Origin: Clostridia bacterium
GTDB lineage: Bacteria; Bacillota; Clostridia; Oscillospirales; Acutalibacteraceae
Direction: 5' to 3'
DNA length: 64,000 nt
Assembly (NCBI GenBank): GCA_017516965.1
Contig: JAFXAP010000008.1
Span: 124,001-188,000, forward strand
Position numbers and translations under genes: made by a program
In this document: one piece after another, positions 1 to 64,000 of the stretch
How positions within the stretch are numbered: position 1 is the stretch's first letter
Layout of the letters: each line of letters opens with the position of its first letter
The notes under the pieces: model-generated
The model's database searches: none
The model's input: the letters and a program-made list of their open reading frames with translations, nothing else
Told to the model about the DNA's origin: nothing

Positions 1-257
1 AGCTGTTTCATTGAATTTTTATTTACAATTTCCTGTATTTCATCATTAGAAAGAAAAATTGATGCTAAAAACTTGAGTTGTCCTGTTTCTAATATGGTGG
101 TTACAAACATTTGTTGAGCCGAGGGAAATCTATCCGAACAAATCATTGAAAGTGATATCGCAACGGTTAAAACAGCAGCTAAAACAAAAGCTAATAAAAT
201 TGAACCTACCCTTAAAGCAAATTTACCGATTTTTTTAGATATCAACTTATTTGCCAT
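1..257 (-). CDS. Membrane-anchored protein, N-terminal fragment; possible phosphodiester glycosidase
   Basis: The gene runs off the left edge; only about 85 N-terminal residues are visible. It begins MANKLISKKIG, followed by one hydrophobic segment (about residues 15-37), then an extracellular stretch containing SAQQMFVTTILETGQLKFLA and a short FLSNDEIQEI motif. That layout (one membrane anchor, then a 'LFV..ETs..kFLa..FlS.eEI' stretch) resembles, from memory, the N-terminus of Firmicutes phosphodiester-glycosidase (NAGPA-domain) proteins, but the catalytic domain lies outside the window. Its ATG overlaps the end of the upstream gene by 11 bases, so the two are translationally coupled. The glycosidase assignment is inference; an N-terminally anchored exported protein is what the sequence itself shows. 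Confidence 0.5.
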   Translation of the reverse strand, partial: MANKLISKKIGKFALRVGSILLAFVLAAVLTVAISLSMICSDRFPSAQQMFVTTILETGQLKFLASIFLSNDEIQEIVNKNSMKQ

Positions 258-1746
258 TTTCCGCAACCTCCTTCATACCGGCCAAAAACCAGTCGCCATC
301 TTTTTTTACAAAATAGAAGGTGTCATTCATAGTATCTGTTATTGCTTTACCGCCACCAAGCTGCATATGTTTTACAAAACTTATCTCTACCGAGAAACTG
401 TCCTCAGTTATCTGGCAAAAGTTTTTAACCTTATTTTCAGTAAACGGTGGGTTAGGCAAACTGTGAATTGAAATAAAGGTTTTGTCAACGCTGTTTGCAT
501 AAGCCTTTGCCACCTTATAATGATTTGACTCAGGCAAAATAAATTTTTGCATTTTATCAAAGCTATAGTCATTGCTCATAAACAAGCTCCAGTTTTGCGC
601 CACCTTTAAAACATCTATTTTATCAGCTATTTCTTGTGGAATGGTGTCTGATGTTTCCTTGCCTTCGGTAAAATCAAACTCGGTTTCGCCTTCTTCCAAA
701 GCAATGTCCTTTTGATTATTATCTTTAACTGTTACTACAGCATCTGACTTTAAAACCGCAACCTCATATCGCGCCTGAACGGGTAAATCTTTCACCAAGT
801 TTTCAAGAATATCATACTTACGGGGAACACCCTTGCTTATTGCGCCGTCGGGTATTGATTCACCGTTTAGCTCTACGGTGTAATTTTCGGGGGCTTCAAT
901 CAGGCGGTATGTAAGCGGAATTGTTTCGCCCTCATAATTAATTGTGTTACCAAAAAGGTCAGAAATTAAAATTTCGGGTTTTTCGATTTCGGTAATAATA
1001 TGCTTGTATTTACCGTCGGAAGTTTTAACACCTTCGCTTTTTTCACCGTTTACCTTTACGGTAATAGTAGATGGAAGCGTAAGGGCATAGTCATATATTT
1101 GCGGAAGAATTCTTGTGCCCTGCACGTCATATTCAATATTTTTACCGTCTTCGGTTGTAATAATAATTTCAGGTAGCAAATACGTATCTTTTACAGCGTA
1201 TGAAAGTTTACTGTCTCCTGACCTTTTGGCGTCATCTTTTGACAGCTGTTTACCTGATACTGCAACCGAGAAGTTTTCGGGTATGATAATGCTGTAATCC
1301 CTCTTTTCAAGAACGGGTTTATAAGATTTTATTGCCCACTCTCGCATATTGAAAACAACAAGCTTATTTACCGCGGGACCTTGCGCCTTTAACAAGACCT
1401 CAGCAATTGGCATTCCGTCGGCCTTAACCTGATAGTTAAGTTCATCCTCAGCGCCGGCGCCTTGCACAACGTATGAAAGGTCGTCACGCTCAAAAAGTTT
1501 TGTGTACTTTTCTTTTGTGGTGTTATCAACCTCTGGCAATTTATATTTTCCCCAAAACTCTTTTTGTTCTTTGCTTTGCTCAAAGAGTTCGGCAACCGCC
1601 GTGTCCACCTGTCTTTCTGGCTGAGCCGCTTCATACTTAACAAGTAGTCCCCTTACATAAAAAACGGCAGACAAAACAGCTATAATCAAAACAAGCAAAA
1701 ACGCAAGATAAAACACCCTAAACCATCTTATACGATATCTAGCCAT
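247..1746 (-). CDS. Unknown single-pass membrane protein with large extracytoplasmic part
   Basis: I do not recognise this 499-residue protein. It starts MARYRIRWFRVFYLAFLL, with one transmembrane segment at about residues 11-33 and no lipobox, so most of the chain should lie outside the membrane. The rest is charged and beta-rich. The last ~110 residues (from about YSFDKMQKFILPES to the end, with DTFYFVKKDGDWFLAG) look like an NTF2-like/DUF4878-style fold, with the usual W near the C-terminus. The chosen ATG has a GGGG-type ribosome site 8-9 bases upstream and overlaps the stop of the glycosyltransferase gene by 8 bases; a longer reading frame upstream lies inside that gene. The tight coupling to a glycosyltransferase and a possible glycosidase suggests a role in envelope glycan assembly. 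Confidence 0.7.
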   Translation of the reverse strand: MARYRIRWFRVFYLAFLLVLIIAVLSAVFYVRGLLVKYEAAQPERQVDTAVAELFEQSKEQKEFWGKYKLPEVDNTTKEKYTKLFERDDLSYVVQGAGAEDELNYQVKADGMPIAEVLLKAQGPAVNKLVVFNMREWAIKSYKPVLEKRDYSIIIPENFSVAVSGKQLSKDDAKRSGDSKLSYAVKDTYLLPEIIITTEDGKNIEYDVQGTRILPQIYDYALTLPSTITVKVNGEKSEGVKTSDGKYKHIITEIEKPEILISDLFGNTINYEGETIPLTYRLIEAPENYTVELNGESIPDGAISKGVPRKYDILENLVKDLPVQARYEVAVLKSDAVVTVKDNNQKDIALEEGETEFDFTEGKETSDTIPQEIADKIDVLKVAQNWSLFMSNDYSFDKMQKFILPESNHYKVAKAYANSVDKTFISIHSLPNPPFTENKVKNFCQITEDSFSVEISFVKHMQLGGGKAITDTMNDTFYFVKKDGDWFLAGMKEVAENGK

Positions 1747-2815
1747 TACTTTTTTCCCCTTTTGTATTAAACACCCATTTGTGCTGTATTCTAAAACTGA
1801 TAAAGAACAAAATTGTGTCCACAATCATTTTTATTACGGTAGAAATTATTGCATATTTCACATCGAAAATATTCTCTAACAAAAATACCAAAGCCGATGA
1901 AATTAAAATCTGAACGGCGGCTAACACATAATATTTTGCAAGGGTTTTTGCATTGGTTTTGCCGCCAAAAACCACCTTTGCATTGATAAAATAGTTAATA
2001 AGCGATGAAATAACCCTTGCCGCTATTGCCGCAAAAAATGTTTGCGGTATATAAGGTATTTCGATAACGGGAAACTGCTTTAGCAAAAAGAAGGCTATTT
2101 CATCCATACCCGTTGCCGCAACCGAGCTCAACAAATATTTTATAATAAGTCCGTATATGCGAATGCTGTCACGAACCACACGAAAATGTGAGGAGGAGTT
2201 ATCGTCTATATAAACGGTGTCTATAACAACCTCATCAAAAGGAATAGCATTTTTGCTCATAAAGAAGAGCATATTTGTTTCAAACTCATACCTGTCGCCC
2301 TTGATACTTAAAAGGTCCTGCAAAACGTCCTTTGGGAACGCTCTGAGTCCTGTTTGGGTATCGCTTACCTTCATACCAAAGAAAAGTTTAAATACTGCTA
2401 TGGTGATGCGGTTGCCAAACTTACTGCGGGGTGGTACCTGTGGCGCTGTAAAATCACGACAGCCAAGAACAATATGACCGCCTTGCTTCATCTTTTCGGC
2501 GGTAGCCACTATGTCTTTGGTCAGATGCTGACCATCGGCGTCGGCAGTTATAACACCAAGACCTTCAGGTCGGTTTTGCAAAAAGTATGTAAATGCTGTT
2601 TTAAGCGCGGCGCCCTTACCCTTGTTGATTTCGTGGCGCAAGAGAGTACAACCCTTCATTTGTTGCACCTTTAAAAATATGTCTTCAAACTCTTTGCCGC
2701 TACCGTCATCAATAATCAAGATATCACTAAATCCTGCAGTATAGGCATCGTCTATAGTTTTTAGTAATTTTTCGTCCGGTTTATATGCCGGAATAATAAG
2801 CGCAATATTTTTCAT
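1739..2815 (-). CDS. Family 2 glycosyltransferase (DPM1-like) fused to GtrA-like membrane domain
   Basis: This 358-residue protein has two parts. Residues 1-230 are a GT-A fold glycosyltransferase of the dolichyl-phosphate-mannose-synthase type: IALIIPAYKP at the start, the nucleotide-binding IIDDGS motif, the metal-binding DADGQH motif (a DxD type) and the QTGLRAFP acceptor-side motif. Residues 240-350 form four hydrophobic helices typical of GtrA/DPMS_2 domains, which are thought to move lipid-linked sugars across the membrane. The fused form normally transfers a sugar from a nucleotide donor to polyprenyl phosphate at the inner face of the membrane. The ATG is preceded by AAGGGGACC. It is the first gene of a three-gene overlapping set on this strand, so it probably supplies activated sugar to an envelope glycan. 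Confidence 0.88.
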   Translation of the reverse strand: MKNIALIIPAYKPDEKLLKTIDDAYTAGFSDILIIDDGSGKEFEDIFLKVQQMKGCTLLRHEINKGKGAALKTAFTYFLQNRPEGLGVITADADGQHLTKDIVATAEKMKQGGHIVLGCRDFTAPQVPPRSKFGNRITIAVFKLFFGMKVSDTQTGLRAFPKDVLQDLLSIKGDRYEFETNMLFFMSKNAIPFDEVVIDTVYIDDNSSSHFRVVRDSIRIYGLIIKYLLSSVAATGMDEIAFFLLKQFPVIEIPYIPQTFFAAIAARVISSLINYFINAKVVFGGKTNAKTLAKYYVLAAVQILISSALVFLLENIFDVKYAIISTVIKMIVDTILFFISFRIQHKWVFNTKGEKSNG

Positions 2816-2905
2816 ATCGGTCCCCTTAATTTGTCGAAATTGCTCGATATTTATTCTATTTTATCACATTATGCTATAAATATCAAATTATAGTGATTTT
2901 AAAGG

Positions 2906-3454
2906 CTATATCACCGTAAAAAAGTAATCGGTTATCTGACTGCAAGACTCTTGCTTTCCGTTATCTACCCACCATTTAACCGTTTCCACAAAGGTTGATG
3001 CTATATGATTTGCCAAAAATTCCTGAGGTAAACCTTTGTGCTTTTCAGTTTTTAAATTATCAAGCTGTGAATAGATAAGATGCAATAAATCCTTTTTAAA
3101 ATACTGCAAAAACAGGCCGTTGTTTTCGCCCGACAGCAAATCAAGAATTTTGTTATCGTTATTTTCTAAATGCTCAAACAAGTGCAAAAACGCCGAGTCG
3201 GGCGCGTTGCAATTAAATATGTGATGGTGACTGTGTTCGCCCTTCATAGAGTCAAACAAATGGCAAAAAAGTTCTTCACACAACTCTTTAAGCAAAAATT
3301 CCTTAGTTTCAAAATGCGCATAAAAGGTGGCTCTGCCAACATCGGCGCATTCTATAATTTCGCCCACCGTAATTGCGCTGAAATCTTTTTTTGACAACAG
3401 TTCTGTAAAGGCTTTAAAAATAGCGTCTCTTGTTTTTCGTTGTCTTCTGTCCAT
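2906..3454 (-). CDS. TetR/AcrR-family transcriptional regulator
   Basis: The 182-residue protein carries a classic N-terminal TetR helix-turn-helix at residues 1-55 (DRRQRKTRDAIFKAFTELL, then ITVGEIIECADVGRATFYAHF, then KEFLLKELCEEL). The C-terminal ligand domain is of the TetR_C_8-like type common in Firmicutes (…ANHIASTFVETVKWWVDNG near the end). It is transcribed away from a cation-diffusion exporter, and a perfect 6-3-6 inverted repeat lies in the shared 150 bp intergenic region, which fits a local repressor controlling the exporter and itself. The effector is unknown; a metal ion is a guess from the neighbour only. Confidence 0.85.
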   Translation of the reverse strand: MDRRQRKTRDAIFKAFTELLSKKDFSAITVGEIIECADVGRATFYAHFETKEFLLKELCEELFCHLFDSMKGEHSHHHIFNCNAPDSAFLHLFEHLENNDNKILDLLSGENNGLFLQYFKKDLLHLIYSQLDNLKTEKHKGLPQEFLANHIASTFVETVKWWVDNGKQESCSQITDYFFTVI

Positions 3455-3537
3455 ACAAATTCTCCAAAATGTTCAATAAATTACAATTTGCAAAAATCGT
3501 TTGTTGTAATTTGCTGATTTTCATAATAATATATTAT

Positions 3538-3552
3538 CGAACAATGTGTTCG
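3538..3552. promoter_or_regulatory. Candidate TetR operator palindrome
   Basis: CGAACA-N3-TGTTCG is a perfect inverted repeat in the space between the divergent TetR and CDF genes. The position overlaps the region where the exporter promoter should be. TetR-family dimers bind such sites, so repression of the exporter is the simplest reading; binding is inferred. Confidence 0.5.
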
Positions 3553-3605
3553 GTAATAAATATATTGTATATTATATAAAACAAATTGTCAACACAGGTG
3601 ATATT

Positions 3606-4493
3606 ATGAAAACTGAAAAAAATATTTTTATAGCCTTTATCTTAAACCTTATCTTTTCGGTTTTTGAATTTTTAGGCGGTATATTTACAGGCAGCGCCGC
3701 CATTATGTCTGACGCTGTTCACGACATTGGAGATGCAATAAGTATTGGCTTTTCATATTTCTTTGAAAGAAAATCGAGCAAAGAGCCTGACGAACGCTAC
3801 ACCTACGGCTATGTAAGGTATTCAGTATTGGGCGGTGTGATTACAACCTTTATATTGCTTTTGGGTTCTATGGCGGTTGTTTTTAACGCGGTCGGGAAAA
3901 TAATGCGCCCCACCGAAATTAACTATGACGGTATGATAGTTTTTGGAATTATAGGGGTAATCGTCAACTTTTTAGCAGCATACTTTACCCACTCAGGTGA
4001 TTCAATCAATCAAAGGGCGGTAAATTTGCATATGTTAGAAGATGTGCTTGGTTGGGTAGTTGTGCTTATAGGCGCTGTTGTTATGCGTTTTACCGACTGG
4101 AAATTGATTGATCCAATTATGTCAATTGGTGTGGCAATTTTCATCTTAGCAAACGCTATAAAAAATTTAAAAAATGTGCTTGATATTTTTCTTGAAAAAA
4201 CACCTGCGAACATTTCGGTAGAGGAAATTAAAAATCACATTTGCGAAATTGACGGCGTTTTGGATGTTCACCACATACACCTGCGCACACTTGATGGGTA
4301 TAACGTTTACGCAACAATGCACGTTGTAACCGACGCTAACCCACACACAATAAAGAAACTTGTGCGTGAGGAACTTGCCGCTCACGGCATAACCCACTCG
4401 ACATTAGAGCTTGAAACACCTGATGAGCATTGCCACGATAAACATTGTCATATAAACCATAGTCACTCACACCATTGTCACCATCATCACTAA
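3606..4493 (+). CDS. Cation diffusion facilitator, zinc-type, with His-rich tail
   Basis: The 295-residue protein is a CDF-family metal/proton antiporter with six transmembrane helices in residues 8-200 and a cytoplasmic ferredoxin-like C-terminal domain. The transport-site signatures are visible: SDAVHDIGDA in helix 2 (H-x3-D) and NLHMLEDVLG in helix 5 (H-x3-D), the His-Asp arrangement associated with Zn2+ or Cd2+ rather than Mn2+. The last ~25 residues are His-rich (DEHCHDKHCHINHSHSHHC, then four His), probably a metal-buffering tail. The start follows CAGGTGATATT; an in-frame codon 20 residues upstream lies in the promoter region and overlaps the operator. The adjacent divergent TetR gene is its probable regulator. 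Confidence 0.9.
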   Translation: MKTEKNIFIAFILNLIFSVFEFLGGIFTGSAAIMSDAVHDIGDAISIGFSYFFERKSSKEPDERYTYGYVRYSVLGGVITTFILLLGSMAVVFNAVGKIMRPTEINYDGMIVFGIIGVIVNFLAAYFTHSGDSINQRAVNLHMLEDVLGWVVVLIGAVVMRFTDWKLIDPIMSIGVAIFILANAIKNLKNVLDIFLEKTPANISVEEIKNHICEIDGVLDVHHIHLRTLDGYNVYATMHVVTDANPHTIKKLVREELAAHGITHSTLELETPDEHCHDKHCHINHSHSHHCHHHH

Positions 4494-4497
4494 AATT

Positions 4498-4526
4498 AAA
4501 CCTCCCCTTGTATTAAGGGGAGGTTT
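4498..4526. terminator. Bidirectional intrinsic terminator
   Basis: A 12-bp stem (AAACCTCCCCTT / AAGGGGAGGTTT, loop GTATT) with T-runs on both sides sits between the convergent CDF exporter and esterase genes and can end transcription in both directions. Confidence 0.9.
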
Positions 4527-4531
4527 TTAAG

Positions 4532-5365
4532 TTATATTGTCTTGTCCATCCAGGCTTTCAGGTCGTCAAGCCAGGCGTTTGCCAAAAGTGTCTTGGAGTC
4601 AAGTCTGTCGTCATCAAGTGTTAAGTGGTCAACTGTAGAGAGACCGTGAACACCGTATGGGTAAATGCGCAAACTAAACGGCACCTTGTTATCGGCAAGC
4701 GCGGTGGCATAAACAAGGCTATTTTTAACAGGTACTACCTGATCCTCGGTTGTGTGCCAGATAAATGTAGGTGGTGTGTCAAAAGAAACCATCTTATCGC
4801 AAGAATATTTTGCTACATCGTCGCCTTGTGGATATGTACCCAAAAGATTTTGTAAACTGCCCTTGTGAGTAAAAGTTTCATCAGCTGAAATTACGGGATA
4901 GCAAAGTACGGTAAAGTTTGGTTTTTTACTGTCGGGGAATACCTCACGCACCACGCCACAGTTATAGGCATTGCTATAATGCGCCGATAAATGTCCGCCG
5001 GCAGAAAAACCGATTATACCAATTTTGGTGGTATCACAATGCCATTTTTCAGCGTTTGCATAAACCTCTTCAAAAGCGGCGGCAACCTCACGCAACTGTG
5101 TGGGGTAACGGTGTGGCGCGCAAGAATAACGAAGCACAAACACGTTAAATCCCCAATTTAAAAATTTAAGCGCAATAGGTTCTTCCTCGCGTTCTGAGCA
5201 GCGAGCATAACCGCCACCTGGGCAAACCACCATACAAGGACGTTTTTCTTCACTTCTACCCATTTCTGCTAAATTGTAAGGAAGATAGCAGGTAAGGGTT
5301 GGATTGCGGTCACCCTCTGCTAAAAACTCGTACTTTTCTTTTAAATTGATTTCAATAATTTTCAT
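4532..5365 (-). CDS. Alpha/beta-hydrolase, esterase (acetyl-xylan-esterase-like)
   Basis: The 277-residue protein has the esterase/lipase layout of the BD-FAE/acetylesterase group. It shows the oxyanion-hole motif VCPGGGYARCSERE (about residues 48-61), the nucleophile elbow GFSAGGH (Ser at about residue 127), an acidic residue in WHTTEDQVVP and the catalytic His in YGVHGLS. There is no signal peptide, so it acts in the cytoplasm, probably removing acetyl or other short acyl groups from imported sugars or xenobiotics. It follows pyrophosphatase by 14 bases and has GAGGGT as ribosome site, so the two are likely one transcript. The exact substrate cannot be read from the sequence. Confidence 0.82.
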   Translation of the reverse strand: MKIIEINLKEKYEFLAEGDRNPTLTCYLPYNLAEMGRSEEKRPCMVVCPGGGYARCSEREEEPIALKFLNWGFNVFVLRYSCAPHRYPTQLREVAAAFEEVYANAEKWHCDTTKIGIIGFSAGGHLSAHYSNAYNCGVVREVFPDSKKPNFTVLCYPVISADETFTHKGSLQNLLGTYPQGDDVAKYSCDKMVSFDTPPTFIWHTTEDQVVPVKNSLVYATALADNKVPFSLRIYPYGVHGLSTVDHLTLDDDRLDSKTLLANAWLDDLKAWMDKTI

Positions 5366-5379
5366 AAATTTACCCTCTT

Positions 5380-5913
5380 TTACTTTAAGAACACTTCATT
5401 ATAACGGGCAATAGCCTCTTCAATGATTTTAACCGCTTCGTCAGCATTTGCAACCTCTTCTACAGCGGTTTCTTTTTCCTCTAGGTTTTTATACACCGCA
5501 AAGAAATGACGCATTTCATCAAACAAATGCTTTGGCAGTTCATCAATAGATTTGTACATATTATAGTTAGGGTCATTACTTGGTATTGCAATAATTTTTT
5601 CATCGCGGGAACCATTGTCAACCATAGCGATAACGCCTATGGGGTATGCTCTCACCAAAGTCAAAGGCTCTAGATCCTCGGCGCAGATAAGAAGCACGTC
5701 AAGCGGGTCATTATCGTCACCATATGTGCGTGGAATAAATCCATAGTTTGCGGGGTAATGAGTCGAGGTGTAAAGCACACGGTCAAGAATTATATAGCCC
5801 GTTTCTTTATCAAGCTCATATTTTTTTCGGCTACCTTTTGGTATTTCTATTACACACAAAAAATCATCCGGTTTTATTCTTTCGGGAGATACGTCGTGCC
5901 AGATATTATTCAT
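5380..5913 (-). CDS. ppa: Inorganic pyrophosphatase, family I
   Basis: This 177-residue protein hydrolyses pyrophosphate to phosphate, pulling biosynthetic reactions forward. Family I motifs are complete: EIPKGSRKKYELDKETG near residue 25, YPANYGFIPRTYGDDNDPLDVLL (the DxDPxD metal cluster), and IPSNDPNY. Length is normal for bacterial soluble PPases. I chose the internal ATG (MNNIWHDVSPERIKP) because it follows AAAGGTGAG at proper spacing; the longer frame adds 18 residues encoded in the promoter region. A TTGATT-17-TAACAT promoter lies just upstream. Confidence 0.93.
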   Translation of the reverse strand: MNNIWHDVSPERIKPDDFLCVIEIPKGSRKKYELDKETGYIILDRVLYTSTHYPANYGFIPRTYGDDNDPLDVLLICAEDLEPLTLVRAYPIGVIAMVDNGSRDEKIIAIPSNDPNYNMYKSIDELPKHLFDEMRHFFAVYKNLEEKETAVEEVANADEAVKIIEEAIARYNEVFLK

Positions 5914-5938
5914 ATTACTCTCACCTTTCTTTTTTCTT

Positions 5939-5967
5939 ATGTTATCATATTTTGCGCATAAAATCAA
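5939..5967 (-). promoter_or_regulatory. Promoter of the pyrophosphatase-esterase operon
   Basis: On the minus strand TTGATT, a 17-base spacer and TAACAT precede the pyrophosphatase ribosome site by about 15 bases. Near-consensus sigma-A type. Confidence 0.5.
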
Positions 5968-5982
5968 TTATAAATACTTTAC

Positions 5983-6011
5983 TTGACTAAAATATATTTT
6001 TTTGTTAAAAT
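5983..6011 (+). promoter_or_regulatory. Promoter of the NSS symporter
   Basis: TTGACT, a 17-base AT-rich spacer and TAAAAT lie 30 bases upstream of the symporter start. Confidence 0.6.
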
Positions 6012-6041
6012 AATCGAGACATTTTGTTTTAGGAGTTTGTT

Positions 6042-7442
6042 ATGGAGAGAGAAAAATTAGGAAGTCGCTTAGGCTTTATACTTCTAAGCGCCGGTTGCGC
6101 TATTGGATGCGGCAACGTGTGGAAATTCCCCTGGATGTGCGGCGAGTACGGCGGTGGCGCATTTGTGCTTTTATATCTACTGTTCTTAATTATTTTGGGA
6201 CTGCCCGTAATGATTATGGAATTTTCGGTAGGCAGAGCAAGTCAGGCAAGCGTTATAAAAAGCTACCAAAGCCTTGAAAAACCGGGACAAAAATGGCATT
6301 ATCACGGAATTGCGGCATTTATTGGTAATTTGTTGCTTATGATGTTTTATACCTCGGTTGCCGGTTGGATTCTTTACTACTTTATAAGTTTTGTAAAGGG
6401 TGATATGACCGGTATTACTAATGACGCATCATCACAGCTTTTTGACAACATGCTAACCAACGTACCCGTTATGGTAGGTTTTATGGCAATTGTTGTAATA
6501 CTGGGCTTTGTTATTTTGTCTTTCAGTCTGCAAAAAGGACTTGAGCGAATTACAAAATATATGATGGTGTTAATGTTAGCTTTAATGGTAATACTCGCCA
6601 TCCGCGGTTTTTGGCTTGGCGGTGCAAAAGAAGGTTTGACATTTTATCTTAAACCCGATTTGAGCAAGATAAACGGCAACGTTATTGTAGGCGCTATGAA
6701 CCAGTCCTTCTTTACTTTAAGCCTCGGCATTGGCTCTATGGCAATATTTGGCAGTTATATCGGTAAAGACCGCTCCCTTATGGGTGAATCGATAAACATT
6801 TTGGTGCTTGATACGTTTGTAGCTTTGGTAGCAGGTCTTATCATTTTCCCCGCTTGCTTTACCTTTGACGTTGAGGCAGGAGCAGGACCAAGTCTTTTGT
6901 TTGTGGCTATGGCAAAGGTATTTAACAATATGACTGGCGGCAGAATATGGGGCTCACTATTCTTCCTGTTTATGTTTTTTGCGGCAATGTCTACTGTTCT
7001 TGCTGTATTTGAAAACATACTTGCTTGCGTGCGTGAAATCACCGGTTGGAAGCGAATTAAAGCGTGTATTATTTGTTGCGCGGCAATGCTCATTTTAGCT
7101 CTTCCTTGTGCGCTGGGGTATAATATTTTTAGCAATTTTCACCCGTTTAACTCAGGCTCAACCATTCTTGATTTTGAAGACTTTATTGTAAGCAACTGTC
7201 TTTTGCCGATAGGCTCTCTTGTGTATATTCTTTTCTGCACAAGTAAAAAAGGTTGGGGATTTGATAATTTCATTGCCGAAGCAAACACCGGCAAAGGTCT
7301 TAAAGTTGCACGTTGGCTTAAACCTTATCTCACCTATGTTTTACCGCTTATTATAGTATTTGTATTCATAATGGGTATCATAACATTTAAATTTGCCGAT
7401 AACTTTACAATACTTGGTTGGTTAAAAAGTTTAATAAAATAA
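6042..7442 (+). CDS. Sodium-dependent neurotransmitter:sodium symporter family (NSS/LeuT-like) transporter
   Basis: A 466-residue, about 11-12 helix membrane protein of the NSS family, which couples Na+ entry to uptake of amino acids or related amines. The hallmark first helix is present: LGSRLGFILLSAGCAIGCGNVWKFPW, where unwound TM1 forms the ligand and Na+ sites; GEYGGGAFVLLYLL follows in TM2. TM6 (about MNQSFFTLSLGIGSMAIFGSY) carries the second unwound segment. The start follows TTAGGAGTTTGTT. It is monocistronic, with its own promoter and a strong terminator. Bacterial members of this length commonly carry tryptophan, tyrosine or branched amino acids; the substrate here is not determined. 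Confidence 0.92.
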   Translation: MEREKLGSRLGFILLSAGCAIGCGNVWKFPWMCGEYGGGAFVLLYLLFLIILGLPVMIMEFSVGRASQASVIKSYQSLEKPGQKWHYHGIAAFIGNLLLMMFYTSVAGWILYYFISFVKGDMTGITNDASSQLFDNMLTNVPVMVGFMAIVVILGFVILSFSLQKGLERITKYMMVLMLALMVILAIRGFWLGGAKEGLTFYLKPDLSKINGNVIVGAMNQSFFTLSLGIGSMAIFGSYIGKDRSLMGESINILVLDTFVALVAGLIIFPACFTFDVEAGAGPSLLFVAMAKVFNNMTGGRIWGSLFFLFMFFAAMSTVLAVFENILACVREITGWKRIKACIICCAAMLILALPCALGYNIFSNFHPFNSGSTILDFEDFIVSNCLLPIGSLVYILFCTSKKGWGFDNFIAEANTGKGLKVARWLKPYLTYVLPLIIVFVFIMGIITFKFADNFTILGWLKSLIK

Positions 7443-7445
7443 AGC

Positions 7446-7472
7446 AAAAGCCGTGCTGACAGCACGGCTTTT
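7446..7472. terminator. Bidirectional intrinsic terminator
   Basis: An 11-bp stem (AAAAGCCGTGC / GCACGGCTTTT, loop TGACA) lies between the convergent NSS and AEC transporter genes, with T residues on both strands. Confidence 0.88.
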
Positions 7473-7479
7473 AATTTTG

Positions 7480-8415
7480 CTATGTAAACAATGCGGTTGA
7501 TACAACGTTAAGAATGGGAATAGTAAACACGCAAAGTAATGTGCTAAGCAACACACAGTTTGCGGCAAGTTCGGTCTCGCCGTCATACATTTCGGCAATG
7601 TTAAGCATTACCGCCGCGCAGGGTGTGCCACCTAATATAAACATTGCGGCTTTAAACACATCACTAAGTGGCAAGAAATAAACTATTGCAAGACACGCAA
7701 AGGGGAAAATCAACAATTTACAAGCGCAAATTATATAAACATATAGTCTGGTAAATAGCTTTTTAAATGATACCGACGCCAGTCTTATACCTAAAATAAT
7801 CATACAAAGCGGTGTTGTGGTGCGATTAAGCAGCCCGAGCGCATCACCTAAAAGCGATGGCATAACACTTGCAAAATCTACCGCATATAAAGCGATTGCC
7901 ACTATAAGACTTATAAACGGCGGGTTTAAAAACGCCTTTTTAAAGGTCATTCGCTTTTTATCACCCGTAAGGCAATATGCACCTATGGTAAAGGTGAGCA
8001 TATTCATACCTACAATATAAACACACGCAAAACAAGCAACCTCGGGGTTATTGGGCAGTAGAGCCTTTATAATGGGTATGCCAAAAAAGCCTGCATTGCC
8101 AAGTCCAAAACTTACTGTAAGCATTCGGTATTTAACATCGTGAAATTTTTTGCGAAAAACACCGTATAAAATAAATGTTAGCACAGCTTGTATAGCGAGA
8201 GATACTACAAAAAACAACATTATCTGCCCTATCATTTTAAGGCTTCTTTCGGTGTCCATAAAAGACCACACAACCATACAAGGCGAACACACATACACCA
8301 AAATTGCCGAAAGGGTTGACAAATGCTGTGGCTTTGCAACCTTAGCCTTACAGCAAACAAACCCCGGTATTATATATAAAAGTGTCACTAGCACATTTGT
8401 AAAAGCAACCTGCAT
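7480..8415 (-). CDS. AEC-family (auxin efflux carrier-like) transporter
   Basis: The 311-residue protein has about ten transmembrane helices in the 5+5 inverted arrangement of the AEC family. Recognisable motifs are GFGLGNAGFFGIPIIKALLPNN in the first half and LNRTTTPLCMIILGIRLA in the second half. Bacterial members move small organic acids such as malate, or other anions. I took MQVAFTNVLV as start because AAAGGACTG lies upstream; the longer frame adds 14 residues. A minus-strand promoter precedes it and it shares the intergenic region with the divergent membrane-protein gene. Confidence 0.85.
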   Translation of the reverse strand: MQVAFTNVLVTLLYIIPGFVCCKAKVAKPQHLSTLSAILVYVCSPCMVVWSFMDTERSLKMIGQIMLFFVVSLAIQAVLTFILYGVFRKKFHDVKYRMLTVSFGLGNAGFFGIPIIKALLPNNPEVACFACVYIVGMNMLTFTIGAYCLTGDKKRMTFKKAFLNPPFISLIVAIALYAVDFASVMPSLLGDALGLLNRTTTPLCMIILGIRLASVSFKKLFTRLYVYIICACKLLIFPFACLAIVYFLPLSDVFKAAMFILGGTPCAAVMLNIAEMYDGETELAANCVLLSTLLCVFTIPILNVVSTALFT

Positions 8416-8445
8416 TTTTATCAGTCCTTTGAATTCAGTGATACA

Positions 8446-8474
8446 AATATAACACATTTTCGCCTGTTTTACAA
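8446..8474 (-). promoter_or_regulatory. Promoter of the AEC transporter
   Basis: TTGTAA, 17-base spacer and TATATT on the minus strand, 30 bases before the chosen start. Confidence 0.5.
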
Positions 8475-8510
8475 GATGTTTTATTCTGTGTGTTGTAACC
8501 CATATTTTTC

Positions 8511-8539
8511 TTGCTTTTTCTGAGTTAAAATGTTATATT
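8511..8539 (+). promoter_or_regulatory. Promoter of the 241-residue membrane protein
   Basis: TTGCTT, 17-base spacer and TATATT on the plus strand, about 20 bases upstream of the ATG at 8561. Confidence 0.55.
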
Positions 8540-8560
8540 GAAATAAAAGGAGGTTTTATT

Positions 8561-9286
8561 ATGAATGATTTTTCTTACGCTTATCCTAGCGGCACAACAA
8601 CCGATGCACTCGCAGGTGGCTCAGCATCTGATGCACTTGCAGGTGTGGGTGTAGCATTTTTGGTTTTTGCTTTAGTCTTTTATGCACTTTTCTTTGTTTA
8701 CTTTATAGTAGCGTATGTTTTTCAGGCTATTTCTTTGCAGACCATAGCAAAACGCCGTGGCATTTCAAAACCCTGGCTTGCGTGGATACCTTTCGCTGTT
8801 AACTGGGTTCTTGGAGCAATTGCCCGCGACCACGACAAACGCAACGGCATTAACAGACGTTGGGACAAGGTTTTGCTTACTCTCTCGATTGTTGTTGGAG
8901 CGGTGGGTATCATCTTAGAAGTTGTTTTGTTTGTTTCTTTAATATGGACGTTTTTTAATGCTACCGGAAGTTATACAAGTGAAGAAGACATAGCGGTTCT
9001 TATAATAGGTATGTATCTCCTGTTAATTCCAATACTGTTTTTGGCAGGTGTTTTACAGATGCTATCACATATTTGTGTGTTTAAATTGTTTGAGTCAACC
9101 GTACCCGAAAGAACTCTTACATATTTCTTGATTTATTACCTACTTCCACTTGCAGCGCCGTTCTGTCTTTTCGCTTGCAGAAACAAAGGCTATGAAATAG
9201 AACAAACCCCTTTAGCTTTTGAACCGGTAAGCATACAATCGACAACTATTGTGCAAGAAGATATTGAACAAGTAGATACTGAATAA
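8561..9286 (+). CDS. Unknown polytopic membrane protein
   Basis: I do not recognise the 241-residue protein. It begins with a short soluble segment holding a small internal duplication (TDALAGG..SDALAG), then has four to five transmembrane segments (about residues 28-55, 75-90, 103-130, 143-168, 185-205). A conserved-looking cytoplasmic motif follows the first helix, IAKRRGISKPWLAWIP, which occurs in small uncharacterised Firmicutes membrane proteins and suggests a folded membrane-surface loop. The tail is acidic and polar. It has its own promoter, an AGGAGG ribosome site and its own terminator. Confidence 0.75.
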   Translation: MNDFSYAYPSGTTTDALAGGSASDALAGVGVAFLVFALVFYALFFVYFIVAYVFQAISLQTIAKRRGISKPWLAWIPFAVNWVLGAIARDHDKRNGINRRWDKVLLTLSIVVGAVGIILEVVLFVSLIWTFFNATGSYTSEEDIAVLIIGMYLLLIPILFLAGVLQMLSHICVFKLFESTVPERTLTYFLIYYLLPLAAPFCLFACRNKGYEIEQTPLAFEPVSIQSTTIVQEDIEQVDTE

Positions 9287-9294
9287 AAATTACA

Positions 9295-9317
9295 GGTCCG
9301 TTGTTAGCCAACGGACC
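9295..9317 (+). terminator. Intrinsic terminator of the membrane-protein gene
   Basis: GGTCCGTTG / CAACGGACC stem with loop TTAGC followed by seven T residues. Confidence 0.9.
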
Positions 9318-9353
9318 TTTTTTATGTTTGTTTAATTATAAAGATAAAAAATT

Positions 9354-9375
9354 AAGCCGTCCTTTTGGACGGCTT
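9354..9375 (-). terminator. Intrinsic terminator of the rpmG-secE-nusG-rplKA operon
   Basis: AAGCCGTCC / GGACGGCTT with a four-base loop lies just past the rplA stop; on the minus strand it is followed by TTAATTTTTT. Confidence 0.9.
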
Positions 9376-9386
9376 TTAAATTTTAA

Positions 9387-10082
9387 TTATGCGCCAAATC
9401 TTGCAACGTTAATCTTAACGCCAGGACCCATTGTGGTAGCCACTGTGCAAGATTTTACGTACTGACCTTTGGTAGCAGCAGGTTTAGCCTTTACGATAGC
9501 AGACATAAGTGCATCAAGGTTTTCCTGAAGTTTTTCTGCGCCAAAAGATACTTTGCCGATTGGGCAGTGAATGATGTTGGTTTTGTCAAGACGATACTCA
9601 ATTTTACCAGCCTTTGCTTCGGTAACTGCCTTAGCAACGTCAGGTGTTACAGTACCAGCCTTTGGTGAAGGCATAAGACCGCGAGGACCAAGAACCTTAC
9701 CAAGACGACCAACCATACCCATCATATCAGGTGTAGCGATAACTACGTCAAAATCCATCCAGTTTTCTTTTTGGATTTTTTCTACCATATCTTCAGCACC
9801 AACAAAGTCAGCGCCTGCAGCGGTAGCAGCTTCAGCCTTATCGCCCTTTGCAAGAACAAGAGTTCTTACAGTTTTACCTGTACCGTTAGGAAGAACAACA
9901 GCGCCTCTTACCTGCTGGTCAGCGTGACGTGAGTCAACACCAAGGCGAACGTGAAGTTCAACGGTTTCATCAAATTTTGCAGAAGCTGTCTTAACAGCTA
10001 CTTCTACTGCTTCTTCAACATCGTAGAATTTGCCGTTTTCGATAAGCTTTGCGCTTTCATTATATTTCTTTCCGTGTTTCAT
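9387..10082 (-). CDS. rplA: 50S ribosomal protein L1
   Basis: The 231-residue protein is full-length L1, which binds the mobile stalk of 23S rRNA next to the E site and can bind its own mRNA. Family signatures are clear: MKHGKKY at the start, [25 protein letters not shown] and the ribosomal L1 signature region [25 protein letters not shown]. It follows rplK by 13 bases and is the last gene before the operon terminator. AGAGGT serves as ribosome site. Confidence 0.98.
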
Positions 10083-10095
10083 AGTCGTTTACCTC

Positions 10096-10521
10096 TTAAT
10101 CCACAACTTCAACGCCCATGCTGCGAGCTGTACCGGCAATCATGCTCATTGCGGATTCAATGCTTGCTGCATTAAGATCGGGCATTTTAGTTTCTGCGAT
10201 CTTTCTAACCTGTTCGCTTGTAATTTTAGCAACCTTTGTTTTATTAGGTGTACCCGATGCAGTTTCAATGCCGCATGCTTTTTTAATAAGAACGGCTGCT
10301 GGTGGGGTTTTTGTAATAAAACTGAAAGAACGGTCTGCGTAAACAGTGATGATAACAGGTATAATCATACCTACATCATTTTTGGTTCTTTCGTTGAATG
10401 CTTTGGTAAACTCCATGATGTTAACACCATGCTGACCGAGTGCAGGACCAACCGGGGGAGCCGGTGTTGCCTTACCTGCAGGAATCTGCAATTTAATATA
10501 ACCTGTAATTTTCTGAGCCAT
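10096..10521 (-). CDS. rplK: 50S ribosomal protein L11
   Basis: At 141 residues this is standard L11, the protein of the GTPase-associated centre that binds 23S rRNA helices 43-44 and is the target of thiopeptides. Seen are the Pro-rich N-terminal [25 protein letters not shown] and the C-terminal RNA-binding half ending [13 protein letters not shown]. The ATG at MAQKITGY has GGAGGTG at ideal spacing; the longer frame adds five residues across that ribosome site. It is preceded by a 196-base untranslated interval after nusG that may hold an L1-binding leader. Confidence 0.98.
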
Positions 10522-10717
10522 AAATAGCACCTCCATTATTCGTGGTAACCGTGTTTAGTCAAAGTTTTTACTTTGCTAAAGTAACACTTGGCGGAACGCT
10601 CATATACGCGCTCCTCCCACCGTGACATACAGATGCTCACATTTTTACAGACGGTTAACCTTGACTGCAAAAAAATCTATATGCCGGAAGTTAATAAGCA
10701 TTTCTGCGTATTAACAC
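10522..10717 (-). promoter_or_regulatory. rplK 5' leader, possible L1 autoregulatory element
   Basis: This 196-base interval separates nusG from rplK inside the operon and is longer than the other gaps (13-21 bases). On the minus strand it contains CGGTGGGAGG (10611-10620 on plus as the complement) and a TACTTT/AAAGTA hairpin at 10569-10583. Leaders in this position are known to bind L1, and a GTGGGAGG block is, from memory, common upstream of Firmicutes rplK. The regulatory role is inference. Confidence 0.45.
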
Positions 10718-11245
10718 TTAATCGTCGAGAGAGATTTGGTCAAGTTCAAGCTCAACCGGTGTTTCTCTACCGAACATTGAAAGTACAACACATACGTTAT
10801 TGTTAGCCAAATCAATTGATTTGATAACGCCGCTGTAGCCTTCAAGCGGACCGTTAATAATCTTAACTGTGTCACCCTCAGAGTAGCCTACTTCAACGCT
10901 GTGCTTTTCAACGCCAAGAGCTGCAACCTCTGCATCGGTAAGTGGCACTGGCTTAGAAGCCGGACCCACGAAACCTGTACAACCGCGGATGTTTCTTACA
11001 ACATACCAGCTGTCATCGGTAACAATCATTTTGATTAAAACGTATCCCGGAAAAATTTTTCTTTCAACCTCGCGAACCTTGTCGTCTTTAATCTCGGTAA
11101 CGGTCTCCATAGGAATTTTGATATCCTGAATAAGATCCTGCATACCGCGACTTTCAACCATTGTTGCAAGGTCAGTTGCAACCTTATTCTCATAACCTGA
11201 ATAAGTGTGTACAACGTACCATCTTGCTTCGCTTGTTTCAGCCAT
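10718..11245 (-). CDS. nusG: Transcription elongation/antitermination factor NusG
   Basis: The 175-residue protein has the NGN domain (RWYVVHTYSGYENKVATDL … VERKIFPGYVLIKM … VRNIRGCTGFVG) and a C-terminal KOW domain (EGDTVKIINGPLEGYSGVI). NusG binds the RNA polymerase clamp helices and links transcription with Rho or the ribosome. It follows secE by 21 bases with GGGAGG as ribosome site, the usual secE-nusG order. Confidence 0.98.
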   Translation of the reverse strand: MAETSEARWYVVHTYSGYENKVATDLATMVESRGMQDLIQDIKIPMETVTEIKDDKVREVERKIFPGYVLIKMIVTDDSWYVVRNIRGCTGFVGPASKPVPLTDAEVAALGVEKHSVEVGYSEGDTVKIINGPLEGYSGVIKSIDLANNNVCVVLSMFGRETPVELELDQISLDD

Positions 11246-11266
11246 ATACTCTAACCTCCCGAATTT

Positions 11267-11965
11267 TTATCGAAGGATGAGACCTATGAGTTCAGCAAGT
11301 CCCTTGTCAAGAATCCAGATAAACGCACCAACTAAAAGACACATAACAAGAACTATAACTGTGTTTTTAACAACATCACGTAGTCCCGGCCATACAATCT
11401 TTTTAGATTCGCTCTTGTAATCTTTAAAGAAACCGATTACACGCTGCATGATTGTGCGTTTTGCACCCTTAGACTGCATTACTTCGATATAATCATCGAT
11501 AAACAAGTAAGCTGCTGCTACAACCGCAAAAACCAAAAGGGCAATTGCTGTAAGCAATACAGAACTTTCATATACAACTGAAGTTCCGTTAAATACCACT
11601 TCTTTTACACGAGTATCAACAAATTTCATTGGGTCGCCAAGTGCTGCTACCAACATATAAATACCGGCGAGTAAGCCAACAGCAGGTGCAAAATAGCGCG
11701 CTGTTTTTGATTTAAATGTTAATGCGCTCAAAACAAGTCCCAATACTGTCAAACAAAAACAGAAAAGGAATTCTGCAGATGTTGCCAATGTGTACTCGGT
11801 GTCTGCGATTGTCAATTTGCCACGAAAAGCAAGTTCAGCACCAACCGAAGGTTCGGCTGCAATGTTGTTTGCAGTAATCGTTGCAAAAGGTGTGAAGAAC
11901 AATACCAAAGAAACTAATGCGAAGATAATTGAAAGAATCTGACAAATTCTATTGACAGTTTTCAT
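11267..11965 (-). CDS. secE: SecE preprotein translocase subunit with N-terminal multi-membrane extension
   Basis: The last ~62 residues are a normal SecE: an amphipathic cytoplasmic helix (RVIGFFKDYKSESKKIVWPG, the conserved W-P turn) and one transmembrane helix (TVIVLVMCLLVGAFIWILDKG). SecE clamps SecY. The protein is 232 residues, however, against about 60-75 for typical single-helix forms. Residues 1-165 form a separate membrane domain of about four helices (around 11-33, 64-86, 91-110, 135-157) with a polar loop after helices 1 and 3. The reading frame is continuous from an AAGGAGGGT ribosome site at MKTVNRICQIL, so this looks like a real fusion and not a misjoined frame. It sits in the normal place between rpmG and nusG. 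Confidence 0.9.
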   Translation of the reverse strand: MKTVNRICQILSIIFALVSLVLFFTPFATITANNIAAEPSVGAELAFRGKLTIADTEYTLATSAEFLFCFCLTVLGLVLSALTFKSKTARYFAPAVGLLAGIYMLVAALGDPMKFVDTRVKEVVFNGTSVVYESSVLLTAIALLVFAVVAAAYLFIDDYIEVMQSKGAKRTIMQRVIGFFKDYKSESKKIVWPGLRDVVKNTVIVLVMCLLVGAFIWILDKGLAELIGLILR

Positions 11966-11978
11966 AATTTTACCCTCC

Positions 11979-12128
11979 TTACTTTGTTTCCTTGTGCAAG
12001 GTGTGCTTTCTGCAGAACCTGCAATACTTGTTCATTTCAAGTCTATCAGGGTCGTTCTTCTTGTTTTTCATTGTGTTGTAGTTGCGTTGCTTGCATTCTG
12101 TGCAAGCGAGTGTAATTTTTACTCTCAT
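11979..12128 (-). CDS. rpmG: 50S ribosomal protein L33
   Basis: This 49-residue protein is zinc-type L33: [17 protein letters not shown] carries the first CxxC and [18 protein letters not shown] the second. It binds near the E site. The start at MRVKI follows GGGAGGTG; a longer frame that adds 41 residues is untranslated leader. It is the first gene of the secE-nusG-rplKA operon, 13 bases before secE, as in many Firmicutes. Confidence 0.96.
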
Positions 12129-12310
12129 AACGGCACCTCCCGCTTTACGGAAATATTTTTTTCTCGGAACACACCGAGAATTGCCTCCCTCATTACAGAG
12201 CGCTTCATACTGCACCAAAGAGCATATATAGCACGTTCTTGGAAAGCACAATACAGTATGTTGTGCAACTGCGTTGATAAGGCTTAAAAAAGCCTTGCAG
12301 AGGTAGTAGC

Positions 12311-12339
12311 ATTATACCACAAACGTATCTGAAGGTCAA
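12311..12339 (-). promoter_or_regulatory. Promoter of the rpmG-secE-nusG-rplKA operon
   Basis: TTGACC, a 17-base spacer and TATAAT on the minus strand, near-perfect sigma-A consensus. About 175 bases of leader with two hairpins (AAGGCTT/AAGCCTT near 12282-12297 and TCTCGG/CCGAGA near 12160-12176) separate it from rpmG. Confidence 0.85.
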
Positions 12340-12353
12340 GTATTTTTTTATTT

Positions 12354-12833
12354 CTATTTATGATATGTCGAGCCCTCATTTATTTTAAAGGCGCGATATA
12401 TTTGTTCAAGGCACATCACTCTAAAAAGCTGATGTGGAAAGGTCATTGCCGACAAAGATAATTTCAAATCAGATTTTTGCTTTACGATATCACTTAACCC
12501 GTAAGAGCTTCCTATTATAAAGCACATATTTTTTCCACTGTTGGTATTGGTATCAACAAATTGGGCAAGTTGCTCACTTGAATATGATTTACCCTCTACA
12601 CAAAGTGTTGTTACTATACTGCCGTCAGGAATTCTTTTTTCTATCATTTCGGCTTCCTTTAAAAGCGCCGCATCAATCTCACTTTGCGACGGCTTTTCAG
12701 GCAAATTTATCGGATTTAACTCAATAATATCAAGTTTGCAATAACGAGACAGCCGTTTGGCATATTCGTCCACGGCATCACGCAGGTATTTTTCTTTTAA
12801 TCTTCCAAGCGTTATAAAAGTTATTTTAATCAA
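12354..12833 (-). CDS. rlmH: 23S rRNA (pseudouridine1915-N3)-methyltransferase RlmH
   Basis: The 159-residue SPOUT-class enzyme methylates pseudouridine 1915 in helix 69 of 23S rRNA. The trefoil-knot motifs are evident: ITLGRLKEKYLRDAVDEY at the N-terminus, CFIIGSSYGLS (SAM site), LSLSAMTFPHQLFRVMCLEQIYRA and the C-terminal YHK tail needed for activity. It starts with TTG, overlapping the TGA of walJ by four bases (TTGA), with GGGGGTGA as ribosome site. Confidence 0.96.
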   Translation of the reverse strand: MIKITFITLGRLKEKYLRDAVDEYAKRLSRYCKLDIIELNPINLPEKPSQSEIDAALLKEAEMIEKRIPDGSIVTTLCVEGKSYSSEQLAQFVDTNTNSGKNMCFIIGSSYGLSDIVKQKSDLKLSLSAMTFPHQLFRVMCLEQIYRAFKINEGSTYHK

Positions 12834-13618
12834 AATACCGTCACCCCCGCGTTCCTTGGTTTTGCGATTGTAAGAATGTAGTCAATATCTTCTTTTGCGC
12901 CTATGCTGTCAAGCATTGCTGCAGCAGATGACTTTGCAATAATGGGTGTATTGTTTTCTTCGCTAAGGTGCCCAAGTATTATTCTGGTGGTGCCGCTTTT
13001 TAAAAGGTTTGGCAGTTCCACTGCGCAAGCATTGTTAGAAAGATGGCCCGTGTCTGACAATATTCGCAATTTAAGTTGTGCGGCATAAGGACCTCTGCGC
13101 AACATTTCGACGTCGTGATTCGACTCTATAAGCACAGTATCACAACCGAGTATTTTACTTCTTACTTCATCGGTAACAATACCTAAATCGGTGCAAACTG
13201 CCGCGCGGCGACCATCGGGCAAAGATATTACATACCCTCCACTACCCTCGGCATCGTGCTTAGTTTTAAAAAAATCAATAAACACTTCATCTACTGCTAA
13301 ACCTTTTTCCGATACGGCAAAAGTTTTTGTTGTTTCGGGAATCATATTGCTTTGCGCTAATGTTTGCAAGGTTTGCTCTGAGGCTATTAGAGGGATTTTT
13401 GTGTTTTTTAAAAAGGTTTTTAGTCCTTTGGTGTGATCACTGTGTGTATGTGTTATGGCTACCGCCTTAATTTGCGAAATGTCGCCGCCCACCGAGTCAA
13501 GAAGCGGTATCATTGACTTGTATGATATTCCTGCATCAACAAGTATTGCTCCGCCGTTATATGATATATATGTACTGTTTCCTTTTGAGCCACTTGACAG
13601 TGTACACAGTCTTGCCAC
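12830..13618 (-). CDS. walJ: MBL-fold metallo-hydrolase (WalJ/YycJ-like)
   Basis: This 262-residue metallo-beta-lactamase-fold protein has the two-metal motif THTHSDHTKGL and later metal ligands in LIESNHDVEML, SDTGHLSNN and ILGHLSEENNTP. It matches the YycJ/WalJ group, whose B. subtilis member is linked to cell division and DNA processing. The start is GTG (MARLCTLSSGSKGNSTYI) with GGAGGG upstream. It lies between murA and rlmH in one operon; YycJ next to rlmH is a frequent Firmicutes arrangement, although here the walRK two-component genes are absent. Confidence 0.9.
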   Translation of the reverse strand: MARLCTLSSGSKGNSTYISYNGGAILVDAGISYKSMIPLLDSVGGDISQIKAVAITHTHSDHTKGLKTFLKNTKIPLIASEQTLQTLAQSNMIPETTKTFAVSEKGLAVDEVFIDFFKTKHDAEGSGGYVISLPDGRRAAVCTDLGIVTDEVRSKILGCDTVLIESNHDVEMLRRGPYAAQLKLRILSDTGHLSNNACAVELPNLLKSGTTRIILGHLSEENNTPIIAKSSAAAMLDSIGAKEDIDYILTIAKPRNAGVTVF

Positions 13619-13641
13619 AATTTTCCCTCCTTTTATATATT

Positions 13642-13672
13642 AAGTATGGCGGCTTAAAAAGCCGCCATACTT
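13642..13672. terminator. Strong hairpin between murA and walJ
   Basis: A perfect 14-bp stem (AAGTATGGCGGCTT / AAGCCGCCATACTT, three-base loop) starts at the murA stop codon. On the minus strand it is followed by TTAATATATAAAA, a poor T-run, so it may be a leaky terminator or an mRNA-stabilising hairpin that sets relative murA and walJ levels. Confidence 0.5.
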
Positions 13673-14958
13673 TATGCATTTTTAACAATCGGTTCCTTAT
13701 TTATAATGGGAACTCGTCTGATATCTGCGCCAAGTAATTGGAACTTTTCGGCAACATTTTCATAACCGCGGTCGATATATATAACATTTTCAACCTCGGT
13801 AATGCCCTTTGCCATAAGACCTGCAATAATCATTGCGGCGCCTGCCCTCAGGTCTACCGCCTTAACCGATGCAGGTGTTAACTTTTCAACACCTGTTATT
13901 ACAGCCATTTTACCGTCAACCTGAATTTTTGCGCCCATACCTATAAGCTGCTCAACATATCTGAAACGGTTGTCCCACACGCCTTCGGTTACAATGCTTG
14001 TACCTTCGGCAATTGCCAAAAGGGTTGCAATCTGGGGTTGCATATCGGTTGGAAAGCCAGGATGTGGCATTGTTTTTACGTTGCATTTACGGGGACGTCC
14101 TGTCATTTTAACACGAACAGCCTCGTCATATTCTGTTATCTCAGCGCCTGCTTCGACAAGTTTTGCTATTATTGATTCAAGATGTTTTGGTATTACATTT
14201 TCAATAACAACATCTCCACCCGTTGCGGCGGCGGCTACCATATATGTGCCCGCTTCAATCTGGTCGGGAATAATGCTGTATGTGCAACCGTGCAGTTTTT
14301 CTACGCCACGGATTTTAATAACGCTGGTACCTGCGCCCATAATATTTGCGCCCATAGAGTTAAGGAAGTTTGCAAGGTCAACAATATGTGGCTCACGCGC
14401 AGCATTTTCGATAACTGTAAGTCCCTGCGCTTTTGCCGCTGCCAACATAATATTTATTGTAGCGCCTACCGATACAACGTCGAGATAAACTGAACAACCG
14501 CGAAGTTTAGGTGCGCGAGCGTCAACCATTCCGTTTTCAATTATAACTCTGGCGCCCAAAGCTTCAAAACCTTTTATGTGCTGGTCGATTGGTCGCACAC
14601 CAAAATCACAGCCACCCGGAGGAGCTACACGCGCGCGATTGTGACGACCTAAAAGCGCACCCAAAAAATAACTTGACGCACGCATACCCTCTGCCATTTT
14701 TCTATCGATAACGAAAGAATTTGCTGACACAGGGTTTATTTCTACGGTTGATTTATTTATAAAACGAACCTCTGCTCCCAATTGCTTTATTGCGCGAAGC
14801 AATGTAGAAACGTCAGAGATTTCAGGTAAATTTTCAATAATGCAAGGTCTGTCTGCAAGAAGCGCTGCGGGCAAAATTGCTACTGCCGCATTTTTTGCGC
14901 CACTTATATGAACACTGCCTTTTAGCGGTTTGCCCCCATTTATCACAAACTTATCCAA
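13672..14958 (-). CDS. murA: UDP-N-acetylglucosamine 1-carboxyvinyltransferase MurA
   Basis: The enzyme transfers enolpyruvate from PEP to UDP-GlcNAc, the first committed step of peptidoglycan synthesis. EPT-family motifs are present: GGKPLKGSVHISGAKNAA at the N-terminus, the Cys-bearing loop PPGGCDFGVRP (catalytic and fosfomycin-reactive Cys at about residue 117), and PHPGFPTDMQPQ. I take the TTG at MDKFVINGG as start because GGGAG is eight bases upstream; a GTG three codons earlier sits too close to it. That gives 428 residues, normal for MurA. Its own consensus promoter is 15049-15077. Confidence 0.97.
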   Translation of the reverse strand: MDKFVINGGKPLKGSVHISGAKNAAVAILPAALLADRPCIIENLPEISDVSTLLRAIKQLGAEVRFINKSTVEINPVSANSFVIDRKMAEGMRASSYFLGALLGRHNRARVAPPGGCDFGVRPIDQHIKGFEALGARVIIENGMVDARAPKLRGCSVYLDVVSVGATINIMLAAAKAQGLTVIENAAREPHIVDLANFLNSMGANIMGAGTSVIKIRGVEKLHGCTYSIIPDQIEAGTYMVAAAATGGDVVIENVIPKHLESIIAKLVEAGAEITEYDEAVRVKMTGRPRKCNVKTMPHPGFPTDMQPQIATLLAIAEGTSIVTEGVWDNRFRYVEQLIGMGAKIQVDGKMAVITGVEKLTPASVKAVDLRAGAAMIIAGLMAKGITEVENVIYIDRGYENVAEKFQLLGADIRRVPIINKEPIVKNA

Positions 14959-15048
14959 ACACGGCACTCCCGTCTTCCAAAATTAAGAAATTGCCCAAAT
15001 AAAATTGGCCTTATAGAAAGTATGACCAATAAAACACATCTAATACCG

Positions 15049-15077
15049 ATTATACAGCATAAAACATATTTTGTCAA
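15049..15077 (-). promoter_or_regulatory. Consensus promoter of murA-walJ-rlmH
   Basis: TTGACA, a 17-base spacer and TATAAT on the minus strand, about 90 bases upstream of murA and just past the stop of the preceding membrane-protein gene. All six positions of both hexamers match the consensus. Confidence 0.88.
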
Positions 15078-15085
15078 TTAAAACA

Positions 15086-15919
15086 CTATGCCTGGTGCTT
15101 TGACGGTGATTTTGCGTTTTTTTGCACTTCGCCAAATTTGCATATTATATATGAAAGAATAAATATTGCCAATGAGATATCTAATAATACTGTCGAAATA
15201 TCGGAATTAGATAATCCGCTTTTTAAAATCAACGCAACAAAAACTTTTGGCACTGTTGTAACCGCGCAAAACATTACTGATGCTATGCCGGAAGCAAAAA
15301 TTTTTTTAATCTTTTTATCTTTATCGCCTACGCCGTTTTCAAAATTAGAAAATTCAAACATAAACCATAGCACTGCGCTGCTGGTGAAAATCATAAAAAC
15401 GTTTTCGGTAACCAGCGCTAAGGATGAAGTGCTTACAAAAACACTTATAAGCTTTACAATAAAACAAAAAACCGGTATAGACAATATCATAGAGGGCATT
15501 TTAAAGTCAGAAATATTTTTAAGCCCATACGCAAAAAACACAATAGCCGATAAAAGCATTAAAACAAAAAGAGCAAAATCATACCATGCGGTAGTTTGCC
15601 ACGCGCCAAACTTTAAAACTTCAGATATATTTGTCACTGCTTTATATATGAGCATACCGCCAACAAGTAAACTTGATACACAAATAGCAAGTTGCGGACA
15701 CTCACTTTCTTTACATTTTATATCAGTAATTGCGGTAAGCAAAGCCACTGCGGCAATGCCCGCGCAAACAATAACCGATATAAGTAGTCCCATTGTAGAA
15801 TATTGCTGTTTTATAAACCCTGTTGCGTTGTCAATGGTAAAATACACCTGTATTATGCGCAACACAACGCAAAGTGGCAACGATGTTGCTAACAGAATCA
15901 TTGCGTGACGATATTTCAT
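15086..15919 (-). CDS. Unknown polytopic membrane protein
   Basis: I do not recognise this 277-residue protein. It has seven or eight predicted membrane segments (about residues 7-28, 43-64, 76-95, 110-130, 142-163, 170-190, 212-233, 242-262), short loops, a small Cys pair motif (DIKCKESECPQLA) between helices 2 and 3, and a short basic tail. The start follows GAGGTGATTTTATA. It is transcribed in the same direction as murA, but murA has its own strong promoter after it, so a shared function is not implied. Confidence 0.72.
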   Translation of the reverse strand: MKYRHAMILLATSLPLCVVLRIIQVYFTIDNATGFIKQQYSTMGLLISVIVCAGIAAVALLTAITDIKCKESECPQLAICVSSLLVGGMLIYKAVTNISEVLKFGAWQTTAWYDFALFVLMLLSAIVFFAYGLKNISDFKMPSMILSIPVFCFIVKLISVFVSTSSLALVTENVFMIFTSSAVLWFMFEFSNFENGVGDKDKKIKKIFASGIASVMFCAVTTVPKVFVALILKSGLSNSDISTVLLDISLAIFILSYIICKFGEVQKNAKSPSKHQA

Positions 15920-15947
15920 ATTATAAAATCACCTCAAAGAATTTAAC

Positions 15948-15976
15948 TTGTCAATATAACATATACATTTTATATA
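15948..15976 (+). promoter_or_regulatory. Promoter of the SpoIID-like gene
   Basis: TTGTCA, 17-base spacer and TATATA, 40 bases upstream of the chosen start. Confidence 0.5.
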
Positions 15977-16018
15977 TATATAGCCAAAAAGTCAATAAAT
16001 TTAAAAGGTGTGTGTAAT

Positions 16019-16993
16019 ATGAAAGGAACTTTCCTAATGTCAATCGTTGTAATTTTTTCTATGCTTGTAATTCCGCTCTCGGCGCTATCTGAACCCAAAA
16101 GCGATATAATACCCACAGCTACGCCAAATACCGATACGCTTTATCAAAACAACGACACTTCATACACAGCAGAAACCTTTAAGGTGTTAAAAGACAACGA
16201 AGTTATAAAACTGTCGGCAAAAGATTATGTTTTTGGTGTGGTTGCCGCCGAAATGCCTGCGCTGTATCACGAAGAAGCGTTAAAAGCGCAAGCCGTTGCG
16301 GCATATACATTTGCTTGCTACAGAAAAAATACTGCCGCCGAGAGCGATTATGATATAACCGCCGACGGTGATACCGCGCAATGTTTTATCACACGTGATG
16401 AGGCTAAAAAGCGTTGGGGAGAAAAAGCAGATGAATACACCAAAAAGATTGACGACTGTATAAAAGCCGTCGCAGGCGAACTGCTTTGTTTTGATAACCA
16501 ACCTATTTTTCCGGCATATCACGCAATATCACCGGGCAAAACCAACACCTGCCTTGACGTGTGGGCAAAAGACATACCCTATTTAAAATCGGTTGAAAGT
16601 TCGGGCGATAGTCTTGCCCAGGGGTATTTAAGCGAGGCAAAATTCTCAGCAGAAGAACTTGCCAAAAAGCTTAAAAGCATTTCGCTACCATCAGGGGACG
16701 CCGAAAACTATTTTTCAGATATATCACTCACAGACAACGGATATGTAAAACAAATAAAATATTGCGGCACTTTAGTTCAGGGCTCACAAATCACAAAACT
16801 TCTTGATCTTAGGTCGAGCAATTTTACAGTTAAATTCACCGACAAAAATTTTGTGTTTAGTGTAACGGGTTACGGTCACGGTGTGGGTATGAGTCAGACC
16901 GGCGCCGATTATATGGCAAAAAAGGGTCATACGTATAAAGAAATATTATCACATTATTACTCAGGAGCATCTTTACAAAAAAATTTAAAATAA
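16019..16993 (+). CDS. Secreted SpoIID/LytB-domain protein
   Basis: The 324-residue protein begins with a signal or anchor segment (MKGTFLMSIVVIFSMLVIPLSALS) and is otherwise a SpoIID domain. The family's lytic transglycosylase region is seen in LSAKDYVFGVVAAEMPALYHEEALKAQAVAA, with the Glu of AAEMP corresponding to the catalytic Glu described for SpoIID; the C-terminal YGHGVGMSQTGADYMAKKGHTYKEILSHYYSGA block is typical. SpoIID cleaves glycan strands lacking peptides. In spore formers it drives engulfment, but vegetative paralogs exist and no other sporulation cluster is nearby. The ATG after AAAAGG is preferred to a GTG three codons upstream. Confidence 0.88.
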   Translation: MKGTFLMSIVVIFSMLVIPLSALSEPKSDIIPTATPNTDTLYQNNDTSYTAETFKVLKDNEVIKLSAKDYVFGVVAAEMPALYHEEALKAQAVAAYTFACYRKNTAAESDYDITADGDTAQCFITRDEAKKRWGEKADEYTKKIDDCIKAVAGELLCFDNQPIFPAYHAISPGKTNTCLDVWAKDIPYLKSVESSGDSLAQGYLSEAKFSAEELAKKLKSISLPSGDAENYFSDISLTDNGYVKQIKYCGTLVQGSQITKLLDLRSSNFTVKFTDKNFVFSVTGYGHGVGMSQTGADYMAKKGHTYKEILSHYYSGASLQKNLK

Positions 16994-16996
16994 TAC

Positions 16997-17025
16997 TTGA
17001 CAAACCGCGACCCGTTGTATATAAT
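16997..17025 (+). promoter_or_regulatory. Perfect consensus promoter of rplJL
   Basis: TTGACA, 17-base spacer and TATAAT, all consensus bases, immediately after the SpoIID-like gene and 150 bases before rplJ. Confidence 0.93.
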
Positions 17026-17035
17026 AGTCAAGCAA

Positions 17036-17095
17036 TCCAAAGACAGTAGGTGGCATTTGCCGTAAGTTTTACGCCTACCGAGGTGAGCGTGAATA
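17036..17095 (+). promoter_or_regulatory. L10 leader (ribosomal protein L10 autoregulatory element)
   Basis: The leader has the L10-leader hallmarks: a GTAGG/CCTAC helix (17046-17050 with 17074-17078) directly followed by CGAGGTGAGCG, the kink-turn element bound by the L10(L12)4 complex. Placement between a strong promoter and rplJ is the classical one. Excess L10-L12 binds it and lowers expression. Confidence 0.88.
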
Positions 17096-17116
17096 ATTTT
17101 AATTTTAAATTTTTCA

Positions 17117-17154
17117 TGTCTGCCCTTGTGTCCTTGGGTGGACATTTTTATTTT
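17117..17154 (+). terminator. Attenuator in the rplJ leader
   Basis: TGTCTGCCC pairs with GGGTGGACA (two G-U pairs, loop TTGTGTCCTT) and is followed by TTTTTATTTT. It lies between the L10-binding element and the rplJ ribosome site, so L10 binding probably controls premature termination here. Confidence 0.8.
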
Positions 17155-17173
17155 CACTCGGAGGTGAAACACA

Positions 17174-17692
17174 TTGCCAAACGCAAAGGTTTTAGAAGCA
17201 AAAAAGCAGGCTGTTGCTGACCTCTCCGAAAAACTCGGCGCCGCTGTTACAGGTGTTGTTGTTGATTATAAGGGTATTACCGTTGCCGATGATACCGCAC
17301 TCCGTAAGGAATTGCGCGAAAACGGCGTACAGTACTTTGTAGTTAAGAACTCTATCTTAAAGCGTGCAGTTGAAGGTACAGACCTCGGCGACATCGCTAG
17401 TGTATGCGAAGGCACAACCGCTATCGCACTCGCAAACGAGGACTACACCGCAGCAGCAAGAATACTTTGCAAATTTGCCGACAGCCACGATAACTTCACA
17501 GTTAAGTCAGGCTTCCTTGATGGCAAAGTTGTAAGTGTTGAAACCATCGCAGAACTTGCAAAACTTCCTTCCAGAGAAGTTCTTCTTGCAACAGTTCTCA
17601 GTGCCTTCCAGGCACCTATCGCAGCATTTGCACGTGCTGTACAGGCTATCGTTGATAAAGACGGTGCCCCAGCTGAAGAATCAGCAGAATAA
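17174..17692 (+). CDS. rplJ: 50S ribosomal protein L10
   Basis: The 172-residue protein is the stalk base L10 (P0), which anchors L7/L12 dimers through its C-terminal helix. Typical are VLEAKKQAVADLSEKL, VVDYKGITVADDTALRKELRENGVQYFVVKNSILKRAV, and the Ala-rich C-terminus. It begins with a TTG codon spaced correctly from GGAGGTG. rplL follows 46 bases later. Confidence 0.97.
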   Translation: MPNAKVLEAKKQAVADLSEKLGAAVTGVVVDYKGITVADDTALRKELRENGVQYFVVKNSILKRAVEGTDLGDIASVCEGTTAIALANEDYTAAARILCKFADSHDNFTVKSGFLDGKVVSVETIAELAKLPSREVLLATVLSAFQAPIAAFARAVQAIVDKDGAPAEESAE

Positions 17693-17738
17693 TTAAAAAA
17701 ACAAAACTAAACAAAAACATTTATTGGAGGAAACTAAA

Positions 17739-18116
17739 ATGGCATCTGAAAAGATTACAGCTATGATTGAAGAGTTAAAAACTCTTACCGTTCTTGAGCT
17801 TTCTGAGCTCGTTAAAGCAGTAGAAGAGGAATTTGGCGTATCTGCAGCAGCTGCAGTAGCAGTAGCAGCTCCAGCAGCAGGCGCAGCAGCAGCAGCTGAA
17901 GAGAAGACTGAATTTGACGTTATTCTCGCAGAAGCAGGCGCTGAAAAGATTAAGGTTATTAAGGTTGTTCGCGAAATCACAGGTCTTGGCCTTGCTGATG
18001 CAAAGGCTGTTGTTGATGGCGCTCCTAAGACCCTTAAAGAAGCAGCAAGCAAAGAAGACGCTGAAGCAATCAAAGCTAAACTTGAAGAAGTTGGCGCTAA
18101 GGTTGAACTTAAGTAA
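17739..18116 (+). CDS. rplL: 50S ribosomal protein L7/L12
   Basis: This 125-residue protein has the N-terminal dimerisation helices ([32 protein letters not shown]), a flexible Ala-rich hinge of about 18 residues, and the factor-binding C-terminal domain ([37 protein letters not shown]). It recruits translational GTPases to the ribosome. The ATG follows TTGGAGGAAACTAAA. A strong terminator follows, and neither rpoB nor rpoC is present downstream, unlike most bacteria. Confidence 0.98.
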
Positions 18117-18137
18117 TTTAAGCTTACATCAAAACTT

Positions 18138-18165
18138 AAAACCCCGACCAAATTGGTCGGGGTTT
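18138..18165 (+). terminator. Intrinsic terminator of rplJL
   Basis: A perfect GC-rich palindrome (AAACCCCGACCAA / TTGGTCGGGGTTT) followed by TGTTTT closes the ribosomal operon. Confidence 0.93.
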
Positions 18166-18327
18166 TGTTTTATAAAAAAATAAAAAAGGCTGTTTTGCGC
18201 AAAATCAAAACAACCAACAAAAATATTGCAACATAAATTTTATTTATCGTCAATAAAATTTTGAATATCAAAAATAATTTCTCCGTTTAGCATAATTTCA
18301 CGCTTTTAAGTTTATAAATTATGCGAA

Positions 18328-18356
18328 TTGAAACGGTGGTTATTTTATGATATATT
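18328..18356 (+). promoter_or_regulatory. Promoter of the ~400 nt RNA
   Basis: TTGAAA, a 17-base spacer and TATATT. Transcription should begin near 18363. It is the only good promoter in the 190 bases after the rplL terminator. Confidence 0.6.
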
Positions 18357-18362
18357 AAAGAC

Positions 18363-18766
18363 ACAGAGAAAGAGAGGGTGATACCCGATGTTCCGGTAAA
18401 ATACTCTTAAAACTTAAAATAAAGTTTCAGGCAAAACTCAAATTTTCAACTACAATAAAATCCTGATATTTACAAAAAATAATAATTAAAAAATACATAG
18501 CCTGAAATTAAATTTAAGAATTAAGAGTTTTACATAAAAGCAGTCCTTGCAAGAAAACTTTGATCCTCAAAAGAAGCTCGCTTTACGAGATATAGTGGTT
18601 AATAAATCACACAAATGAGGAAAATAGAAAGATTGAATGTTAAGGACAAATTTGAGAAAAGAGAGGTACAACAAAAAGATGTTAGATATCAAGAGTGAAC
18701 AAAAATAGCTCTTGACCGAGGAAAACCGTGTAAAGAAACGGTCGGTCAAGGGCTATTTTGTTTTTT
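18363..18766 (+). ncRNA. Candidate structured noncoding RNA, about 400 nt, family not recognised
   Basis: The 680-base gap between rplL and nadE holds no convincing gene but has a promoter, nested long-range complementarity and a terminator. Helices seen: GGGT/ACCC (18376-18386), ACTCTTAA (18403) with TTAAGAGT (18521), CTTAAA (18413) with TTTAAG (18513), TTTCAGGC (18425) with GCCTGAAA (18500), GTCCTT (18543) with AAGGAC (18642), CCTCA (18565) with TGAGG (18616), CTCG/CGAG (18577-18589) and GTGGTT-AATA-AATCAC (18595-18610). The end is the 12-bp terminator stem 18707-18754. The helices nest without conflict: one long arm of three collinear helices, then a multi-branched domain. I see no RNase P (GAGGAAAGUC), tmRNA or SRP RNA signatures. 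It could instead be a long leader of nadE, but two terminators and a separate nadE promoter argue for an independent RNA. Confidence 0.62.
18707..18766 (+). terminator. Intrinsic terminator of the ~400 nt RNA
   Basis: AGCTCTTGACCG pairs with CGGTCAAGGGCT (one G-U), with an inner ACCGT/ACGGT hairpin, followed by ATTTTGTTTTTT. A competing hairpin, TCAAGAG (18689) with CTCTTGA (18709), uses the same 5' strand. Confidence 0.85.
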
Positions 18767-18777
18767 CGCTTTTTGCG

Positions 18778-18799
18778 TCGCCTTATGGGCGATTTTTTT
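18778..18799 (+). terminator. Second terminator upstream of nadE
   Basis: TCGCC-TTATG-GGCGA followed by seven T residues, 12 bases after the first T-run. It acts as back-up and insulates nadE. Confidence 0.7.
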
Positions 18800-18810
18800 A
18801 TTTTTAAAAG

Positions 18811-18838
18811 TTGCTTTTACGCTTATTTATGATATAAT
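18811..18838 (+). promoter_or_regulatory. Promoter of nadE-luxS
   Basis: TTGCTT, 16-base spacer and TATAAT, ending 22 bases before the nadE ATG. Confidence 0.65.
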
Positions 18839-18860
18839 ATCTTTAAAAGGCGGTGACTGT

Positions 18861-19601
18861 ATGTTTAACGCAGTAAAGATTAAAAATGAATGTGTAGATT
18901 GGATTAGAGATTTTTTTGATAAAAACGGCAAAGACTGTAACGCCATTATAGGTATTTCAGGCGGCAAAGACAGTTCGGTTGCGGCGGCTCTTTGCGTAGA
19001 GGCTTTGGGCGCTGACCGAGTTATAGGTGTGCTTATGCCGCAAGGCACACAGCACGATATTGATATGGCTTATAAATTAGTAAACCATCTCGGTATTAAG
19101 CATTATGAAATAAACGTTAAGGACGCTATTGAAGCCGTACTTAAAAATATGCCCGAAAGCCTTAACGTTTCGGTGCAATCAAAGGTTAATCTTCCCCCAA
19201 GGATTAGAATGTCGGTGCTTTATGCAGTAAGTCAATCGCTTAACGGCAGAGTGGTAAACACCTGCAATTTGTCAGAAGACTGGGTTGGTTATTCTACCCG
19301 TTACGGTGACGCGGCAGGCGACTTTTCTCCAATGGCTAACCTCACCGTTACCGAAGTAAAGGAAATCGGTCGAGTATTGGGTCTACCTGACTGCTTGGTT
19401 GACAAGGTGCCAATAGATGGTCTTTGCGGTAAGACCGACGAAGAAAACCTGGGCTTTACCTATGCCGAGCTTGACGTTTATATCCGCACAGGCAAAATAG
19501 ACGACCCTAAAAAGAAATCACTTATAGATATGAAGCATAAACTTAACCTGTTTAAGCTACAACTTATGCCCACCTTTAAACCGGAGATAGACTATGAATA
19601 A
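18861..19601 (+). CDS. nadE: NAD+ synthetase, ammonia-dependent
   Basis: The 246-residue enzyme amidates deamido-NAD to NAD in the last biosynthetic step. The ATP-pyrophosphatase P-loop IIGISGGKDSSVAAALC is at about residue 29, and NLSEDWVGYSTRYGDAAGDFSPMANLTVTEV is the adenylate/deamido-NAD site. There is no glutaminase (nitrilase) domain, so it uses free ammonia. The ATG follows AAGGCGGTGACTGT. The end overlaps luxS by 8 bases. Nicotinate phosphoribosyltransferase, an earlier step of the same pathway, is encoded 13 kb away in another operon. Confidence 0.96.
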   Translation: MFNAVKIKNECVDWIRDFFDKNGKDCNAIIGISGGKDSSVAAALCVEALGADRVIGVLMPQGTQHDIDMAYKLVNHLGIKHYEINVKDAIEAVLKNMPESLNVSVQSKVNLPPRIRMSVLYAVSQSLNGRVVNTCNLSEDWVGYSTRYGDAAGDFSPMANLTVTEVKEIGRVLGLPDCLVDKVPIDGLCGKTDEENLGFTYAELDVYIRTGKIDDPKKKSLIDMKHKLNLFKLQLMPTFKPEIDYE

Positions 19602-20058
19602 AATAGAAAGCTTTAAGATAAACCACTTGACACTTGATCCCGGTCTTTATGTTTCGCGTCGCGACAAAAACGGCGACTGCACAGTTACCACATTTGACCT
19701 GCGAATCACCGCGCCAAACCGCGAACCTGTTATAGATGTGCCTGCGCTTCACACCATAGAGCATTTGTGCGCAACATATCTGCGCAACAGCGACCAAAAA
19801 GATAACGTTGTCTATTTTGGACCTATGGGTTGCAGAACGGGTTGCTACCTCGTTATGTTTGGCAATTTAAAAAGCCAAGACGTTTATGATTTAGTAATTG
19901 ATATGTGTGATTTTGTAATAAACTTTGAAGGCGACATTCCGGGTGCTAGTCCAATTGAATGTGGCAATTACTCAGAGCAAAATCTTAATATGGCAAAGTA
20001 TTATATAAAAAAATATAAAAACGATTTAATACAAAACAAAAATTTTGAATATATTTAA
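19594..20058 (+). CDS. luxS: S-ribosylhomocysteine lyase LuxS
   Basis: The 154-residue metalloenzyme cleaves S-ribosylhomocysteine to homocysteine and DPD, the precursor of autoinducer-2. The Fe/Zn ligands are visible in HTIEH and in IECGNY, and the catalytic Cys in FGPMGCRTGCYL. The N-terminal DHT-type motif is replaced by NHLTLDPGLY, within family variation. Its start overlaps the nadE stop region, so the two are translated from one message. No methyl-cycle partner gene is adjacent. A strong terminator follows. Confidence 0.97.
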   Translation: MNKIESFKINHLTLDPGLYVSRRDKNGDCTVTTFDLRITAPNREPVIDVPALHTIEHLCATYLRNSDQKDNVVYFGPMGCRTGCYLVMFGNLKSQDVYDLVIDMCDFVINFEGDIPGASPIECGNYSEQNLNMAKYYIKKYKNDLIQNKNFEYI

Positions 20059-20060
20059 AG

Positions 20061-20089
20061 AATTCGGGCAATCGTTGATTGCCCGAATT
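20061..20089 (+). terminator. Intrinsic terminator of nadE-luxS
   Basis: AATTCGGGCAATC / GATTGCCCGAATT, loop GTT, followed by TTATATTTT. Confidence 0.92.
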
Positions 20090-20130
20090 TTATATTTTAT
20101 GTAACATTTTAAGAACTTTTGTCGAACAAC

Positions 20131-20159
20131 TTGACGATGATTTTAATTTGTGTTATCAT
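20131..20159 (+). promoter_or_regulatory. Promoter of the ~125 nt RNA
   Basis: TTGACG, 17-base spacer and TATCAT; the start of transcription is expected near 20166. Confidence 0.6.
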
Positions 20160-20165
20160 AATCGT

Positions 20166-20292
20166 GCGACGTAACAACTGAATAAAATGCAACAAAAGTG
20201 TATAAATTTTGAAAAAACACATTTCTCAAAATGACACTTTTGTTGCGCAAAGTATAAAACCGCTACCTTTATATTTGGTAGCGGTTTTAATT
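20166..20292 (+). ncRNA. Candidate small RNA with long hairpin and terminator
   Basis: Between luxS and the EamA transporter lies a compact unit: promoter, a hairpin with a perfect 13-bp base (GCAACAAAAGTGT at 20189 with ACACTTTTGTTGC at 20234) and a 7-bp upper stem (ATTTTGA/TCAAAAT), then a 12-bp intrinsic terminator (AAAACCGCTACC / GGTAGCGGTTTT, 20256-20288). The interval has no ORF. The downstream transporter has its own promoter after the terminator, so an independent sRNA of about 125 nt is likelier than an attenuated leader, though both remain possible. No known family is recognised. Confidence 0.55.
20256..20288 (+). terminator. Terminator of the ~125 nt RNA
   Basis: A 12-bp stem with a nine-base loop (TTTATATTT) ending in TTTT. 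Confidence 0.85.
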
Positions 20293-20309
20293 CAATTTGT
20301 AAAAATCGC

Positions 20310-20338
20310 TTGAAAAAGTGATCAAACAGTGATAACAT
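20310..20338 (+). promoter_or_regulatory. Promoter of the EamA transporter
   Basis: TTGAAA, 17-base spacer and TAACAT, lying after the small-RNA terminator and before the GTG start at 20362. Confidence 0.5.
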
Positions 20339-20361
20339 ATACCGCAAAAGGAAGTGATAAA

Positions 20362-21309
20362 GTGACTGCTTTGGCATATCTTTTTACATTTTTTAAAAAT
20401 GCAATTTATGGTACTACCAATTTCTTTACCAAGGGTCTTAATGCAAACGATATTGATGCTATCGATATATTAGCGCTTCGTTTTTTGTTAAGTTTTGTTA
20501 TTCTTTGGTTACTGAAGAGTTGTAAAATTATAAAAATAAACGTTGGTTTAAAAGACGTTTTTAAGAACACCGAGCAAAGCAAGTTTATAAAACCGTTATT
20601 TTTAGCCGCTCTTTTTTCGCCCATTATTGAAATGCTTTTTGAAACCATCGGTTTCACCAAAACGTCGGCTGTAACTGCGGGCGTTATACTGTCGCTTATG
20701 CCAATTGCGGCATGCGTTTGTGAATCACTAATTCTAAAAGAAGGCACCTCTACAGTTCAAAAGATATTTTTGGCACTTGGCATTATTGGTGTTATTTACA
20801 TTGGCATAAAGACTAACACCTCTGACGGCAAAGATACTTTGTTTGGAATTGCTTGTCTTGTTATAGCTGTAATTGCAGGTCCGCTTTATCTAGTATTTTC
20901 CCGTAAATGTTCGGGCAAATTCAAAGCGCTGGAAATAACCTATTTTTCCTGTCTTTTAGGCACGATAGTGTTCAATAGCATAAGTGTTGCAAAACATTTA
21001 TGGCAGGGAACTATTGCCGATTACTTTGACCCGTATTTTAACCCGGACAATATAATGGGCTTTGTAACGCTCTCAATTGTATCCACCATTTTTTGCACAC
21101 TTATGAACAATTTTTCTATGTCTCGGCTGCAGGCTTCAACCGTGTCGGCATTTAGTGGTGTTTCAACCATTGTCACAATCCTTATAGGCGTTATATTTCT
21201 TAACGAAAAACTATATTATTTTCATTACATAGGTTTTGCATTAATACTTGCTCGAATGATTGGCGTAAGTTATATTGCAATCAAAAAAGACAGAAAAAAA
21301 TCCGCTTGA
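20362..21309 (+). CDS. EamA/DMT-superfamily transporter
   Basis: The 315-residue protein has about ten transmembrane helices in two EamA repeats (residues 10-140 and 155-305), the drug/metabolite transporter layout. Family-type motifs are AIDILALRFLLSFVILWLL at the first repeat and ASTVSAFSGVSTIVTILIGVIFLNEKL at the second, where the Glu in 'NEKL' is typical. It probably exports an amino acid or other metabolite. The GTG start (MTALAYLFTFFKNA) has AAAGGAAGTG upstream; the longer frame runs back into the promoter. Confidence 0.86.
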   Translation: MTALAYLFTFFKNAIYGTTNFFTKGLNANDIDAIDILALRFLLSFVILWLLKSCKIIKINVGLKDVFKNTEQSKFIKPLFLAALFSPIIEMLFETIGFTKTSAVTAGVILSLMPIAACVCESLILKEGTSTVQKIFLALGIIGVIYIGIKTNTSDGKDTLFGIACLVIAVIAGPLYLVFSRKCSGKFKALEITYFSCLLGTIVFNSISVAKHLWQGTIADYFDPYFNPDNIMGFVTLSIVSTIFCTLMNNFSMSRLQASTVSAFSGVSTIVTILIGVIFLNEKLYYFHYIGFALILARMIGVSYIAIKKDRKKSA

Positions 21310-21324
21310 TAATCAAGCGGATTT
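21298..21324. terminator. Bidirectional terminator between EamA and LysR genes
   Basis: AAATCCGCTTGAT / ATCAAGCGGATTT stem with T-run; it overlaps the stop of the transporter gene and serves the convergent LysR gene as well. Confidence 0.88.
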
Positions 21325-21328
21325 TTGT

Positions 21329-22201
21329 TTATGTAGTATATTCCGACACGGTTTGTTTAAGGCAATTAAAGAATTTGCAAATTGCAACATTTTTTTGATA
21401 ATCGGGTAAAGTAATCATTGACACCTCGCGACAAGGCAGGTCAAAATTTGTTTTAATTCGTTTTACATTACCGTCTTTTTCTAAACCCAAAGCCACGCTT
21501 CTTGGCACTATTGCCCAACACACCTTACTTTCTAAAAACTGTTTTATGTGCGCCATTATCGATACTGTGATTTTTGAATGGCTCTCTCCTAAAACAGTAT
21601 CGTGCCAATCGGCAAAGTCGTTACTCCACTCCACGTAAAGTTCCTGAGCTTCAAGCAAATCTTCTGGGCAAACAGGCGAAGGTAAATTTAAATCTTTACT
21701 GCACACAAGTACCATAGGCTCTTTAAAGACCAATGTCTGTTTTAGTGTGTTGTCGTGAATTTTTCCCGTTGTAAAGGCTATGTCGGTGTATCCTGCGTGT
21801 ATGCTCTTGCTTGCCGCAGTCAAATCCATATTTTGTATTTCAAGTTCAATTTCATCATACTCTTGCAAAAAGCGATCGTAAACCTGTGGCAAAAGAAATG
21901 TATCAACGCTGTTAAGCGACGATATACGCAAATGATTGGGTGTTTTATCACACAAGCTGTGCATTTTTCGCATAAGCTCTTTATATTGTAGCGCAAGTTT
22001 ATAAAAGTCTTTTCCAACACCTGTGAGCATCATTTCACGGCTGCCCTTTTTTCGCACAAACAATTCGCCGCCAATTTCCTTTTCCAAGGTTTTAAGGCGA
22101 CTGCTGAGTGAAGGCTGTGTAATATAAAGTTCTTCTGCGGCGCGGCTTATCGTTTTGTGTTCACAAATACTCAAAAAACATTCTATTTCTAAATTCGTCA
22201 T
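21329..22201 (-). CDS. LysR-family transcriptional regulator
   Basis: The 290-residue protein has the LysR winged helix-turn-helix at residues 1-60 (LEIECFLSICEHKTISRAAEELYITQPSLSSRLKTLEKEIGGELF) and a periplasmic-binding-like effector domain from about residue 88. It is transcribed away from the YitT, dehydrogenase and MmgE/PrpD genes and a perfect inverted repeat lies at its own promoter, so it is the probable regulator of that set. AGAGGGTG serves as ribosome site. The effector is unknown; the substrate of the neighbouring enzymes is the likely candidate. Confidence 0.92.
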   Translation of the reverse strand: MTNLEIECFLSICEHKTISRAAEELYITQPSLSSRLKTLEKEIGGELFVRKKGSREMMLTGVGKDFYKLALQYKELMRKMHSLCDKTPNHLRISSLNSVDTFLLPQVYDRFLQEYDEIELEIQNMDLTAASKSIHAGYTDIAFTTGKIHDNTLKQTLVFKEPMVLVCSKDLNLPSPVCPEDLLEAQELYVEWSNDFADWHDTVLGESHSKITVSIMAHIKQFLESKVCWAIVPRSVALGLEKDGNVKRIKTNFDLPCREVSMITLPDYQKNVAICKFFNCLKQTVSEYTT

Positions 22202-22217
22202 TTTAGCACCCTCTTAA

Positions 22218-22239
22218 AATATAGAGTCTTTTCTATATT
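22218..22239. promoter_or_regulatory. Candidate LysR operator
   Basis: AATATAGA-N6-TCTATATT is a perfect inverted repeat 17 bases upstream of the LysR start, matching the size and T-N11-A style of LysR autoregulatory sites. Confidence 0.5.
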
Positions 22240-22258
22240 ATAACACTTAATTTTCAAT

Positions 22259-22287
22259 TTTACAACCGTTAATATAGCATATATAAT
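22259..22287 (+). promoter_or_regulatory. Promoter of the YitT-dehydrogenase-PrpD genes
   Basis: TTTACA, 17-base spacer and TATAAT on the plus strand, 34 bases before the YitT start and 20 bases beyond the LysR palindrome. Confidence 0.6.
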
Positions 22288-22321
22288 ACTTTTCGGTAAA
22301 ATTTTCATATGGGGTATTAAA

Positions 22322-23191
22322 ATGCAAGGTAAATGTTTGAAAATATTAAAAGACTATGCTATAATCACTTTGGGTTGTTTGTTATATTCATTTGCATTTA
22401 ACTGTTTTTTTGAAACAAACAATCTTGCTATGGGTGGTTTTACAGGTATAGCACAGGTTTTAAACCGCTTTATACCGGCGCTTCCAATAGGTACTACCGT
22501 GTTTGTAATGAACGTGCCGCTTATGATTATTGGCATTAAAAAACAGGGCTGGTCTATACTTTTTACAACCATTTATGCTATCGCTGTAAGTTCGGCGATG
22601 ATAGACACTATGAATGCCTTTATAAAATTCCCCGCCACCGAACCGTTACTTGCGTGTATTTACGGCGGCGTATTGCTTGGTATATCGCTTGGAATTATGA
22701 TGTTAAAAAGTGCCACCACAGGCGGCACCGAACTTGCGGCAAGACTTCTTAAATACGTGTTTAGAAACATTTCAATAGGTAAAATTTGTTTAATTATAGA
22801 TGTTACCGTAATATGTATTTATGCGCTCACCTTCCGCAGTTTAGATAACGCGCTTTACGGAATAATTGCTATGTATGTGTCAAGTATCGCGATGGATATG
22901 GTGGTTTATGGCTCATCAAACGCAAAACTTGCATACATCATCAGCGATAAGGGTGAAGAAATAAAACAAAAGCTTATGGCTTTAGGGCTGGGAGCGACAA
23001 TTATTAACGGTAGCGGCGCATTTACCGGAAGCACAAAAAACATTTTAATGTGCGCGGCGCGACCAAGCAAAATATCTCGCATTAAAGCGGCAGTAAATGC
23101 CGTGGACCCTGAAAAGTCATTTATTATTGTAACCGATGCCAAAGAGGTATTAGGCGAAGGCTTTGGCGAATACAGCGAAAACAGTTTATAA
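22322..23191 (+). CDS. YitT-family membrane protein (DUF161/DUF2179)
   Basis: The 289-residue protein has five or six transmembrane helices in the first 200 residues (YitT_membrane domain, with GGFTGIAQVLNRF, TTGGTELAARLL and SIAMDMVVYGSSNAK) and a cytoplasmic DUF2179 domain (residues 205-285; GATIINGSGAFTGSTKNILMC is a recognisable motif). The molecular function of YitT proteins is unknown; transport is assumed. It is the first gene after the LysR-side promoter, 27 bases before the dehydrogenase, so it may carry that enzyme's substrate. The ribosome site is weak (GGGG). Confidence 0.87.
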   Translation: MQGKCLKILKDYAIITLGCLLYSFAFNCFFETNNLAMGGFTGIAQVLNRFIPALPIGTTVFVMNVPLMIIGIKKQGWSILFTTIYAIAVSSAMIDTMNAFIKFPATEPLLACIYGGVLLGISLGIMMLKSATTGGTELAARLLKYVFRNISIGKICLIIDVTVICIYALTFRSLDNALYGIIAMYVSSIAMDMVVYGSSNAKLAYIISDKGEEIKQKLMALGLGATIINGSGAFTGSTKNILMCAARPSKISRIKAAVNAVDPEKSFIIVTDAKEVLGEGFGEYSENSL

Positions 23192-23218
23192 TATTAACCA
23201 TATCAGGAGGTAATGAAA

Positions 23219-24385
23219 ATGGTATTTGGTATTTTAAAAGACATTAAAGAGGGCGAAAACCGTGTAATCTGCACTCCGATTGAGGTTGCTTCTATCGTGG
23301 CGGCAGGTCACACCGTGCTCGCGCAACGCGACTGCGGTGTGGGTTCAGGCTTTTCTAACGAAAAGTATGAGGCTGCAGGCGCAGAAATTGTTGACACAAT
23401 GGAAGAAATGTATGCACGTTGCGACTTTTTGGCAAAGGTTAAAGAACTTTTCCCTTGTGAATATGATTTGCTCCGTGAAAACCAATTAGTTTATTGCTGT
23501 ATACATCCTGCAGGTCACCCCGAAGAAGTAGACGCTATACTCAAAAGCAAATGTATAGCCCTTACTGCAGAAGACTCTCACCGCTATGGTTCTCCTAACT
23601 GTGAAGCAGCAGGAAAACAGGGCGCTTTGTTTGGTCTTGAATCTATGCTTACCATCAACGGTGGTAAAGGTAAATTTGTAGGCGGTTTTGCAGGAGCTCC
23701 CGGTATGAACGTTCTTATCTTGGGCGGCGGTATTGTTGGTCAAGGTGCGCTTTCAGTGCTTTATTCGCTTGGCGCTAACGTTACCGTTATGGACATTAAC
23801 GCAGGTGTTTTGCGTATGCTTTCTGACCGCTATAACCAGAAGATTGACACTATGTTCTGCACAAAAGAGGCTATTGCATCACTTCTTCCTCAAACCGATA
23901 TGGTTATTAACTGCGTTAAATGGCCAAAAGAACGTAAAGATTTTCTTATTGATAAAGAAATGCTTAAAACTATGGAACCGGGTAGCGTACTTGTAGACAT
24001 TTCAAATGATGACCCAGGCGCCATTGAATCAAGCCACGAAACCCATCACGACGACCCACGCTATGTTGTAAACGGTGTGGTTCACTACTGCGTAAGCAAT
24101 ATTCCGGGCGCTGTTGCGCACTCAACATCAGTTGCTCTTGCAGCTGAAACACTACCGCTTCTTCTTAATATTATGAATAACGGCCTTACCGAAGCTTGTG
24201 TGCGTGACGGATTTATCCGCCGTTGTCTTACAGCATATAAGGGTTATCTTACCCACGAAGAAACAAGCGCTATACAAAATAAGCCTTGGATTCGCCCTGA
24301 AGACATATTGGGTATTTCTGACCGCAATCTCGACCCTGCTCCACCGGCTACAACCACAAAAAGTAATAATTTTATAAAACTTTAA
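23219..24385 (+). CDS. Alanine-dehydrogenase-family oxidoreductase (AlaDH/PNT), substrate uncertain
   Basis: The 388-residue protein aligns by eye along its full length with NAD-dependent alanine dehydrogenase. It has the Arg of GENRV, the Lys of AKVKE and a His in YCCIHPAGH at positions matching the pyruvate-binding and catalytic residues, the Rossmann motif LILGGGIVGQGALSVLYSLGANVTVMDIN, and the D in VDISNDDPG. Around the substrate pocket it diverges from the canonical type (CIHPAGH rather than YLHLAAD; AEDSHRYGSPNCEAAG where canonical enzymes have a YETVQ segment). The start is the ATG at MVFGILKD, eight bases from AGGAGG. The companion MmgE/PrpD gene begins four bases after its stop. It probably oxidises or reduces an amino or imino acid other than alanine; that is inference. 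Confidence 0.8.
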   Translation: MVFGILKDIKEGENRVICTPIEVASIVAAGHTVLAQRDCGVGSGFSNEKYEAAGAEIVDTMEEMYARCDFLAKVKELFPCEYDLLRENQLVYCCIHPAGHPEEVDAILKSKCIALTAEDSHRYGSPNCEAAGKQGALFGLESMLTINGGKGKFVGGFAGAPGMNVLILGGGIVGQGALSVLYSLGANVTVMDINAGVLRMLSDRYNQKIDTMFCTKEAIASLLPQTDMVINCVKWPKERKDFLIDKEMLKTMEPGSVLVDISNDDPGAIESSHETHHDDPRYVVNGVVHYCVSNIPGAVAHSTSVALAAETLPLLLNIMNNGLTEACVRDGFIRRCLTAYKGYLTHEETSAIQNKPWIRPEDILGISDRNLDPAPPATTTKSNNFIKL

Positions 24386-24389
24386 TGTT

Positions 24390-25724
24390 ATGAACTTTAT
24401 AACCGATTACAAATTAGAAAATTATATACTAAATACCAATTGGCAGGACCTGCCCGATGAGGTGCAAAATCGTCTTAAGGGTTGTATGATTGACCTTTTT
24501 GGTGCGCTTATTGTAGGTAGTAAAAGCGGTCAGTTTGCCGCAGGACTAAAACTTTCTAAAACAGTTTTTGGTAGCGGTGATATCGCGGTTATTGGTACTA
24601 ATGACCGCCTTAGTTTTGCAGGTGCGGGAAGCGCTATGGGACATTCATCAAATGCCTATGATATTGATGACGGTCACAACATAACACGCGCTCATCCCGG
24701 TACGTCTTTTGTTGGCGCAATACTTGCCGCGGCATATCGGCAAAATGTGTCACGCAACGAGTTTTTAACAGCGTTGCTTGTGGCATATGAAACAACAATT
24801 CGTATGGGCGCCGCTATTATGGACTACTATAACTACGCGCATTCCAGCGGCACCTTTGGGGCAGTAGGTGTTGCCGCAGGTGTTGGCAGACTTTTTGGAT
24901 TTAGTAAAGAGCAACTTAACAACGCGCTATCGGTAGCCGAATTTAACGCGCCGCTTGTACCTGGAATACGAAGCGTAGAATACCCGTCTATGAACAAAGA
25001 CGGCGTACCTTTTGGGGTTATGACAGGTATATTGGCAGTTCTTGATACCGAGTGTGGATTTACAGGCAATAAGCATATGCTTGAGGCTGATGAATACCGA
25101 CATTATCTTGACGACCTTGGGCAAAAGCATCAGGTTTTGGATCTTTATTTTAAACCATATCCTTGTTGTCGTTGGGCGCATCCGGCAATTGATGCATGTT
25201 TGGAACTTATTAATACATATAACATTTCATCAAATGATATTAAAAAGGTTACTATTCATACATTTAAGCGCGCCACTATGCTTTCAAAAATAGTGCCAAA
25301 AACCGCCGATGAAGCGCAGTATAACATTGCTTATCCCGTAGCTTCTGCCATTGTTTATGGTGACTTTGGTTTTACTCAGGTATTAGAAGAAAATTTAAAC
25401 AATCCTGATGTTATTGATATGATGGGTCGCCTTGAATTTAAGGTTGACGACGATTTAGACGCTCGTTTTCCCAGCGAACGCATTTGCAAAGCCGAAATAC
25501 AAACAATTGACGGCAACTGCTACATTTCACGCGAGTGCGAACCTCGTGGCGAAGCAAAAGAAAACATAGGTATAGATTGGTTAAGTGATAAGTTTTGTCG
25601 CATAACCCGTCCCGTGCTTTCAAGCGAAAGTCAAGATACCCTGCTTAAACTTATCACACAACCGCAAGACTTACCCATCAGAAAAATAGTGGAAATAACA
25701 AACGAAAGTCTCGGTTTTAAATAA
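24390..25724 (+). CDS. MmgE/PrpD-family protein
   Basis: The 444-residue protein has the all-helical MmgE/PrpD N-terminal domain (DLFGALIVGSKSG, then AMGHSSNAYDIDDGHNITRAHPGTSFVGAILAAAY, the family's D-D-x-H active-site region) and the alpha-beta C-terminal domain (YFKPYPCCRWAHPAIDACLEL, AQYNIAYPVASAIVYGDFG). Members act as 2-methylcitrate dehydratase, aconitate decarboxylase or isomerase, and epimerase of imino-dicarboxylates. No citrate synthase or isocitrate lyase homolog is nearby, so a methylcitrate role is unlikely. The gene begins four bases after the dehydrogenase stop without a clear ribosome site, which suggests translational coupling. Confidence 0.87.
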   Translation: MNFITDYKLENYILNTNWQDLPDEVQNRLKGCMIDLFGALIVGSKSGQFAAGLKLSKTVFGSGDIAVIGTNDRLSFAGAGSAMGHSSNAYDIDDGHNITRAHPGTSFVGAILAAAYRQNVSRNEFLTALLVAYETTIRMGAAIMDYYNYAHSSGTFGAVGVAAGVGRLFGFSKEQLNNALSVAEFNAPLVPGIRSVEYPSMNKDGVPFGVMTGILAVLDTECGFTGNKHMLEADEYRHYLDDLGQKHQVLDLYFKPYPCCRWAHPAIDACLELINTYNISSNDIKKVTIHTFKRATMLSKIVPKTADEAQYNIAYPVASAIVYGDFGFTQVLEENLNNPDVIDMMGRLEFKVDDDLDARFPSERICKAEIQTIDGNCYISRECEPRGEAKENIGIDWLSDKFCRITRPVLSSESQDTLLKLITQPQDLPIRKIVEITNESLGFK

Positions 25725-25745
25725 TTATAACTAAACACAATACCT

Positions 25746-25775
25746 AAAAGCCACCCACATCAATGGGTGGCTTTT
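25746..25775 (+). terminator. Intrinsic terminator of the YitT-dehydrogenase-PrpD genes
   Basis: AAAGCCACCCA / TGGGTGGCTTT, six-base loop, followed by TTT. Confidence 0.9.
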
Positions 25776-25790
25776 TCATTTGCTTTCCAA

Positions 25791-25819
25791 TTGACAAATT
25801 AAATCTAACTCACTATAAT
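25791..25819 (+). promoter_or_regulatory. Consensus promoter of the class II aldolase gene
   Basis: TTGACA, a 17-base spacer and TATAAT, all consensus bases, 32 bases before the ATG. Confidence 0.9.
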
Positions 25820-25851
25820 AATTGTTAGATAAATAATTGGAGGATCAATTT

Positions 25852-26688
25852 ATGAAAAATTTGGTTAAATTTTCTCGTCATTACGGTTCAAATATTTCAC
25901 TGGTTGCCGCAGGCGGCGGAAACACCTCTATGAAAGAAAACGGTGTGCTTTATGTCAAAGGTTCAGGCTCTGCCCTTGCAACCATTTGTGAAGAAAATTT
26001 TGTAGCTTTAGATATAAACAAATTATTAGAGATTCCAAAACGCACCTACCCCGCCGGCGACAAAGAGCGTGAGGCTGCATTTCTTAACGATATTATGGCG
26101 TCAAAAATGCCCGGCGAAGAGGCAAAACGCCCCAGTGTAGAAACATTGTTACACGCATTGTTCCCACAAAGATATGTTTTGCATTTGCATCCATCTATAG
26201 TTAATGGATTAACCTGTTCTGTAGACGGCAAGACCGCCGCAAATCGTTTGTTTCCTGATGCTGTGTGGGTGGATGAATGCCGTCCCGGTTACACATTGGC
26301 AATGGAGGTTTCAAATCTTCTCACTAAGGGTGTAAACACTCTGCTTTTGCAAAACCACGGCGTTTTTTTTGCCGCTGATACTCCCGAAGAATTAGACGCT
26401 ATGCTAAAAGATATGATAAAGGTTTTACAGGAAGAAATCGACAAAAACTATACTGCCGCTTTTGATAAAGCGCCTGCTTTAGACAAGCCTTTTACCCCCG
26501 ACCATATCGTGTATTGCGGCACGGGTCCTGATTTGCCCGACACCGAAAACGCGCGTCTACTTTGGGAAGACGCTAAAAAAATTGCGAAATACACCGCATC
26601 GTTTGGCGGTCAACGACCTATGGCAGAGGAAATAGTTGATTTTATCAGCCATTGGGAAGCTGAAAGTTATAGACAAAAACAGGCTTAA
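25852..26688 (+). CDS. Class II aldolase/adducin-family protein
   Basis: The 278-residue protein has the class II aldolase fold: GGGNTSMKENGVLYVKGSG phosphate-binding loop near residue 22, the zinc motif VLHLHPS near residue 107 and the third zinc His in LLQNHGVFF near 170. Enzymes of this family cleave sugar phosphates such as fuculose- or rhamnulose-1-phosphate, and the length and motif spacing here resemble the aldolase half of the bifunctional RhaD-type proteins. The start after TTGGAGGATCAATTT is clear. It is monocistronic; no sugar kinase or isomerase of a deoxysugar path is adjacent, so the substrate is open. Confidence 0.82.
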   Translation: MKNLVKFSRHYGSNISLVAAGGGNTSMKENGVLYVKGSGSALATICEENFVALDINKLLEIPKRTYPAGDKEREAAFLNDIMASKMPGEEAKRPSVETLLHALFPQRYVLHLHPSIVNGLTCSVDGKTAANRLFPDAVWVDECRPGYTLAMEVSNLLTKGVNTLLLQNHGVFFAADTPEELDAMLKDMIKVLQEEIDKNYTAAFDKAPALDKPFTPDHIVYCGTGPDLPDTENARLLWEDAKKIAKYTASFGGQRPMAEEIVDFISHWEAESYRQKQA

Positions 26689-26703
26689 CTTATAAGACAA
26701 ACA

Positions 26704-26734
26704 AAAACTGTGCAGAAAATTTCTGCACAGTTTT
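26704..26734. terminator. Bidirectional intrinsic terminator
   Basis: AAAACTGTGCAGAA / TTCTGCACAGTTTT between the convergent aldolase and CotH genes, with T-runs on both strands. Confidence 0.92.
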
Positions 26735-26742
26735 CTTTTTTA

Positions 26743-28665
26743 TTATTTCCAGGAATTGTATTTAGCATCAAGACGTGGTATTACCGAATCAAGATAGTGT
26801 TGAATTTGTGATAGGTCATAGCCGGGAATTGGGGTCTCGGTTGTGTTCCATTTTTGTGTTTCACGGGTTAATACCTCTTGTGGAATACTGCCATAAAATT
26901 CTTTGAAAGTATCCATTACGTGTTTGGTATCAAGAACATCTTCACGTAGTTCAAAATAGCGTTCGGCAATTTCTTTTTTGTAAAGGCTTTCCATACGTTG
27001 CCACAACACACTGTCGCCACCGGTTTGCAAACCTTTTTCATAGTTATATAAACTTAGCCCTGTCCAGTGTGCGCCCCAGGTTGTGTCAAGGTCATAAAGA
27101 CTTGGGTACCACACCTTGCCGTCGTATGTTGCCATTAGCATATTTTTGCCTGTGTTGTCAGGCATCCAGCCATATGTCATCATAACATAGTAGTTAAGCG
27201 TTGCATCAAGGTTGAGATATTGGTCAAAATTCGCCTTAAACTCTTGGTCGCTGCTGTTTAAAACAAAGTCAACCAAGCGCTGAACCTTTTGAAGTGTAGC
27301 GTCGTCTTCAGGACCAACCTCAACACCCCAATCATTAAGATCTTGCGGTATTGCCTTGAATTTAACCGGATCATTCCAGTTTTCACCACAAATTACAATA
27401 TGATTTGGGTTATCAGAATCCATTCCAAACTGCCAATCATCCTTAGGAATGTTCATGGTGTAAAGACCGTGGAACTGACCGTTTATAAACACTTCAACAG
27501 GGAAGCCGTCAATTGCGCCGCCATTTGGCGCGGTTTGAAGCAGACCGTATTTTTCTTGCATTTCACCGACAAGCTTTGCCGTTACAACATTACGCGAATG
27601 GGTTTTGTCTATCCAGTTGGCTTTAAGGCAATATTCGTCCTGCGCTCCCCAACCAACGTTTACACCCATTTTTTCAAGATAATCGCTGTCTTCATAGAAG
27701 TTAATGGTAAAGTTCTTTTTGGCATATGCCATACTTGAGGTGCCCTGTGGCTTGATTTTTGCGGCGCCCTCTACAATCTGGTCTTTACTACGATATTCAA
27801 AAGTAATATCGCGAACGTCCTTTTTACTGGTCATATTATCCATATTTCCGGTAAAGTAGAGTTTGGGGCAATAGGACTCGCTGTAATGACCGCAAAGCTT
27901 ACCGTTATTTATGTGATTGCATTCGCCAAAAACATAGTTATGACCGAGCGCTTCGCCTTCGGTTGTGCCACAAACTTTACAGGTTTTTGGCTCGGTGCAA
28001 GTAGCCGACAAATATTTGTGATTTAGTTTTTTACCTTTTGTCTCATCACATCTTATGCAAGTTGCGGGAGCGGTGCAGGTAGCCGTGCCGTATGAGTGAC
28101 CGAGCGATCTGCCTTTAATTGCCTTACATCTGGTGCATATTGCGGGGTTTATGCAAGTGGCTTCCGAATATGTATGACCAAGCGCTTCGCCTTTTGTCAC
28201 ATTACATTTGATACAGGTTGCCGGTGTAGTGCAGGTAGCGCTTAGGTATGAGTGTCTCAGCACATCACCCTTTGTTTTTTGGCATCGTGTGCAGGTCGCC
28301 GGCGCGGTGCAGGTAGCTTTAGAATATGAGTGACCGAGTGCTTTGCCCTTGACTTGTTTGCATCTGGTACAGGTCGCCGGCGCAGTACAGGTGGCTTTAG
28401 AATATGAGTGACCAAGCGCTTTACCCTTAACTTGTTTACATCTGGTGCAGGTTGCCGCCTTTTTACAGGTCGCTGCCGAAAACTTATGTTTTGAAGTGCT
28501 GGTTCTTGTTTTTTTACAAACATTACAAACCGTGTCGCAAGCACTTGAATATGTGTGCTTTGTGCATTTGTTTACACTTGCCGCACTTGCTTTAAAAGAA
28601 AATGCGCCTATAAATATTGCAAAGAACAAAAAGACTGTTATCAAAGCAGGAAATATTTTTTTCAT
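26743..28665 (-). CDS. Secreted CotH-kinase-family protein with seven 26-residue Cys repeats
   Basis: The 640-residue protein has a signal peptide (MKKIFPALITVFLFFAIFIG … ASA), then, at residues 60-241, seven tandem repeats of 26 residues with consensus HSYSxATCTxPATCxRCxxxKG and a C-x5-C-x2-C pattern, flanked by two degenerate copies. Residues ~270-640 are a CotH-kinase domain: GTSSMAYAKKNFTINFYED, KANWIDKTHSRNVVTAKLVGEM, FPVEVFINGQFHGLYTMNIPKDDW and the metal-binding YDLDTTWG. Some CotH proteins are atypical protein kinases of spore coats; secreted gut-clostridial forms are uncharacterised or cell-surface. The ATG (eight bases after GGGG) is preferred to a GTG two codons upstream. Confidence 0.88.
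   Translation of the reverse strand: MKKIFPALITVFLFFAIFIGAFSFKASAASVNKCTKHTYSSACDTVCNVCKKTRTSTSKHKFSAATCKKAATCTRCKQVKGKALGHSYSKATCTAPATCTRCKQVKGKALGHSYSKATCTAPATCTRCQKTKGDVLRHSYLSATCTTPATCIKCNVTKGEALGHTYSEATCINPAICTRCKAIKGRSLGHSYGTATCTAPATCIRCDETKGKKLNHKYLSATCTEPKTCKVCGTTEGEALGHNYVFGECNHINNGKLCGHYSESYCPKLYFTGNMDNMTSKKDVRDITFEYRSKDQIVEGAAKIKPQGTSSMAYAKKNFTINFYEDSDYLEKMGVNVGWGAQDEYCLKANWIDKTHSRNVVTAKLVGEMQEKYGLLQTAPNGGAIDGFPVEVFINGQFHGLYTMNIPKDDWQFGMDSDNPNHIVICGENWNDPVKFKAIPQDLNDWGVEVGPEDDATLQKVQRLVDFVLNSSDQEFKANFDQYLNLDATLNYYVMMTYGWMPDNTGKNMLMATYDGKVWYPSLYDLDTTWGAHWTGLSLYNYEKGLQTGGDSVLWQRMESLYKKEIAERYFELREDVLDTKHVMDTFKEFYGSIPQEVLTRETQKWNTTETPIPGYDLSQIQHYLDSVIPRLDAKYNSWK
27943..28488 (-). repeat. 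Seven tandem 78-bp coding repeats (Cys-rich modules)
   Basis: The DNA encoding residues 60-241 of the CotH protein is a head-to-tail 78-bp repeat. Two central copies share the same protein sequence over their first 17 residues, and copies 1 and 2 share the TRCKQVKGKALG end; the outer copies have diverged. Copy number could vary between strains. Confidence 0.85.
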
Positions 28666-28710
28666 TTTCACTACCCCTTTAGTTCAAAATAAGACAATAG
28701 TCGTAACTTT

Positions 28711-28740
28711 ATTATAACATTTGTTTTACAGTGTTGTCAA
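28711..28740 (-). promoter_or_regulatory. Promoter of the CotH gene
   Basis: TTGACA, an 18-base spacer and TATAAT on the minus strand, 45 bases before the ATG. Confidence 0.8.
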
Positions 28741-28768
28741 TAATATATGTTACAACACTCATAATGCA

Positions 28769-28796
28769 AAAAACACCTGAAAAATCAGGTGTTTTT
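28769..28796 (-). terminator. Terminator of the murI-to-engB operon
   Basis: AAAAACACCTGA / TCAGGTGTTTTT with loop AAAA immediately follows the engB stop; T-run on the minus strand. Confidence 0.9.
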
Positions 28797-28798
28797 CT

Positions 28799-29389
28799 TC
28801 AATTATTATTTATTGCAAACTCTACTGCCCGTCGCACATCATCTGACCCTGTACCCTTTAGCGCCGAAAATGGAATTATGGTAATTCCTTCGCCAAGGTC
28901 ACCAAGTTCTTGCTTTAATGATGTCAGTCGATTATTAAACTCGGTCTTGTTAAGCTTGTCGCATTTAGTAAGAACCACAGCATACGGTATTTCAAAATGA
29001 GCTAAAAACTCAAGCATAGAAATGTCAAACTCGGTGGCTTCGTGGCGCATATCAATAAGCTGCAAACAAAGTTTTATGTTACGCCCTGTACGGAAGTAAC
29101 CCTCCATAAGTTCTGCCCATCTTTCACGGTCGCGGTCAGCAACCTTTGCATAACCGTAACCCGGAAGGTCAACAAGCCTGAACTCGTCCAATTTGTAAAA
29201 ATTGATTGTAACAGTCTTTCCTGGGGTTGAACTTACACGCGCAATAGACTTGCGATTAAGAATTTTGTTTATAAGTGATGACTTACCCACGTTAGATCTA
29301 CCTGAAAAGCAAATTTCAGGTAAAGTGGATTCTGAAAGTTGCTCTAATGTGCCGAACGCGGCTTCAAAATCTACCTTGTTCCAATTCAA
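28799..29389 (-). CDS. engB: Ribosome biogenesis GTP-binding protein EngB (YsxC/YihA)
   Basis: The 196-residue GTPase acts in 50S subunit assembly. G1 is GRSNVGKSSLINK, G2 the STPGKT region, G3 LVDLPGYGYA and G4 LTKCDKL. The TTG start (MNWNKVDFEAAFG) follows AGAGGTG at six bases and gives the normal family length; the frame remains open for 31 more codons into lon, but that extension lacks a good ribosome site. engB follows lon by 19 bases, a common Firmicutes order. Confidence 0.95.
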   Translation of the reverse strand: MNWNKVDFEAAFGTLEQLSESTLPEICFSGRSNVGKSSLINKILNRKSIARVSSTPGKTVTINFYKLDEFRLVDLPGYGYAKVADRDRERWAELMEGYFRTGRNIKLCLQLIDMRHEATEFDISMLEFLAHFEIPYAVVLTKCDKLNKTEFNNRLTSLKQELGDLGEGITIIPFSALKGTGSDDVRRAVEFAINNN

Positions 29390-29408
29390 TGTTTTCACCT
29401 CTGAAATT

Positions 29409-31808
29409 TTAACAGCGCGCAATTGATGATTTTTGATTGTCGGTTGTAATAAAGGCGGTTTTTGTTTCCGCTTCTTCAACAAGGGGCAAAAGAGCCTGGT
29501 CGATAATATCGGTCACATACTGCACGGGTACAAACTCAAGATTCTCTTTAACCTTTTGGTCAACCTCATCAATATCGGGAATATTATCGCTGGGAATAAA
29601 CACGCGCTTTACTCCACCGCGGTATGCCGCCATAGCCTTTTCTTTTAGTCCGCCTATTGCCAACACTCTACCACGAATAGAAACCTCACCCGTCATTGCT
29701 ATATCTCTTTTGACAGGTCGATTTGTAAGGGCAGATACGAGCGCGGTTGTAATGGTAACACCAGCGCTTGGACCATCTTTTGGCACGGCTGATTCGGTAG
29801 CGTGAATATGAATATCTTTTGTCTTGTAAAATTCGTTATCAATGCCATATTTTGAAGCGTTTGCACGTACGAAGGTTATCGCTGCCTCAGCAGATTCTTT
29901 CATAACATCGCCAAGATTACCTGTAAGCACCGTTTTGCCACTGCCTGCAAGCACAGCCACTTCCATCTGCATTATTTCGCCACCCACCTGTGTCCAGGCA
30001 AGTCCGTTGATTATACCCACCTCGTCGTGTGGCAATATAACCTCGGGGCGATATTTTTTATGACCTATCAATTCTTGTAAATCGCTCGCCTTTATATTTA
30101 CCTTTTTGGCGCTACCTTCGGCAATTTGCTTTGCCGCCTTGCCACACAGCGAACCCACCGTGCGCTGTAACTTTCTGACACCGGCTTCACGGGTATAAAA
30201 ATCTATGATGCCGTAGATAGCACTATCAGCAAAATGACAGTTTTTTAAGCTAAGCCCGTGTGAAGCTATCTCGCGAGGTACAATATGACGCTTAGCAATA
30301 TTGAATTTTTCCTCTCGTGTATAGCCGTCAAGCGACACCACTTCCATACGGTCTAAAAGTGGCGCAGGAATTGTGTCGAGCGAGTTTGCTGTTGTAATAA
30401 ACACAGCGCGACTTAAATCATAGGGCATTTCAAGAAAGTTATCGGTAAAATTACAGTTTTGTTCTGGGTCAAGAACTTCGAGCAACGCGCTACTGGGGTC
30501 ACCCTTATAGTCTGAACCCAGTTTATCAATTTCATCTAACAGTATAAGCGGATTGGACACACCCGCATTTTTTATTGCGGTTAAAATTTTACCCGTCATA
30601 GCGCCTATATAGGTTTTTCTGTGACCTCTTATTTCAGCCTCGTCGTGCATACCGCCCAGCGATATGCGTTGATATTTTCTACCCATACACTCGGCAATGG
30701 TTTTGCCTATAGAGGTTTTACCCACGCCGGGAGGACCGTAAAGACAAAGTATGTTACCACGGCTTTCGGGTGATAGCGCATACACAGATAAAGCCTCTAA
30801 TATACGCTCTTTCACCTTTTTCATTCCGTAAAAATCGCGGTCAAGTATTTTTTGCGCCTTTTTTATATCAACAACCGTGCTGTCGCACTTGTTCCAAGGG
30901 AGTGCAAGACAGGTTTCGATATATGCGCGTGAAACGATGCTTTCGTGTGCGCCCTGCGGCATCTTTGAAAGCTTGTTAATTTCGCTGTGAATTTTTTCTT
31001 TAACCGTGTCATCGGCATTCAATTTCTCTGCCTTTTGATGATATTCATCAATTTCATTTGCCGCTTCATCACCGTAAAGTTCTTCGCTTATTATCTTCAT
31101 TTGCTCTTTAAGATAATAGTCGCGCTGGCCTTCATCTATGCGAACACGGGTTTTTTGACTTATGCGATTATCGATTTCGGTAATTTCACGTTCTTTTGAA
31201 AGCAGTTCTATTAAAACTTTAGCGCGTGTCACCACGTTGAGTTGCTCAAGAACATACTGCTTATCATCAAACGGCGCCGGTACGTTAAATGCAATAAAGT
31301 CGCACAATTTACCGATATCGTTGTTTGACATTACGTTAAGAACAATATCTTCAGGTAAATTTTGTGCTGTCAGTGCATAGCGGTCAAACTCATTTCTGAC
31401 ACGTCGTATAAGACTTTCGATATAAACCTCTCGATTACGAACAGGCTTATCCTGGCATTTTTCAATGGTTGCGACATAATGCGCGCCATTGTCGGTAAAA
31501 TTAAGGTGACGCGCGCGATAAATTCCTTTAACCAACACCTTTGCGCCGCCATCAGGCATTTTAAGCACCTGTCGCACACGGCAAAGACAACCCATTTCAT
31601 AAAGATGGGTAGCATTTGGGTCTTCGACAGCAATATCTTTTTGTGTTACAAGGTAAATTGGTACATTTTTGTCCATTGCAAAGCTTAAAGCTTTTACAGA
31701 TTTTTTTCTGCCAACATCAAGGGTTAACAGCATATCGGGGAAAGCGACAAGCCCACGCAAAGCGAGCGCGGGGAAGGTTCCGCTTACTTGTTTTTCATCT
31801 AATATCAT
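29409..31808 (-). CDS. lon: ATP-dependent protease Lon
   Basis: The 799-residue cytoplasmic protease has the N-terminal LON substrate domain (FPALALRGLVAFPDMLLTLDVGR), an AAA+ module with Walker A YGPPGVGKTSIGKTIA and Walker B NPLILLDEIDKLG, and the C-terminal Ser-Lys protease domain (KDGPSAGVTITTAL with the catalytic Ser; GLKEKAMAAYRGG with the Lys). It degrades misfolded and regulatory proteins. The ATG follows TAGGAGACCCC. It is the sixth gene of the operon that begins at murI. Confidence 0.98.
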   Translation of the reverse strand: MILDEKQVSGTFPALALRGLVAFPDMLLTLDVGRKKSVKALSFAMDKNVPIYLVTQKDIAVEDPNATHLYEMGCLCRVRQVLKMPDGGAKVLVKGIYRARHLNFTDNGAHYVATIEKCQDKPVRNREVYIESLIRRVRNEFDRYALTAQNLPEDIVLNVMSNNDIGKLCDFIAFNVPAPFDDKQYVLEQLNVVTRAKVLIELLSKEREITEIDNRISQKTRVRIDEGQRDYYLKEQMKIISEELYGDEAANEIDEYHQKAEKLNADDTVKEKIHSEINKLSKMPQGAHESIVSRAYIETCLALPWNKCDSTVVDIKKAQKILDRDFYGMKKVKERILEALSVYALSPESRGNILCLYGPPGVGKTSIGKTIAECMGRKYQRISLGGMHDEAEIRGHRKTYIGAMTGKILTAIKNAGVSNPLILLDEIDKLGSDYKGDPSSALLEVLDPEQNCNFTDNFLEMPYDLSRAVFITTANSLDTIPAPLLDRMEVVSLDGYTREEKFNIAKRHIVPREIASHGLSLKNCHFADSAIYGIIDFYTREAGVRKLQRTVGSLCGKAAKQIAEGSAKKVNIKASDLQELIGHKKYRPEVILPHDEVGIINGLAWTQVGGEIMQMEVAVLAGSGKTVLTGNLGDVMKESAEAAITFVRANASKYGIDNEFYKTKDIHIHATESAVPKDGPSAGVTITTALVSALTNRPVKRDIAMTGEVSIRGRVLAIGGLKEKAMAAYRGGVKRVFIPSDNIPDIDEVDQKVKENLEFVPVQYVTDIIDQALLPLVEEAETKTAFITTDNQKSSIARC

Positions 31809-31824
31809 GGGGTCTCCTAAAAAT

Positions 31825-32403
31825 TTATTTATATATTACCGTTGCGCTAAGCGCACTGTCTTGGAATACGAAAAGAACAGTGTTTTCTTCAAACTTATAT
31901 TCTAATACCGTCATATTCATATTTGCAGAACCCGGCAAGAAAAACAGTTCGCTCTTGTCGGCATCTCTTTCGGTAGCGTTAAAGCCCTTCTTTTTCATAG
32001 CGTCACGCAATTTAGTAGAAATTGTGCCAAGCTCAAATCCGTAAGCATCACCGTTTTTTATTATGTGAGTAATGCCATCTTGCTTTTTGTCGGTCACATA
32101 ACAGCATAAAACGTTACCGTCGGTCATAACGGTATATTCTCCTGACTCAAAATCAACATAAAAGGCTTCGTTCTCTTCGTCATGATTGCCTTCGCCGTTT
32201 GCAAATGACATATATTTTTCACTAAGCGCTTTTTGTGCAGCGTCAACATCGCCGCCCAATTTATAGTCAACGTCTTTTATCTGACCTATGTTTGCATAAT
32301 ATTCAACATCAATGCCGCCGTCTGCACCTACACCCTTTCCACGACAAGCAACAAGTGAGAAAATAAACACAATACATAAAATCAGACTAAAAAATTTTTT
32401 CAT
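31825..32403 (-). CDS. Unknown lipoprotein
   Basis: The 192-residue protein has a lipoprotein signal peptide (MKKFFSLILCIVFIFSLVAC with lipobox LVAC; lipidated Cys at residue 20). The mature part is small, acidic and beta-rich, with YYANIGQIKDVDYKLGGDVDAAQKALSEKY and a C-terminal FVFQDSALSATVIYK strand, and no motif I recognise. It is wedged between lon and pncB with spacings of 16 and 13 bases, so it is expressed with them; the reason for the pairing is unclear. Confidence 0.75.
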   Translation of the reverse strand: MKKFFSLILCIVFIFSLVACRGKGVGADGGIDVEYYANIGQIKDVDYKLGGDVDAAQKALSEKYMSFANGEGNHDEENEAFYVDFESGEYTVMTDGNVLCCYVTDKKQDGITHIIKNGDAYGFELGTISTKLRDAMKKKGFNATERDADKSELFFLPGSANMNMTVLEYKFEENTVLFVFQDSALSATVIYK

Positions 32404-32416
32404 ATTATAACATCCT

Positions 32417-33865
32417 TTATTTTTTATTTGCGCGGTTTAACAGTTCGTTACGCTGATCCCACAAATCCTGACTTAAATCAACGTAATAGCTGTGCGGTTT
32501 TTCAAAACGCTTAACCTCATCCCACAAATTATTAACAAGTTCTTCGCGCAAAGCAGCAATTTCTGAAACGGAGGGTGAAACATAAACCTGTTTGCCATTT
32601 TCAAAAATTTTAACCTGTAATTTACGCGCGTAAAAATCTGTAACTGTTTTACGCTTCCAGGTGTATGTAGGGTCAAAAATTTCGTATGGCTTTGTGTCAT
32701 CTATCTTTTCATAATTAAGTGTGATAACATCGGCAATGGCCTTATTTGTCTTTTTATCATAAAGTCTCCACGGAATTTTAACACCGGGAACTGTAATTTT
32801 TACGATGTTTTCACTAATCTTAATTTTAGGCGTAATAACACCATCTTGCTCGGTGGCAACAAGCTTATACACACCGCCGAAAACGGCTTCGCTTGACGCA
32901 GTAATAAGACGCTCACCCACACCGTAACTGTCAATACAAGCGCCCTGAATGTCCATATCGCGAATAAGGTGCTCATCAAGTGAGTTTGAAACGCAAATTT
33001 TTGCATCAGGGTAACCTGCATCATCAAGCATTTTACGAGCTTTTTTAGAAAGATAGGCAATATCGCCGCTATCGATTCTAATACCAAGCGGTCGACAACC
33101 GCGCGGTTTTAATACCTCGTCAAAAACTTTTATAGCGTTGGGAATACCCGATTTTAAAACGTTAAAGGTATCAACCAACAGCATACAACTGTCGGGGTAT
33201 GTCTCGGCATAGGTTTTAAACGCTGTATACTCATCGGGGAAAAGTTGCACCCAGCTGTGCGCCATTGTGCCTGTGGCTTTTGTGCCGAAATCTTTTGCGG
33301 TTTTAATGTCAGATGTGCCACTGCAACCGCCGATTATCGCAGCGCGCGCGCCATAATAAGCGGCGTCGGCGCCCTGCGCCCTGCGTGCGCCGAATTCCAT
33401 TACAGGACGACCCTTTGCCGCGCGGACAATACGGTTTGCTTTGGTTGCAATAAGGGATTGATGGTTAATGGTAAGCAACACCATTGTTTCAATAAGCATT
33501 GCCTGAATCGCAGGTCCCCGAACCGTAACAATAGGCTCATTTGGGAAAATTGGTGTGCCTTCGGGTACTGCCCAGACGTCACACTCAAATTTAAAATCAC
33601 GCAAATAATCGATAAATTCATCGCAAAACAAATTAAGTGATTTTAGATACTCGATATCACTATCATCAAAATGCAGATTGTTAAGATAATCTATAAGTTG
33701 CTCGATGCCTGCCATAATAGCATAGCCACCGGCGTCGGGCACACGACGGAAAAACATATCAAAATATGTGATTGTGTCACGCATATCACTTTGCATAATT
33801 CCGTTTGCCATGGTCATTTCATAAAGGTCCATAAGCATAGTAAGATTACGATTGTCAATCTTCAT
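32417..33865 (-). CDS. pncB: Nicotinate phosphoribosyltransferase
   Basis: The 482-residue enzyme makes nicotinate mononucleotide from nicotinate and PRPP, using ATP, in NAD salvage. Seen are LMDLYEMTMANGIMQSDM at the N-terminus, MEFGARRAQGADAAYYGARAAIIGGCSGTSDI, TMAHSWVQLFPDE with the phosphorylated-His region, and GIRIDSGDIAYLSKKARKML. Length fits the bacterial long form. AAAGGATGACC is the ribosome site; it follows argS by 21 bases. Confidence 0.95.
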   Translation of the reverse strand: MKIDNRNLTMLMDLYEMTMANGIMQSDMRDTITYFDMFFRRVPDAGGYAIMAGIEQLIDYLNNLHFDDSDIEYLKSLNLFCDEFIDYLRDFKFECDVWAVPEGTPIFPNEPIVTVRGPAIQAMLIETMVLLTINHQSLIATKANRIVRAAKGRPVMEFGARRAQGADAAYYGARAAIIGGCSGTSDIKTAKDFGTKATGTMAHSWVQLFPDEYTAFKTYAETYPDSCMLLVDTFNVLKSGIPNAIKVFDEVLKPRGCRPLGIRIDSGDIAYLSKKARKMLDDAGYPDAKICVSNSLDEHLIRDMDIQGACIDSYGVGERLITASSEAVFGGVYKLVATEQDGVITPKIKISENIVKITVPGVKIPWRLYDKKTNKAIADVITLNYEKIDDTKPYEIFDPTYTWKRKTVTDFYARKLQVKIFENGKQVYVSPSVSEIAALREELVNNLWDEVKRFEKPHSYYVDLSQDLWDQRNELLNRANKK

Positions 33866-33886
33866 AGCAGGTCATCCTTTCTTTTT

Positions 33887-35575
33887 TTACATTTTTTCGG
33901 GAGCGTTGATTTTTAACATATCAAGCACGTTTTTAATAACTATGCCTGTAGCAAAACAAAGATTAAGTCTTGCCTGTGTAAGTGTTTCATCGTCGCCCTT
34001 TACACGACACGCCGCATAGAATTTATGGAACTTTGTAGCAAGTTCATTTACATAGTGGGTAAGACGCGCGGGGTCATAACTTTTTGCCGCACCTATAATT
34101 TCATCGGTAAGTGATGAGATATGAATTATAAGTTCGCGTTCTTCGGGTGTTTTAAGAAGTGATAATTCTTTGCTTGTGCAATCGCGTTTTACAACGCCGT
34201 CTTCTGCCAAATTGCGCAAAATACTGCAAATACGGGCATATGCATACTGAACGTAGTAAACAGGGTTGCTGTTTGTTTCGCTCACTGCTAAATCGAGGTC
34301 AAAGTCAAAGTGTGAATTAGGTTCGCGCAGATTAAAGAAAAATCTTGCCGCATCAATCGGAACCTCATCAAGAAGCGTTACAAGGGTAATTGCCTTGCCT
34401 GAACGCTTAGATGCCTTTATAACCTCACCGTCGCGCACAAGACGAACCATCTGCATAAGCACAACGTCAAGTCGGTCGGCATCTACACCCAAAGCGGTGA
34501 GCGCCGCTTTAAGACGCGGCACATAACCGTGGTGGTCAGCGCCTAAAATGTCGATAGCCTTATCAAACTTACGAACCTCTAATTTGTTATAGTGATATGC
34601 AATATCAGGCACTACATAGGTTGGAACACCGTTTGCGCGAACGAGTACAAAGTCTTTATCACAGCCAAAATCGGTAGCTTTAAACCAAAGAGCATCTTCC
34701 TGCATATAGGTATGACCGCTTTCTTTAAGCAGTTCTACAATACGAGCGGCCTCGCCGTTGTTGTGCAGTGTGCTTTCGCGGAACCAGGTGTTATATTCAA
34801 TACGATATTTAAGCAAATCGTCTTTAAGTCCCTGAATATTTTTAGGCAACGCAAACTCAACGAGAGCCTTGCGGCGAGTTTCCTCATCAACTGACATATA
34901 TTTGTCACCATTAATTTGGGCAAAAGCCTTTGCGTGAGCAATAATGTCTTCGCCGTGGTATGAGTCCTCAGGCATTTCGACGCCGTCAGCATAAATTTGT
35001 TTGTAACGCAAGTCAAGAGAAAGACCAAATTTGTTTATTTGGTTACCTGCATCGTTTATATAAAATTCACGCTCGGTATAGTAACCTGCCGCTTCCATAA
35101 CAGCCGCCAGGCAGTCACCCAAAGCACCACCGCGGGCGTTGCCGATGTGCATAGGACCGGTTGGATTTGCCGAAACAAATTCAACAAGCACCTTTTTGCC
35201 GCCGCCGTAATTGCTTTTTCCGTAAGCGTCGCCCTTTGTGATAACGTCTGCAATGATGTCGGCATAGTACTTGTCCGACAAGAAAAAGTTTATAAATCCG
35301 GGACCTGCAATTTCATATTTTTCTATAAAAGTGCCGTCAAAACAGGCGTTTGCCATAAGTGTTTCGGCAATAGCGCGAGGAGCCGATTTAAAACCTCTTG
35401 CCCAAACCATAGCTGCATTTACGGCATAGTCGCCGTTTTTTCGGTCGGCAGGAACCTCTACCTTAAAGGGCGCAAGTTCTGCTTCACACAATTCACCCTT
35501 TTGCATTGCAGTTTTTGCCGCGTTTATAAGTAATTCTTCAATTTGTTTTTTTGCTTTGTTTACTAAAACTGACAT
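33887..35575 (-). CDS. argS: Arginyl-tRNA synthetase
   Basis: The 562-residue class I enzyme charges tRNA-Arg. It has the N-terminal Add-1 domain, the HIGH-type motif PTGPMHIGNARGGALGDCLA, the catalytic-domain block VLGADHHGYVPRL and the DALR anticodon-binding domain (YARICSILRNLA to the end). Like many ArgRS it lacks a canonical KMSKS; SKRSGKAITL stands in that place. The start at MSVLVNKAK follows TGGAGGAAAG; six extra residues in the longer frame cover that site. The DUF1934 gene ends one base upstream. Confidence 0.96.
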   Translation of the reverse strand: MSVLVNKAKKQIEELLINAAKTAMQKGELCEAELAPFKVEVPADRKNGDYAVNAAMVWARGFKSAPRAIAETLMANACFDGTFIEKYEIAGPGFINFFLSDKYYADIIADVITKGDAYGKSNYGGGKKVLVEFVSANPTGPMHIGNARGGALGDCLAAVMEAAGYYTEREFYINDAGNQINKFGLSLDLRYKQIYADGVEMPEDSYHGEDIIAHAKAFAQINGDKYMSVDEETRRKALVEFALPKNIQGLKDDLLKYRIEYNTWFRESTLHNNGEAARIVELLKESGHTYMQEDALWFKATDFGCDKDFVLVRANGVPTYVVPDIAYHYNKLEVRKFDKAIDILGADHHGYVPRLKAALTALGVDADRLDVVLMQMVRLVRDGEVIKASKRSGKAITLVTLLDEVPIDAARFFFNLREPNSHFDFDLDLAVSETNSNPVYYVQYAYARICSILRNLAEDGVVKRDCTSKELSLLKTPEERELIIHISSLTDEIIGAAKSYDPARLTHYVNELATKFHKFYAACRVKGDDETLTQARLNLCFATGIVIKNVLDMLKINAPEKM

Positions 35576-35576
35576 T

Positions 35577-35996
35577 TTATCTTTCCTCCACAAAAATCTC
35601 TACCTCGTTATCACTAAGAGGTTGAAGATTCATATCTATTGAATAAGCCATTTTTGCCGTGCCGCCGCACAAGCTCATATTGCTTTCTACCTTTTTACCG
35701 TATATACCAAGCGTTAGACTGCCTTGTGGTATAGCATAAAGACAGTTGTTGCGCTCACCCTCGGTTATAATAAGACGGGAATTAAGGTCGCCTCGTCTTT
35801 CTAAAATTATGGTGCCGCTTTTTTGTATTGTAAGCTGTGTTTTGGTTTTGCTTCCCGACTCGGTAGGGTCCTCAGAGTAAGTGATTATATAGTCCCCTTC
35901 AAATTCTCGCAAGGTTCCTTCGGTCGAGAGTTCTATTACATCCTTTTGACCGTCAACACCCTGCGTACCCTTTACCTTTACTAAAACTTTTTTCAT
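35577..35996 (-). CDS. DUF1934 family protein (YwiB-like)
   Basis: The 139-residue protein is a small calycin-like beta-barrel of the DUF1934 family: VKVKGTQ at the start, TEGTLREFEGDYIITYSED, QLTIQKSGTIILERRGD, and MAYSIDMNLQPLS near the end. Its function is unknown. It is commonly next to argS in Firmicutes, as here (one base apart), and its ATG overlaps the murI TGA by four bases. Confidence 0.87.
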   Translation of the reverse strand: MKKVLVKVKGTQGVDGQKDVIELSTEGTLREFEGDYIITYSEDPTESGSKTKTQLTIQKSGTIILERRGDLNSRLIITEGERNNCLYAIPQGSLTLGIYGKKVESNMSLCGGTAKMAYSIDMNLQPLSDNEVEIFVEER

Positions 35997-36811
35997 AACT
36001 TTTCTATATCTACCTGTTCGATTTCAAAATCCTTGTTATAAGACCCAAGCAAAATATTTACTGTGCTTTTAAAAGCCTCGGTCTTATCACTTGCGTAAAA
36101 TTTATATTGAGCGCTATTTGTGCCATCGTTTAGACTGCCACTTTGTTCAAGGCACTTTTCTATTGCGAGGGCAGTAGCCTCACCCATATTTATAAGCGTA
36201 ACCGTTTCACCTAAAATTTTTCGTATTATGCTTGACAATACAGGAAAATGCGTACAGCCTAGAATAAGCGTGTCAATACCTGCGTCAATCATTGGTTTTA
36301 AATACCTGCGCAAAGTTTCTATCGCTACGGCGTCGTCAAGAGCGGTCCAGCCTTCTTCTACAATAGGAACAAGTAGCGTTCCTGCCGATTCTATAACCTG
36401 GGCCGAGGGCAAAAGTTCAAGAATTTGCCTTTTGTGCGCGCCGCTACCTATAGTGGCGCTTGTAGCAAGTATACCGATTTTACCGTTTTTTGTAGCCGAA
36501 ACCGCCGCGCGTACCGAGTGCGACACCACTTCTATAAAAGGAACGGGTAAAACTTCGGCTGTGTCGGCAGCAACAGATGATACCGTACCGCAAGCGGCAA
36601 CAATCATTTTTACATCGTGAGAAAGCAAGAATCGTTCATCCTGAAGCGCATATTTACGAATGGTGTCACGTCCTTTTGTACCGTAAGGCACACGACCTGT
36701 ATCACCAAAATAAACTATGTTTTCACGTGGTAACAACTTCATAATTTCGCGAGCAACGGTAAGACCGCCAAGCCCTGAATCGAAAACGCCTATTGCACGG
36801 TTGTCTGCCAT
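35993..36811 (-). CDS. murI: Glutamate racemase
   Basis: The 272-residue enzyme makes D-glutamate for peptidoglycan. The N-terminal AIGVFDSGLGGLTVAREI, the first catalytic Cys in VAACGTVSSVAAD and the second in LILGCTHFPVL are present. The start at MADNRAIG follows AAAGGGGTCAGG; a 12-residue longer frame covers that ribosome site. It is first in the operon that continues to engB. Confidence 0.96.
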   Translation of the reverse strand: MADNRAIGVFDSGLGGLTVAREIMKLLPRENIVYFGDTGRVPYGTKGRDTIRKYALQDERFLLSHDVKMIVAACGTVSSVAADTAEVLPVPFIEVVSHSVRAAVSATKNGKIGILATSATIGSGAHKRQILELLPSAQVIESAGTLLVPIVEEGWTALDDAVAIETLRRYLKPMIDAGIDTLILGCTHFPVLSSIIRKILGETVTLINMGEATALAIEKCLEQSGSLNDGTNSAQYKFYASDKTEAFKSTVNILLGSYNKDFEIEQVDIEKL

Positions 36812-36897
36812 AATCCTGACCCCTTTCTGCAAACGATATGTATTCATATTATATTAACATATAATATGATTTTTATCAAGTGTAAAACACAAAAAAA

Positions 36898-36921
36898 GAG
36901 CGAGGAACCAAGTCCTCGCTC
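36898..36921 (-). terminator. Terminator of ireB
   Basis: GAGCGAGGA / TCCTCGCTC stem, loop of six, followed on the minus strand by seven T residues. Confidence 0.9.
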
Positions 36922-36934
36922 AAATAATTTTAGG

Positions 36935-37180
36935 TTACGCAGTAAGATAATAACGCACAAGTGACTGTAGCAGTGTGTCGCGGTCAATTCGACGAATAAG
37001 ATTGCGGGCGTTATTATGGGTTGTGATATAGGTTGGGTCCTCGGACAAAATGTAACCTACTATCTGGTTGATTGGATTATAACCCTTTTCTTTTAAAGAA
37101 TCATAAACCGTCGTCAAAATGTTTCTTATTTCCTGTTCGGTCTGGTCGCCGATTGAAAAGGTCATAGTTCTATCATTCAT
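36935..37180 (-). CDS. ireB: IreB-family regulatory phosphoprotein (UPF0297)
   Basis: The 81-residue protein matches UPF0297/IreB almost along its length: [49 protein letters not shown] then [24 protein letters not shown]. In Enterococcus IreB is a small dimer phosphorylated on Thr by the Ser/Thr kinase IreK and lowers cephalosporin resistance. The kinase is not in the window. In many Firmicutes ireB precedes a Holliday-junction resolvase gene, but here it stands alone with its own promoter and terminator. GCGAGGTG is the ribosome site. Confidence 0.94.
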
Positions 37181-37227
37181 TATAACGCACCTCGCTCTAA
37201 TTTGTTATTATCTTTATTCTATACTGC

Positions 37228-37256
37228 ATTATACAAAATTTCAAGAAAAATTTTAA
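37228..37256 (-). promoter_or_regulatory. Promoter of ireB
   Basis: TTAAAA, 17-base spacer and TATAAT on the minus strand, about 48 bases before the ATG. Confidence 0.5.
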
Positions 37257-37287
37257 TAATAATATCTTAATTTTCTTTTAACGGCAA

Positions 37288-39678
37288 TTATTTTCTGAGT
37301 TCTGCGCCCAATTTTTCGAGTTTTGCAATAATTTTACTGCTTGCGTCTTCAATCTGAGCATCGGTAAGGGTGCCCTCACTTGACCTTAGCCACACGCTGT
37401 ATGCGACACTCTTTTTACCCTCAGGTATTTGTGAGCCCTGATATACGTCAAAAAGTTCTACCTTTTCGAGCAATCTTCCGCCACCGCTTACAATAGCTCT
37501 TTCTAAATCGCCGACAGGAATATCTTTATCACAAAGCATTGCAAAGTCACGCTCAACTGCGGGGTATTTAGGAAGTGGCTTATATGTGGTCTTGCGTTTA
37601 TTTATTGCATAAAGCACGTCGAGTTTAATCTCGGCTACATAAACTCGTGTATCAATATCGTAGTTTTTAGCAACAGCAGGATGAACCTCACCAAAAACAG
37701 CCGCAGAAACATTGTTTGCCAAAACCTCTGCCTGACGGCCGGGGTGTAAATAATTTTCACTTGAACGCTTATACTGAGTATGAGCGCCAAAAAGTGTCAT
37801 AATTTCTTCTACAATACCTTTAAGGGTAAAGAAATCTTCATCTTTGCCATAAAGACCAATGCAAAGCGTTGGCAGTTCGTCGGGTTGTTCGGTTACAGGG
37901 AGTGCTTTCGGAATAAAGCGTTTGCTTTCTTCAAAAAATCTACCTGCCTCTATCTTACGGTTAATGTTGGTAGCCATAACAGTAAGCATACTGGTCACTA
38001 ATTGAGTACGCATACAAGAATACTCATCACCAAGTGGATTTATAAGTTTTACTGCGTTGCGACGCGCATCATCATCGGCAAGATTTAATGTATCAAGCGC
38101 GCCTGAAGCTATAAATGAATAGGTTGCAATTTCATAACAACCCAAACCGCAAAGGAGTGATTTCATTTTATCGCTCTTTACGCGAGCTGGTAACTTTTTG
38201 CCACGCATTACGTCACCGCGCATTGGTGTGCCTACGATGTGGTCGTAACCGTAAATACGCATAACCTCTTCTGCAAGGTCTGCTCTGCCTTCGATATCAT
38301 CACGAATAGATGGCACACGAACGGTAAGCACGCCATCGTTGGCTGCAGTTTCAAGACCAAGGCTATTTAAAATCTCTACCATTTTGTCCTCAGGAATTTG
38401 AACGCCCAAAAGTTCGATAATGCTTGATGATTTTACATTTAAAATCTTATCTTCGGGAAGTCCAAGATTGCGGTCAAGCACTCCCTCGATAATGTCGCCT
38501 GCGTCAAGGTCGCATATAAGCTGTAAAGCGCGGTCCATTGCAAAACCTACGTTTACAATGTCAACACCCTTTTCAAAGCGACCGCTGGCTTCGGTACGAA
38601 TACCAAGCGCACGACCTGTTTTTCTAACGCTGTCACGACGAAACTTAGCAGACTCTAAGAATAAATCTTTTGTGTCGTCCTCGATTTCGCTCTCTTTTCC
38701 GCCCATAATACCTGCAAGACAGGATGGCTTTTCGCCGTCGGCAATGACAAGCATATCGGCAGTAAGTTTATAATCCTTGCCGTCAAGTGTGGTAATTGCC
38801 TCACCCTCGCGAGCATTACGGACAATAATCTTTTTATCAGCCAAATCGTTATAGTTAAATGCGTGCATTGGCTGACCTGTTTCAAGCATAACAAAGTTAG
38901 TAATATCAACAATGTTGTTAATCGGTCTCATACCCGATGCCATAAGCGCCTTTTGCATCCACACGGGAGATGGCTTTATGCGAAGATTTTTTACAACACG
39001 ACCTACGTAGCGGGGGCAAAGGTCATAGTTTAAAACCTCTACGTCAATATAATCGGTTATGTTTTCACCAACAGTTTTATAGGTGGGAACGGGTGGATGA
39101 TAAGCGCTGCCCAAAACAACAGAAGCCTCTTTTGCAACACCCATAAAGCAGTTACAATCCGGACGGTTTGCGGTGATTTTAAAGTCGATAATATAATCAT
39201 CAAGACCTAAAACCTCGCGCATATCGGTACCTGGCGCCCACTCATCTTTGAGTATGAGAATGCCGTGAACACTAGCGCCCTCATAATCTTCTTCGGTAAG
39301 GCAAAGTTCTTCGCCCGAGCAAAGCATACCGTTTGACTCTACGCCACGGAGTTTGCCCGATTTTATGTGCATACCGTTTGGCAAATCGCTGTTGTCAAGC
39401 GCGGCTGGCACTAAGTCGCCCTCTTTAATATTTTGAGCGCCTGTAACTATCTGAACAAGGTTTTCTTTACCAATGTCCATTTGGCAAATTTGCAAATGGT
39501 CGCTGTCGGTATGTGGTTCAAGCTTTACAATACGCGCCGCTACAACATTTTTTATGTTTTCGCCCTCAGCCTCGATGCTTTCAACCTCAAAACCTGCCAT
39601 AACCATACGGTCACAAAGTTCCTCGACGGGAACATTTATATCTACATAATATTTTAATGCTTTAAGTGAAATTTTCAT
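37288..39678 (-). CDS. pheT: Phenylalanyl-tRNA synthetase beta subunit
   Basis: The 796-residue subunit has the domain order of bacterial PheT: N-terminal domain, an OB/tRNA-binding module (ENIKNVVAARIVKLEPHTDSDHLQICQMD), B3/B4 editing domain (FKITANRPDCNCFMGVAKE), B5, the catalytic-like core and the C-terminal ferredoxin-like anticodon domain (YPAVERDFAMLCDKDIPVGDLE). It works with PheS as an alpha2-beta2 enzyme. The ATG follows AAAGGGGGAC, 18 bases after pheS. Confidence 0.98.
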   Translation of the reverse strand: MKISLKALKYYVDINVPVEELCDRMVMAGFEVESIEAEGENIKNVVAARIVKLEPHTDSDHLQICQMDIGKENLVQIVTGAQNIKEGDLVPAALDNSDLPNGMHIKSGKLRGVESNGMLCSGEELCLTEEDYEGASVHGILILKDEWAPGTDMREVLGLDDYIIDFKITANRPDCNCFMGVAKEASVVLGSAYHPPVPTYKTVGENITDYIDVEVLNYDLCPRYVGRVVKNLRIKPSPVWMQKALMASGMRPINNIVDITNFVMLETGQPMHAFNYNDLADKKIIVRNAREGEAITTLDGKDYKLTADMLVIADGEKPSCLAGIMGGKESEIEDDTKDLFLESAKFRRDSVRKTGRALGIRTEASGRFEKGVDIVNVGFAMDRALQLICDLDAGDIIEGVLDRNLGLPEDKILNVKSSSIIELLGVQIPEDKMVEILNSLGLETAANDGVLTVRVPSIRDDIEGRADLAEEVMRIYGYDHIVGTPMRGDVMRGKKLPARVKSDKMKSLLCGLGCYEIATYSFIASGALDTLNLADDDARRNAVKLINPLGDEYSCMRTQLVTSMLTVMATNINRKIEAGRFFEESKRFIPKALPVTEQPDELPTLCIGLYGKDEDFFTLKGIVEEIMTLFGAHTQYKRSSENYLHPGRQAEVLANNVSAAVFGEVHPAVAKNYDIDTRVYVAEIKLDVLYAINKRKTTYKPLPKYPAVERDFAMLCDKDIPVGDLERAIVSGGGRLLEKVELFDVYQGSQIPEGKKSVAYSVWLRSSEGTLTDAQIEDASSKIIAKLEKLGAELRK

Positions 39679-39696
39679 AAATTGTGTCCCCCTTTC

Positions 39697-40716
39697 TCAG
39701 AACTGATCAAGGAAACGCTTGTCATTTTCAAACAACAAACGAATATCGCTTATCTTATAACGTGTTGTAGTAAGTCGGTCAAGACCTATACCAAAAGCAA
39801 AGCCGCTGTATTCTTCGGGGTCAATTCCGCAACTGCGCAAAACGTTTGGATGCACCATACCGGCGCCCAAAATCTCTATCCAACCGGCGCCCTTGCAAAC
39901 TCGACAACCCTTACCGCCGCATTCTGAACAAGAAACGTCAACCTCAACAGAAGGTTCTGTAAACGGGAAGAAGGATGGGCGGAATTTTACCTTTGTTTCA
40001 GGTCCGTAAATTTCGTGCGCAAACTGCTCTAACACGCCTTTAAGGTCGCACATTGTAACGCCCTTATCAACAACAAGGCCTTCAATTTGGTGGAATACGG
40101 GTGAGTGTGTTGCGTCAACCTCATCGGCACGGAACACACGACCGGGGCAAATCACACGAATAGGAGGTTTACGGGTTTCCATTGTTCTGATTTGAGCGGC
40201 TGAAGTTTGTGTGCGAAGCAAAATATTTTCTGCCAAGTAGAATGTGTCTTGCATATCGCGCGCAGGGTGGTCAGCCGGCACGTTAAGGCACTCAAAGTTA
40301 TAGTGGTCGGTTTCTACCTCCGGTCCGTCAACCACGTCAAATCCCATAGACTGAAAAATATCAATCATATCGTTAAGAACGGTGTTAAGGGGATGCAGTT
40401 TGCCCGTTTTGTCCTGTTTTGCAGGCATTGTAATATCAATGGTTTCCTGTTTGAGTTTTAGTTCTTCAGCCTCGGCTTGCATCTGCTCTACTTTTTTGCT
40501 AAGAGCTGCATCCACCTCAGCTTTTGCGGTGTTTACAAGCTGACCCATAATCGGGCGCTCTTCGGGAGAAAGACCACCCATCATTTTTAAAATGGCGGTA
40601 AGTTCACCTTTTTTGCCAAGGTACTTTACCCTGACGTTTTCACAGTCGGCGCTGTTTTGGGCGTTTTCAATTGCCTCAAGCGCCGCAGTCTTGATTTGTT
40701 CAAGCTGTTGTTTCAT
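39697..40716 (-). CDS. pheS: Phenylalanyl-tRNA synthetase alpha subunit
   Basis: The 339-residue class II catalytic subunit activates phenylalanine. It has the N-terminal coiled coil (residues 1-85), motif 2 in VICPGRVFRADEVDATHSPVFHQIEGLVVD, the phenylalanine pocket FRPSFFPFTEPSVEVDV, a zinc-like CSECGGKGCRVCKG loop and motif 3 GFAFGIGLDRLTTTRY. AAAGGAGAT precedes the ATG. Expression is set by the T-box leader upstream. Confidence 0.98.
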   Translation of the reverse strand: MKQQLEQIKTAALEAIENAQNSADCENVRVKYLGKKGELTAILKMMGGLSPEERPIMGQLVNTAKAEVDAALSKKVEQMQAEAEELKLKQETIDITMPAKQDKTGKLHPLNTVLNDMIDIFQSMGFDVVDGPEVETDHYNFECLNVPADHPARDMQDTFYLAENILLRTQTSAAQIRTMETRKPPIRVICPGRVFRADEVDATHSPVFHQIEGLVVDKGVTMCDLKGVLEQFAHEIYGPETKVKFRPSFFPFTEPSVEVDVSCSECGGKGCRVCKGAGWIEILGAGMVHPNVLRSCGIDPEEYSGFAFGIGLDRLTTTRYKISDIRLLFENDKRFLDQF

Positions 40717-40860
40717 AATATATCTCCTTTATCGATTAAATGAATACCCGAATAATGAAAATTTCGGTGTCGGCGTTGCCGCCGGTTTATAAATGTCGCT
40801 TTGCGACACATTACTTATTCACTATTACTTCTTACTTATTACTTTTTTGTTTTCGCAAGA
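40717..40860. repeat. Spacer between T-box terminator and pheS, with short repeats
   Basis: This stretch of about 145 bases after the T-box terminator holds a degenerate tandem of short units of the form 'TTACTTATTACT' (about 40808-40845) and small inverted repeats: CGGCGTTGCCG near 40772 and TGTCGCTTTGCGACA at 40794-40808. This resembles dispersed intergenic repeats of gut clostridia; no coding potential is seen. Confidence 0.45.
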
Positions 40861-40868
40861 AAACAAAA

Positions 40869-41139
40869 AGACTTCGTCCATAAAACAGGACGAAGTCTGA
40901 AAAAACTCAGCTCCGCGGTACCACCCGCATTTTCGCTCAAAGAGCAAACACTCTCCGCAGTCTGTAACGGAACTGCACACCCGTTGTCGCTTAAAAGAAG
41001 CAAAATTCGTTAGGCGACACTGCTCAAAAGGGAACTTCACATTGCGGTAAAATAGGCGGCTTACAGCCTGAGACCACCCTCTCTTAAAGTTACGTGCAAC
41101 GCTACTTTTCTTTATCAACGCATTTATATTCAAATTAAT
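40869..41139 (-). promoter_or_regulatory. Phenylalanine T-box riboswitch of pheST
   Basis: On the minus strand the leader has all T-box parts: the AGAGAGGGTGG stem I base and the specifier region reading GTGAAG-TTC-CC (the Phe codon TTC at 41032-41034), the T-box sequence GGGTGGTACCGCGG (complement of 40913-40926) and a terminator (AGACTTCGTCC / GGACGAAGTCT, 40869-40898) followed by TTTTTG. Uncharged tRNA-Phe pairs with the specifier and T-box bulge and prevents termination, turning on pheST. Confidence 0.93.
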
Positions 41140-41145
41140 ATTAGT

Positions 41146-41173
41146 ATTATATCACAGTTTTTAAAAATTGCAA
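41146..41173 (-). promoter_or_regulatory. Promoter of the T-box-pheST transcript
   Basis: TTGCAA, 16-base spacer and TATAAT on the minus strand, close to the end of the glycosidase gene. Confidence 0.75.
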
Positions 41174-41182
41174 GTATTTATT

Positions 41183-42703
41183 TTACACTGTTATACATTT
41201 GCCATTCCACACAATTTCTACTATAATATCTTCGGCACCTGTTACTGTTACAACGGGTGTTTCGTCTGCAGAATTGCGTTCTTCACAAATAATGTCAATA
41301 AGCTTATCGCCCAAAGGATAATTTTTAACACCGTGTTTTTCAAGTCTGTTTACATACCACACTATTTTTTTATTCTGTGCGTCGGGTCGGATGCCAAAAA
41401 CATATTCAAACATTATGTTTATAGGTGCAAGACCAGTCCAACCGACAAACTCACCTTCTGAATGACTGCCGCGCTCAATATACTCAGGTGCATAATTTTC
41501 ATAAATTGTGCCGTCTTTTACAAATACCCTTACAACATTTTCAAGGTAGTTACACGCAATATCATAGGCTAAATCGTTATAACCGTATTTATCAAGCGCT
41601 TTAAGCACCATATAGTTTGTGGGTGCCCATACCGACCCTCTCCAATAGTCCCCTCTCTCTTGATACTCGGGGTGGTCGGCAGACAGTGTAGGTATTCTGA
41701 AAGGACGTTTAAACTCATTTTCGTTATCAAGATGGGCAACAAATCGTTTTGCGCGATCACCTGACACAAGACCTGCCATCATTGTCCAGTATGCGCCAAT
41801 AGTTTTAGTATCGGTAAGTGTACCATCTCGTCGCATATCGTAGTAAAACGCCGTTTTTTCGTCCCACATTTGATCGTTTATGATTTTTTCAAGAAGCTCG
41901 CGTTCTTCTTTAAGCCATTTTACTTCTCCGCTGCGGCCTATAATATCGGCGATTTTTATCAATATTTCGCAACTTAAATACTGTTGTGCGCAGGCGTCAA
42001 GCCAGGTCATAAAGCCGTGTGAAAGCAACGGACTATACTGTTTATCTACTCTGGGTTGATTGTCCATACCGCAGGCAAGCCCTGTCGTCCAATAACCGCC
42101 ACTCTGCCAAGTGCGGTTAAGTTGTAACCACTTATGATATGCCATAAGCGGTGCAAAAACCTTACATAGTCTATCGGTGTCCCCCGTTATGCAATAATAC
42201 TCCCACTCGGCCCAAGGCAAAATATTTGGACCTGTTGAAGCGGGATCGTCCTTAGCATAGCGCTGACCGAAATGTTTTTGGAACAACTGACGGCCTATAT
42301 AACCGTCTTTGTGCTGATGAGAGTAAAAATTATCAAGTGTTTTTTGAAAATTAAATATATGCCCTGCATATTTTCCAAACATTACTATAAACGATGAATC
42401 CCACATAAACGAAAAAGTGAAAAATGCACAGTCTATATAGTCCGAAACAAAGCGAGATTCTTCGCTTGCATTACGTAAATTGCCAAACGCAATTTCCCAT
42501 GTGCGATTATAGCAGGTTATTGTATCATCATGACCTTCCCATACGGGTTGCGGTAATTTGTCTTTGATATCGTCATATTTTGGCAAAACACCCGCTGTGG
42601 CATTTTGGTTCAAAAAAACATTTTCATCTACGTAGCGTTGTTCAAAAACATACGGTTCGCGGTCTATTGGAAAGACAAACATTTCATCTGGATTAAACGA
42701 CAT
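41183..42703 (-). CDS. Glycoside hydrolase with (alpha/alpha)6 barrel, GH63/trehalase-like (MGH1 type)
   Basis: The 506-residue protein has no signal peptide and carries the MGH1/GH63-like alpha-barrel: WDSSFIVMFGKYAGH near residue 100, HKDGYIGRQ, WTTGLACGMDNQPRV near 210 (D-N-x-x-R with the likely catalytic acid), DYWRGSVWAPTNYMVLKALDKYG and ENYAPEYIERGSHSEGEFVGWTGLAP near 430 (likely base). Relatives hydrolyse trehalose, mannosylglycerate or alpha-glucosides. It is 35 bases downstream of xylA in the xyl operon and has AGGAGG. The pairing suggests a cytoplasmic enzyme that releases a sugar for the xylose pathway, but the substrate is not evident. Confidence 0.8.
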   Translation of the reverse strand: MSFNPDEMFVFPIDREPYVFEQRYVDENVFLNQNATAGVLPKYDDIKDKLPQPVWEGHDDTITCYNRTWEIAFGNLRNASEESRFVSDYIDCAFFTFSFMWDSSFIVMFGKYAGHIFNFQKTLDNFYSHQHKDGYIGRQLFQKHFGQRYAKDDPASTGPNILPWAEWEYYCITGDTDRLCKVFAPLMAYHKWLQLNRTWQSGGYWTTGLACGMDNQPRVDKQYSPLLSHGFMTWLDACAQQYLSCEILIKIADIIGRSGEVKWLKEERELLEKIINDQMWDEKTAFYYDMRRDGTLTDTKTIGAYWTMMAGLVSGDRAKRFVAHLDNENEFKRPFRIPTLSADHPEYQERGDYWRGSVWAPTNYMVLKALDKYGYNDLAYDIACNYLENVVRVFVKDGTIYENYAPEYIERGSHSEGEFVGWTGLAPINIMFEYVFGIRPDAQNKKIVWYVNRLEKHGVKNYPLGDKLIDIICEERNSADETPVVTVTGAEDIIVEIVWNGKCITV

Positions 42704-42738
42704 AAAAAGTCCTCCTTGCGTGGTTTGGTTAACAAATT

Positions 42739-44055
42739 TTATTTAAACATAATTTCGTTAATGATGCTTTGTAAATATTCTTGTCTGCCGCTTGCAGGAA
42801 GTGTCGGCGCACCCATATTTTCGGCATAAGCCGCAAGCTCCTCTAACGATGTATTGCCGTCAATAATTTTTTCGCCAATACCACCGCGAAAAGACGAATA
42901 TCTTTCGGTTATAAAGTTGTCTACTCTGCCGTCTTCAATAATCTCGGCCGCCTTAATAAGACCTATCGCAAAGGTATCCATACCTAAAATATAAGCGTAG
43001 AACATATCTTCTACAGTGTAGCTTGGACGACGTGTTTTTGAGTCAAAGTTAAAGCCGCCTGTAAGGCCACCCGCCTTTAGCACCTCGTACATACACATCG
43101 TTGCCTCGTAAACGTTTGCAGGAAATTCATCAGTATCCCAACCTAGCAGTAGATCGCCCTGATTCGCATCAATAGAGCCAAGCATACCATTCATTGCCGA
43201 AACACGAAGCTCGTGCTGAAACGTGTGACCTGCAAGGGTAGCGTGATTTGCCTCTATATTCATTTTAAAGTCTTTGTCAAGACCGTACTGACGCAAAAAT
43301 CCAATTGCCGTAGCGGCGTCAAAATCGTATTGGTGCTTCATTGGTTCCTTTGGCTTTGGCTCTATATAAAAATCGCCCATAAAACCTATTGATCGGCCGT
43401 ATTCTACCGCCATTTGCATAAGGCGAGCAATATTTTCTTGCTCAAACTTTATGTCGGTGTTAAGCAGTGTTTCATAGCCCTCTCTACCGCCCCAGAACAC
43501 GTAACCTTTACCGCCCAACTTTACTGTAAGATCTAGCGCTTTTTTAACCTGAGCCGCCGCAAAACAATAAACGTCGGCCGAATTTGTACTGCCTGCTCCA
43601 TTCATAAAGCGTGGATTTGAAAACATATTTGCCGTTCCCCACAAGCATTTTATACCCGTAACATTCATTTTATCAAGTATATAATCGGTAATTTCATCAA
43701 GACGACGATTCGTTTCTTTTATATCATCGGCTTCGGGAACCAAGTCAACATCGTGAAAACAAAAATACTCTACGCCAAGCTTTTGCATAAATTCAAAGCC
43801 TGCGTCAACCTTTGCTTTTGCATGAGCCATTGTGCCCTTTTCATTATCAAAAGATTTATCGGCAGTATCACGACCAAACATATCGGTGCCTGCCGCGCAA
43901 AGATTGTGCCACCAAGCCATTGCAAAGGGTAGGTGCTCACGCATTGGTTTGCCAAGTATTACGCGATTAGCGTCATAGTGTTTAAACGCTAAGGGATTTG
44001 TACTGTTTTTTCCTTCGTACTCAATTTTAGGAATATTTTTAAAAATTTCACCCAT
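42739..44055 (-). CDS. xylA: Xylose isomerase
   Basis: The 438-residue TIM-barrel enzyme converts D-xylose to D-xylulose. Motifs are textbook: [12 protein letters not shown] with the catalytic His, [34 protein letters not shown] and [20 protein letters not shown] with the metal ligands. The ATG follows TGAGGAC. It sits 10 bases after xylB and feeds that kinase in reverse gene order. Confidence 0.98.
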
Positions 44056-44065
44056 GTTTTTGTCC

Positions 44066-45544
44066 TCACTTGATTTTTTTAAACAGTTCTTTAACTGACG
44101 GATATATTTCTTTAAATTTTAAATACTGCTTTTCATAACGGTCGGCAATTTCTTTTTTGGGACTTATTGTTGCCTTTATTTTTACAAGTTTTTCCGAGCA
44201 CTCCACTACCGAACTATAGTTCCCGTCACCAACCATCGCAAGCATTGCCGCTCCGTAGCCCGGACCTTGTTCGGTTTCGGGTATATCTATCTTAATGTTT
44301 AACACGTTGCAGATAATCTTTTGCCACAACTCGGATTTTGCTCCACCACCACAAAGTGTGCTTCGATCTATTTTTATGCCAGAAGCTTTTGCAATTTCTA
44401 AATTATCTCTTATAGCAAAGGCAACACCCTCAAGCACAGCTTGAATCATATCGGCTCTAGTGGTGTCCATTCGCATACCAATAAAGGTACCTCGCGCATC
44501 GGTATCGTTTATAGGACTGCGTTCACCCATAAGATACGGCAAAAAGAAAACATCATTTTTTCCGAGCATATCATCACTTACACTTGATTGCTCGTCGGTA
44601 TAATCATCCGTTTTTAAAACACTTTCGCAAAACCATTTATTGCACGACGCCGCCGATAAAATGCACCCCATTAAGTGATAAGTACCGCTTGCGTGACAAA
44701 AAGAATGCAATGCGTTATATTTATCTACCGAGAAATTATCGTTTGCAATAAAAATTGTCCCCGATGTACCAAGCGATATATTGCACGCGCCGGTGGCGAT
44801 GGTTTTTGTACCTATTGCCGCAGCGGCGTTATCTCCGGCGCCTGCTACAACAATTGTATTGGGGTTTAATCCTAACAACACTGCCACTGCAGGTAATAGT
44901 GTACCTACAGGCTCATAACTTTCAAAAAGCTTAGGCATTTGTGCGACGTTGACACCGCAAATTTTTAGCATTTCCTTTGACCAACATTTATTTTTTACGT
45001 CAAGCAACAACATACCCGACGCGTCGGAATAATCGCAACAATGTACACCCGTTAACCTATAATTTATATAATCCTTGGGTAACATTATTTTATTAATTTT
45101 TATAAAATTTTGCGGCTCGTTTTCTTTCATCCACAAAATTTTGGGCGAGGTAAAACCCGCAAAAGCGATATTTGCCGTAAAAAACGATAGTGTTTCCTTG
45201 CCAACGACAGTATTAAGATAGTCGGTTTGCTTATCGGTACGACCATCATTCCACAAAATAGCAGGGCGGATAACTGCGTTTTCTTGGTCTAACGTCACTA
45301 GCCCATGCATTTGTCCGCCAACACCGATTGCGCGTATATCATTAGGATTTACTTCTATTGTTAGCTCTTTTATGCCGCGCACAAAAGTGTTCCACCAATC
45401 CTCAGGGTTTTGCTCGCTCCAACCGGGATTTGGGTAGTTTATAGCATAACCTTGCGATACGGTCTTAATTATTTTGCCGTCAACATTTACAAGTAATAGC
45501 TTTAAAGCAGATGTGCCTAGGTCTGTGCCAATATAATATTTCAA
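44066..45544 (-). CDS. xylB: Xylulokinase
   Basis: The 492-residue FGGY-family kinase phosphorylates D-xylulose. The ATP-site [16 protein letters not shown] at the start, [13 protein letters not shown] (substrate), [11 protein letters not shown], and [13 protein letters not shown] are characteristic. It starts with TTG, with AAGGGAGTG upstream. It is the first gene of the operon and is divergent from the AraC regulator. Confidence 0.96.
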
Positions 45545-45580
45545 GCAATCACTCCCTTTATTTCAAGTATATCGCATTAT

Positions 45581-45633
45581 ATTTGACTTTTCTTGCAATT
45601 TTATGTATAATTTATAGACATAATTTGACTTTT
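45581..45633. promoter_or_regulatory. Direct repeats in the xylB/AraC intergenic region
   Basis: The 11-base sequence ATTTGACTTTT occurs at 45581-45591 and at 45623-45633, 42 bp apart (four helical turns), on the same strand. The first copy contains the -35 of the AraC gene. AraC-family proteins bind direct repeats, so these are likely half-sites for the neighbouring regulator. Confidence 0.5.
45583..45611 (+). promoter_or_regulatory. Promoter of the AraC-type regulator
   Basis: TTGACT, 17-base spacer and TATAAT, 33 bases before the ATG. Confidence 0.75.
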
Positions 45634-45644
45634 AGAGGTATTGT

Positions 45645-46409
45645 ATGTTTTATGAATACAATCATTTAGGATCACCCGACTATTTAAAAATTGAAAAAAA
45701 CAATAACTTTAGTTTTCCGTCACACCTTCATCAATGCTTTGAAATAATAATTATTCTTTCGGGTGAAATGGAAATAACCATAGACGGCAAAAAACACACC
45801 CTAAAAAAAGGTGAGGCATCGTTAATATTTCCTAATCAAATTCACGAATTAAAATCACAAAAAAGCGAACACGTCTTGTGCATTTTCTCTCCCCGATTAG
45901 TGCAAGCGTACGCAACAAAAATAACCGATAAAATTCCTACAAACAACAAATTTTGTCCCGACGAGTTTTTAATTGGAGAAATTAAAAAGCTTGATGCTGC
46001 TTCACTGGCTCTAAAAAAAGGCATTTTGTATTCTTTGTGCGGAAGGTTTGATGAATGCGCCGAATACACCACAAAAAAAACCGACCAAAAAAATTTGATT
46101 CATAAAATATTTTCCTTTGTTGAAAACAACTTTAGTGGTGACTGCTCACTTGTAAAGCTTTCGCAAATCACTACCTATGACTACTCGTACCTTTCACGCT
46201 ATTTTAAGAAAAACATTGGTATTTCGTTTAATTCCTATGTTATACATTACAGACTAAGTCACGCGTGTTATTTGCTTGAAAACACAACGCAATCTATTGC
46301 AGAGTGCGCCTTTGAAAGCGGCTTTAGTTCTCTGCGCAGTTTTAATCGCGCTTTTAAAGAAAATATTAAAATATCACCAAAGCAGTACAGAAAAAATATT
46401 TCTTTATAA
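45645..46409 (+). CDS. AraC-family transcriptional regulator, probable regulator of the xyl operon
   Basis: The 254-residue protein has an N-terminal cupin sensor (FPSHLHQCFEIIIILSGEMEITIDGKKHTLKKGEASLIFPNQIHEL) and a C-terminal AraC DNA-binding domain with both helix-turn-helices (SLVKLSQITTYDYSYLSRYFKKNIGISFNSYVIHYRL and SIAECAFESGFSSLRSFNRAFKENIKISPKQYR). Such regulators usually activate in the presence of a sugar. Divergence from xylBA and the repeats in between make control of xylose use the natural reading. The ATG follows TAGAGGTATTGT. Confidence 0.92.
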   Translation: MFYEYNHLGSPDYLKIEKNNNFSFPSHLHQCFEIIIILSGEMEITIDGKKHTLKKGEASLIFPNQIHELKSQKSEHVLCIFSPRLVQAYATKITDKIPTNNKFCPDEFLIGEIKKLDAASLALKKGILYSLCGRFDECAEYTTKKTDQKNLIHKIFSFVENNFSGDCSLVKLSQITTYDYSYLSRYFKKNIGISFNSYVIHYRLSHACYLLENTTQSIAECAFESGFSSLRSFNRAFKENIKISPKQYRKNISL

Positions 46410-46415
46410 AAGACA

Positions 46416-46444
46416 AAAAAAGCAAGGGTTTACCTTGCTTTTTT
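46416..46444. terminator. Bidirectional terminator between AraC regulator and rsmA
   Basis: AAAAAAGCAAGG / CCTTGCTTTTTT with loop GTTTA, T-runs on both strands. Confidence 0.9.
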
Positions 46445-46452
46445 GTTATAAA

Positions 46453-47304
46453 TTATTCACATAGCGCGTTTGAAATAGCGGCTAGTTGCTCCATTGTAAG
46501 TGTTTCGCCGCGCACCGTTTCGGAAATGTTTGCTTCTGTTAACGCTTTTCGCAAAACTTCTTTTTCTATTCCTAAGGTGTTGCAAATGGTATTAAGCAAA
46601 ATCTTTCTTCGCTGAGCAAAACACGCCTTTACTATTTTAAAGAACAGTTTTTCGTCGGCAACGTCAACGGGGGGCGCCTCTCGCAAAGTAAGTTCAATTA
46701 CTGCCGAATCAACGTTTGGCGGAGGTAAAAAGCTGCTTCTCGGCACACCAAAAAGCGTTTTTGCGGTAGCATAATAATTTACAGCCACCGTTACGGCGCC
46801 CGCCGCACGCGAGCCGACCTCGGCGCAAAGGCGGTCGGCCGCCTCTTTTTGCACCATAACGGCAATTTTATTTATAGGTAGTTGACTTTCAAGCAGCATC
46901 ATAATAACGGGCGAGGTAATATAATAGGGTAAATTCGCGCATATATTTATGGTGTCGCAATCGCAAAACTCCTCTGCCAAAACGGTTTTTAAATCCACCT
47001 TTAAAATATCGTTCCAGATAATTTTTACGTTGTTGCAGTCCGCAAGTGTTTGTTCAAGAACCGGTTTTAACCGAGTGTCGAGCTCTACCGATACAACCTT
47101 TTTGCAAGCGTGTGACAGTTGCGCTGTGAGCACACCGGCGCCGGGACCTATTTCGAGCACACCTACACCCTCACCCGAAACGGCCTCTGCCATTCGGGGA
47201 CACACGGTATCATCTATTAAAAAATTTTGACCTAACGACTTTTTAAAAGAAAAACCTTGGGCTTCAAGTACGCCTTTTAGGTCTTTTTTGTTTGAAATTT
47301 TCAT
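46453..47304 (-). CDS. rsmA: 16S rRNA (adenine1518/1519-N6)-dimethyltransferase RsmA (KsgA)
   Basis: The 283-residue SAM-dependent enzyme dimethylates two adenines in helix 45 of 16S rRNA and acts in 30S assembly. SKKSLGQNFL-type N-terminus (FSFKKSLGQNFLIDD), the SAM motif VLEIGPGAGVLTAQL, and the catalytic NLPYYITSPV are present; the C-terminal domain has the family's SFLPPPNVDSAVIEL and AFQRRK-like CFAQRRKILLNT. The gene stands alone between the AraC terminator and a divergent operon. Confidence 0.97.
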   Translation of the reverse strand: MKISNKKDLKGVLEAQGFSFKKSLGQNFLIDDTVCPRMAEAVSGEGVGVLEIGPGAGVLTAQLSHACKKVVSVELDTRLKPVLEQTLADCNNVKIIWNDILKVDLKTVLAEEFCDCDTINICANLPYYITSPVIMMLLESQLPINKIAVMVQKEAADRLCAEVGSRAAGAVTVAVNYYATAKTLFGVPRSSFLPPPNVDSAVIELTLREAPPVDVADEKLFFKIVKACFAQRRKILLNTICNTLGIEKEVLRKALTEANISETVRGETLTMEQLAAISNALCE

Positions 47305-47365
47305 AATTTTTCACCAACCGATTTTAATTATATATAATTATGCGTCTTGTTTCAAGAAATTTTTG

Positions 47366-47394
47366 GTGACAAAGTGTTTTTCTTGTGATATAAT
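47366..47394 (+). promoter_or_regulatory. Promoter of the unknown protein-stomatin pair
   Basis: GTGACA, 17-base spacer and TATAAT, 36 bases before the ATG at 47430. Confidence 0.6.
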
Positions 47395-47429
47395 ATAGGA
47401 AATATTAATTTACTGAAAGTGTGAAAAGA

Positions 47430-48176
47430 ATGGACAATAGATATTTAGAAAACGTAATCCAGGAAATGGAACCTTTTTTTAAAGAAAACGGTTTTAAGGA
47501 AACTGATGGCGTTTACAAAAACGACAAAAAAGCAGTAGCTGTAGAATATAGCGACGAGCGTCAAATGTACCTGCTTAAAACTGCCGACATACAAGAAGAT
47601 GGCAGTTTTGAACTGACTGAAGCTTCTTGCTGGCTTTTTGATGACAGCCAAAACGCTAAAGATGCCGTAGCTGTTGGTATAGACTTTGTGTCAACCATCA
47701 AATCACAGCTTGGCATTAAGCAAATAAGAGCAAATACTGCGCTTAATGCAATTGACCTTCCTACCGCAACAAAAGATGGCAGTTACAACATTACTGCTTT
47801 TACCAAAAAAATGCTTGACGTGTTCCCTGCGCTTAAGGATGAATACAAGGCGCACGTTGCGCACTATGGAAACTTCTTATACCTTAACTTCTTTGGCGAA
47901 AAGTTGGTGCCGTTAATAAAAGCCGTGCTTTTAGAGAATAATAAGAAAAACGTTAAAAAACTTTTTGACGTTTTCCAAAATGCTTATCTTCAGGGTGACC
48001 GCGACACAGTAAACGTTATTGTTGCTGTTGTTGCCGCCGCTTGTGTAAAGGATGACGCTGTAAAGGCAAATGCAGTAGCGGCGCTTGGAGATAATAAACA
48101 TTTTATAGATTCTGTAACAGAGTTTATACCCATTGTTTCATCAAACAAAAAGCTATCGGCTTCTTTGTTGAAATAA
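47430..48176 (+). CDS. Unknown cytoplasmic protein upstream of the SPFH protein
   Basis: I do not recognise this 248-residue soluble protein. It has no membrane segment. The first ~90 residues resemble a small alpha/beta module (FFKENGFKETDGVYKNDKKAVAVEYSDERQMYLLKT), the rest is helical (ALKDEYKAHVAHYGNFLYLNFFGEKLVPLIKAVL… and NVKKLFDVFQNAYLQGDRDTVNVIVAVVAAACV). It shares a promoter with the stomatin-like gene 25 bases downstream, so the two may act together. The ATG is preferred to a GTG three codons upstream. Confidence 0.72.
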   Translation: MDNRYLENVIQEMEPFFKENGFKETDGVYKNDKKAVAVEYSDERQMYLLKTADIQEDGSFELTEASCWLFDDSQNAKDAVAVGIDFVSTIKSQLGIKQIRANTALNAIDLPTATKDGSYNITAFTKKMLDVFPALKDEYKAHVAHYGNFLYLNFFGEKLVPLIKAVLLENNKKNVKKLFDVFQNAYLQGDRDTVNVIVAVVAAACVKDDAVKANAVAALGDNKHFIDSVTEFIPIVSSNKKLSASLLK

Positions 48177-48201
48177 AAATTTTAAAAAGGGTGGTATTTA
48201 T

Positions 48202-49146
48202 ATGCCTTGGTTAATCGTAATCGCTGTATTTTTTTTCGTAATCATAATCCCAAATGTTCGCATTGTTCCGCAAGCAACTCAATATATTATTGAATTTTTG
48301 GGCAAGTACAAATGTACTTGGGACGCTGGCATTCACGTTAAGATTCCTTTCCTTGAAAAAATCTCTAACAAAATAACCCTTAAAGAGCAGGTTATGGATT
48401 CACCTCCACAACCCGTTATCACAAAAGATAACGTTACTATGCAGATTGATACGGTTGTTTTCTTCCGCATATTTGACGCAAAGCTTTACACATACGGTGT
48501 TGTAAATCCTGTTCGTGCGCTCGAAAACCTTACCGCTACCACACTACGTAATATTGTTGGCGAAATGGAACTTGACGGCACACTCACCTCACGTGATATC
48601 ATTAACACAAAAATGGCTGAAATTTTGGATGAAGCCACTGACCAATGGGGTATGAAGGTAAGCCGCGTAGAGCTTAAAAACATTATTCCTCCCGCAGAAA
48701 TTCAAAACGCGATGGAAAAACAAATGAAGGCTGAACGCGACCGCCGTGAAACACTTTTGCAAGCCGAAGGTCACAAGGCTGCCGCTATTACCAGAGCCGA
48801 GGGTGACAAGCAGGCTATGATTCTTGCCGCAGAGGGTGAACGCGATGCGCGTATTGCCCGCGCCGAAGGTGAAGCAAAGGCTATATACCTTTCTAAAAAA
48901 GCAGAGGCCGACGGTCTTATTGCTTTAAAGGAAGCAGGTGTTGACGCCGCAGTGCTTGAACTTAAAAAGTATGAAGCGCTTGTAAATATGTCAAACGGAA
49001 CTGCCGCAAAACTTATTATTCCTACCGATGCGGTAAACACTGTTACAAACAATGCCATTTTCTCTGAAACTACCGGTCTTGGCGATAATACAAAATCTGC
49101 GCCAAAGCCAAAAAAGCCCGCCCAGAAAGACGAGTGCTGTGATTAA
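48202..49146 (+). CDS. SPFH/stomatin/prohibitin-family membrane protein (QmcA/slipin-like)
   Basis: The 314-residue protein has an N-terminal membrane anchor (PWLIVIAVFFFVIIIPNVRIVP), an SPFH domain (YIIEFLGKYKCTWDAGIHVKIPFLEKI … DNVTMQIDTVVFFRIFDAK … TLRNIVGEMELDGTLTSRDIINTKM) and a long coiled coil with repeated A-E-G-[ED] units from residue ~175 to ~240. Such proteins form large membrane rings that organise microdomains and protease complexes. There is no NfeD partner adjacent, unlike many slipin operons; instead the unknown 248-residue protein precedes it. The extreme C-terminus is Lys/Pro-rich and ends DECCD. Confidence 0.92.
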   Translation: MPWLIVIAVFFFVIIIPNVRIVPQATQYIIEFLGKYKCTWDAGIHVKIPFLEKISNKITLKEQVMDSPPQPVITKDNVTMQIDTVVFFRIFDAKLYTYGVVNPVRALENLTATTLRNIVGEMELDGTLTSRDIINTKMAEILDEATDQWGMKVSRVELKNIIPPAEIQNAMEKQMKAERDRRETLLQAEGHKAAAITRAEGDKQAMILAAEGERDARIARAEGEAKAIYLSKKAEADGLIALKEAGVDAAVLELKKYEALVNMSNGTAAKLIIPTDAVNTVTNNAIFSETTGLGDNTKSAPKPKKPAQKDECCD

Positions 49147-49158
49147 AATTTAAAACGC

Positions 49159-49189
49159 AAAACACCTGCTGATTTTCAGCAGGTGTTTT
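49159..49189 (+). terminator. Intrinsic terminator of the stomatin operon
   Basis: AAAACACCTGCTG / CAGCAGGTGTTTT, loop ATTTT, followed by TTT. Confidence 0.93.
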
Positions 49190-49369
49190 TTTAATCAACC
49201 GTTTCAATTTTTATCATATCGGTGTTACCCGATTAGCGGCGTTTACCGCTGAATAGAACAACACATCGGTAGATTTATAAATCTCTGATTTCATTGGTAT
49301 AATGCCCCAGGAAAGAGCCAATTGCCTACGGGTTTTTTCGTCGGCGGTAATTTAAATGTCTTCCCCAAA
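49190..49369. other. Intergenic stretch with a small inverted repeat
   Basis: Between the stomatin terminator and proS lie 180 bases without a credible gene. An AGCGG/CCGCT hairpin (49232-49252) is the only structure seen, and no T-run follows it, so a terminator for proS is not obvious. Confidence 0.35.
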
Positions 49370-50806
49370 TTAATATGCCTTACCCCAGTAAAGCATTTTG
49401 TCTGCTTTTTTGCCACAGCAAACACAGGTTTCGCCAATTTTATGCTGTTCAAAAGGAATACAACGTGATGTAATACCTGCAACCTCTTTAAGTTTATCTT
49501 CACATTCGCGGTCGCCACACCACATAGCGCGTATAAATCCGGGTTTGTTATCGGCAATTTCCTTAATCTCTTCAAGATTTTTAGCGTCATATGTCATAGC
49601 CTCGCGACGCTCAAGCGCCTTATTGTAAAGCGCGGTATGATATTCTGCCAAAATTTCGGGGATGCGGGTGGTAAGCTCATCAAGATTTACAAAAATCTTT
49701 TCACGATTATCTCGACGAACTACTACGCACTGGTTATTTTCAATATCACGGGGACCGATTTCTATACGAAGCGGTACACCCTTCATTTCATATTCAGCAA
49801 ACTTCCAACCAGGTGTCTGATCGCTGTTGTCAAGTTTTACGCGACAAACATTTTTTAGCTTGTTGCAAATTTCGGTAGCCTTTTCTACAACGCCCTCTTT
49901 GTGTGATGCTATGGGTACAATTGCAACCTGAATAGGCGCAATAGCAGGTGGAAGCACAAGACCGTTATCGTCACCGTGGGTCATAATAACCGCGCCGATA
50001 AGACGGGTTGTGGTACCCCAAGAAGTCTGATGCGGATGAACAAGTTGGTTTTCTTTGTCGGTGTATTGCACCTCAAACGCGCGTGAAAAACCGTCGCCAA
50101 AGTAGTGAGACGTGCCGCTTTGAAGCGCCTTACCGTCGTGCATCAATGCCTCAATTGTGTAGGTTGCCTCAGCGCCTGCAAAACGCTCTTTGTCGGTTTT
50201 TTGTCCCTTTACTACCGGCATAGCCAAAGCCTCTTCGGCAAAGCGAGCATAAACACCCAGCATTTGTTCTGTTTCAAGTCTTGCTTCTTCTGCTGTAGCG
50301 TGAAGGGTGTGGCCCTCTTGCCACAAAAATTCACGTGAACGAAGGAATGGACGGGTGGTTTTTTCCCATCTTACTACACTACACCACTGATTATAAAGTT
50401 TTGGCAAATCACGATATGAATGAACAATATTTTTAAAGTGGTCACAGAAAAGGGTTTCAGAGGTGGGGCGAACACAAAGACGCTCCTCCAACTTTTCTTC
50501 ACCGCCGTGTGTTACCCAAGCAACCTCAGGAGCAAAGCCTTCAACGTGGTCTTTTTCTTTTTGTAAAAGACTTTCGGGTATGAACATTGGCATATACACG
50601 TTTTCATGACCGAGTTCTTTAAACATACCGTCCATAATATGCTGTATATTCTCCCAAATAGCATAGCCGTAAGGGCGAATGATCATACATCCCTTTACCG
50701 ATGCATAGTCGATGAGCTCGGCTTTAATGCATACGTCGGTATACCATTTTGCAAAATCCTCATCCATAGAGGTTATTGATTTTACCAATTTTTCTTGTTT
50801 TGCCAT
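49370..50806 (-). CDS. proS: Prolyl-tRNA synthetase, eukaryote/archaeal-like form
   Basis: The 478-residue enzyme is the short class II ProRS type without the YbaK-type insertion domain. It has the N-terminal [26 protein letters not shown], motif 2 around [31 protein letters not shown], motif 3 in the [28 protein letters not shown] region, and the C-terminal zinc-type domain of this form ([15 protein letters not shown] … [18 protein letters not shown]). Such ProRS is found in some Clostridia and differs from the E. coli type. Editing of Ala-tRNA-Pro would need a separate protein. The start at MAKQEKLVK follows TTTGGTGATAATT. Confidence 0.96.
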
Positions 50807-50873
50807 AATTATCACCAAAATTACAATTTATTCTTTGTTATTATAATGTTTAAGCGCAAGTTTTGCAACAGTT

Positions 50874-52748
50874 TTATTTAATAGTTCTAAAATAATTCGC
50901 AACCGACTGCGCAATGTTTTTTGCCTTTTTAACATTGGTTTTGTAACTGCTTATTCCCTTAAAGTCTGTAGGATTAGAAATAAAGCCGTTTTCAACCAAT
51001 ACAACGGGGCAGGATGTTACACGCGCCAAGTAAAAATAATGCCATTCTTTATACGTTTTTGTATAGATGCCCGAAGTGGCAATTCCCTTATAAACGATAG
51101 AAGTCGCATTGTGTGAAAAGGCATTAAAGCAAAAAACTCCACATCCGTGATTTGCCGTGGTTGACGCCGAGTCGTGATGAATAGCTATGCACAAATCGGG
51201 GGACGCATTCCTAAGCGCCGTACAACGCGCATCTGCCGTGACGGCATTGTCGCCATATCTTGTCATAACCACCTTTGCGCCCATTTTTTCAAGCTCTTGT
51301 TTTAATAATGCCGACAAAACAAGATTTCTTTCGGCTTCAGGCATAGTCTGCGGCTTAAGACCGCCAGCGCCTATATCTCTGCCTCCGTGGCCCACGTCAA
51401 GCATAATGGTTATTCCTTTAAGATTGGTTCCGTAAGCGTTTTTGCCCGATGTTGCTTTTGTTGGGTTTAAAAACTTAAATACAAGCTGTCCTTTTTGATT
51501 ATAATAGGCATTCCAGCCATAAAATGAGCCAACTCTTTTTAAATAAATGCGTAGCACATATCCATCATCCTTAGGAATTACCTTTGAGGCTAAAAACAGC
51601 GGATTTGATTTTGAGAAACTGAGTTTGCCACCTATTGCCTTGGTGTAGCAAAACTTAATGTCAACATAACTGCATGTTGCGCTTTGCACCTCGTAATCTT
51701 GACCCGCAGGGTTGGCATAATTTTGCGGCGCAAGGCTTACTGTAAAGGGCGCTTTCCATTCGGTGTCAAAGGTAAGATATGTATGATGCCCTGAAACCTC
51801 TGCCGATGCGATAGATATTTTATTTGTGCTAGGCAGAGTACCTTTATAGGTTTTAGACACAACAGCATCCGCTTTATCGGGTGGATTGGGTTTGCTGACA
51901 TAAACACGTCTGCCAAAACGCATCTTGTAATAATATTTACCACTTGTACTATCGTAAACGGTATCTCCTACCTTGTAATCTACAGTACCTTGCGGTAAAT
52001 AACTAAGTCTTGGGTCGGAATAGTCGTTTGTAGTGTTGCCGTTAAATGTTTCGGCTGAATCTGCCACAACCTCGACTATAGTAGGGCGGTCAAACGACTT
52101 GTCACGCAAACAAACAACACTTGCCGAGACACATTTTTGCGTATGCCCTTTCCACTTGGCATTAAAGGTTACTCCGCCAAGGTTAAGGTCATTTTTATTA
52201 CCGTCGGGAAGCGTAAAGCTTCCTGTAAATTCTACAAATTCACCCGTAGCATTTGACTGTTTTTTTAGCGTGATGGTTTTTCCGTTAAAGCTTGCCGTTA
52301 CCGCAGTACTCGCGCGCGCTAAAGCTGTAACCTTAAAACTTTCCCCTGCGGCAAGGTTTACCGTTTTAGAGGGAGAATATGATTTTATTATTGTTGGTGG
52401 AGCCGTTTGTGGCTTAGACGTGCTTTCTGTTTTGGTTTCTGACTGGGTGGATTCCCCAGGTTTTGACCCTTGAGGTTTTGACGTTTCCGACTCTGTAGTT
52501 TCGGTTTTTGATTCTTCGGGGGTTGACACCTCTGGCTCAGGCTCTTGTGGTCTTTGATTTTCAGATTCTGTATATTCGGATTGAATCTCATTTAACAATG
52601 AACTGTTAGACTCTATATATGACATTTCATTCCAAACGGGTTTTGATTGACGAGATACAAAAAAGGCGCATAAAATACCAATTGTTACCGCCAAAAGAAC
52701 CGATAAAATTCTTATTAAAATATTTTTATGCGATTTAAAAAAATTCAT
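50874..52748 (-). CDS. N-acetylmuramoyl-L-alanine amidase (Amidase_3), membrane-anchored
   Basis: The 624-residue protein has one N-terminal membrane anchor (residues 10-31), a long Glu/Ser/Thr/Pro-rich linker (about 55-115), a beta-rich middle (120-430), and a C-terminal Amidase_3 zinc hydrolase. Zinc ligands and catalytic Glu are visible: MLDVGHGGRDIGA, PEAERNLVLS, LCIAIHHDSAS and VLVENGFISNP. It cleaves the amide between MurNAc and the stem peptide, typically during cell separation. The linker would span the wall. It is divergent from an ABC-F gene. Confidence 0.93.
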   Translation of the reverse strand: MNFFKSHKNILIRILSVLLAVTIGILCAFFVSRQSKPVWNEMSYIESNSSLLNEIQSEYTESENQRPQEPEPEVSTPEESKTETTESETSKPQGSKPGESTQSETKTESTSKPQTAPPTIIKSYSPSKTVNLAAGESFKVTALARASTAVTASFNGKTITLKKQSNATGEFVEFTGSFTLPDGNKNDLNLGGVTFNAKWKGHTQKCVSASVVCLRDKSFDRPTIVEVVADSAETFNGNTTNDYSDPRLSYLPQGTVDYKVGDTVYDSTSGKYYYKMRFGRRVYVSKPNPPDKADAVVSKTYKGTLPSTNKISIASAEVSGHHTYLTFDTEWKAPFTVSLAPQNYANPAGQDYEVQSATCSYVDIKFCYTKAIGGKLSFSKSNPLFLASKVIPKDDGYVLRIYLKRVGSFYGWNAYYNQKGQLVFKFLNPTKATSGKNAYGTNLKGITIMLDVGHGGRDIGAGGLKPQTMPEAERNLVLSALLKQELEKMGAKVVMTRYGDNAVTADARCTALRNASPDLCIAIHHDSASTTANHGCGVFCFNAFSHNATSIVYKGIATSGIYTKTYKEWHYFYLARVTSCPVVLVENGFISNPTDFKGISSYKTNVKKAKNIAQSVANYFRTIK

Positions 52749-52805
52749 TCGTGTTATGTCCCCTATGTGATTTTATCTATTTATTTTATCACATAAATAA
52801 GGCTA

Positions 52806-52834
52806 TTGCAAATAAAATCAAAAAATGTTAAAAT
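52806..52834 (+). promoter_or_regulatory. Promoter of the ABC-F gene
   Basis: TTGCAA, 17-base spacer and TAAAAT; transcription would start near 52841, just before the ribosome site used by the TTG start. Confidence 0.55.
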
Positions 52835-52850
52835 CACTACGGTGATAACT

Positions 52851-54728
52851 TTGCAAATAGAAATTCATAAGGGTCAGGTCGACCTGTCGGGCGAACCGAT
52901 TTTAAGTGATATAAATCTAAATATAACCACCAACAGCCGTATAGGAATTGTAGGACGAAACGGATGCGGAAAAACCACGCTGCTAAGACTTCTTAGCGGC
53001 GAACTTTCCCTTGCAAACACCGAATCTGACGGTGGTTTTATGGCAATAAGCGGCAATCCGCAAATCAGTACGCTGAGTCAAATGACCTTCGCCGACAATT
53101 CGCTTACTTTGGTAGAGGAAATACGCAGCGCTTATAAAGATATTTTGCAAATGAAGGCAGACCTTGACGCAGCGCAACGCGATATGGAAAACTCTGCCAC
53201 AGAAGAAAATATAAAACGCTACACAAACCTATTAGAGCTTTTTACCCGTGAGGGTGGTTTTTATTTTGAAAAAGAGTATGAAGCGGCAATTAAAAAATTC
53301 GGTTTTACCGAAGAGCAAAAGCACCGCCCTTTAAGTGAATTTTCGGGCGGACAGCGCACAAAAATTGCCTTTTTAAAACTGCTGCTTTCAAAACCTGATT
53401 TGCTGCTGCTTGACGAGCCTACCAACCACCTTGATATTCAGGCGGTTTCCTGGCTTGAAGATTATATTAAAAACTATAAAAAGGCCGTGCTTATCGTGTC
53501 GCACGACCGTATGTTTTTAGACAATACCGTGACCGAAATTTATGAAATTGAACACGGCAAAACCACACGCTACGTAGGCAATTATTCACAGTTTGTAAAG
53601 CTTAAACGCGAAAGTCGCGACCTGCAAACAAAGGAATACATCGCGCAACAAAAAGAGATAGCGAGAATTGAAGCCACCGCCGAGCGCTTTCGTTACAAGG
53701 CAACAAAGGCGGCTATGGCACAAAGCAAACTAAAATCTATTGAGCGTATGGAAAAGATTGATGCTCCCGACTCATACGACAACCGCACCTTTAAAGCAAC
53801 GCTTGAGGTAACCGTTCAAAGCGCAAAAGAAGTGCTTACCGCAAGCAATTTATGCATAGGTTTTGACACGCCGCTTGCAACGCTTTCCTTTAACGTTTAC
53901 CGCGGTGATAGGGTTGGCATTATAGGAGGAAACGGCAAGGGAAAATCAACGCTTGTTAAAACTCTGGTTGGTAAAATTCCTGCGCTATCAGGCTCCTTTT
54001 CTACAGGGGCTTTGGTAAACGTTGGCTATTTTGATCAGCAAATGGCGCAGATACGAGGCAGTGAAACGGTGCTTGATAATATGATCACCGCGTTTCCGTC
54101 ATTGACGGAATTTGAGGCAAGAAGCGCACTTGGCGCCTTCCTTTTTAGCGGAGAATCTGTTTTTAAAACAATCGATATGCTCTCGGGTGGCGAACGCGTA
54201 AGACTGGCGCTTTGCAAACTGTTTCGCAAGTCACCCAATCTGCTCATTTTGGACGAGCCGACAAATCATATGGACATAATTTCTAAAGAAACGCTGGAAG
54301 ATATACTTTTGTCCTATAACGGCACGCTGATTTTTGTGTCGCACGACCGCTATTTTGTAAAGAAGCTCGCAGACCGACTTATCACATTTGAAAATGATGA
54401 AGCTAAGGTTTGGGATTTTGGTTATGACGAATATATGCTGCGTCAACCAAAAGAGGAAACTTTGACAAATTCGCCTCAAAAAAGCGAAAAGAAAGAAAAA
54501 AAGACATACACCACACCGCTTAAAGAAAAGGCAAAGCGCGAACGCGCGCTAAAACGTGCGGAAGAAAAAATTGCCGAGATAGAAACAATACTTGGTGATT
54601 TAAAAGCGCAACAGCAAAGCCCTGAAAACCTTGCAGATTATCAAAAATTATCGGAGCTGCAAGAGCAAATAGACGCGCTTGAAGAAGAACTTTTAAAACA
54701 AATGGAAATTTGGGAAGAACTAACATAA
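52851..54728 (+). CDS. ABC-F family ATP-binding protein
   Basis: The protein has two ABC domains in one chain and no membrane segment, the ABC-F layout. Domain 1: GRNGCGKTTLLRLLSG Walker A, LSEFSGGQRTKIAFLKLL signature, LLLLDEPTNHLDIQA Walker B. Domain 2: GGNGKGKSTLVKTL, MLSGGERVRLALC, LLILDEPTNHMDI. A coiled coil with many Lys and Glu ends the chain. ABC-F proteins act on the ribosome, in translation quality control or antibiotic protection. The TTG start (MQIEIHKGQ) has GGTGAT upstream (625 residues); a GTG three codons earlier lacks a ribosome site. Confidence 0.9.
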   Translation: MQIEIHKGQVDLSGEPILSDINLNITTNSRIGIVGRNGCGKTTLLRLLSGELSLANTESDGGFMAISGNPQISTLSQMTFADNSLTLVEEIRSAYKDILQMKADLDAAQRDMENSATEENIKRYTNLLELFTREGGFYFEKEYEAAIKKFGFTEEQKHRPLSEFSGGQRTKIAFLKLLLSKPDLLLLDEPTNHLDIQAVSWLEDYIKNYKKAVLIVSHDRMFLDNTVTEIYEIEHGKTTRYVGNYSQFVKLKRESRDLQTKEYIAQQKEIARIEATAERFRYKATKAAMAQSKLKSIERMEKIDAPDSYDNRTFKATLEVTVQSAKEVLTASNLCIGFDTPLATLSFNVYRGDRVGIIGGNGKGKSTLVKTLVGKIPALSGSFSTGALVNVGYFDQQMAQIRGSETVLDNMITAFPSLTEFEARSALGAFLFSGESVFKTIDMLSGGERVRLALCKLFRKSPNLLILDEPTNHMDIISKETLEDILLSYNGTLIFVSHDRYFVKKLADRLITFENDEAKVWDFGYDEYMLRQPKEETLTNSPQKSEKKEKKTYTTPLKEKAKRERALKRAEEKIAEIETILGDLKAQQQSPENLADYQKLSELQEQIDALEEELLKQMEIWEELT

Positions 54729-54757
54729 AACGAGACGGAATATTCCGCCTCGTTTTA
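54727..54757. terminator. Bidirectional terminator between ABC-F and GH25 genes
   Basis: AAAACGAG.CGGAA pairs with TTCCG.CTCGTTTT (one mismatch), with T-rich flanks on both strands; it overlaps the ABC-F stop codon region. Confidence 0.88.
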
Positions 54758-54762
54758 CTTTT

Positions 54763-56478
54763 TTATTGCATTAAAAATGAATCTATACAGTAAACGGTTT
54801 TGCCGTTATAATCAAGTCTTGCCCAACCGCTGTTACTTACACCTGTTTTGGTGATGTATTCCCCGTTTTTTAGTGTGTGCACTATTTTAGAATCGGTGGT
54901 TGTGGGCTTGTTGCGAAGATTTACCTCTTCTTTTGCGGTAACGTTTACCTTTGTTAATTCAAATGTCATATCGTGTTCGGTGACGGTTTTGTCACTGCTT
55001 GTTTGCTCGCTCGATTGTATTTCGGGCGCTTCGGTTGTAAGGTAACTTGTTATAGCATAAACTACCGCGCCGTTATACTTGAGTCTTGACCAACCCTTGT
55101 CGCTTGTAGCAGTTCGTGGCAAAAACTCACCGCTTTTAAGTTTACCTGCTACCTTGCTGTCGGTGCTTGGCAGTTCGCGCAAATTCACTTCCATTTTTGC
55201 AGTAACCTTATCTTTGCACGTTGTAAAGGTCATGCCGTTTACTACATCGGGTTTTTCAACCTCTATTACCTTGTTTGACAAGTAACTGCTTATTGCATAC
55301 ACCGTTTTTCCGTTATACAAAAGACGTGACCATCCATTTTTACCAATGCCGGTGCGCGTAACAAACTCGCCGCTTTTTAGCGTGCCCACTTTGTTGTGTT
55401 TTGTGCTGGGACCCTCTCTTAAATTTACCTCATCTTTTGCGGTGACCTTATCATTTGTATCGGTAAAAATTAGTTCTTCCTCGGTTTTGGGCGGTTTAGC
55501 CTCAGCCGGCGTGTCGGTTTTGTCCTTAGCGGCAGCTTCTTTTGATTTAAAATATGAAACCACCATATCGCAGTTACCTTCAACGCCGTCTACCGTGCCG
55601 CGATTGGTGTATTGCCACATATCGCATCTGCCGCCGTAATCGGGGTTTTGCTTTGCGGGGTAAACCTCTTGTGAATAATGCGCAAGCCAAACCTTATAAT
55701 CTTTTTCTATACGCGAAATGTCCCAAAGGTAAGCGTCTTCAAAATCCGCCTTGGCGCCATATATCATAGCGTCATAACCCTTTGATTTTATATATTTTAA
55801 AAATTCGAGCGCGTTGGTAGTGCGGCTCTCTGCCGATATGCCATACATTCGGCTTGACGGATTATTATACCCCTCGCAATCATATACAACAGGATAAGAT
55901 ATTTTATACCCCTTTATTGCTTTTGCAGTCCAGGCGGCTTCCTGCCTTGCTTCATCGGTATTTATTGCTGTTGAGAAAAAATAAACGCCAACCAAAATGC
56001 CTGCGCTTTGCGCCTGCTGAATGTTATAATCGGCATTATCATCGCGATAAATTTTTCCGTTTTCGCCTCGGTAACCTATACGGATTATTGCAAAATCTAT
56101 TCCTGCTTTTTTAACGCTTTTCCAGTCGATTTTTCCTTGCCATTTTGACACATCTATACCGTGAGCCAACACTTTTCCCCCAGTTTGTGGTTTTGCAAAC
56201 TGAACCTTTTCACCATTATCGCGACCCACATCATTATTTTCGGGGTCTAAGGTCTGGTCTGAAACGGTATTTTCAAGTTCGCTTTGTGTTATTTCATTTT
56301 CGGCATTTAAACCCGACTCAGTTTCATCAGAAACAATGTTTTCGGTTTCCGTTTGAGTTATCTCGCTTGCATTATCTACTGCTGAGCTAATATCGCCCTG
56401 CGCGTTTTTACACCCACAAAGACACAAGATGTTAAAAATCATAAATAAAATTATTATTTTTTTAAGATATCTTTTCAT
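54763..56478 (-). CDS. Lipoprotein GH25 lysozyme with three C-terminal SH3 domains
   Basis: The 571-residue protein starts MKRYLKKIIILFMIFN with a lipobox (LCGC, lipidated Cys 23), followed by a Glu/Thr-rich linker. A GH25 muramidase domain occupies about residues 105-300: GIDVSKWQGKIDWKSVKKAG, FAIIRIGYRG and the catalytic YDCEGY. Three bacterial SH3b domains follow (residues ~345-400, 420-475, 500-560), each with a VNLRxxPST and GWSRLxYNGKTVYAI pattern, which bind wall components. It would cleave glycan strands at the cell surface. The lipoprotein start is preferred to a 16-residue longer frame because GGTGAT precedes it. Confidence 0.91.
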   Translation of the reverse strand: MKRYLKKIIILFMIFNILCLCGCKNAQGDISSAVDNASEITQTETENIVSDETESGLNAENEITQSELENTVSDQTLDPENNDVGRDNGEKVQFAKPQTGGKVLAHGIDVSKWQGKIDWKSVKKAGIDFAIIRIGYRGENGKIYRDDNADYNIQQAQSAGILVGVYFFSTAINTDEARQEAAWTAKAIKGYKISYPVVYDCEGYNNPSSRMYGISAESRTTNALEFLKYIKSKGYDAMIYGAKADFEDAYLWDISRIEKDYKVWLAHYSQEVYPAKQNPDYGGRCDMWQYTNRGTVDGVEGNCDMVVSYFKSKEAAAKDKTDTPAEAKPPKTEEELIFTDTNDKVTAKDEVNLREGPSTKHNKVGTLKSGEFVTRTGIGKNGWSRLLYNGKTVYAISSYLSNKVIEVEKPDVVNGMTFTTCKDKVTAKMEVNLRELPSTDSKVAGKLKSGEFLPRTATSDKGWSRLKYNGAVVYAITSYLTTEAPEIQSSEQTSSDKTVTEHDMTFELTKVNVTAKEEVNLRNKPTTTDSKIVHTLKNGEYITKTGVSNSGWARLDYNGKTVYCIDSFLMQ

Positions 56479-56539
56479 CCATATCACCAAACTCATCATA
56501 TAAAAGCGCAAACACATTGTCAACAAAATTAATCAATTC

Positions 56540-57193
56540 TTAATAACCCAAATCCTCATTTACTAAAATTACGGTTATTCTACCCTTTTGGCGCTGTAAT
56601 GCGCTTATAAGATAATCACAACAAATGCGTGTGTCTTTCTGACAACCGTCAGCAAAATCGGGATTGGGATTGTTAAGCAGTGACACACAATGCCCAAGTT
56701 TTGCGCAAGGGTTGTCAATTCCTAATCGCACACAGTTTTTTGGTGCGGCTACCTTTTTAACACGCAAAAAAGCCTCTTTTAAATCGGGAACGATTTTATT
56801 TTTACCTACTATCATTACAATCCTTTTAGGTCCGAATGCGATAGAAGACACACGGTTTGCAAGACCGTCAACGTTTAGCAGTTCTCCGTTTTCGGTTATA
56901 GCATTAGCCGAGCAAAAGAAAAAGTCGGCGCCGATTGAAGCCCTAAAACATTCTTGTTGTTCATCGGGCGTTATACCCTGACGGTTTCTGTTCATAAAGC
57001 AATATTTTTTGTCTTGCAATAATTTATCTATGCCACATTCTATAACCGACATAGAACCGCCCCAGGTTATAACGCAACCATCAAAGAGCATTTCTTCTAC
57101 TATTTTTAATGCATCCTGACGGGTTTCGGCAAAAATGGGGTTCATTTTATTTTTTTGTAAATTTTTGAAAAGTTTCTCTATTCTTTCGGTCAT
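56540..57193 (-). CDS. LUD-domain protein (lactate utilization protein C-like)
   Basis: The 217-residue protein is a LUD/DUF162 domain protein: the GGSMSVIECGIDKLL motif near residue 45, GADFFFCSANAITENGELLNVDGLANRVSSIAFGP and IVMIVGKNKIVPDLKEA. Homologs in the LutABC complex act in L-lactate oxidation, but many stand-alone members exist with unknown roles. Cysteines toward the C-terminus (CAKLGHC, CQKDTRICC) could bind a metal. It shares a base with the mnmA stop (TAATG) and lutA/lutB are not nearby. Confidence 0.86.
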   Translation of the reverse strand: MTERIEKLFKNLQKNKMNPIFAETRQDALKIVEEMLFDGCVITWGGSMSVIECGIDKLLQDKKYCFMNRNRQGITPDEQQECFRASIGADFFFCSANAITENGELLNVDGLANRVSSIAFGPKRIVMIVGKNKIVPDLKEAFLRVKKVAAPKNCVRLGIDNPCAKLGHCVSLLNNPNPDFADGCQKDTRICCDYLISALQRQKGRITVILVNEDLGY

Positions 57194-58248
57194 TACTTTA
57201 TTCCTTTCACTATAACTCCGCCACCAAGCACGGTGTCGCCGTCATAAAATACAGCCGCCTGCCCCGGTGATGGCGCTCTTTGTGGGGTGTCAAATTCAAG
57301 CACCACACTTTTGTCACCCGCTTTGTGAATAATGCAGGGCTGTTCGGTGTGGCGGTAACGAAGTTTTCCCGCCGCGCGCACTTTATCAATACTGTCGGTA
57401 GCAATAAGGTTGACGTCGTCTACCAACACCTGTTTATAAAACAAATGCTCTTCATTACCTAATGTTACCTCGTTTGTGTCGGCATTTTTATTAAGCACAA
57501 AAGCGTGTTTGCCCAGCGCTATACCAAGTCCTTTTCGCTGACCTATAGTATAATGAATAACCCCTTTATGTTTACCTAAAACTTTACCGTCTAGGTCAAG
57601 ATAATTACCTGCGTCAAATTTTATACCGGTATTTCTTTCAATAAAGGCGGCATAGTCACCGTCGGGCACAAAACAAATGTCCTGACTGTCGGATTTGCGC
57701 GCAACACAAAGTTGCATTTCTTCGGCAATTTCGCGCGCCTGCGCCTTGGTGTAATCACCTAACGGCAAAACAGTTTTAGAAAGTTCGTTTTGCGTAAGAC
57801 CATATAACACGTAAGACTGGTCTTTTGTAGTGTCAAGCGCTTTTTTGAGAAGATAACGCTCACCTGCTTTTTCGACACGCGCATAATGACCTGTGGCAAT
57901 TTTATCAAATCCGTTTTGCGTAGCGTAGCGCAACATTGCGCCAAATTTTATATGAATATTACACTGTATGCAAGGGTTTGGTGTGCGACCTGCAATATAC
58001 TCATCTATAAAATGTTTTATAACAAGGTCGTAAAAATCAGATTTTAAATCTAGCACACTGTGCGAAATGCCAAGTTTGTAGCACACGTCGGCGGCGTCAC
58101 TCGCTTCACGATTAAACTTTTCTATAAGTGCTGTATTGTCGCCGTCATAAAGTTGTAAGGTAATGCCTGCGGCGTCACACTCGCGTGAAACAAGCGCCGC
58201 CGTAACGGCAGAATCAACACCGCCACTCATACCTATTAGGGTTTTCAT
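57193..58248 (-). CDS. mnmA: tRNA-specific 2-thiouridylase MnmA
   Basis: The 351-residue enzyme puts sulfur on U34 of tRNA-Lys, -Glu and -Gln. The PP-loop GMSGGVDSAV is at residue 6; RTPNPCIQCN carries the first active Cys; KDQSYVLYGL and DSQDICFVPDGDYAAFI follow, with the second Cys in the latter; the C-terminal domain has YTIGQRKGLGIALGKHAFVL. Expected length. It is cotranscribed with the LUD gene. Confidence 0.97.
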   Translation of the reverse strand: MKTLIGMSGGVDSAVTAALVSRECDAAGITLQLYDGDNTALIEKFNREASDAADVCYKLGISHSVLDLKSDFYDLVIKHFIDEYIAGRTPNPCIQCNIHIKFGAMLRYATQNGFDKIATGHYARVEKAGERYLLKKALDTTKDQSYVLYGLTQNELSKTVLPLGDYTKAQAREIAEEMQLCVARKSDSQDICFVPDGDYAAFIERNTGIKFDAGNYLDLDGKVLGKHKGVIHYTIGQRKGLGIALGKHAFVLNKNADTNEVTLGNEEHLFYKQVLVDDVNLIATDSIDKVRAAGKLRYRHTEQPCIIHKAGDKSVVLEFDTPQRAPSPGQAAVFYDGDTVLGGGVIVKGIK

Positions 58249-58376
58249 AAGTTATACAACTACTTTCTTACAAAGTTTGAAAGAAAATTGTTCACAGTGC
58301 CGCTTTGCAGTGAGAGAGGCCGTATATTTAATACTGCCCCGAACAAAAAGGGTGCTGTGGACAATTTTACTCAAAC

Positions 58377-60263
58377 TCACTTCTTTTTTGGTTTGTGAAT
58401 ATTGCGTATCGTTTTTTTCTTTTTCTGAGGAGGTCTGTTTTGACCGTTTTTATTCCCGATTGCTGATTTGTCGGGCGCTATAAGACAGTTTTTGCCATAA
58501 CCGATAAGGTCGGTTCTCCCCGCGCGCTTTAACGCAGACAAAACAAACTGTCGGTTTTCGGGTTTGTAATATTGCAGTAATGCGCGTTGTTGCGCCTTTT
58601 CCTGAGGGGTGCGTGGCACATAAACCTGTTTCATTGTCATAGGGTCAAGTCCTGTATAAAACATACAGGTCGATATTGTTCCCGGTGTGGGGTAAAAATC
58701 CTGCACCTGTTCGGGATGAAGCCCCTCTTTTTTAAGAAACAGCGATAATTCTATTGCGTCGTTTATGGTGCTACCCGGATGTGATGACATAAGATACGGC
58801 ACCAAAAACTGTTTTTTGCCTACGCGCTCGGTTATTTCATAAAAACGCTTTTTAAAACGTTCATAAACGTTTATATGAGGTTTGCCCATACAGTCAAGCA
58901 CACGGCTTGAGCAGTGTTCTGGCGCTACCTTTAACTGACCGCTTACGTGATGCTCTACAAGTTCATAAAAGAACTCTTCGTCATTATCGGCGACAAGATA
59001 ATCAAATCGAATACCTGAGCGAATAAATATTTTTTTGATTTTAGGCAGTTTTCGAAGTTTTCGCAAAAGGCTTAAATAATCGCTGTGGTCAACCTCTACC
59101 GCAGGACACATAGTGGGGGCTAAGCATTTTTTATCTTTGCAAACGCCACGTTCAAGCTGACCTTTGCAACTAGGCGCTCTAAAGTTTGCGGTAGGACCGC
59201 CTATATCGTGAATATAGCCTTTAAAGTCGGGCATTTCGGTAATTGCCTTTACCTCATTTATTACCGATTCGTGACTGCGACAGGTAATTTGTCTACCCTG
59301 GTGGTAAGCAAGCGCGCAAAAATTGCACGCGCCAAAACAACCGCGATTATGTATAACCGAAAATTTAACCTCTTCTATACCGGGGACACCACCCAAAGCC
59401 TCATAACTTGGGTGATAATCGCGCATAAACGGTAGGCTGTAAACCGAGTCCATCTCTTCGGTGCTTAGCGGTGGCATAGGTGGATTTTGCACCACAATTT
59501 TACCGCCGTGACGTTGAATTACCATTTTACCGCGCACAGCATCGTGCTCGGTTTGTTGAATATAGGTTGATTCGGCATATTTGCGACGTCCTTGTTCGCT
59601 GTCTTCGCTAACCGCTTCAAAACCGGGGCACTCTTTGGCGCTTTGCGGTACATATTCGTCGGTGTTCACCGCATAGCAAGTGCCTAAAATATCGGTTAAA
59701 TCGGTGATTTTTTCACCGCCTGCCAGGCGTTTTGCAATTTCTACAACGTGTTTTTCACCCATACCGTACATAAGCAGGTCTGCTGTAGAATCTATAAGAA
59801 TTGATGGGCGCACCCTGTCATCCCAATAATCATAATGCGCAAAGCGTCGCAAAGATGCCTCGATTCCGCCAATGCAAATAGGCACGTCACCAAATAGTCG
59901 ACGTATAGCCTTTGAATAGACAATCACCGCGCGGTCGGGTCGCGCGCCCGCCTTACCGCCTGGGGTATATGCGTCATCACTTCTTTTTCTTTTAGCGGCG
60001 GTATAGTGCGCTACCATAGAGTCAATATTACCGCTGTTTACAAAAAAGGCTAAACGAGGCGCGCCAAAACGCATATAGTCCTGATCGCATCTTGGTTGAG
60101 AAATTATGCACACCTTAAAACCTGCCGCCTCTAACACACGTGAGACAATAGCCGTGCCAAAAGAGGGGTGATCGACATAAGCGTCACCCGTAACTATGAT
60201 TATATCAGCGGCGTCCCAACCGAGCGCCGTCATTTCTTTTTTTGTAATAGGTAAAAATGGCAT
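58377..60263 (-). CDS. YgiQ-family radical SAM protein
   Basis: The 628-residue protein has an N-terminal domain (FLPITKKEMTALGWDAADIIIVTGDAYVDHPSFG, the YgiQ signature) and a radical SAM core with the cluster motif CFGACNFC (C-x3-C-x2-C) near residue 316. Additional cysteines (CKDKKCLAPTMCPA) and IRSGIRFDYL are typical. The basic C-terminal tail (KNGQNRPPQKKKK) probably contacts nucleic acid. The reaction is not known. The start at MPFLPITKKE follows GTGAGGTTTACTTT; a 19-residue longer frame was rejected. Confidence 0.91.
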   Translation of the reverse strand: MPFLPITKKEMTALGWDAADIIIVTGDAYVDHPSFGTAIVSRVLEAAGFKVCIISQPRCDQDYMRFGAPRLAFFVNSGNIDSMVAHYTAAKRKRSDDAYTPGGKAGARPDRAVIVYSKAIRRLFGDVPICIGGIEASLRRFAHYDYWDDRVRPSILIDSTADLLMYGMGEKHVVEIAKRLAGGEKITDLTDILGTCYAVNTDEYVPQSAKECPGFEAVSEDSEQGRRKYAESTYIQQTEHDAVRGKMVIQRHGGKIVVQNPPMPPLSTEEMDSVYSLPFMRDYHPSYEALGGVPGIEEVKFSVIHNRGCFGACNFCALAYHQGRQITCRSHESVINEVKAITEMPDFKGYIHDIGGPTANFRAPSCKGQLERGVCKDKKCLAPTMCPAVEVDHSDYLSLLRKLRKLPKIKKIFIRSGIRFDYLVADNDEEFFYELVEHHVSGQLKVAPEHCSSRVLDCMGKPHINVYERFKKRFYEITERVGKKQFLVPYLMSSHPGSTINDAIELSLFLKKEGLHPEQVQDFYPTPGTISTCMFYTGLDPMTMKQVYVPRTPQEKAQQRALLQYYKPENRQFVLSALKRAGRTDLIGYGKNCLIAPDKSAIGNKNGQNRPPQKKKKTIRNIHKPKKK

Positions 60264-60333
60264 AAAGTAAACCTCACGTAAAATATATATTATTGTATCA
60301 TAATTTTTTAAATGACACAAGGGGTGTAATAAA

Positions 60334-60543
60334 ATGGAAAACTCAACGCAAGAAACAGTTCAAAAAAATATGTATTTTTCAATTTGTATAACGCAAATTA
60401 TTTGCATTTGCGCCATAATAATCGCTGTGTTAATTATTAAATTTTTCTTTCCCCACAACTTTACTAAACTTAAAACGTGGTGCAGTAACAACGTTTTAGA
60501 GCAAACCAAAATTGCCGCCTATGAAGAGGGCGACGGCTTGTGA
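60334..60543 (+). CDS. Small single-pass membrane protein upstream of the site-2 protease
   Basis: The 69-residue protein has one transmembrane segment (about residues 14-40, MYFSICITQIICICAIIIAV) and a short C-terminal tail rich in charged residues. I see no known domain. Its TGA overlaps the GTG start of the M50 protease by four bases and GGGGTG precedes the ATG, so they are coupled. By position it could be a partner or regulator of the protease, as SpoIVFA is for SpoIVFB, but no homology to SpoIVFA is visible. Confidence 0.65.
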   Translation: MENSTQETVQKNMYFSICITQIICICAIIIAVLIIKFFFPHNFTKLKTWCSNNVLEQTKIAAYEEGDGL

Positions 60544-61133
60544 AGATTAAATTATTCGGCACTGAGATTTACATATCTTTTTTGTTTTGCGCCGTGCTTT
60601 GCTTTATGCTGGTAATAGACCGCACAGGTCTTATAATACCCACGCTTTTTGCCGTTTTTATACACGAAAGCGGTCATCTGCTTGCAATGTGGGCAGCTGA
60701 TTGTCAGCCAAAGGCGATAAGGCTTATACCAACAAGTGTACAAATTGTACGCAGTTTTTCTGCAAAAAAATACGGTGAGGCGGCTATTGCCTTTTGCGGA
60801 CCAGCGGCAAACCTTGTGATGTTTAGCGTTTTGTTTTCTAACTACTCGATTTTTTCAAGTGAACAATCCTTTAAATTTTCGATACTTAATCTTGTAATGG
60901 CTGTATTTAACCTGCTTCCTGTGTCGGGACTAGACGGAGGCACTCTTTTAACAATTTTGCTGTCGCGCTTTACCGACATTTACAAAGCCGAAAGTATTGT
61001 CAGGATTATTACGGGCATTTTTAGCTTTTGCTCTCTTTTATTGGGGGTTTATTTAGCGGTGAGTGGCACTGTTAATATATCAGTATTTATCGTCGCTGTG
61101 TATTTGGGTGTTTGCAGTCTTATTAAAAAATGA
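60540..61133 (+). CDS. Site-2 protease family (M50) membrane metalloprotease
   Basis: The 197-residue protein is a compact SpoIVFB-like site-2 protease: the zinc motif FIHESGHLLAM (H-E-x-x-H; about residue 41) lies in a transmembrane helix, and a third ligand is in VSGLDGGTLL (N/D-G-G region near 125). About five or six helices. Site-2 proteases cut substrate proteins within the membrane, often anti-sigma factors or pro-sigma factors. No sigma or anti-sigma gene is near. It starts with GTG overlapping the stop of the 69-residue protein. Confidence 0.85.
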   Translation: MKIKLFGTEIYISFLFCAVLCFMLVIDRTGLIIPTLFAVFIHESGHLLAMWAADCQPKAIRLIPTSVQIVRSFSAKKYGEAAIAFCGPAANLVMFSVLFSNYSIFSSEQSFKFSILNLVMAVFNLLPVSGLDGGTLLTILLSRFTDIYKAESIVRIITGIFSFCSLLLGVYLAVSGTVNISVFIVAVYLGVCSLIKK

Positions 61134-61147
61134 TTAGCGCAATACAT

Positions 61148-61324
61148 ACCGAAAGGTTGCAATTCGCCCTTAAAGTCCACTCTAACCCGAACTGTAATTT
61201 CAGCGTGACTTGGGCGGATTCGCTCGACGGCAACGCCGTCGACACGCCCCCGCACTTTGCAACCGTTCACCGAAAGGTTGCAATTCGCCCTTCGGCGAAC
61301 CGTGCTTTTCGAATCCTCTTCGGC
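61148..61324. repeat. Repeat-rich intergenic patch with two 24-bp direct repeats
   Basis: The 24-base sequence beginning ACCGAAAGGTTGC and ending TTCGCCCTT occurs at 61148-61171 and again at 61269-61292, 121 bp apart. Between them lies a CGACGGC/GCCGTCG hairpin (61224-61240). A 15-base TAAAGTCCACTCTAA occurs at 61171 and 61342. At 61308-61324 a 17-base sequence equals the 3' arm of the adjacent tRNA-Arg in inverted orientation. No gene is visible. Confidence 0.7.
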
Positions 61325-61342
61325 TAAACTAACAAAAAAAAT

Positions 61343-61368
61343 AAAGTCCACTCTAAAGAGTGAACTTT
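61343..61368 (-). terminator. Terminator of tRNA-Arg
   Basis: AAAGTCCACTCT / AGAGTGAACTTT (one mismatch) hairpin followed on the minus strand by TATTTTTTTT, right after the tRNA CCA end. Confidence 0.85.
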
Positions 61369-61372
61369 ATTT

Positions 61373-61449
61373 TGGCGCGCCGAAGAGGATTCGAACCCAT
61401 GACCTTCTGGTCCGTAGCCAGACGCTCTATCCAACTGAGCTACCGGCGC
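61373..61449 (-). tRNA. tRNA-Arg (anticodon ACG)
   Basis: A complete cloverleaf on the minus strand: acceptor GCGCCGG with TCGGCGC (one G-U), D arm GCTC…GAGC, anticodon stem TCTGG/CCAGA around loop CTACGGA (anticodon ACG, wobble-edited to ICG by TadA in bacteria), T arm with GGTTCGAATCC-type loop, discriminator G and encoded CCA. It reads CGN-type arginine codons. Confidence 0.95.
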
Positions 61450-61567
61450 AAAACATATTAAAATGTTTGCGACTTTTTCAAACCGCCATAGTATAATAGC
61501 ACAAAAGTTTTATAAAATCAATAGTTAATTTTAAAAATTTTTAAATTTTATTTTTACGGGTGAAATT

Positions 61568-62932
61568 TTGTTGAATTTTTTAAATAAATTAAATTCGATT
61601 GTATGGGGCGTCCCCACATTACTCGTTATCTTTTTTACAGGGGTAATTCTTACCCTTCGCACCAATTTTTTTCAGATAAGATTTTTTAAAAAAGCATTTA
61701 AAACCTTTTTTCAAAAAAGACGTGACGCCCACGGCGCTCAGCTAACGCCGCTACAGTCTGTCAGCACTGCGTTGTCTGCTACAATGGGCACCGGTAACAT
61801 TGTGGGTGTGGCGGGGGCTATAGCGTTAGGCGGTCCCGGGGCGGTTTTTTGGATGTGGGTATCTGCCGCGTTTTGTATGATTATAAAATTTTCAGAAATT
61901 GCTCTTAGCATACATTACCGAGAACAAGGCGCAGACGGCAGTTATTCGGGCGGAGTAATGTACTACATAAAAAACGGCTTACCCCGAAATTTTGCGCCTC
62001 TTGGAACTGTTTTTTGTATTTGCGGTGTAATCGCCGCTTTTGGCGTTGGCAATATGACACAAATCAACACCATGTCGGCAAGTGTGAGCGCGCTTGCTAG
62101 AACGGTTTTTGACCTTTCACCAAAGTCCGATTTTTTTGTAAAATTTTCTGTTGGTGTGCTTTGCGCTTTTTGTTGTTGTCTAATACTTAAGAACGACCGT
62201 TCTATAGGTAAATTCTGCGAAAAAATATTCCCCGTTATGACACTTTTGTATATCGTTGTTACAACACTTGCCATAGCGCTTAACTATCAAAAAATACCCC
62301 TCGCGTTTTATGATATTTTTGTCGGCGCCTTTAACCCAAAGGGAGTAACGGGCGGCGCTGTGGGGTCGGCTTTTGTTGCTTTGCGTTTTGGTATGTCGCG
62401 CGGCGTTTTTTCTAACGAGGCAGGGCTTGGCACTGCGCCGACTGTATATGCCTGTAGTAAAGGTGACGAAGTAAGCCTTGGATTTTTAGGAATTATGGAA
62501 GTTTTCATTGACACCATTGTTGTATGCACACTTACTGCGCTCACGGTGCTTTGCGCGGGTGATATCACCTTTGGTATCGACTATGCGGCAGACATTACCT
62601 TTAATGCTCTGTCTTCGGTTTTTGGCAAAAATATTATCTTTATTTTTTGTCCTGTTGTTTGTTTTTTTGCATTTTCCTCGGTAATAGGTTGGGGGCTTTA
62701 CGGCAGTAAGTTTGCGGCCTTTTTATTGGGTAACAATTTTAAAAGGGTATTTCTTGTAATTTTTGTTTTGGCGCAAATCCCTGCCGCCGTTTTTCGCGCC
62801 GAGGTCATTTGGCTTTTGGCCGAAATTTTAAACGGGTTTATGATTTTACCCAACATAACAGCCCTGCTTTTTTTGACAAATAAGGTTGCCGATATAACCT
62901 GTGAATATAAAAGAAAACTCCAAGACAAATAG
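61568..62932 (+). CDS. AGCS-family alanine/sodium symporter
   Basis: The 454-residue protein has about 10-11 transmembrane helices and the AGCS signature: LNKLNSIVWGVPTLL at the start, PLQSVSTALSATMGTGNIVGVAGAIALGGPGAVFWMW (binding region in TM2) and ALRFGMSRGVFSNEAGLGTAP near residue 275. It takes up alanine or glycine with Na+. It starts at TTG with GGGTGAAATTT upstream; an adjacent TTG one codon later is a possible alternative. A terminator overlaps its stop. Confidence 0.93.
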   Translation: MLNFLNKLNSIVWGVPTLLVIFFTGVILTLRTNFFQIRFFKKAFKTFFQKRRDAHGAQLTPLQSVSTALSATMGTGNIVGVAGAIALGGPGAVFWMWVSAAFCMIIKFSEIALSIHYREQGADGSYSGGVMYYIKNGLPRNFAPLGTVFCICGVIAAFGVGNMTQINTMSASVSALARTVFDLSPKSDFFVKFSVGVLCAFCCCLILKNDRSIGKFCEKIFPVMTLLYIVVTTLAIALNYQKIPLAFYDIFVGAFNPKGVTGGAVGSAFVALRFGMSRGVFSNEAGLGTAPTVYACSKGDEVSLGFLGIMEVFIDTIVVCTLTALTVLCAGDITFGIDYAADITFNALSSVFGKNIIFIFCPVVCFFAFSSVIGWGLYGSKFAAFLLGNNFKRVFLVIFVLAQIPAAVFRAEVIWLLAEILNGFMILPNITALLFLTNKVADITCEYKRKLQDK

Positions 62933-62944
62933 TCTTGGAGTTTT
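62914..62944. terminator. Bidirectional terminator overlapping the AGCS stop
   Basis: AAAACTCCAAGAC / GTCTTGGAGTTTT with loop AAATA, T-run on plus, and used by the convergent P-loop gene. Confidence 0.88.
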
Positions 62945-62959
62945 AAATTTTAAGTAATT

Positions 62960-63367
62960 TTAGATTTTTTCAGCAACGTCGAAAACAGCAGCAGGAAGTT
63001 CGGCTTCATCACAAGAAATTGTGAAAACAAATTCAACGTCTTCAATTTTTGAAAGTCTTAGAAGAAATGCTGCGAGTTCATCATAGTTGCGTGAACCAAT
63101 ACGTAAAGTAGCATCGCCAAAAATGTGGGTTATGTCGTTATTGCCTGCTTTAACGCCTGCAAGAAGACCATAATATTCATCATAACCACAAATTGAAAAA
63201 TCATCTGCATAAATCAAACGAGCCTTATGACTAACGGAAAATGTAAGTGTACCGCCCTTTTCAATGCAAACAACGTTGCCAAGACTGGTTTCAGCCGCAG
63301 AATTCACGAGCTCTACCAAGCGCTTGGTTTTACCTGCACCTTTTTTTCCGATAATAAGTTTAATCAT
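62960..63367 (-). CDS. Small P-loop NTPase-like protein
   Basis: The 135-residue protein begins MIKLIIGKKGAGKTKRLVEL, with a Walker A GKKGAGKT at residue 7. A Walker B candidate is ITHIFGDATLRIG near residue 75, without the usual DE pair. The short chain suggests a minimal NTPase with other subunits or a structural P-loop. Small Clostridia proteins of this kind are sometimes annotated as PilT-like, which is not supported here. It is preceded by AGGAGTTGTTTTAT and follows pgi by 61 bases on the same strand. Confidence 0.72.
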   Translation of the reverse strand: MIKLIIGKKGAGKTKRLVELVNSAAETSLGNVVCIEKGGTLTFSVSHKARLIYADDFSICGYDEYYGLLAGVKAGNNDITHIFGDATLRIGSRNYDELAAFLLRLSKIEDVEFVFTISCDEAELPAAVFDVAEKI

Positions 63368-63428
63368 ATAAAACAACTCCTTTATATTTACCGTGCGTAC
63401 ACGGTTATTTTACATTTTTAATAATTTT

Positions 63429-64000
63429 TTATTTTGAAAGTCTTGCTTCAAGCTCAGCCTTCATATCTTCATAACCAGGTTTGCCAAGTAAAGCAAACAT
63501 ATTCTTTTTATAGCTTTCAACACCGGGTTGGTCAAATGGATTTACACCCAACATATAACCTGATATAGCGCAAGCCTTTTCAAAGAAATAGATAAGACGG
63601 CCAAGATGTTCTTCGTCAGCCTTATCAACCGATATTACAAGATTAGGCACACCGCCGTCGGTATGGGCAAGAACTGTACCCTGGAATGCCTTTTCATTAA
63701 CAAAAGACATGGTTTTACCTGCAAGGAAGTTAAGACCGTCGCCATCGTTTTCTTCTTTTTCAATAACAACGTCGCTACCGTTATCACCTATTGTAACAAC
63801 AGTTTCAAACATAAGACGCGCGCCGTCTTGTACAAACTGACCCATAGAGTGAAGGTCGGTTGAGAAGGTAACAGATGCAGGGAATAGACCCTTGTTGTCT
63901 TTGCCTTCGCTTTCGCCGAACAACTGCTTAAACCACTCTGCCATCATTGTAAAGCGCGGCTCGTAAGACACAAGCAGTTCAATTGACTTGCCCTTGCGAT
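63429..64000 (-). CDS. pgi: Glucose-6-phosphate isomerase, C-terminal part (cut by window edge)
   Basis: The visible 190 residues are the C-terminal part of phosphoglucose isomerase: [21 protein letters not shown] (substrate site), [17 protein letters not shown] and [14 protein letters not shown] with the family signature His; the end is LEARLSK. It interconverts glucose-6-phosphate and fructose-6-phosphate. The upstream part, with the catalytic N-terminal half, is outside the window. The likely operon partner is the P-loop gene. Confidence 0.95.

Follow-up and report, generated by a model that had tools for sequence, protein, structure and literature searches.

The stretch of DNA analyzed here, the window, is 64,000 nucleotides long and comes from a Clostridia bacterium (GCA_017516965.1, contig JAFXAP010000008.1). 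A preliminary description of the window pointed to an unrecognized structured RNA at 18363-18766 on the forward strand, flanked by rplL and nadE, and both flanks are named likewise by Pfam (rplL, L7/L12, before; nadE, NAD synthase, after). A locus of this kind raises the question of what the gene makes: a non-coding RNA, a leader of the gene that follows, a messenger for a very small peptide, or an RNA that depends on the ribosome for its function. We approached this question through the anatomy of the locus, its relatives, and the way in which its parts evolve.

An RNA gene with its own promoter and terminator

The promoter proposed earlier, TTGAAA-17-TATATT, was found at 18328-18356 and is conserved in relatives. 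Promoter-like sites alone occur at about the frequency expected by chance (9 found vs 7.0 expected). The upstream promoter box is kept ∼50 bp 5′ of the −35 element in members of many families. The promoter of 18363-18766 is sigma-A-like, and we infer that transcription starts near 18363. At the 3′ end, a 12-bp terminator with a T-run had been described; the terminator and the T-run are present, but the helix is longer, with an 18-nt arm (18702-18719 with 18742-18759, 94% complementary). Two short ORFs, at 18388-18399 and 18679-18708, had been missed. The features of the locus, all on the + strand, are listed below.

18278..18298, +, upstream conserved promoter box, TTTCTCCGTTTAGCATAATTT (commonest family form approximately TTTCTGCGTTTTGCATAAA), present in members of many families
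18310..18333, +, second conserved promoter box, continuing into the −35 element (TTGAAA, 18328-18333), conserved in relatives
18351..18356, +, −10 box TATATT; the spacer of 17 is also found in relatives
18363-18766, +, RNA gene, promoter to terminator
18366..18379, +, SD1, purine-rich putative ribosome binding site of the 5′ micro-ORF; conserved element, predicted from the 16S duplex
18376..18386, +, mini hairpin GGG-UGAUA-CCC before the first AUG; predicted fold, relatives usually keep GG..CC while the loop varies
18388..18399, +, ORF1, ATG TTC CGG TAA (Met-Phe-Arg-stop); 5′ micro-ORF, conserved element
18395..18534, +, arm 1, three collinear helices; alone z −5.0, 0/200 shuffles as good
18543..18647, +, domain 2, closing helix GTCCTT/AAGGAC and two inner hairpins; predicted fold
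18577..18589, +, hairpin CTCG-CTTTA-CGAG, read directly from the sequence
18655..18667, +, SD2, AGAAAAGAGAGGT; a near-invariant GAAAGAGAGG-type site in the family
18679..18708, +, ORF2, MLDIKSEQK-stop, TAG at 18706-18708; an ORF at this place in 93/93 strong members
18702..18766, +, intrinsic terminator, loop GTGTAAAGAAAC at 18728-18739 and T-run to 18766; its 5′ strand (18702-18719) holds the end of ORF2 and the stop codon

The minimum-energy fold of 18363-18766 has a predicted energy of −90.7 kcal/mol (z −6.47, 0/100 shuffles as good) and contains all three collinear helices previously assigned to the long arm. The strongest-folding part is the terminator alone (z −8.4, 0/200 shuffles as good); the second domain alone (18535-18654) is weaker (z −2.8, 1/200 shuffles as good). 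The reverse strand of the RNA region also folds well (z −4.8) and, therefore, folding energy alone cannot pick the strand. A kissing-loop pairing could form between CUUUAC (18581-18586) and GUAAAG in the terminator loop (18730-18735); this unproven pairing fits most genus members, is broken in L007/L070, and is not evident in other families.

When 10 genus members were folded domain by domain, arm 1 and domain 2 kept the same outline with different base pairs, a covariation judged from single folds without a statistical test, with L010/L035 (no arm 1) omitted and the divergent L072 omitted in one of two comparisons. The long arm is variable among relatives and absent in L010, and within the family RNA conservation is lowest in the structured body. 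It is highest in the promoter, in both Shine-Dalgarno/ORF elements, and in the terminator.

Other elements were observed in the window. A terminator-like hairpin follows rplL (18137-18167, T-rich tail on the + strand), an L10 leader RNA (RF00557, 71.4 bits) lies before rplJ at 17019-17159 (+), as expected, and LuxS is encoded at 19594-20058 (+, 187 bits), its start overlapping the end of nadE. A T-box leader (40883-41127, −, 115.4 bits) and a tRNA gene (61376-61449, −, 58.9 bits) were also located.

Comparison with known RNA families

The Rfam scan proposed in the preliminary description was run, and no known family was found at the RNA. With cmscan against Rfam 15, the region 18363-18766 returned no family at gathering scores. 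The larger region 18120-18870 gave 42 matches up to E 10, none at its gathering score, and in 20 other family members no match at the RNA exceeded a gathering score. The stated lack of likeness to RNase P, tmRNA, SRP, and 6S RNA agrees with their absence from these 42 matches. Together with the z score of −6.5, the intrinsic terminator, and the homologs described below, this bears out the reading as an unrecognized stand-alone structured RNA. The suggested kinship with the ornate OLE, ROOL, and GOLLD RNAs did not hold up. The resemblance lies in being structured and multi-branched, but none of these RNAs matches even at E 10, the family has a median length of 359 nt, and its best-conserved parts are not the ornate arm, the structured body being the part that is kept least.

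As described in the portion of PMC11706538 consulted, the raiA motif RNA (ModT) is a stand-alone structured RNA of Clostridia that has a sigma-A promoter and an intrinsic terminator and acts in trans. The window RNA resembles it in the first three respects, but gives no match to the raiA model even at E 10, carries conserved short ORFs of its own, and belongs to a family seen within Clostridia only.

Three further identities were considered and rejected. A tmRNA is not indicated, as RF00023 is not among the Rfam matches up to E 10 at the window RNA. Replacement of tmRNA by the RNA is likewise not supported, since 7 of the 11 strongly RNA-bearing genus genomes (G004, G011, G019, G024, G033, G035, and G038) have a tmRNA over the cut-off; the other four (G000, G009, G453, and G455) have none over it. 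An Hfq-dependent small RNA is not supported, as Hfq was found in 0/70 genomes of the genus, the scope of that search.

The literature consulted, partly as titles and abstracts, held no paper with MLDIKSEQK or MLDIKSE and no title or abstract on such an RNA. The supplementary candidates of PMC8040213, in the part consulted a survey with thousands of structured RNA candidates, lie outside this comparison, and overlap with them is possible. Based on these comparisons, the RNA appears to represent an undescribed family without an Rfam 15 match, whereas RNA genes with ORFs as such are already known.

A patchy family among Clostridia

A blastn search of the window's own genome and 98 relatives found homologs in 9 of the 98 (E 6.8e-9 or better). 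In their alignment the 3′ 116 nt stood out as conserved, and a covariance model, R1, was built on this part from 10 sequences, ORF included. Because the training sequences carry the ORF, R1 matches lean toward ORF-like sequence. At E ≤ 0.01, R1 matched 71/394 genomes of the order, in 36/168 genera and 11 families, the window's own family included. Within the genus of the window, 13/70 genomes had matches, 11 of them strong; the two weak ones (G456 and G059) are not among the matches read. In the class, 20/391 genomes matched, 19 from other orders, and in a phylum sample of 299 genomes R1 matched the window's own genome only. On reading the weaker matches, those of G433, G617, and G756 proved to be chance, which leaves 70 genomes of the order itself and 17 of other orders. 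The family accordingly spans 18 bacterial families of Clostridia in the sampled genomes, the 11 of the order and 7 more (f55 was dropped, as its sole match reads as chance), and by these searches it appears to be found only in Clostridia. It is patchy: of the 70 genus genomes, 11 have strong matches. A single genome can hold up to 4 distinct copies (G311), and tandem pairs lie roughly 450-610 bp apart.

A pattern scan of named genomes found at least 119 stretches; among the 80 matches listed, 78 were R1 matches at E 1e-4. Of these 80, 79 carry MAG titles and one is a metagenome bin; Oscillospiraceae, Ruminococcaceae, Clostridia, and similar metagenome assemblies appear in the titles. That members are almost all MAG records would explain why the family was missed. 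Since the letters that the pattern permitted at the core codons were mainly synonymous, these loci were kept out of the codon tests.

R1 gave 101 matches, with L034 and L050 (inside L085 and L087) kept out, and removal of 17 matches antisense to a real one left 84. By a loose score 74 of the 84 have a promoter, a few of them doubtful; by a strict pattern plus the 5′ element 63 do. Near copies of L088 (L089, L090, and L092) were left out of the alignment. In the 63 strict-promoter members, the RNA measures 233-582 nt between its estimated start and the end of the R1 match. From 5′ to 3′, it is organized as two promoter boxes, a start region with ORF1 that commonly reads GAAAGG-GG(N)CC-ATG, a variable structured body, SD2, ORF2, and the terminator.

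Variants of the inner parts were noted as well. A subtype with a conserved inner element, approximately CACGRCGGTG..ACG...ATATA and often with TTCGCCTTTTG further on, comprises L287-L290, L037, L040, L041, L049, L100, and L116, and an inner-element subtype with ACGACGG comprises L286, L292, and L294. The 5′ region of L036 has three tandem versions of the GG..CC element, two of them with ATG.

A sequence-only model of the promoter and 5′ element, R2, was built from 44 of the 63 strict-promoter members. Among the matches listed from 30 genomes, those of 42 bits or more coincide with R1 places, except for G326:C34 and G139:C42, and the next score is 32 bits. The two exceptions, the latter at a contig end, look like further or cut-off copies of the family. 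Since R2 has no strong sites away from the family, the promoter element, of the sigma-A type, is private to this RNA gene. A shared regulon marked by the promoter boxes was rejected, as no other strong R2 sites were present among the matches listed from these 30 genomes.

ORF2 evolves like coding sequence

The reading of the RNA as non-coding is probably wrong, because the 3′ ORF evolves like coding sequence. An ORF was found at this place in 84/84 R1 matches read in the order and genus and, with nine from other orders, in 93/93 strong members; in 90 of these it is 9-10 codons long. The typical peptide is M(x)LD[I/T/N/F]K...K-stop, in which D and K are kept in 93/93, L in 92/93, and the final K in 74/93. 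Among the 78 distinct ORF sequences of the strong set, 27/28 codon variants at these residues are synonymous (L 15/16, D 3/3, and K 9/9), compared to an expected synonymous share of single random changes of 22% for L and 11% each for D and K. The stops are TAA in 41, TGA in 37, and TAG in 15 members.

R1 was trained on sequences that carry the ORF, and likeness to R1 defined the strong set; we therefore also read the weaker set, the 34 remaining sense-strand R1 matches of the order and class. Here, a Shine-Dalgarno sequence and an ORF are present in 30/34, with 29 ORFs of 6-13 codons; in L320 the ORF2 stop has turned into a sense codon. The other four (G433, G752:C32, G756, and G617) are chance terminators with neither element. 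R2 matches 26/34 at E 0.001. The LDxK-type core is kept in 18 weaker members, and in 12 others the core is related to it or different (LEPA, IEPK, LAEPK, LSEPK, SDPK, KLQID, and LDTI). In both sets together, with L320 left out, 52/76 variants are synonymous (L 26/35, D 4/14, and K 22/27) vs ∼12 expected; the remaining ten D-codon variants encode E in every case, and two of these come from rows in the wrong register (L308 and L316). The coding signal of ORF2 survives inclusion of the weaker set, with a peptide core that is looser than the strong set suggests. Subtypes with a LEPA, IEPK, AEPK, or SEPK core are L307, L312, L315, L317-L319, L331, and L333, some of which apparently start at TTG.

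The Shine-Dalgarno sequence of ORF2 is strong. The median duplex energy of SD2 with the 16S tail is −13.4 vs −9.15 kcal/mol for 190 control genes taken at their best start, and 8% of the controls are stronger. The window's own SD2 scored −8.3 kcal/mol over a stretch that cut off part of the site. In ensemble folds of 63 members, 54 have a stretch from SD2 to codon 5 that is less paired than the body; SD2 itself is only about half open (0.49), and the last ORF2 codons and the stop are almost invariably paired (mean unpaired 0.06). A helix drawn by RNAalifold within ORF2 is less convincing, with 90.5% of cells paired and two of five pairs departing by unpaired cells only. Taken together, the codon variants and SD2 indicate that the RNA is very probably translated via ORF2.

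Two identities for the peptide were set aside. A type I toxin-antitoxin system was rejected as, by reading, the ORF2 peptides (MLDIKSEQK and variants) are hydrophilic and not hydrophobic toxins. A decoy of seryl-tRNA synthetase (SerRS) was considered because the SerRS of 7 genomes starts MLDIK, MLDLK, MLDIR, or MIDIK, similar to ORF2; the likeness was treated as coincidence, since it extends over only about five residues and the position that follows is N, F, or P in other members. As a separate observation, the sole RNase P class B-type match of G000 (L032, G000:C9:16930-17245) is weak, 42 bits vs a cut-off of 97, and lies <1 kb upstream of serS (L299, G000:C9:17901).

The stop codon of ORF2 lies within the terminator helix

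The preliminary description had proposed a search for homologs and for compensatory changes, and both were found. In 90 aligned sequences, 15/16 pairs of the terminator helix are changed on both sides and 99% of cells are paired. For the R1 structure as a whole, pairing is 96.6% and falls to 36-51% when the partners are shifted by 1-3 columns. The stop codon of ORF2 forms pairs 5-7 of this 16-pair helix (alignment A6). It is in register in 88/90 rows and has a perfect Watson-Crick partner in 75 of the 88, as UAA/UUA (35), UGA/UCA (30), or UAG/CUA (10). Single folds made without the model agree, with all three stop letters paired to the 3′ side in 84/93 strong members (79 perfect Watson-Crick) and paired in 28/30 weaker members (24 perfect). 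As swaps of the stop are matched by changes of its partner, the stop and the helix are both kept when either changes. Stop-codon swaps with compensating base changes are an unusually clean sign of coding and structural selection on one stretch. The position of the stop codon in the terminator stem could also be a mere effect of the compactness of a short RNA.

The 5′ micro-ORF

ORF1 is 2-4 codons long in 53/63 members, compared to 101/453 (22%) of other ATGs in the same regions, and 7-13 codons long in the other 10. It most often encodes Met-Tyr-Arg or Met-Phe-Arg, with no conserved second residue. In the window, the predicted duplex of SD1 with the 16S tail has −16.1 kcal/mol over a 27-nt stretch. 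In the family the value is −13.0 kcal/mol, in an unfair comparison of 27-nt stretches with 19-nt controls; as the SD1 stretches are longer than the controls, only the SD2 comparison is fair.

Gene neighborhoods

The neighbors of the 84 matches (up to three ORFs per side) fall into 253 clusters, the largest with 9 members, and no conserved target or partner gene was found. Downstream, the first ORF has the same orientation as the RNA in 37 cases and the opposite orientation in 40, and nadE is closely downstream in several genus members and not in others. A random downstream strand without shared neighbors favors a product that acts in trans over a leader. The private promoter and the varied neighbors likewise suggest that the family RNA probably acts in trans.

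Discussion

It is highly likely, in our judgment, that the locus belongs to a new RNA family with a coding ORF2. The explanation that we prefer, at slightly less than even weight, is a ribosome-engaged regulatory RNA in which translation of ORF2 opens the 3′ hairpin. A private sigma-A-type promoter would make a stand-alone RNA of about 230-580 nt, and ribosomes would load at the 5′ micro-ORF (2-4 codons) and at the 3′ ORF (9-10 codons, strong Shine-Dalgarno). Because the ORF2 stop lies inside the terminator helix, a ribosome finishing ORF2 would have to melt the 5′ strand of that helix, so ORF2 translation and an intact 3′ hairpin would exclude each other while the ribosome is present. On the nascent RNA, ORF2 translation would hinder termination; on the finished RNA, it would expose the 3′ end. 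Ribosome traffic would then set the termination or stability of the RNA, and the RNA, the peptide (typically M(x)LDxK...K), or both may act elsewhere in the cell. Double selection on the stop codon and the helix is what a coupling of ribosome and hairpin predicts. That the RNA operates as a ribosome-gated switch is a more tentative proposition.

The alternatives are given in falling order of belief. The first, which we regard as unlikely, is a minimal mRNA whose 9-10-residue peptide is the effector and whose structured 5′ part is merely a translational leader. The coding-type evolution of ORF2, the strong SD2, and the variable 5′ arms fit such an mRNA. Yet only the LDxK-type core and the final K (74/93) are well kept in the peptide, the core is altered in 12/34 weaker members, and a peptide alone fails to explain a stop codon double-coded with the terminator, the conserved promoter, and the 5′ micro-ORF.

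Phage minigenes can sequester tRNAs or ribosomes at initiation, and a similar sponge, with two strong starts and very short ORFs, would agree with the strong Shine-Dalgarno sequences and with the 2-4 codons of ORF1 in 53/63 members. We consider a ribosome or tRNA sponge distinctly improbable here, as the amino acids of ORF2 are selected, which a sponge does not need.

A non-coding, trans-acting small RNA with an incidental ORF2 is less probable again. In its favor, the nucleotides of the ORF2 region are strongly conserved within the genus, and trans-acting structured RNAs such as ModT exist in Clostridia (PMC11706538, in the portion consulted). It has against it the excess of synonymous variants, the stop codons that interchange at a fixed place, and the lack of Hfq in 70 genus genomes, where other chaperones are possible.

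An RNA of a small mobile or selfish element seems very unlikely: although there are up to 4 copies (G311), tandem pairs, and varied neighbors, no protein partner is shared, and blastn of the RNA against 50,697 phage records gave no match. Twelve pattern matches on viral contigs were rejected as members, since their best E in the R1 scan is 0.3 and, by eye, ordinary coding sequence continues through them; they are not the RNA. Least probable of all is a cis-acting leader, a peptide-controlled attenuator of the next gene like antibiotic-responsive leaders, which has in its favor the short 5′ ORF and the terminator overlapping an ORF that are typical of attenuators and the closeness of nadE here and in several genus members, and is disfavored by the 37 vs 40 strand count and by neighbor clusters of at most 9 among 253.

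Dual-function small RNAs such as RNAIII, SgrS, and SR1 are RNA genes that also bear a translated ORF. The RNA described here would share with them a small RNA gene with a putatively translated ORF, and differs in that the ORF has 9-10 codons and ends in the terminator, a second ORF has 2-4 codons, and Hfq was not found in the 70 genus genomes. Leader-peptide attenuators and uORF sensors, such as TopAI-YjhQ in the part of PMC12121999 consulted, resemble it in the short 5′ ORF near the start and in a terminator that a ribosome could block, and differ in that here no downstream gene is conserved and the strand of the next ORF is random. An ORF overlapping the terminator was found in 88/90 aligned members, and a conserved same-strand downstream gene was not found. 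By analogy, the RNA seems to come closest to the dual-function small RNAs, with a 3′ end of the leader-peptide kind, without the downstream gene, and with base-pairing targets that are hypothetical.

ORFs of 9-10 codons are below the reporting size of the usual gene finders; as they escape them, more such RNAs may be hidden. If the switch that belongs to our preferred explanation, the ribosome-engaged RNA, is real, the family would be a stand-alone translation sensor and not the leader of another gene. It is possible, although we rate this broader claim as rather unlikely, that the family represents a new class of stand-alone ribosome-gated RNA, in which a single passage of a ribosome would decide termination, survival, or action, and which would serve largely uncultured gut Clostridia as a translation sensor acting in trans.
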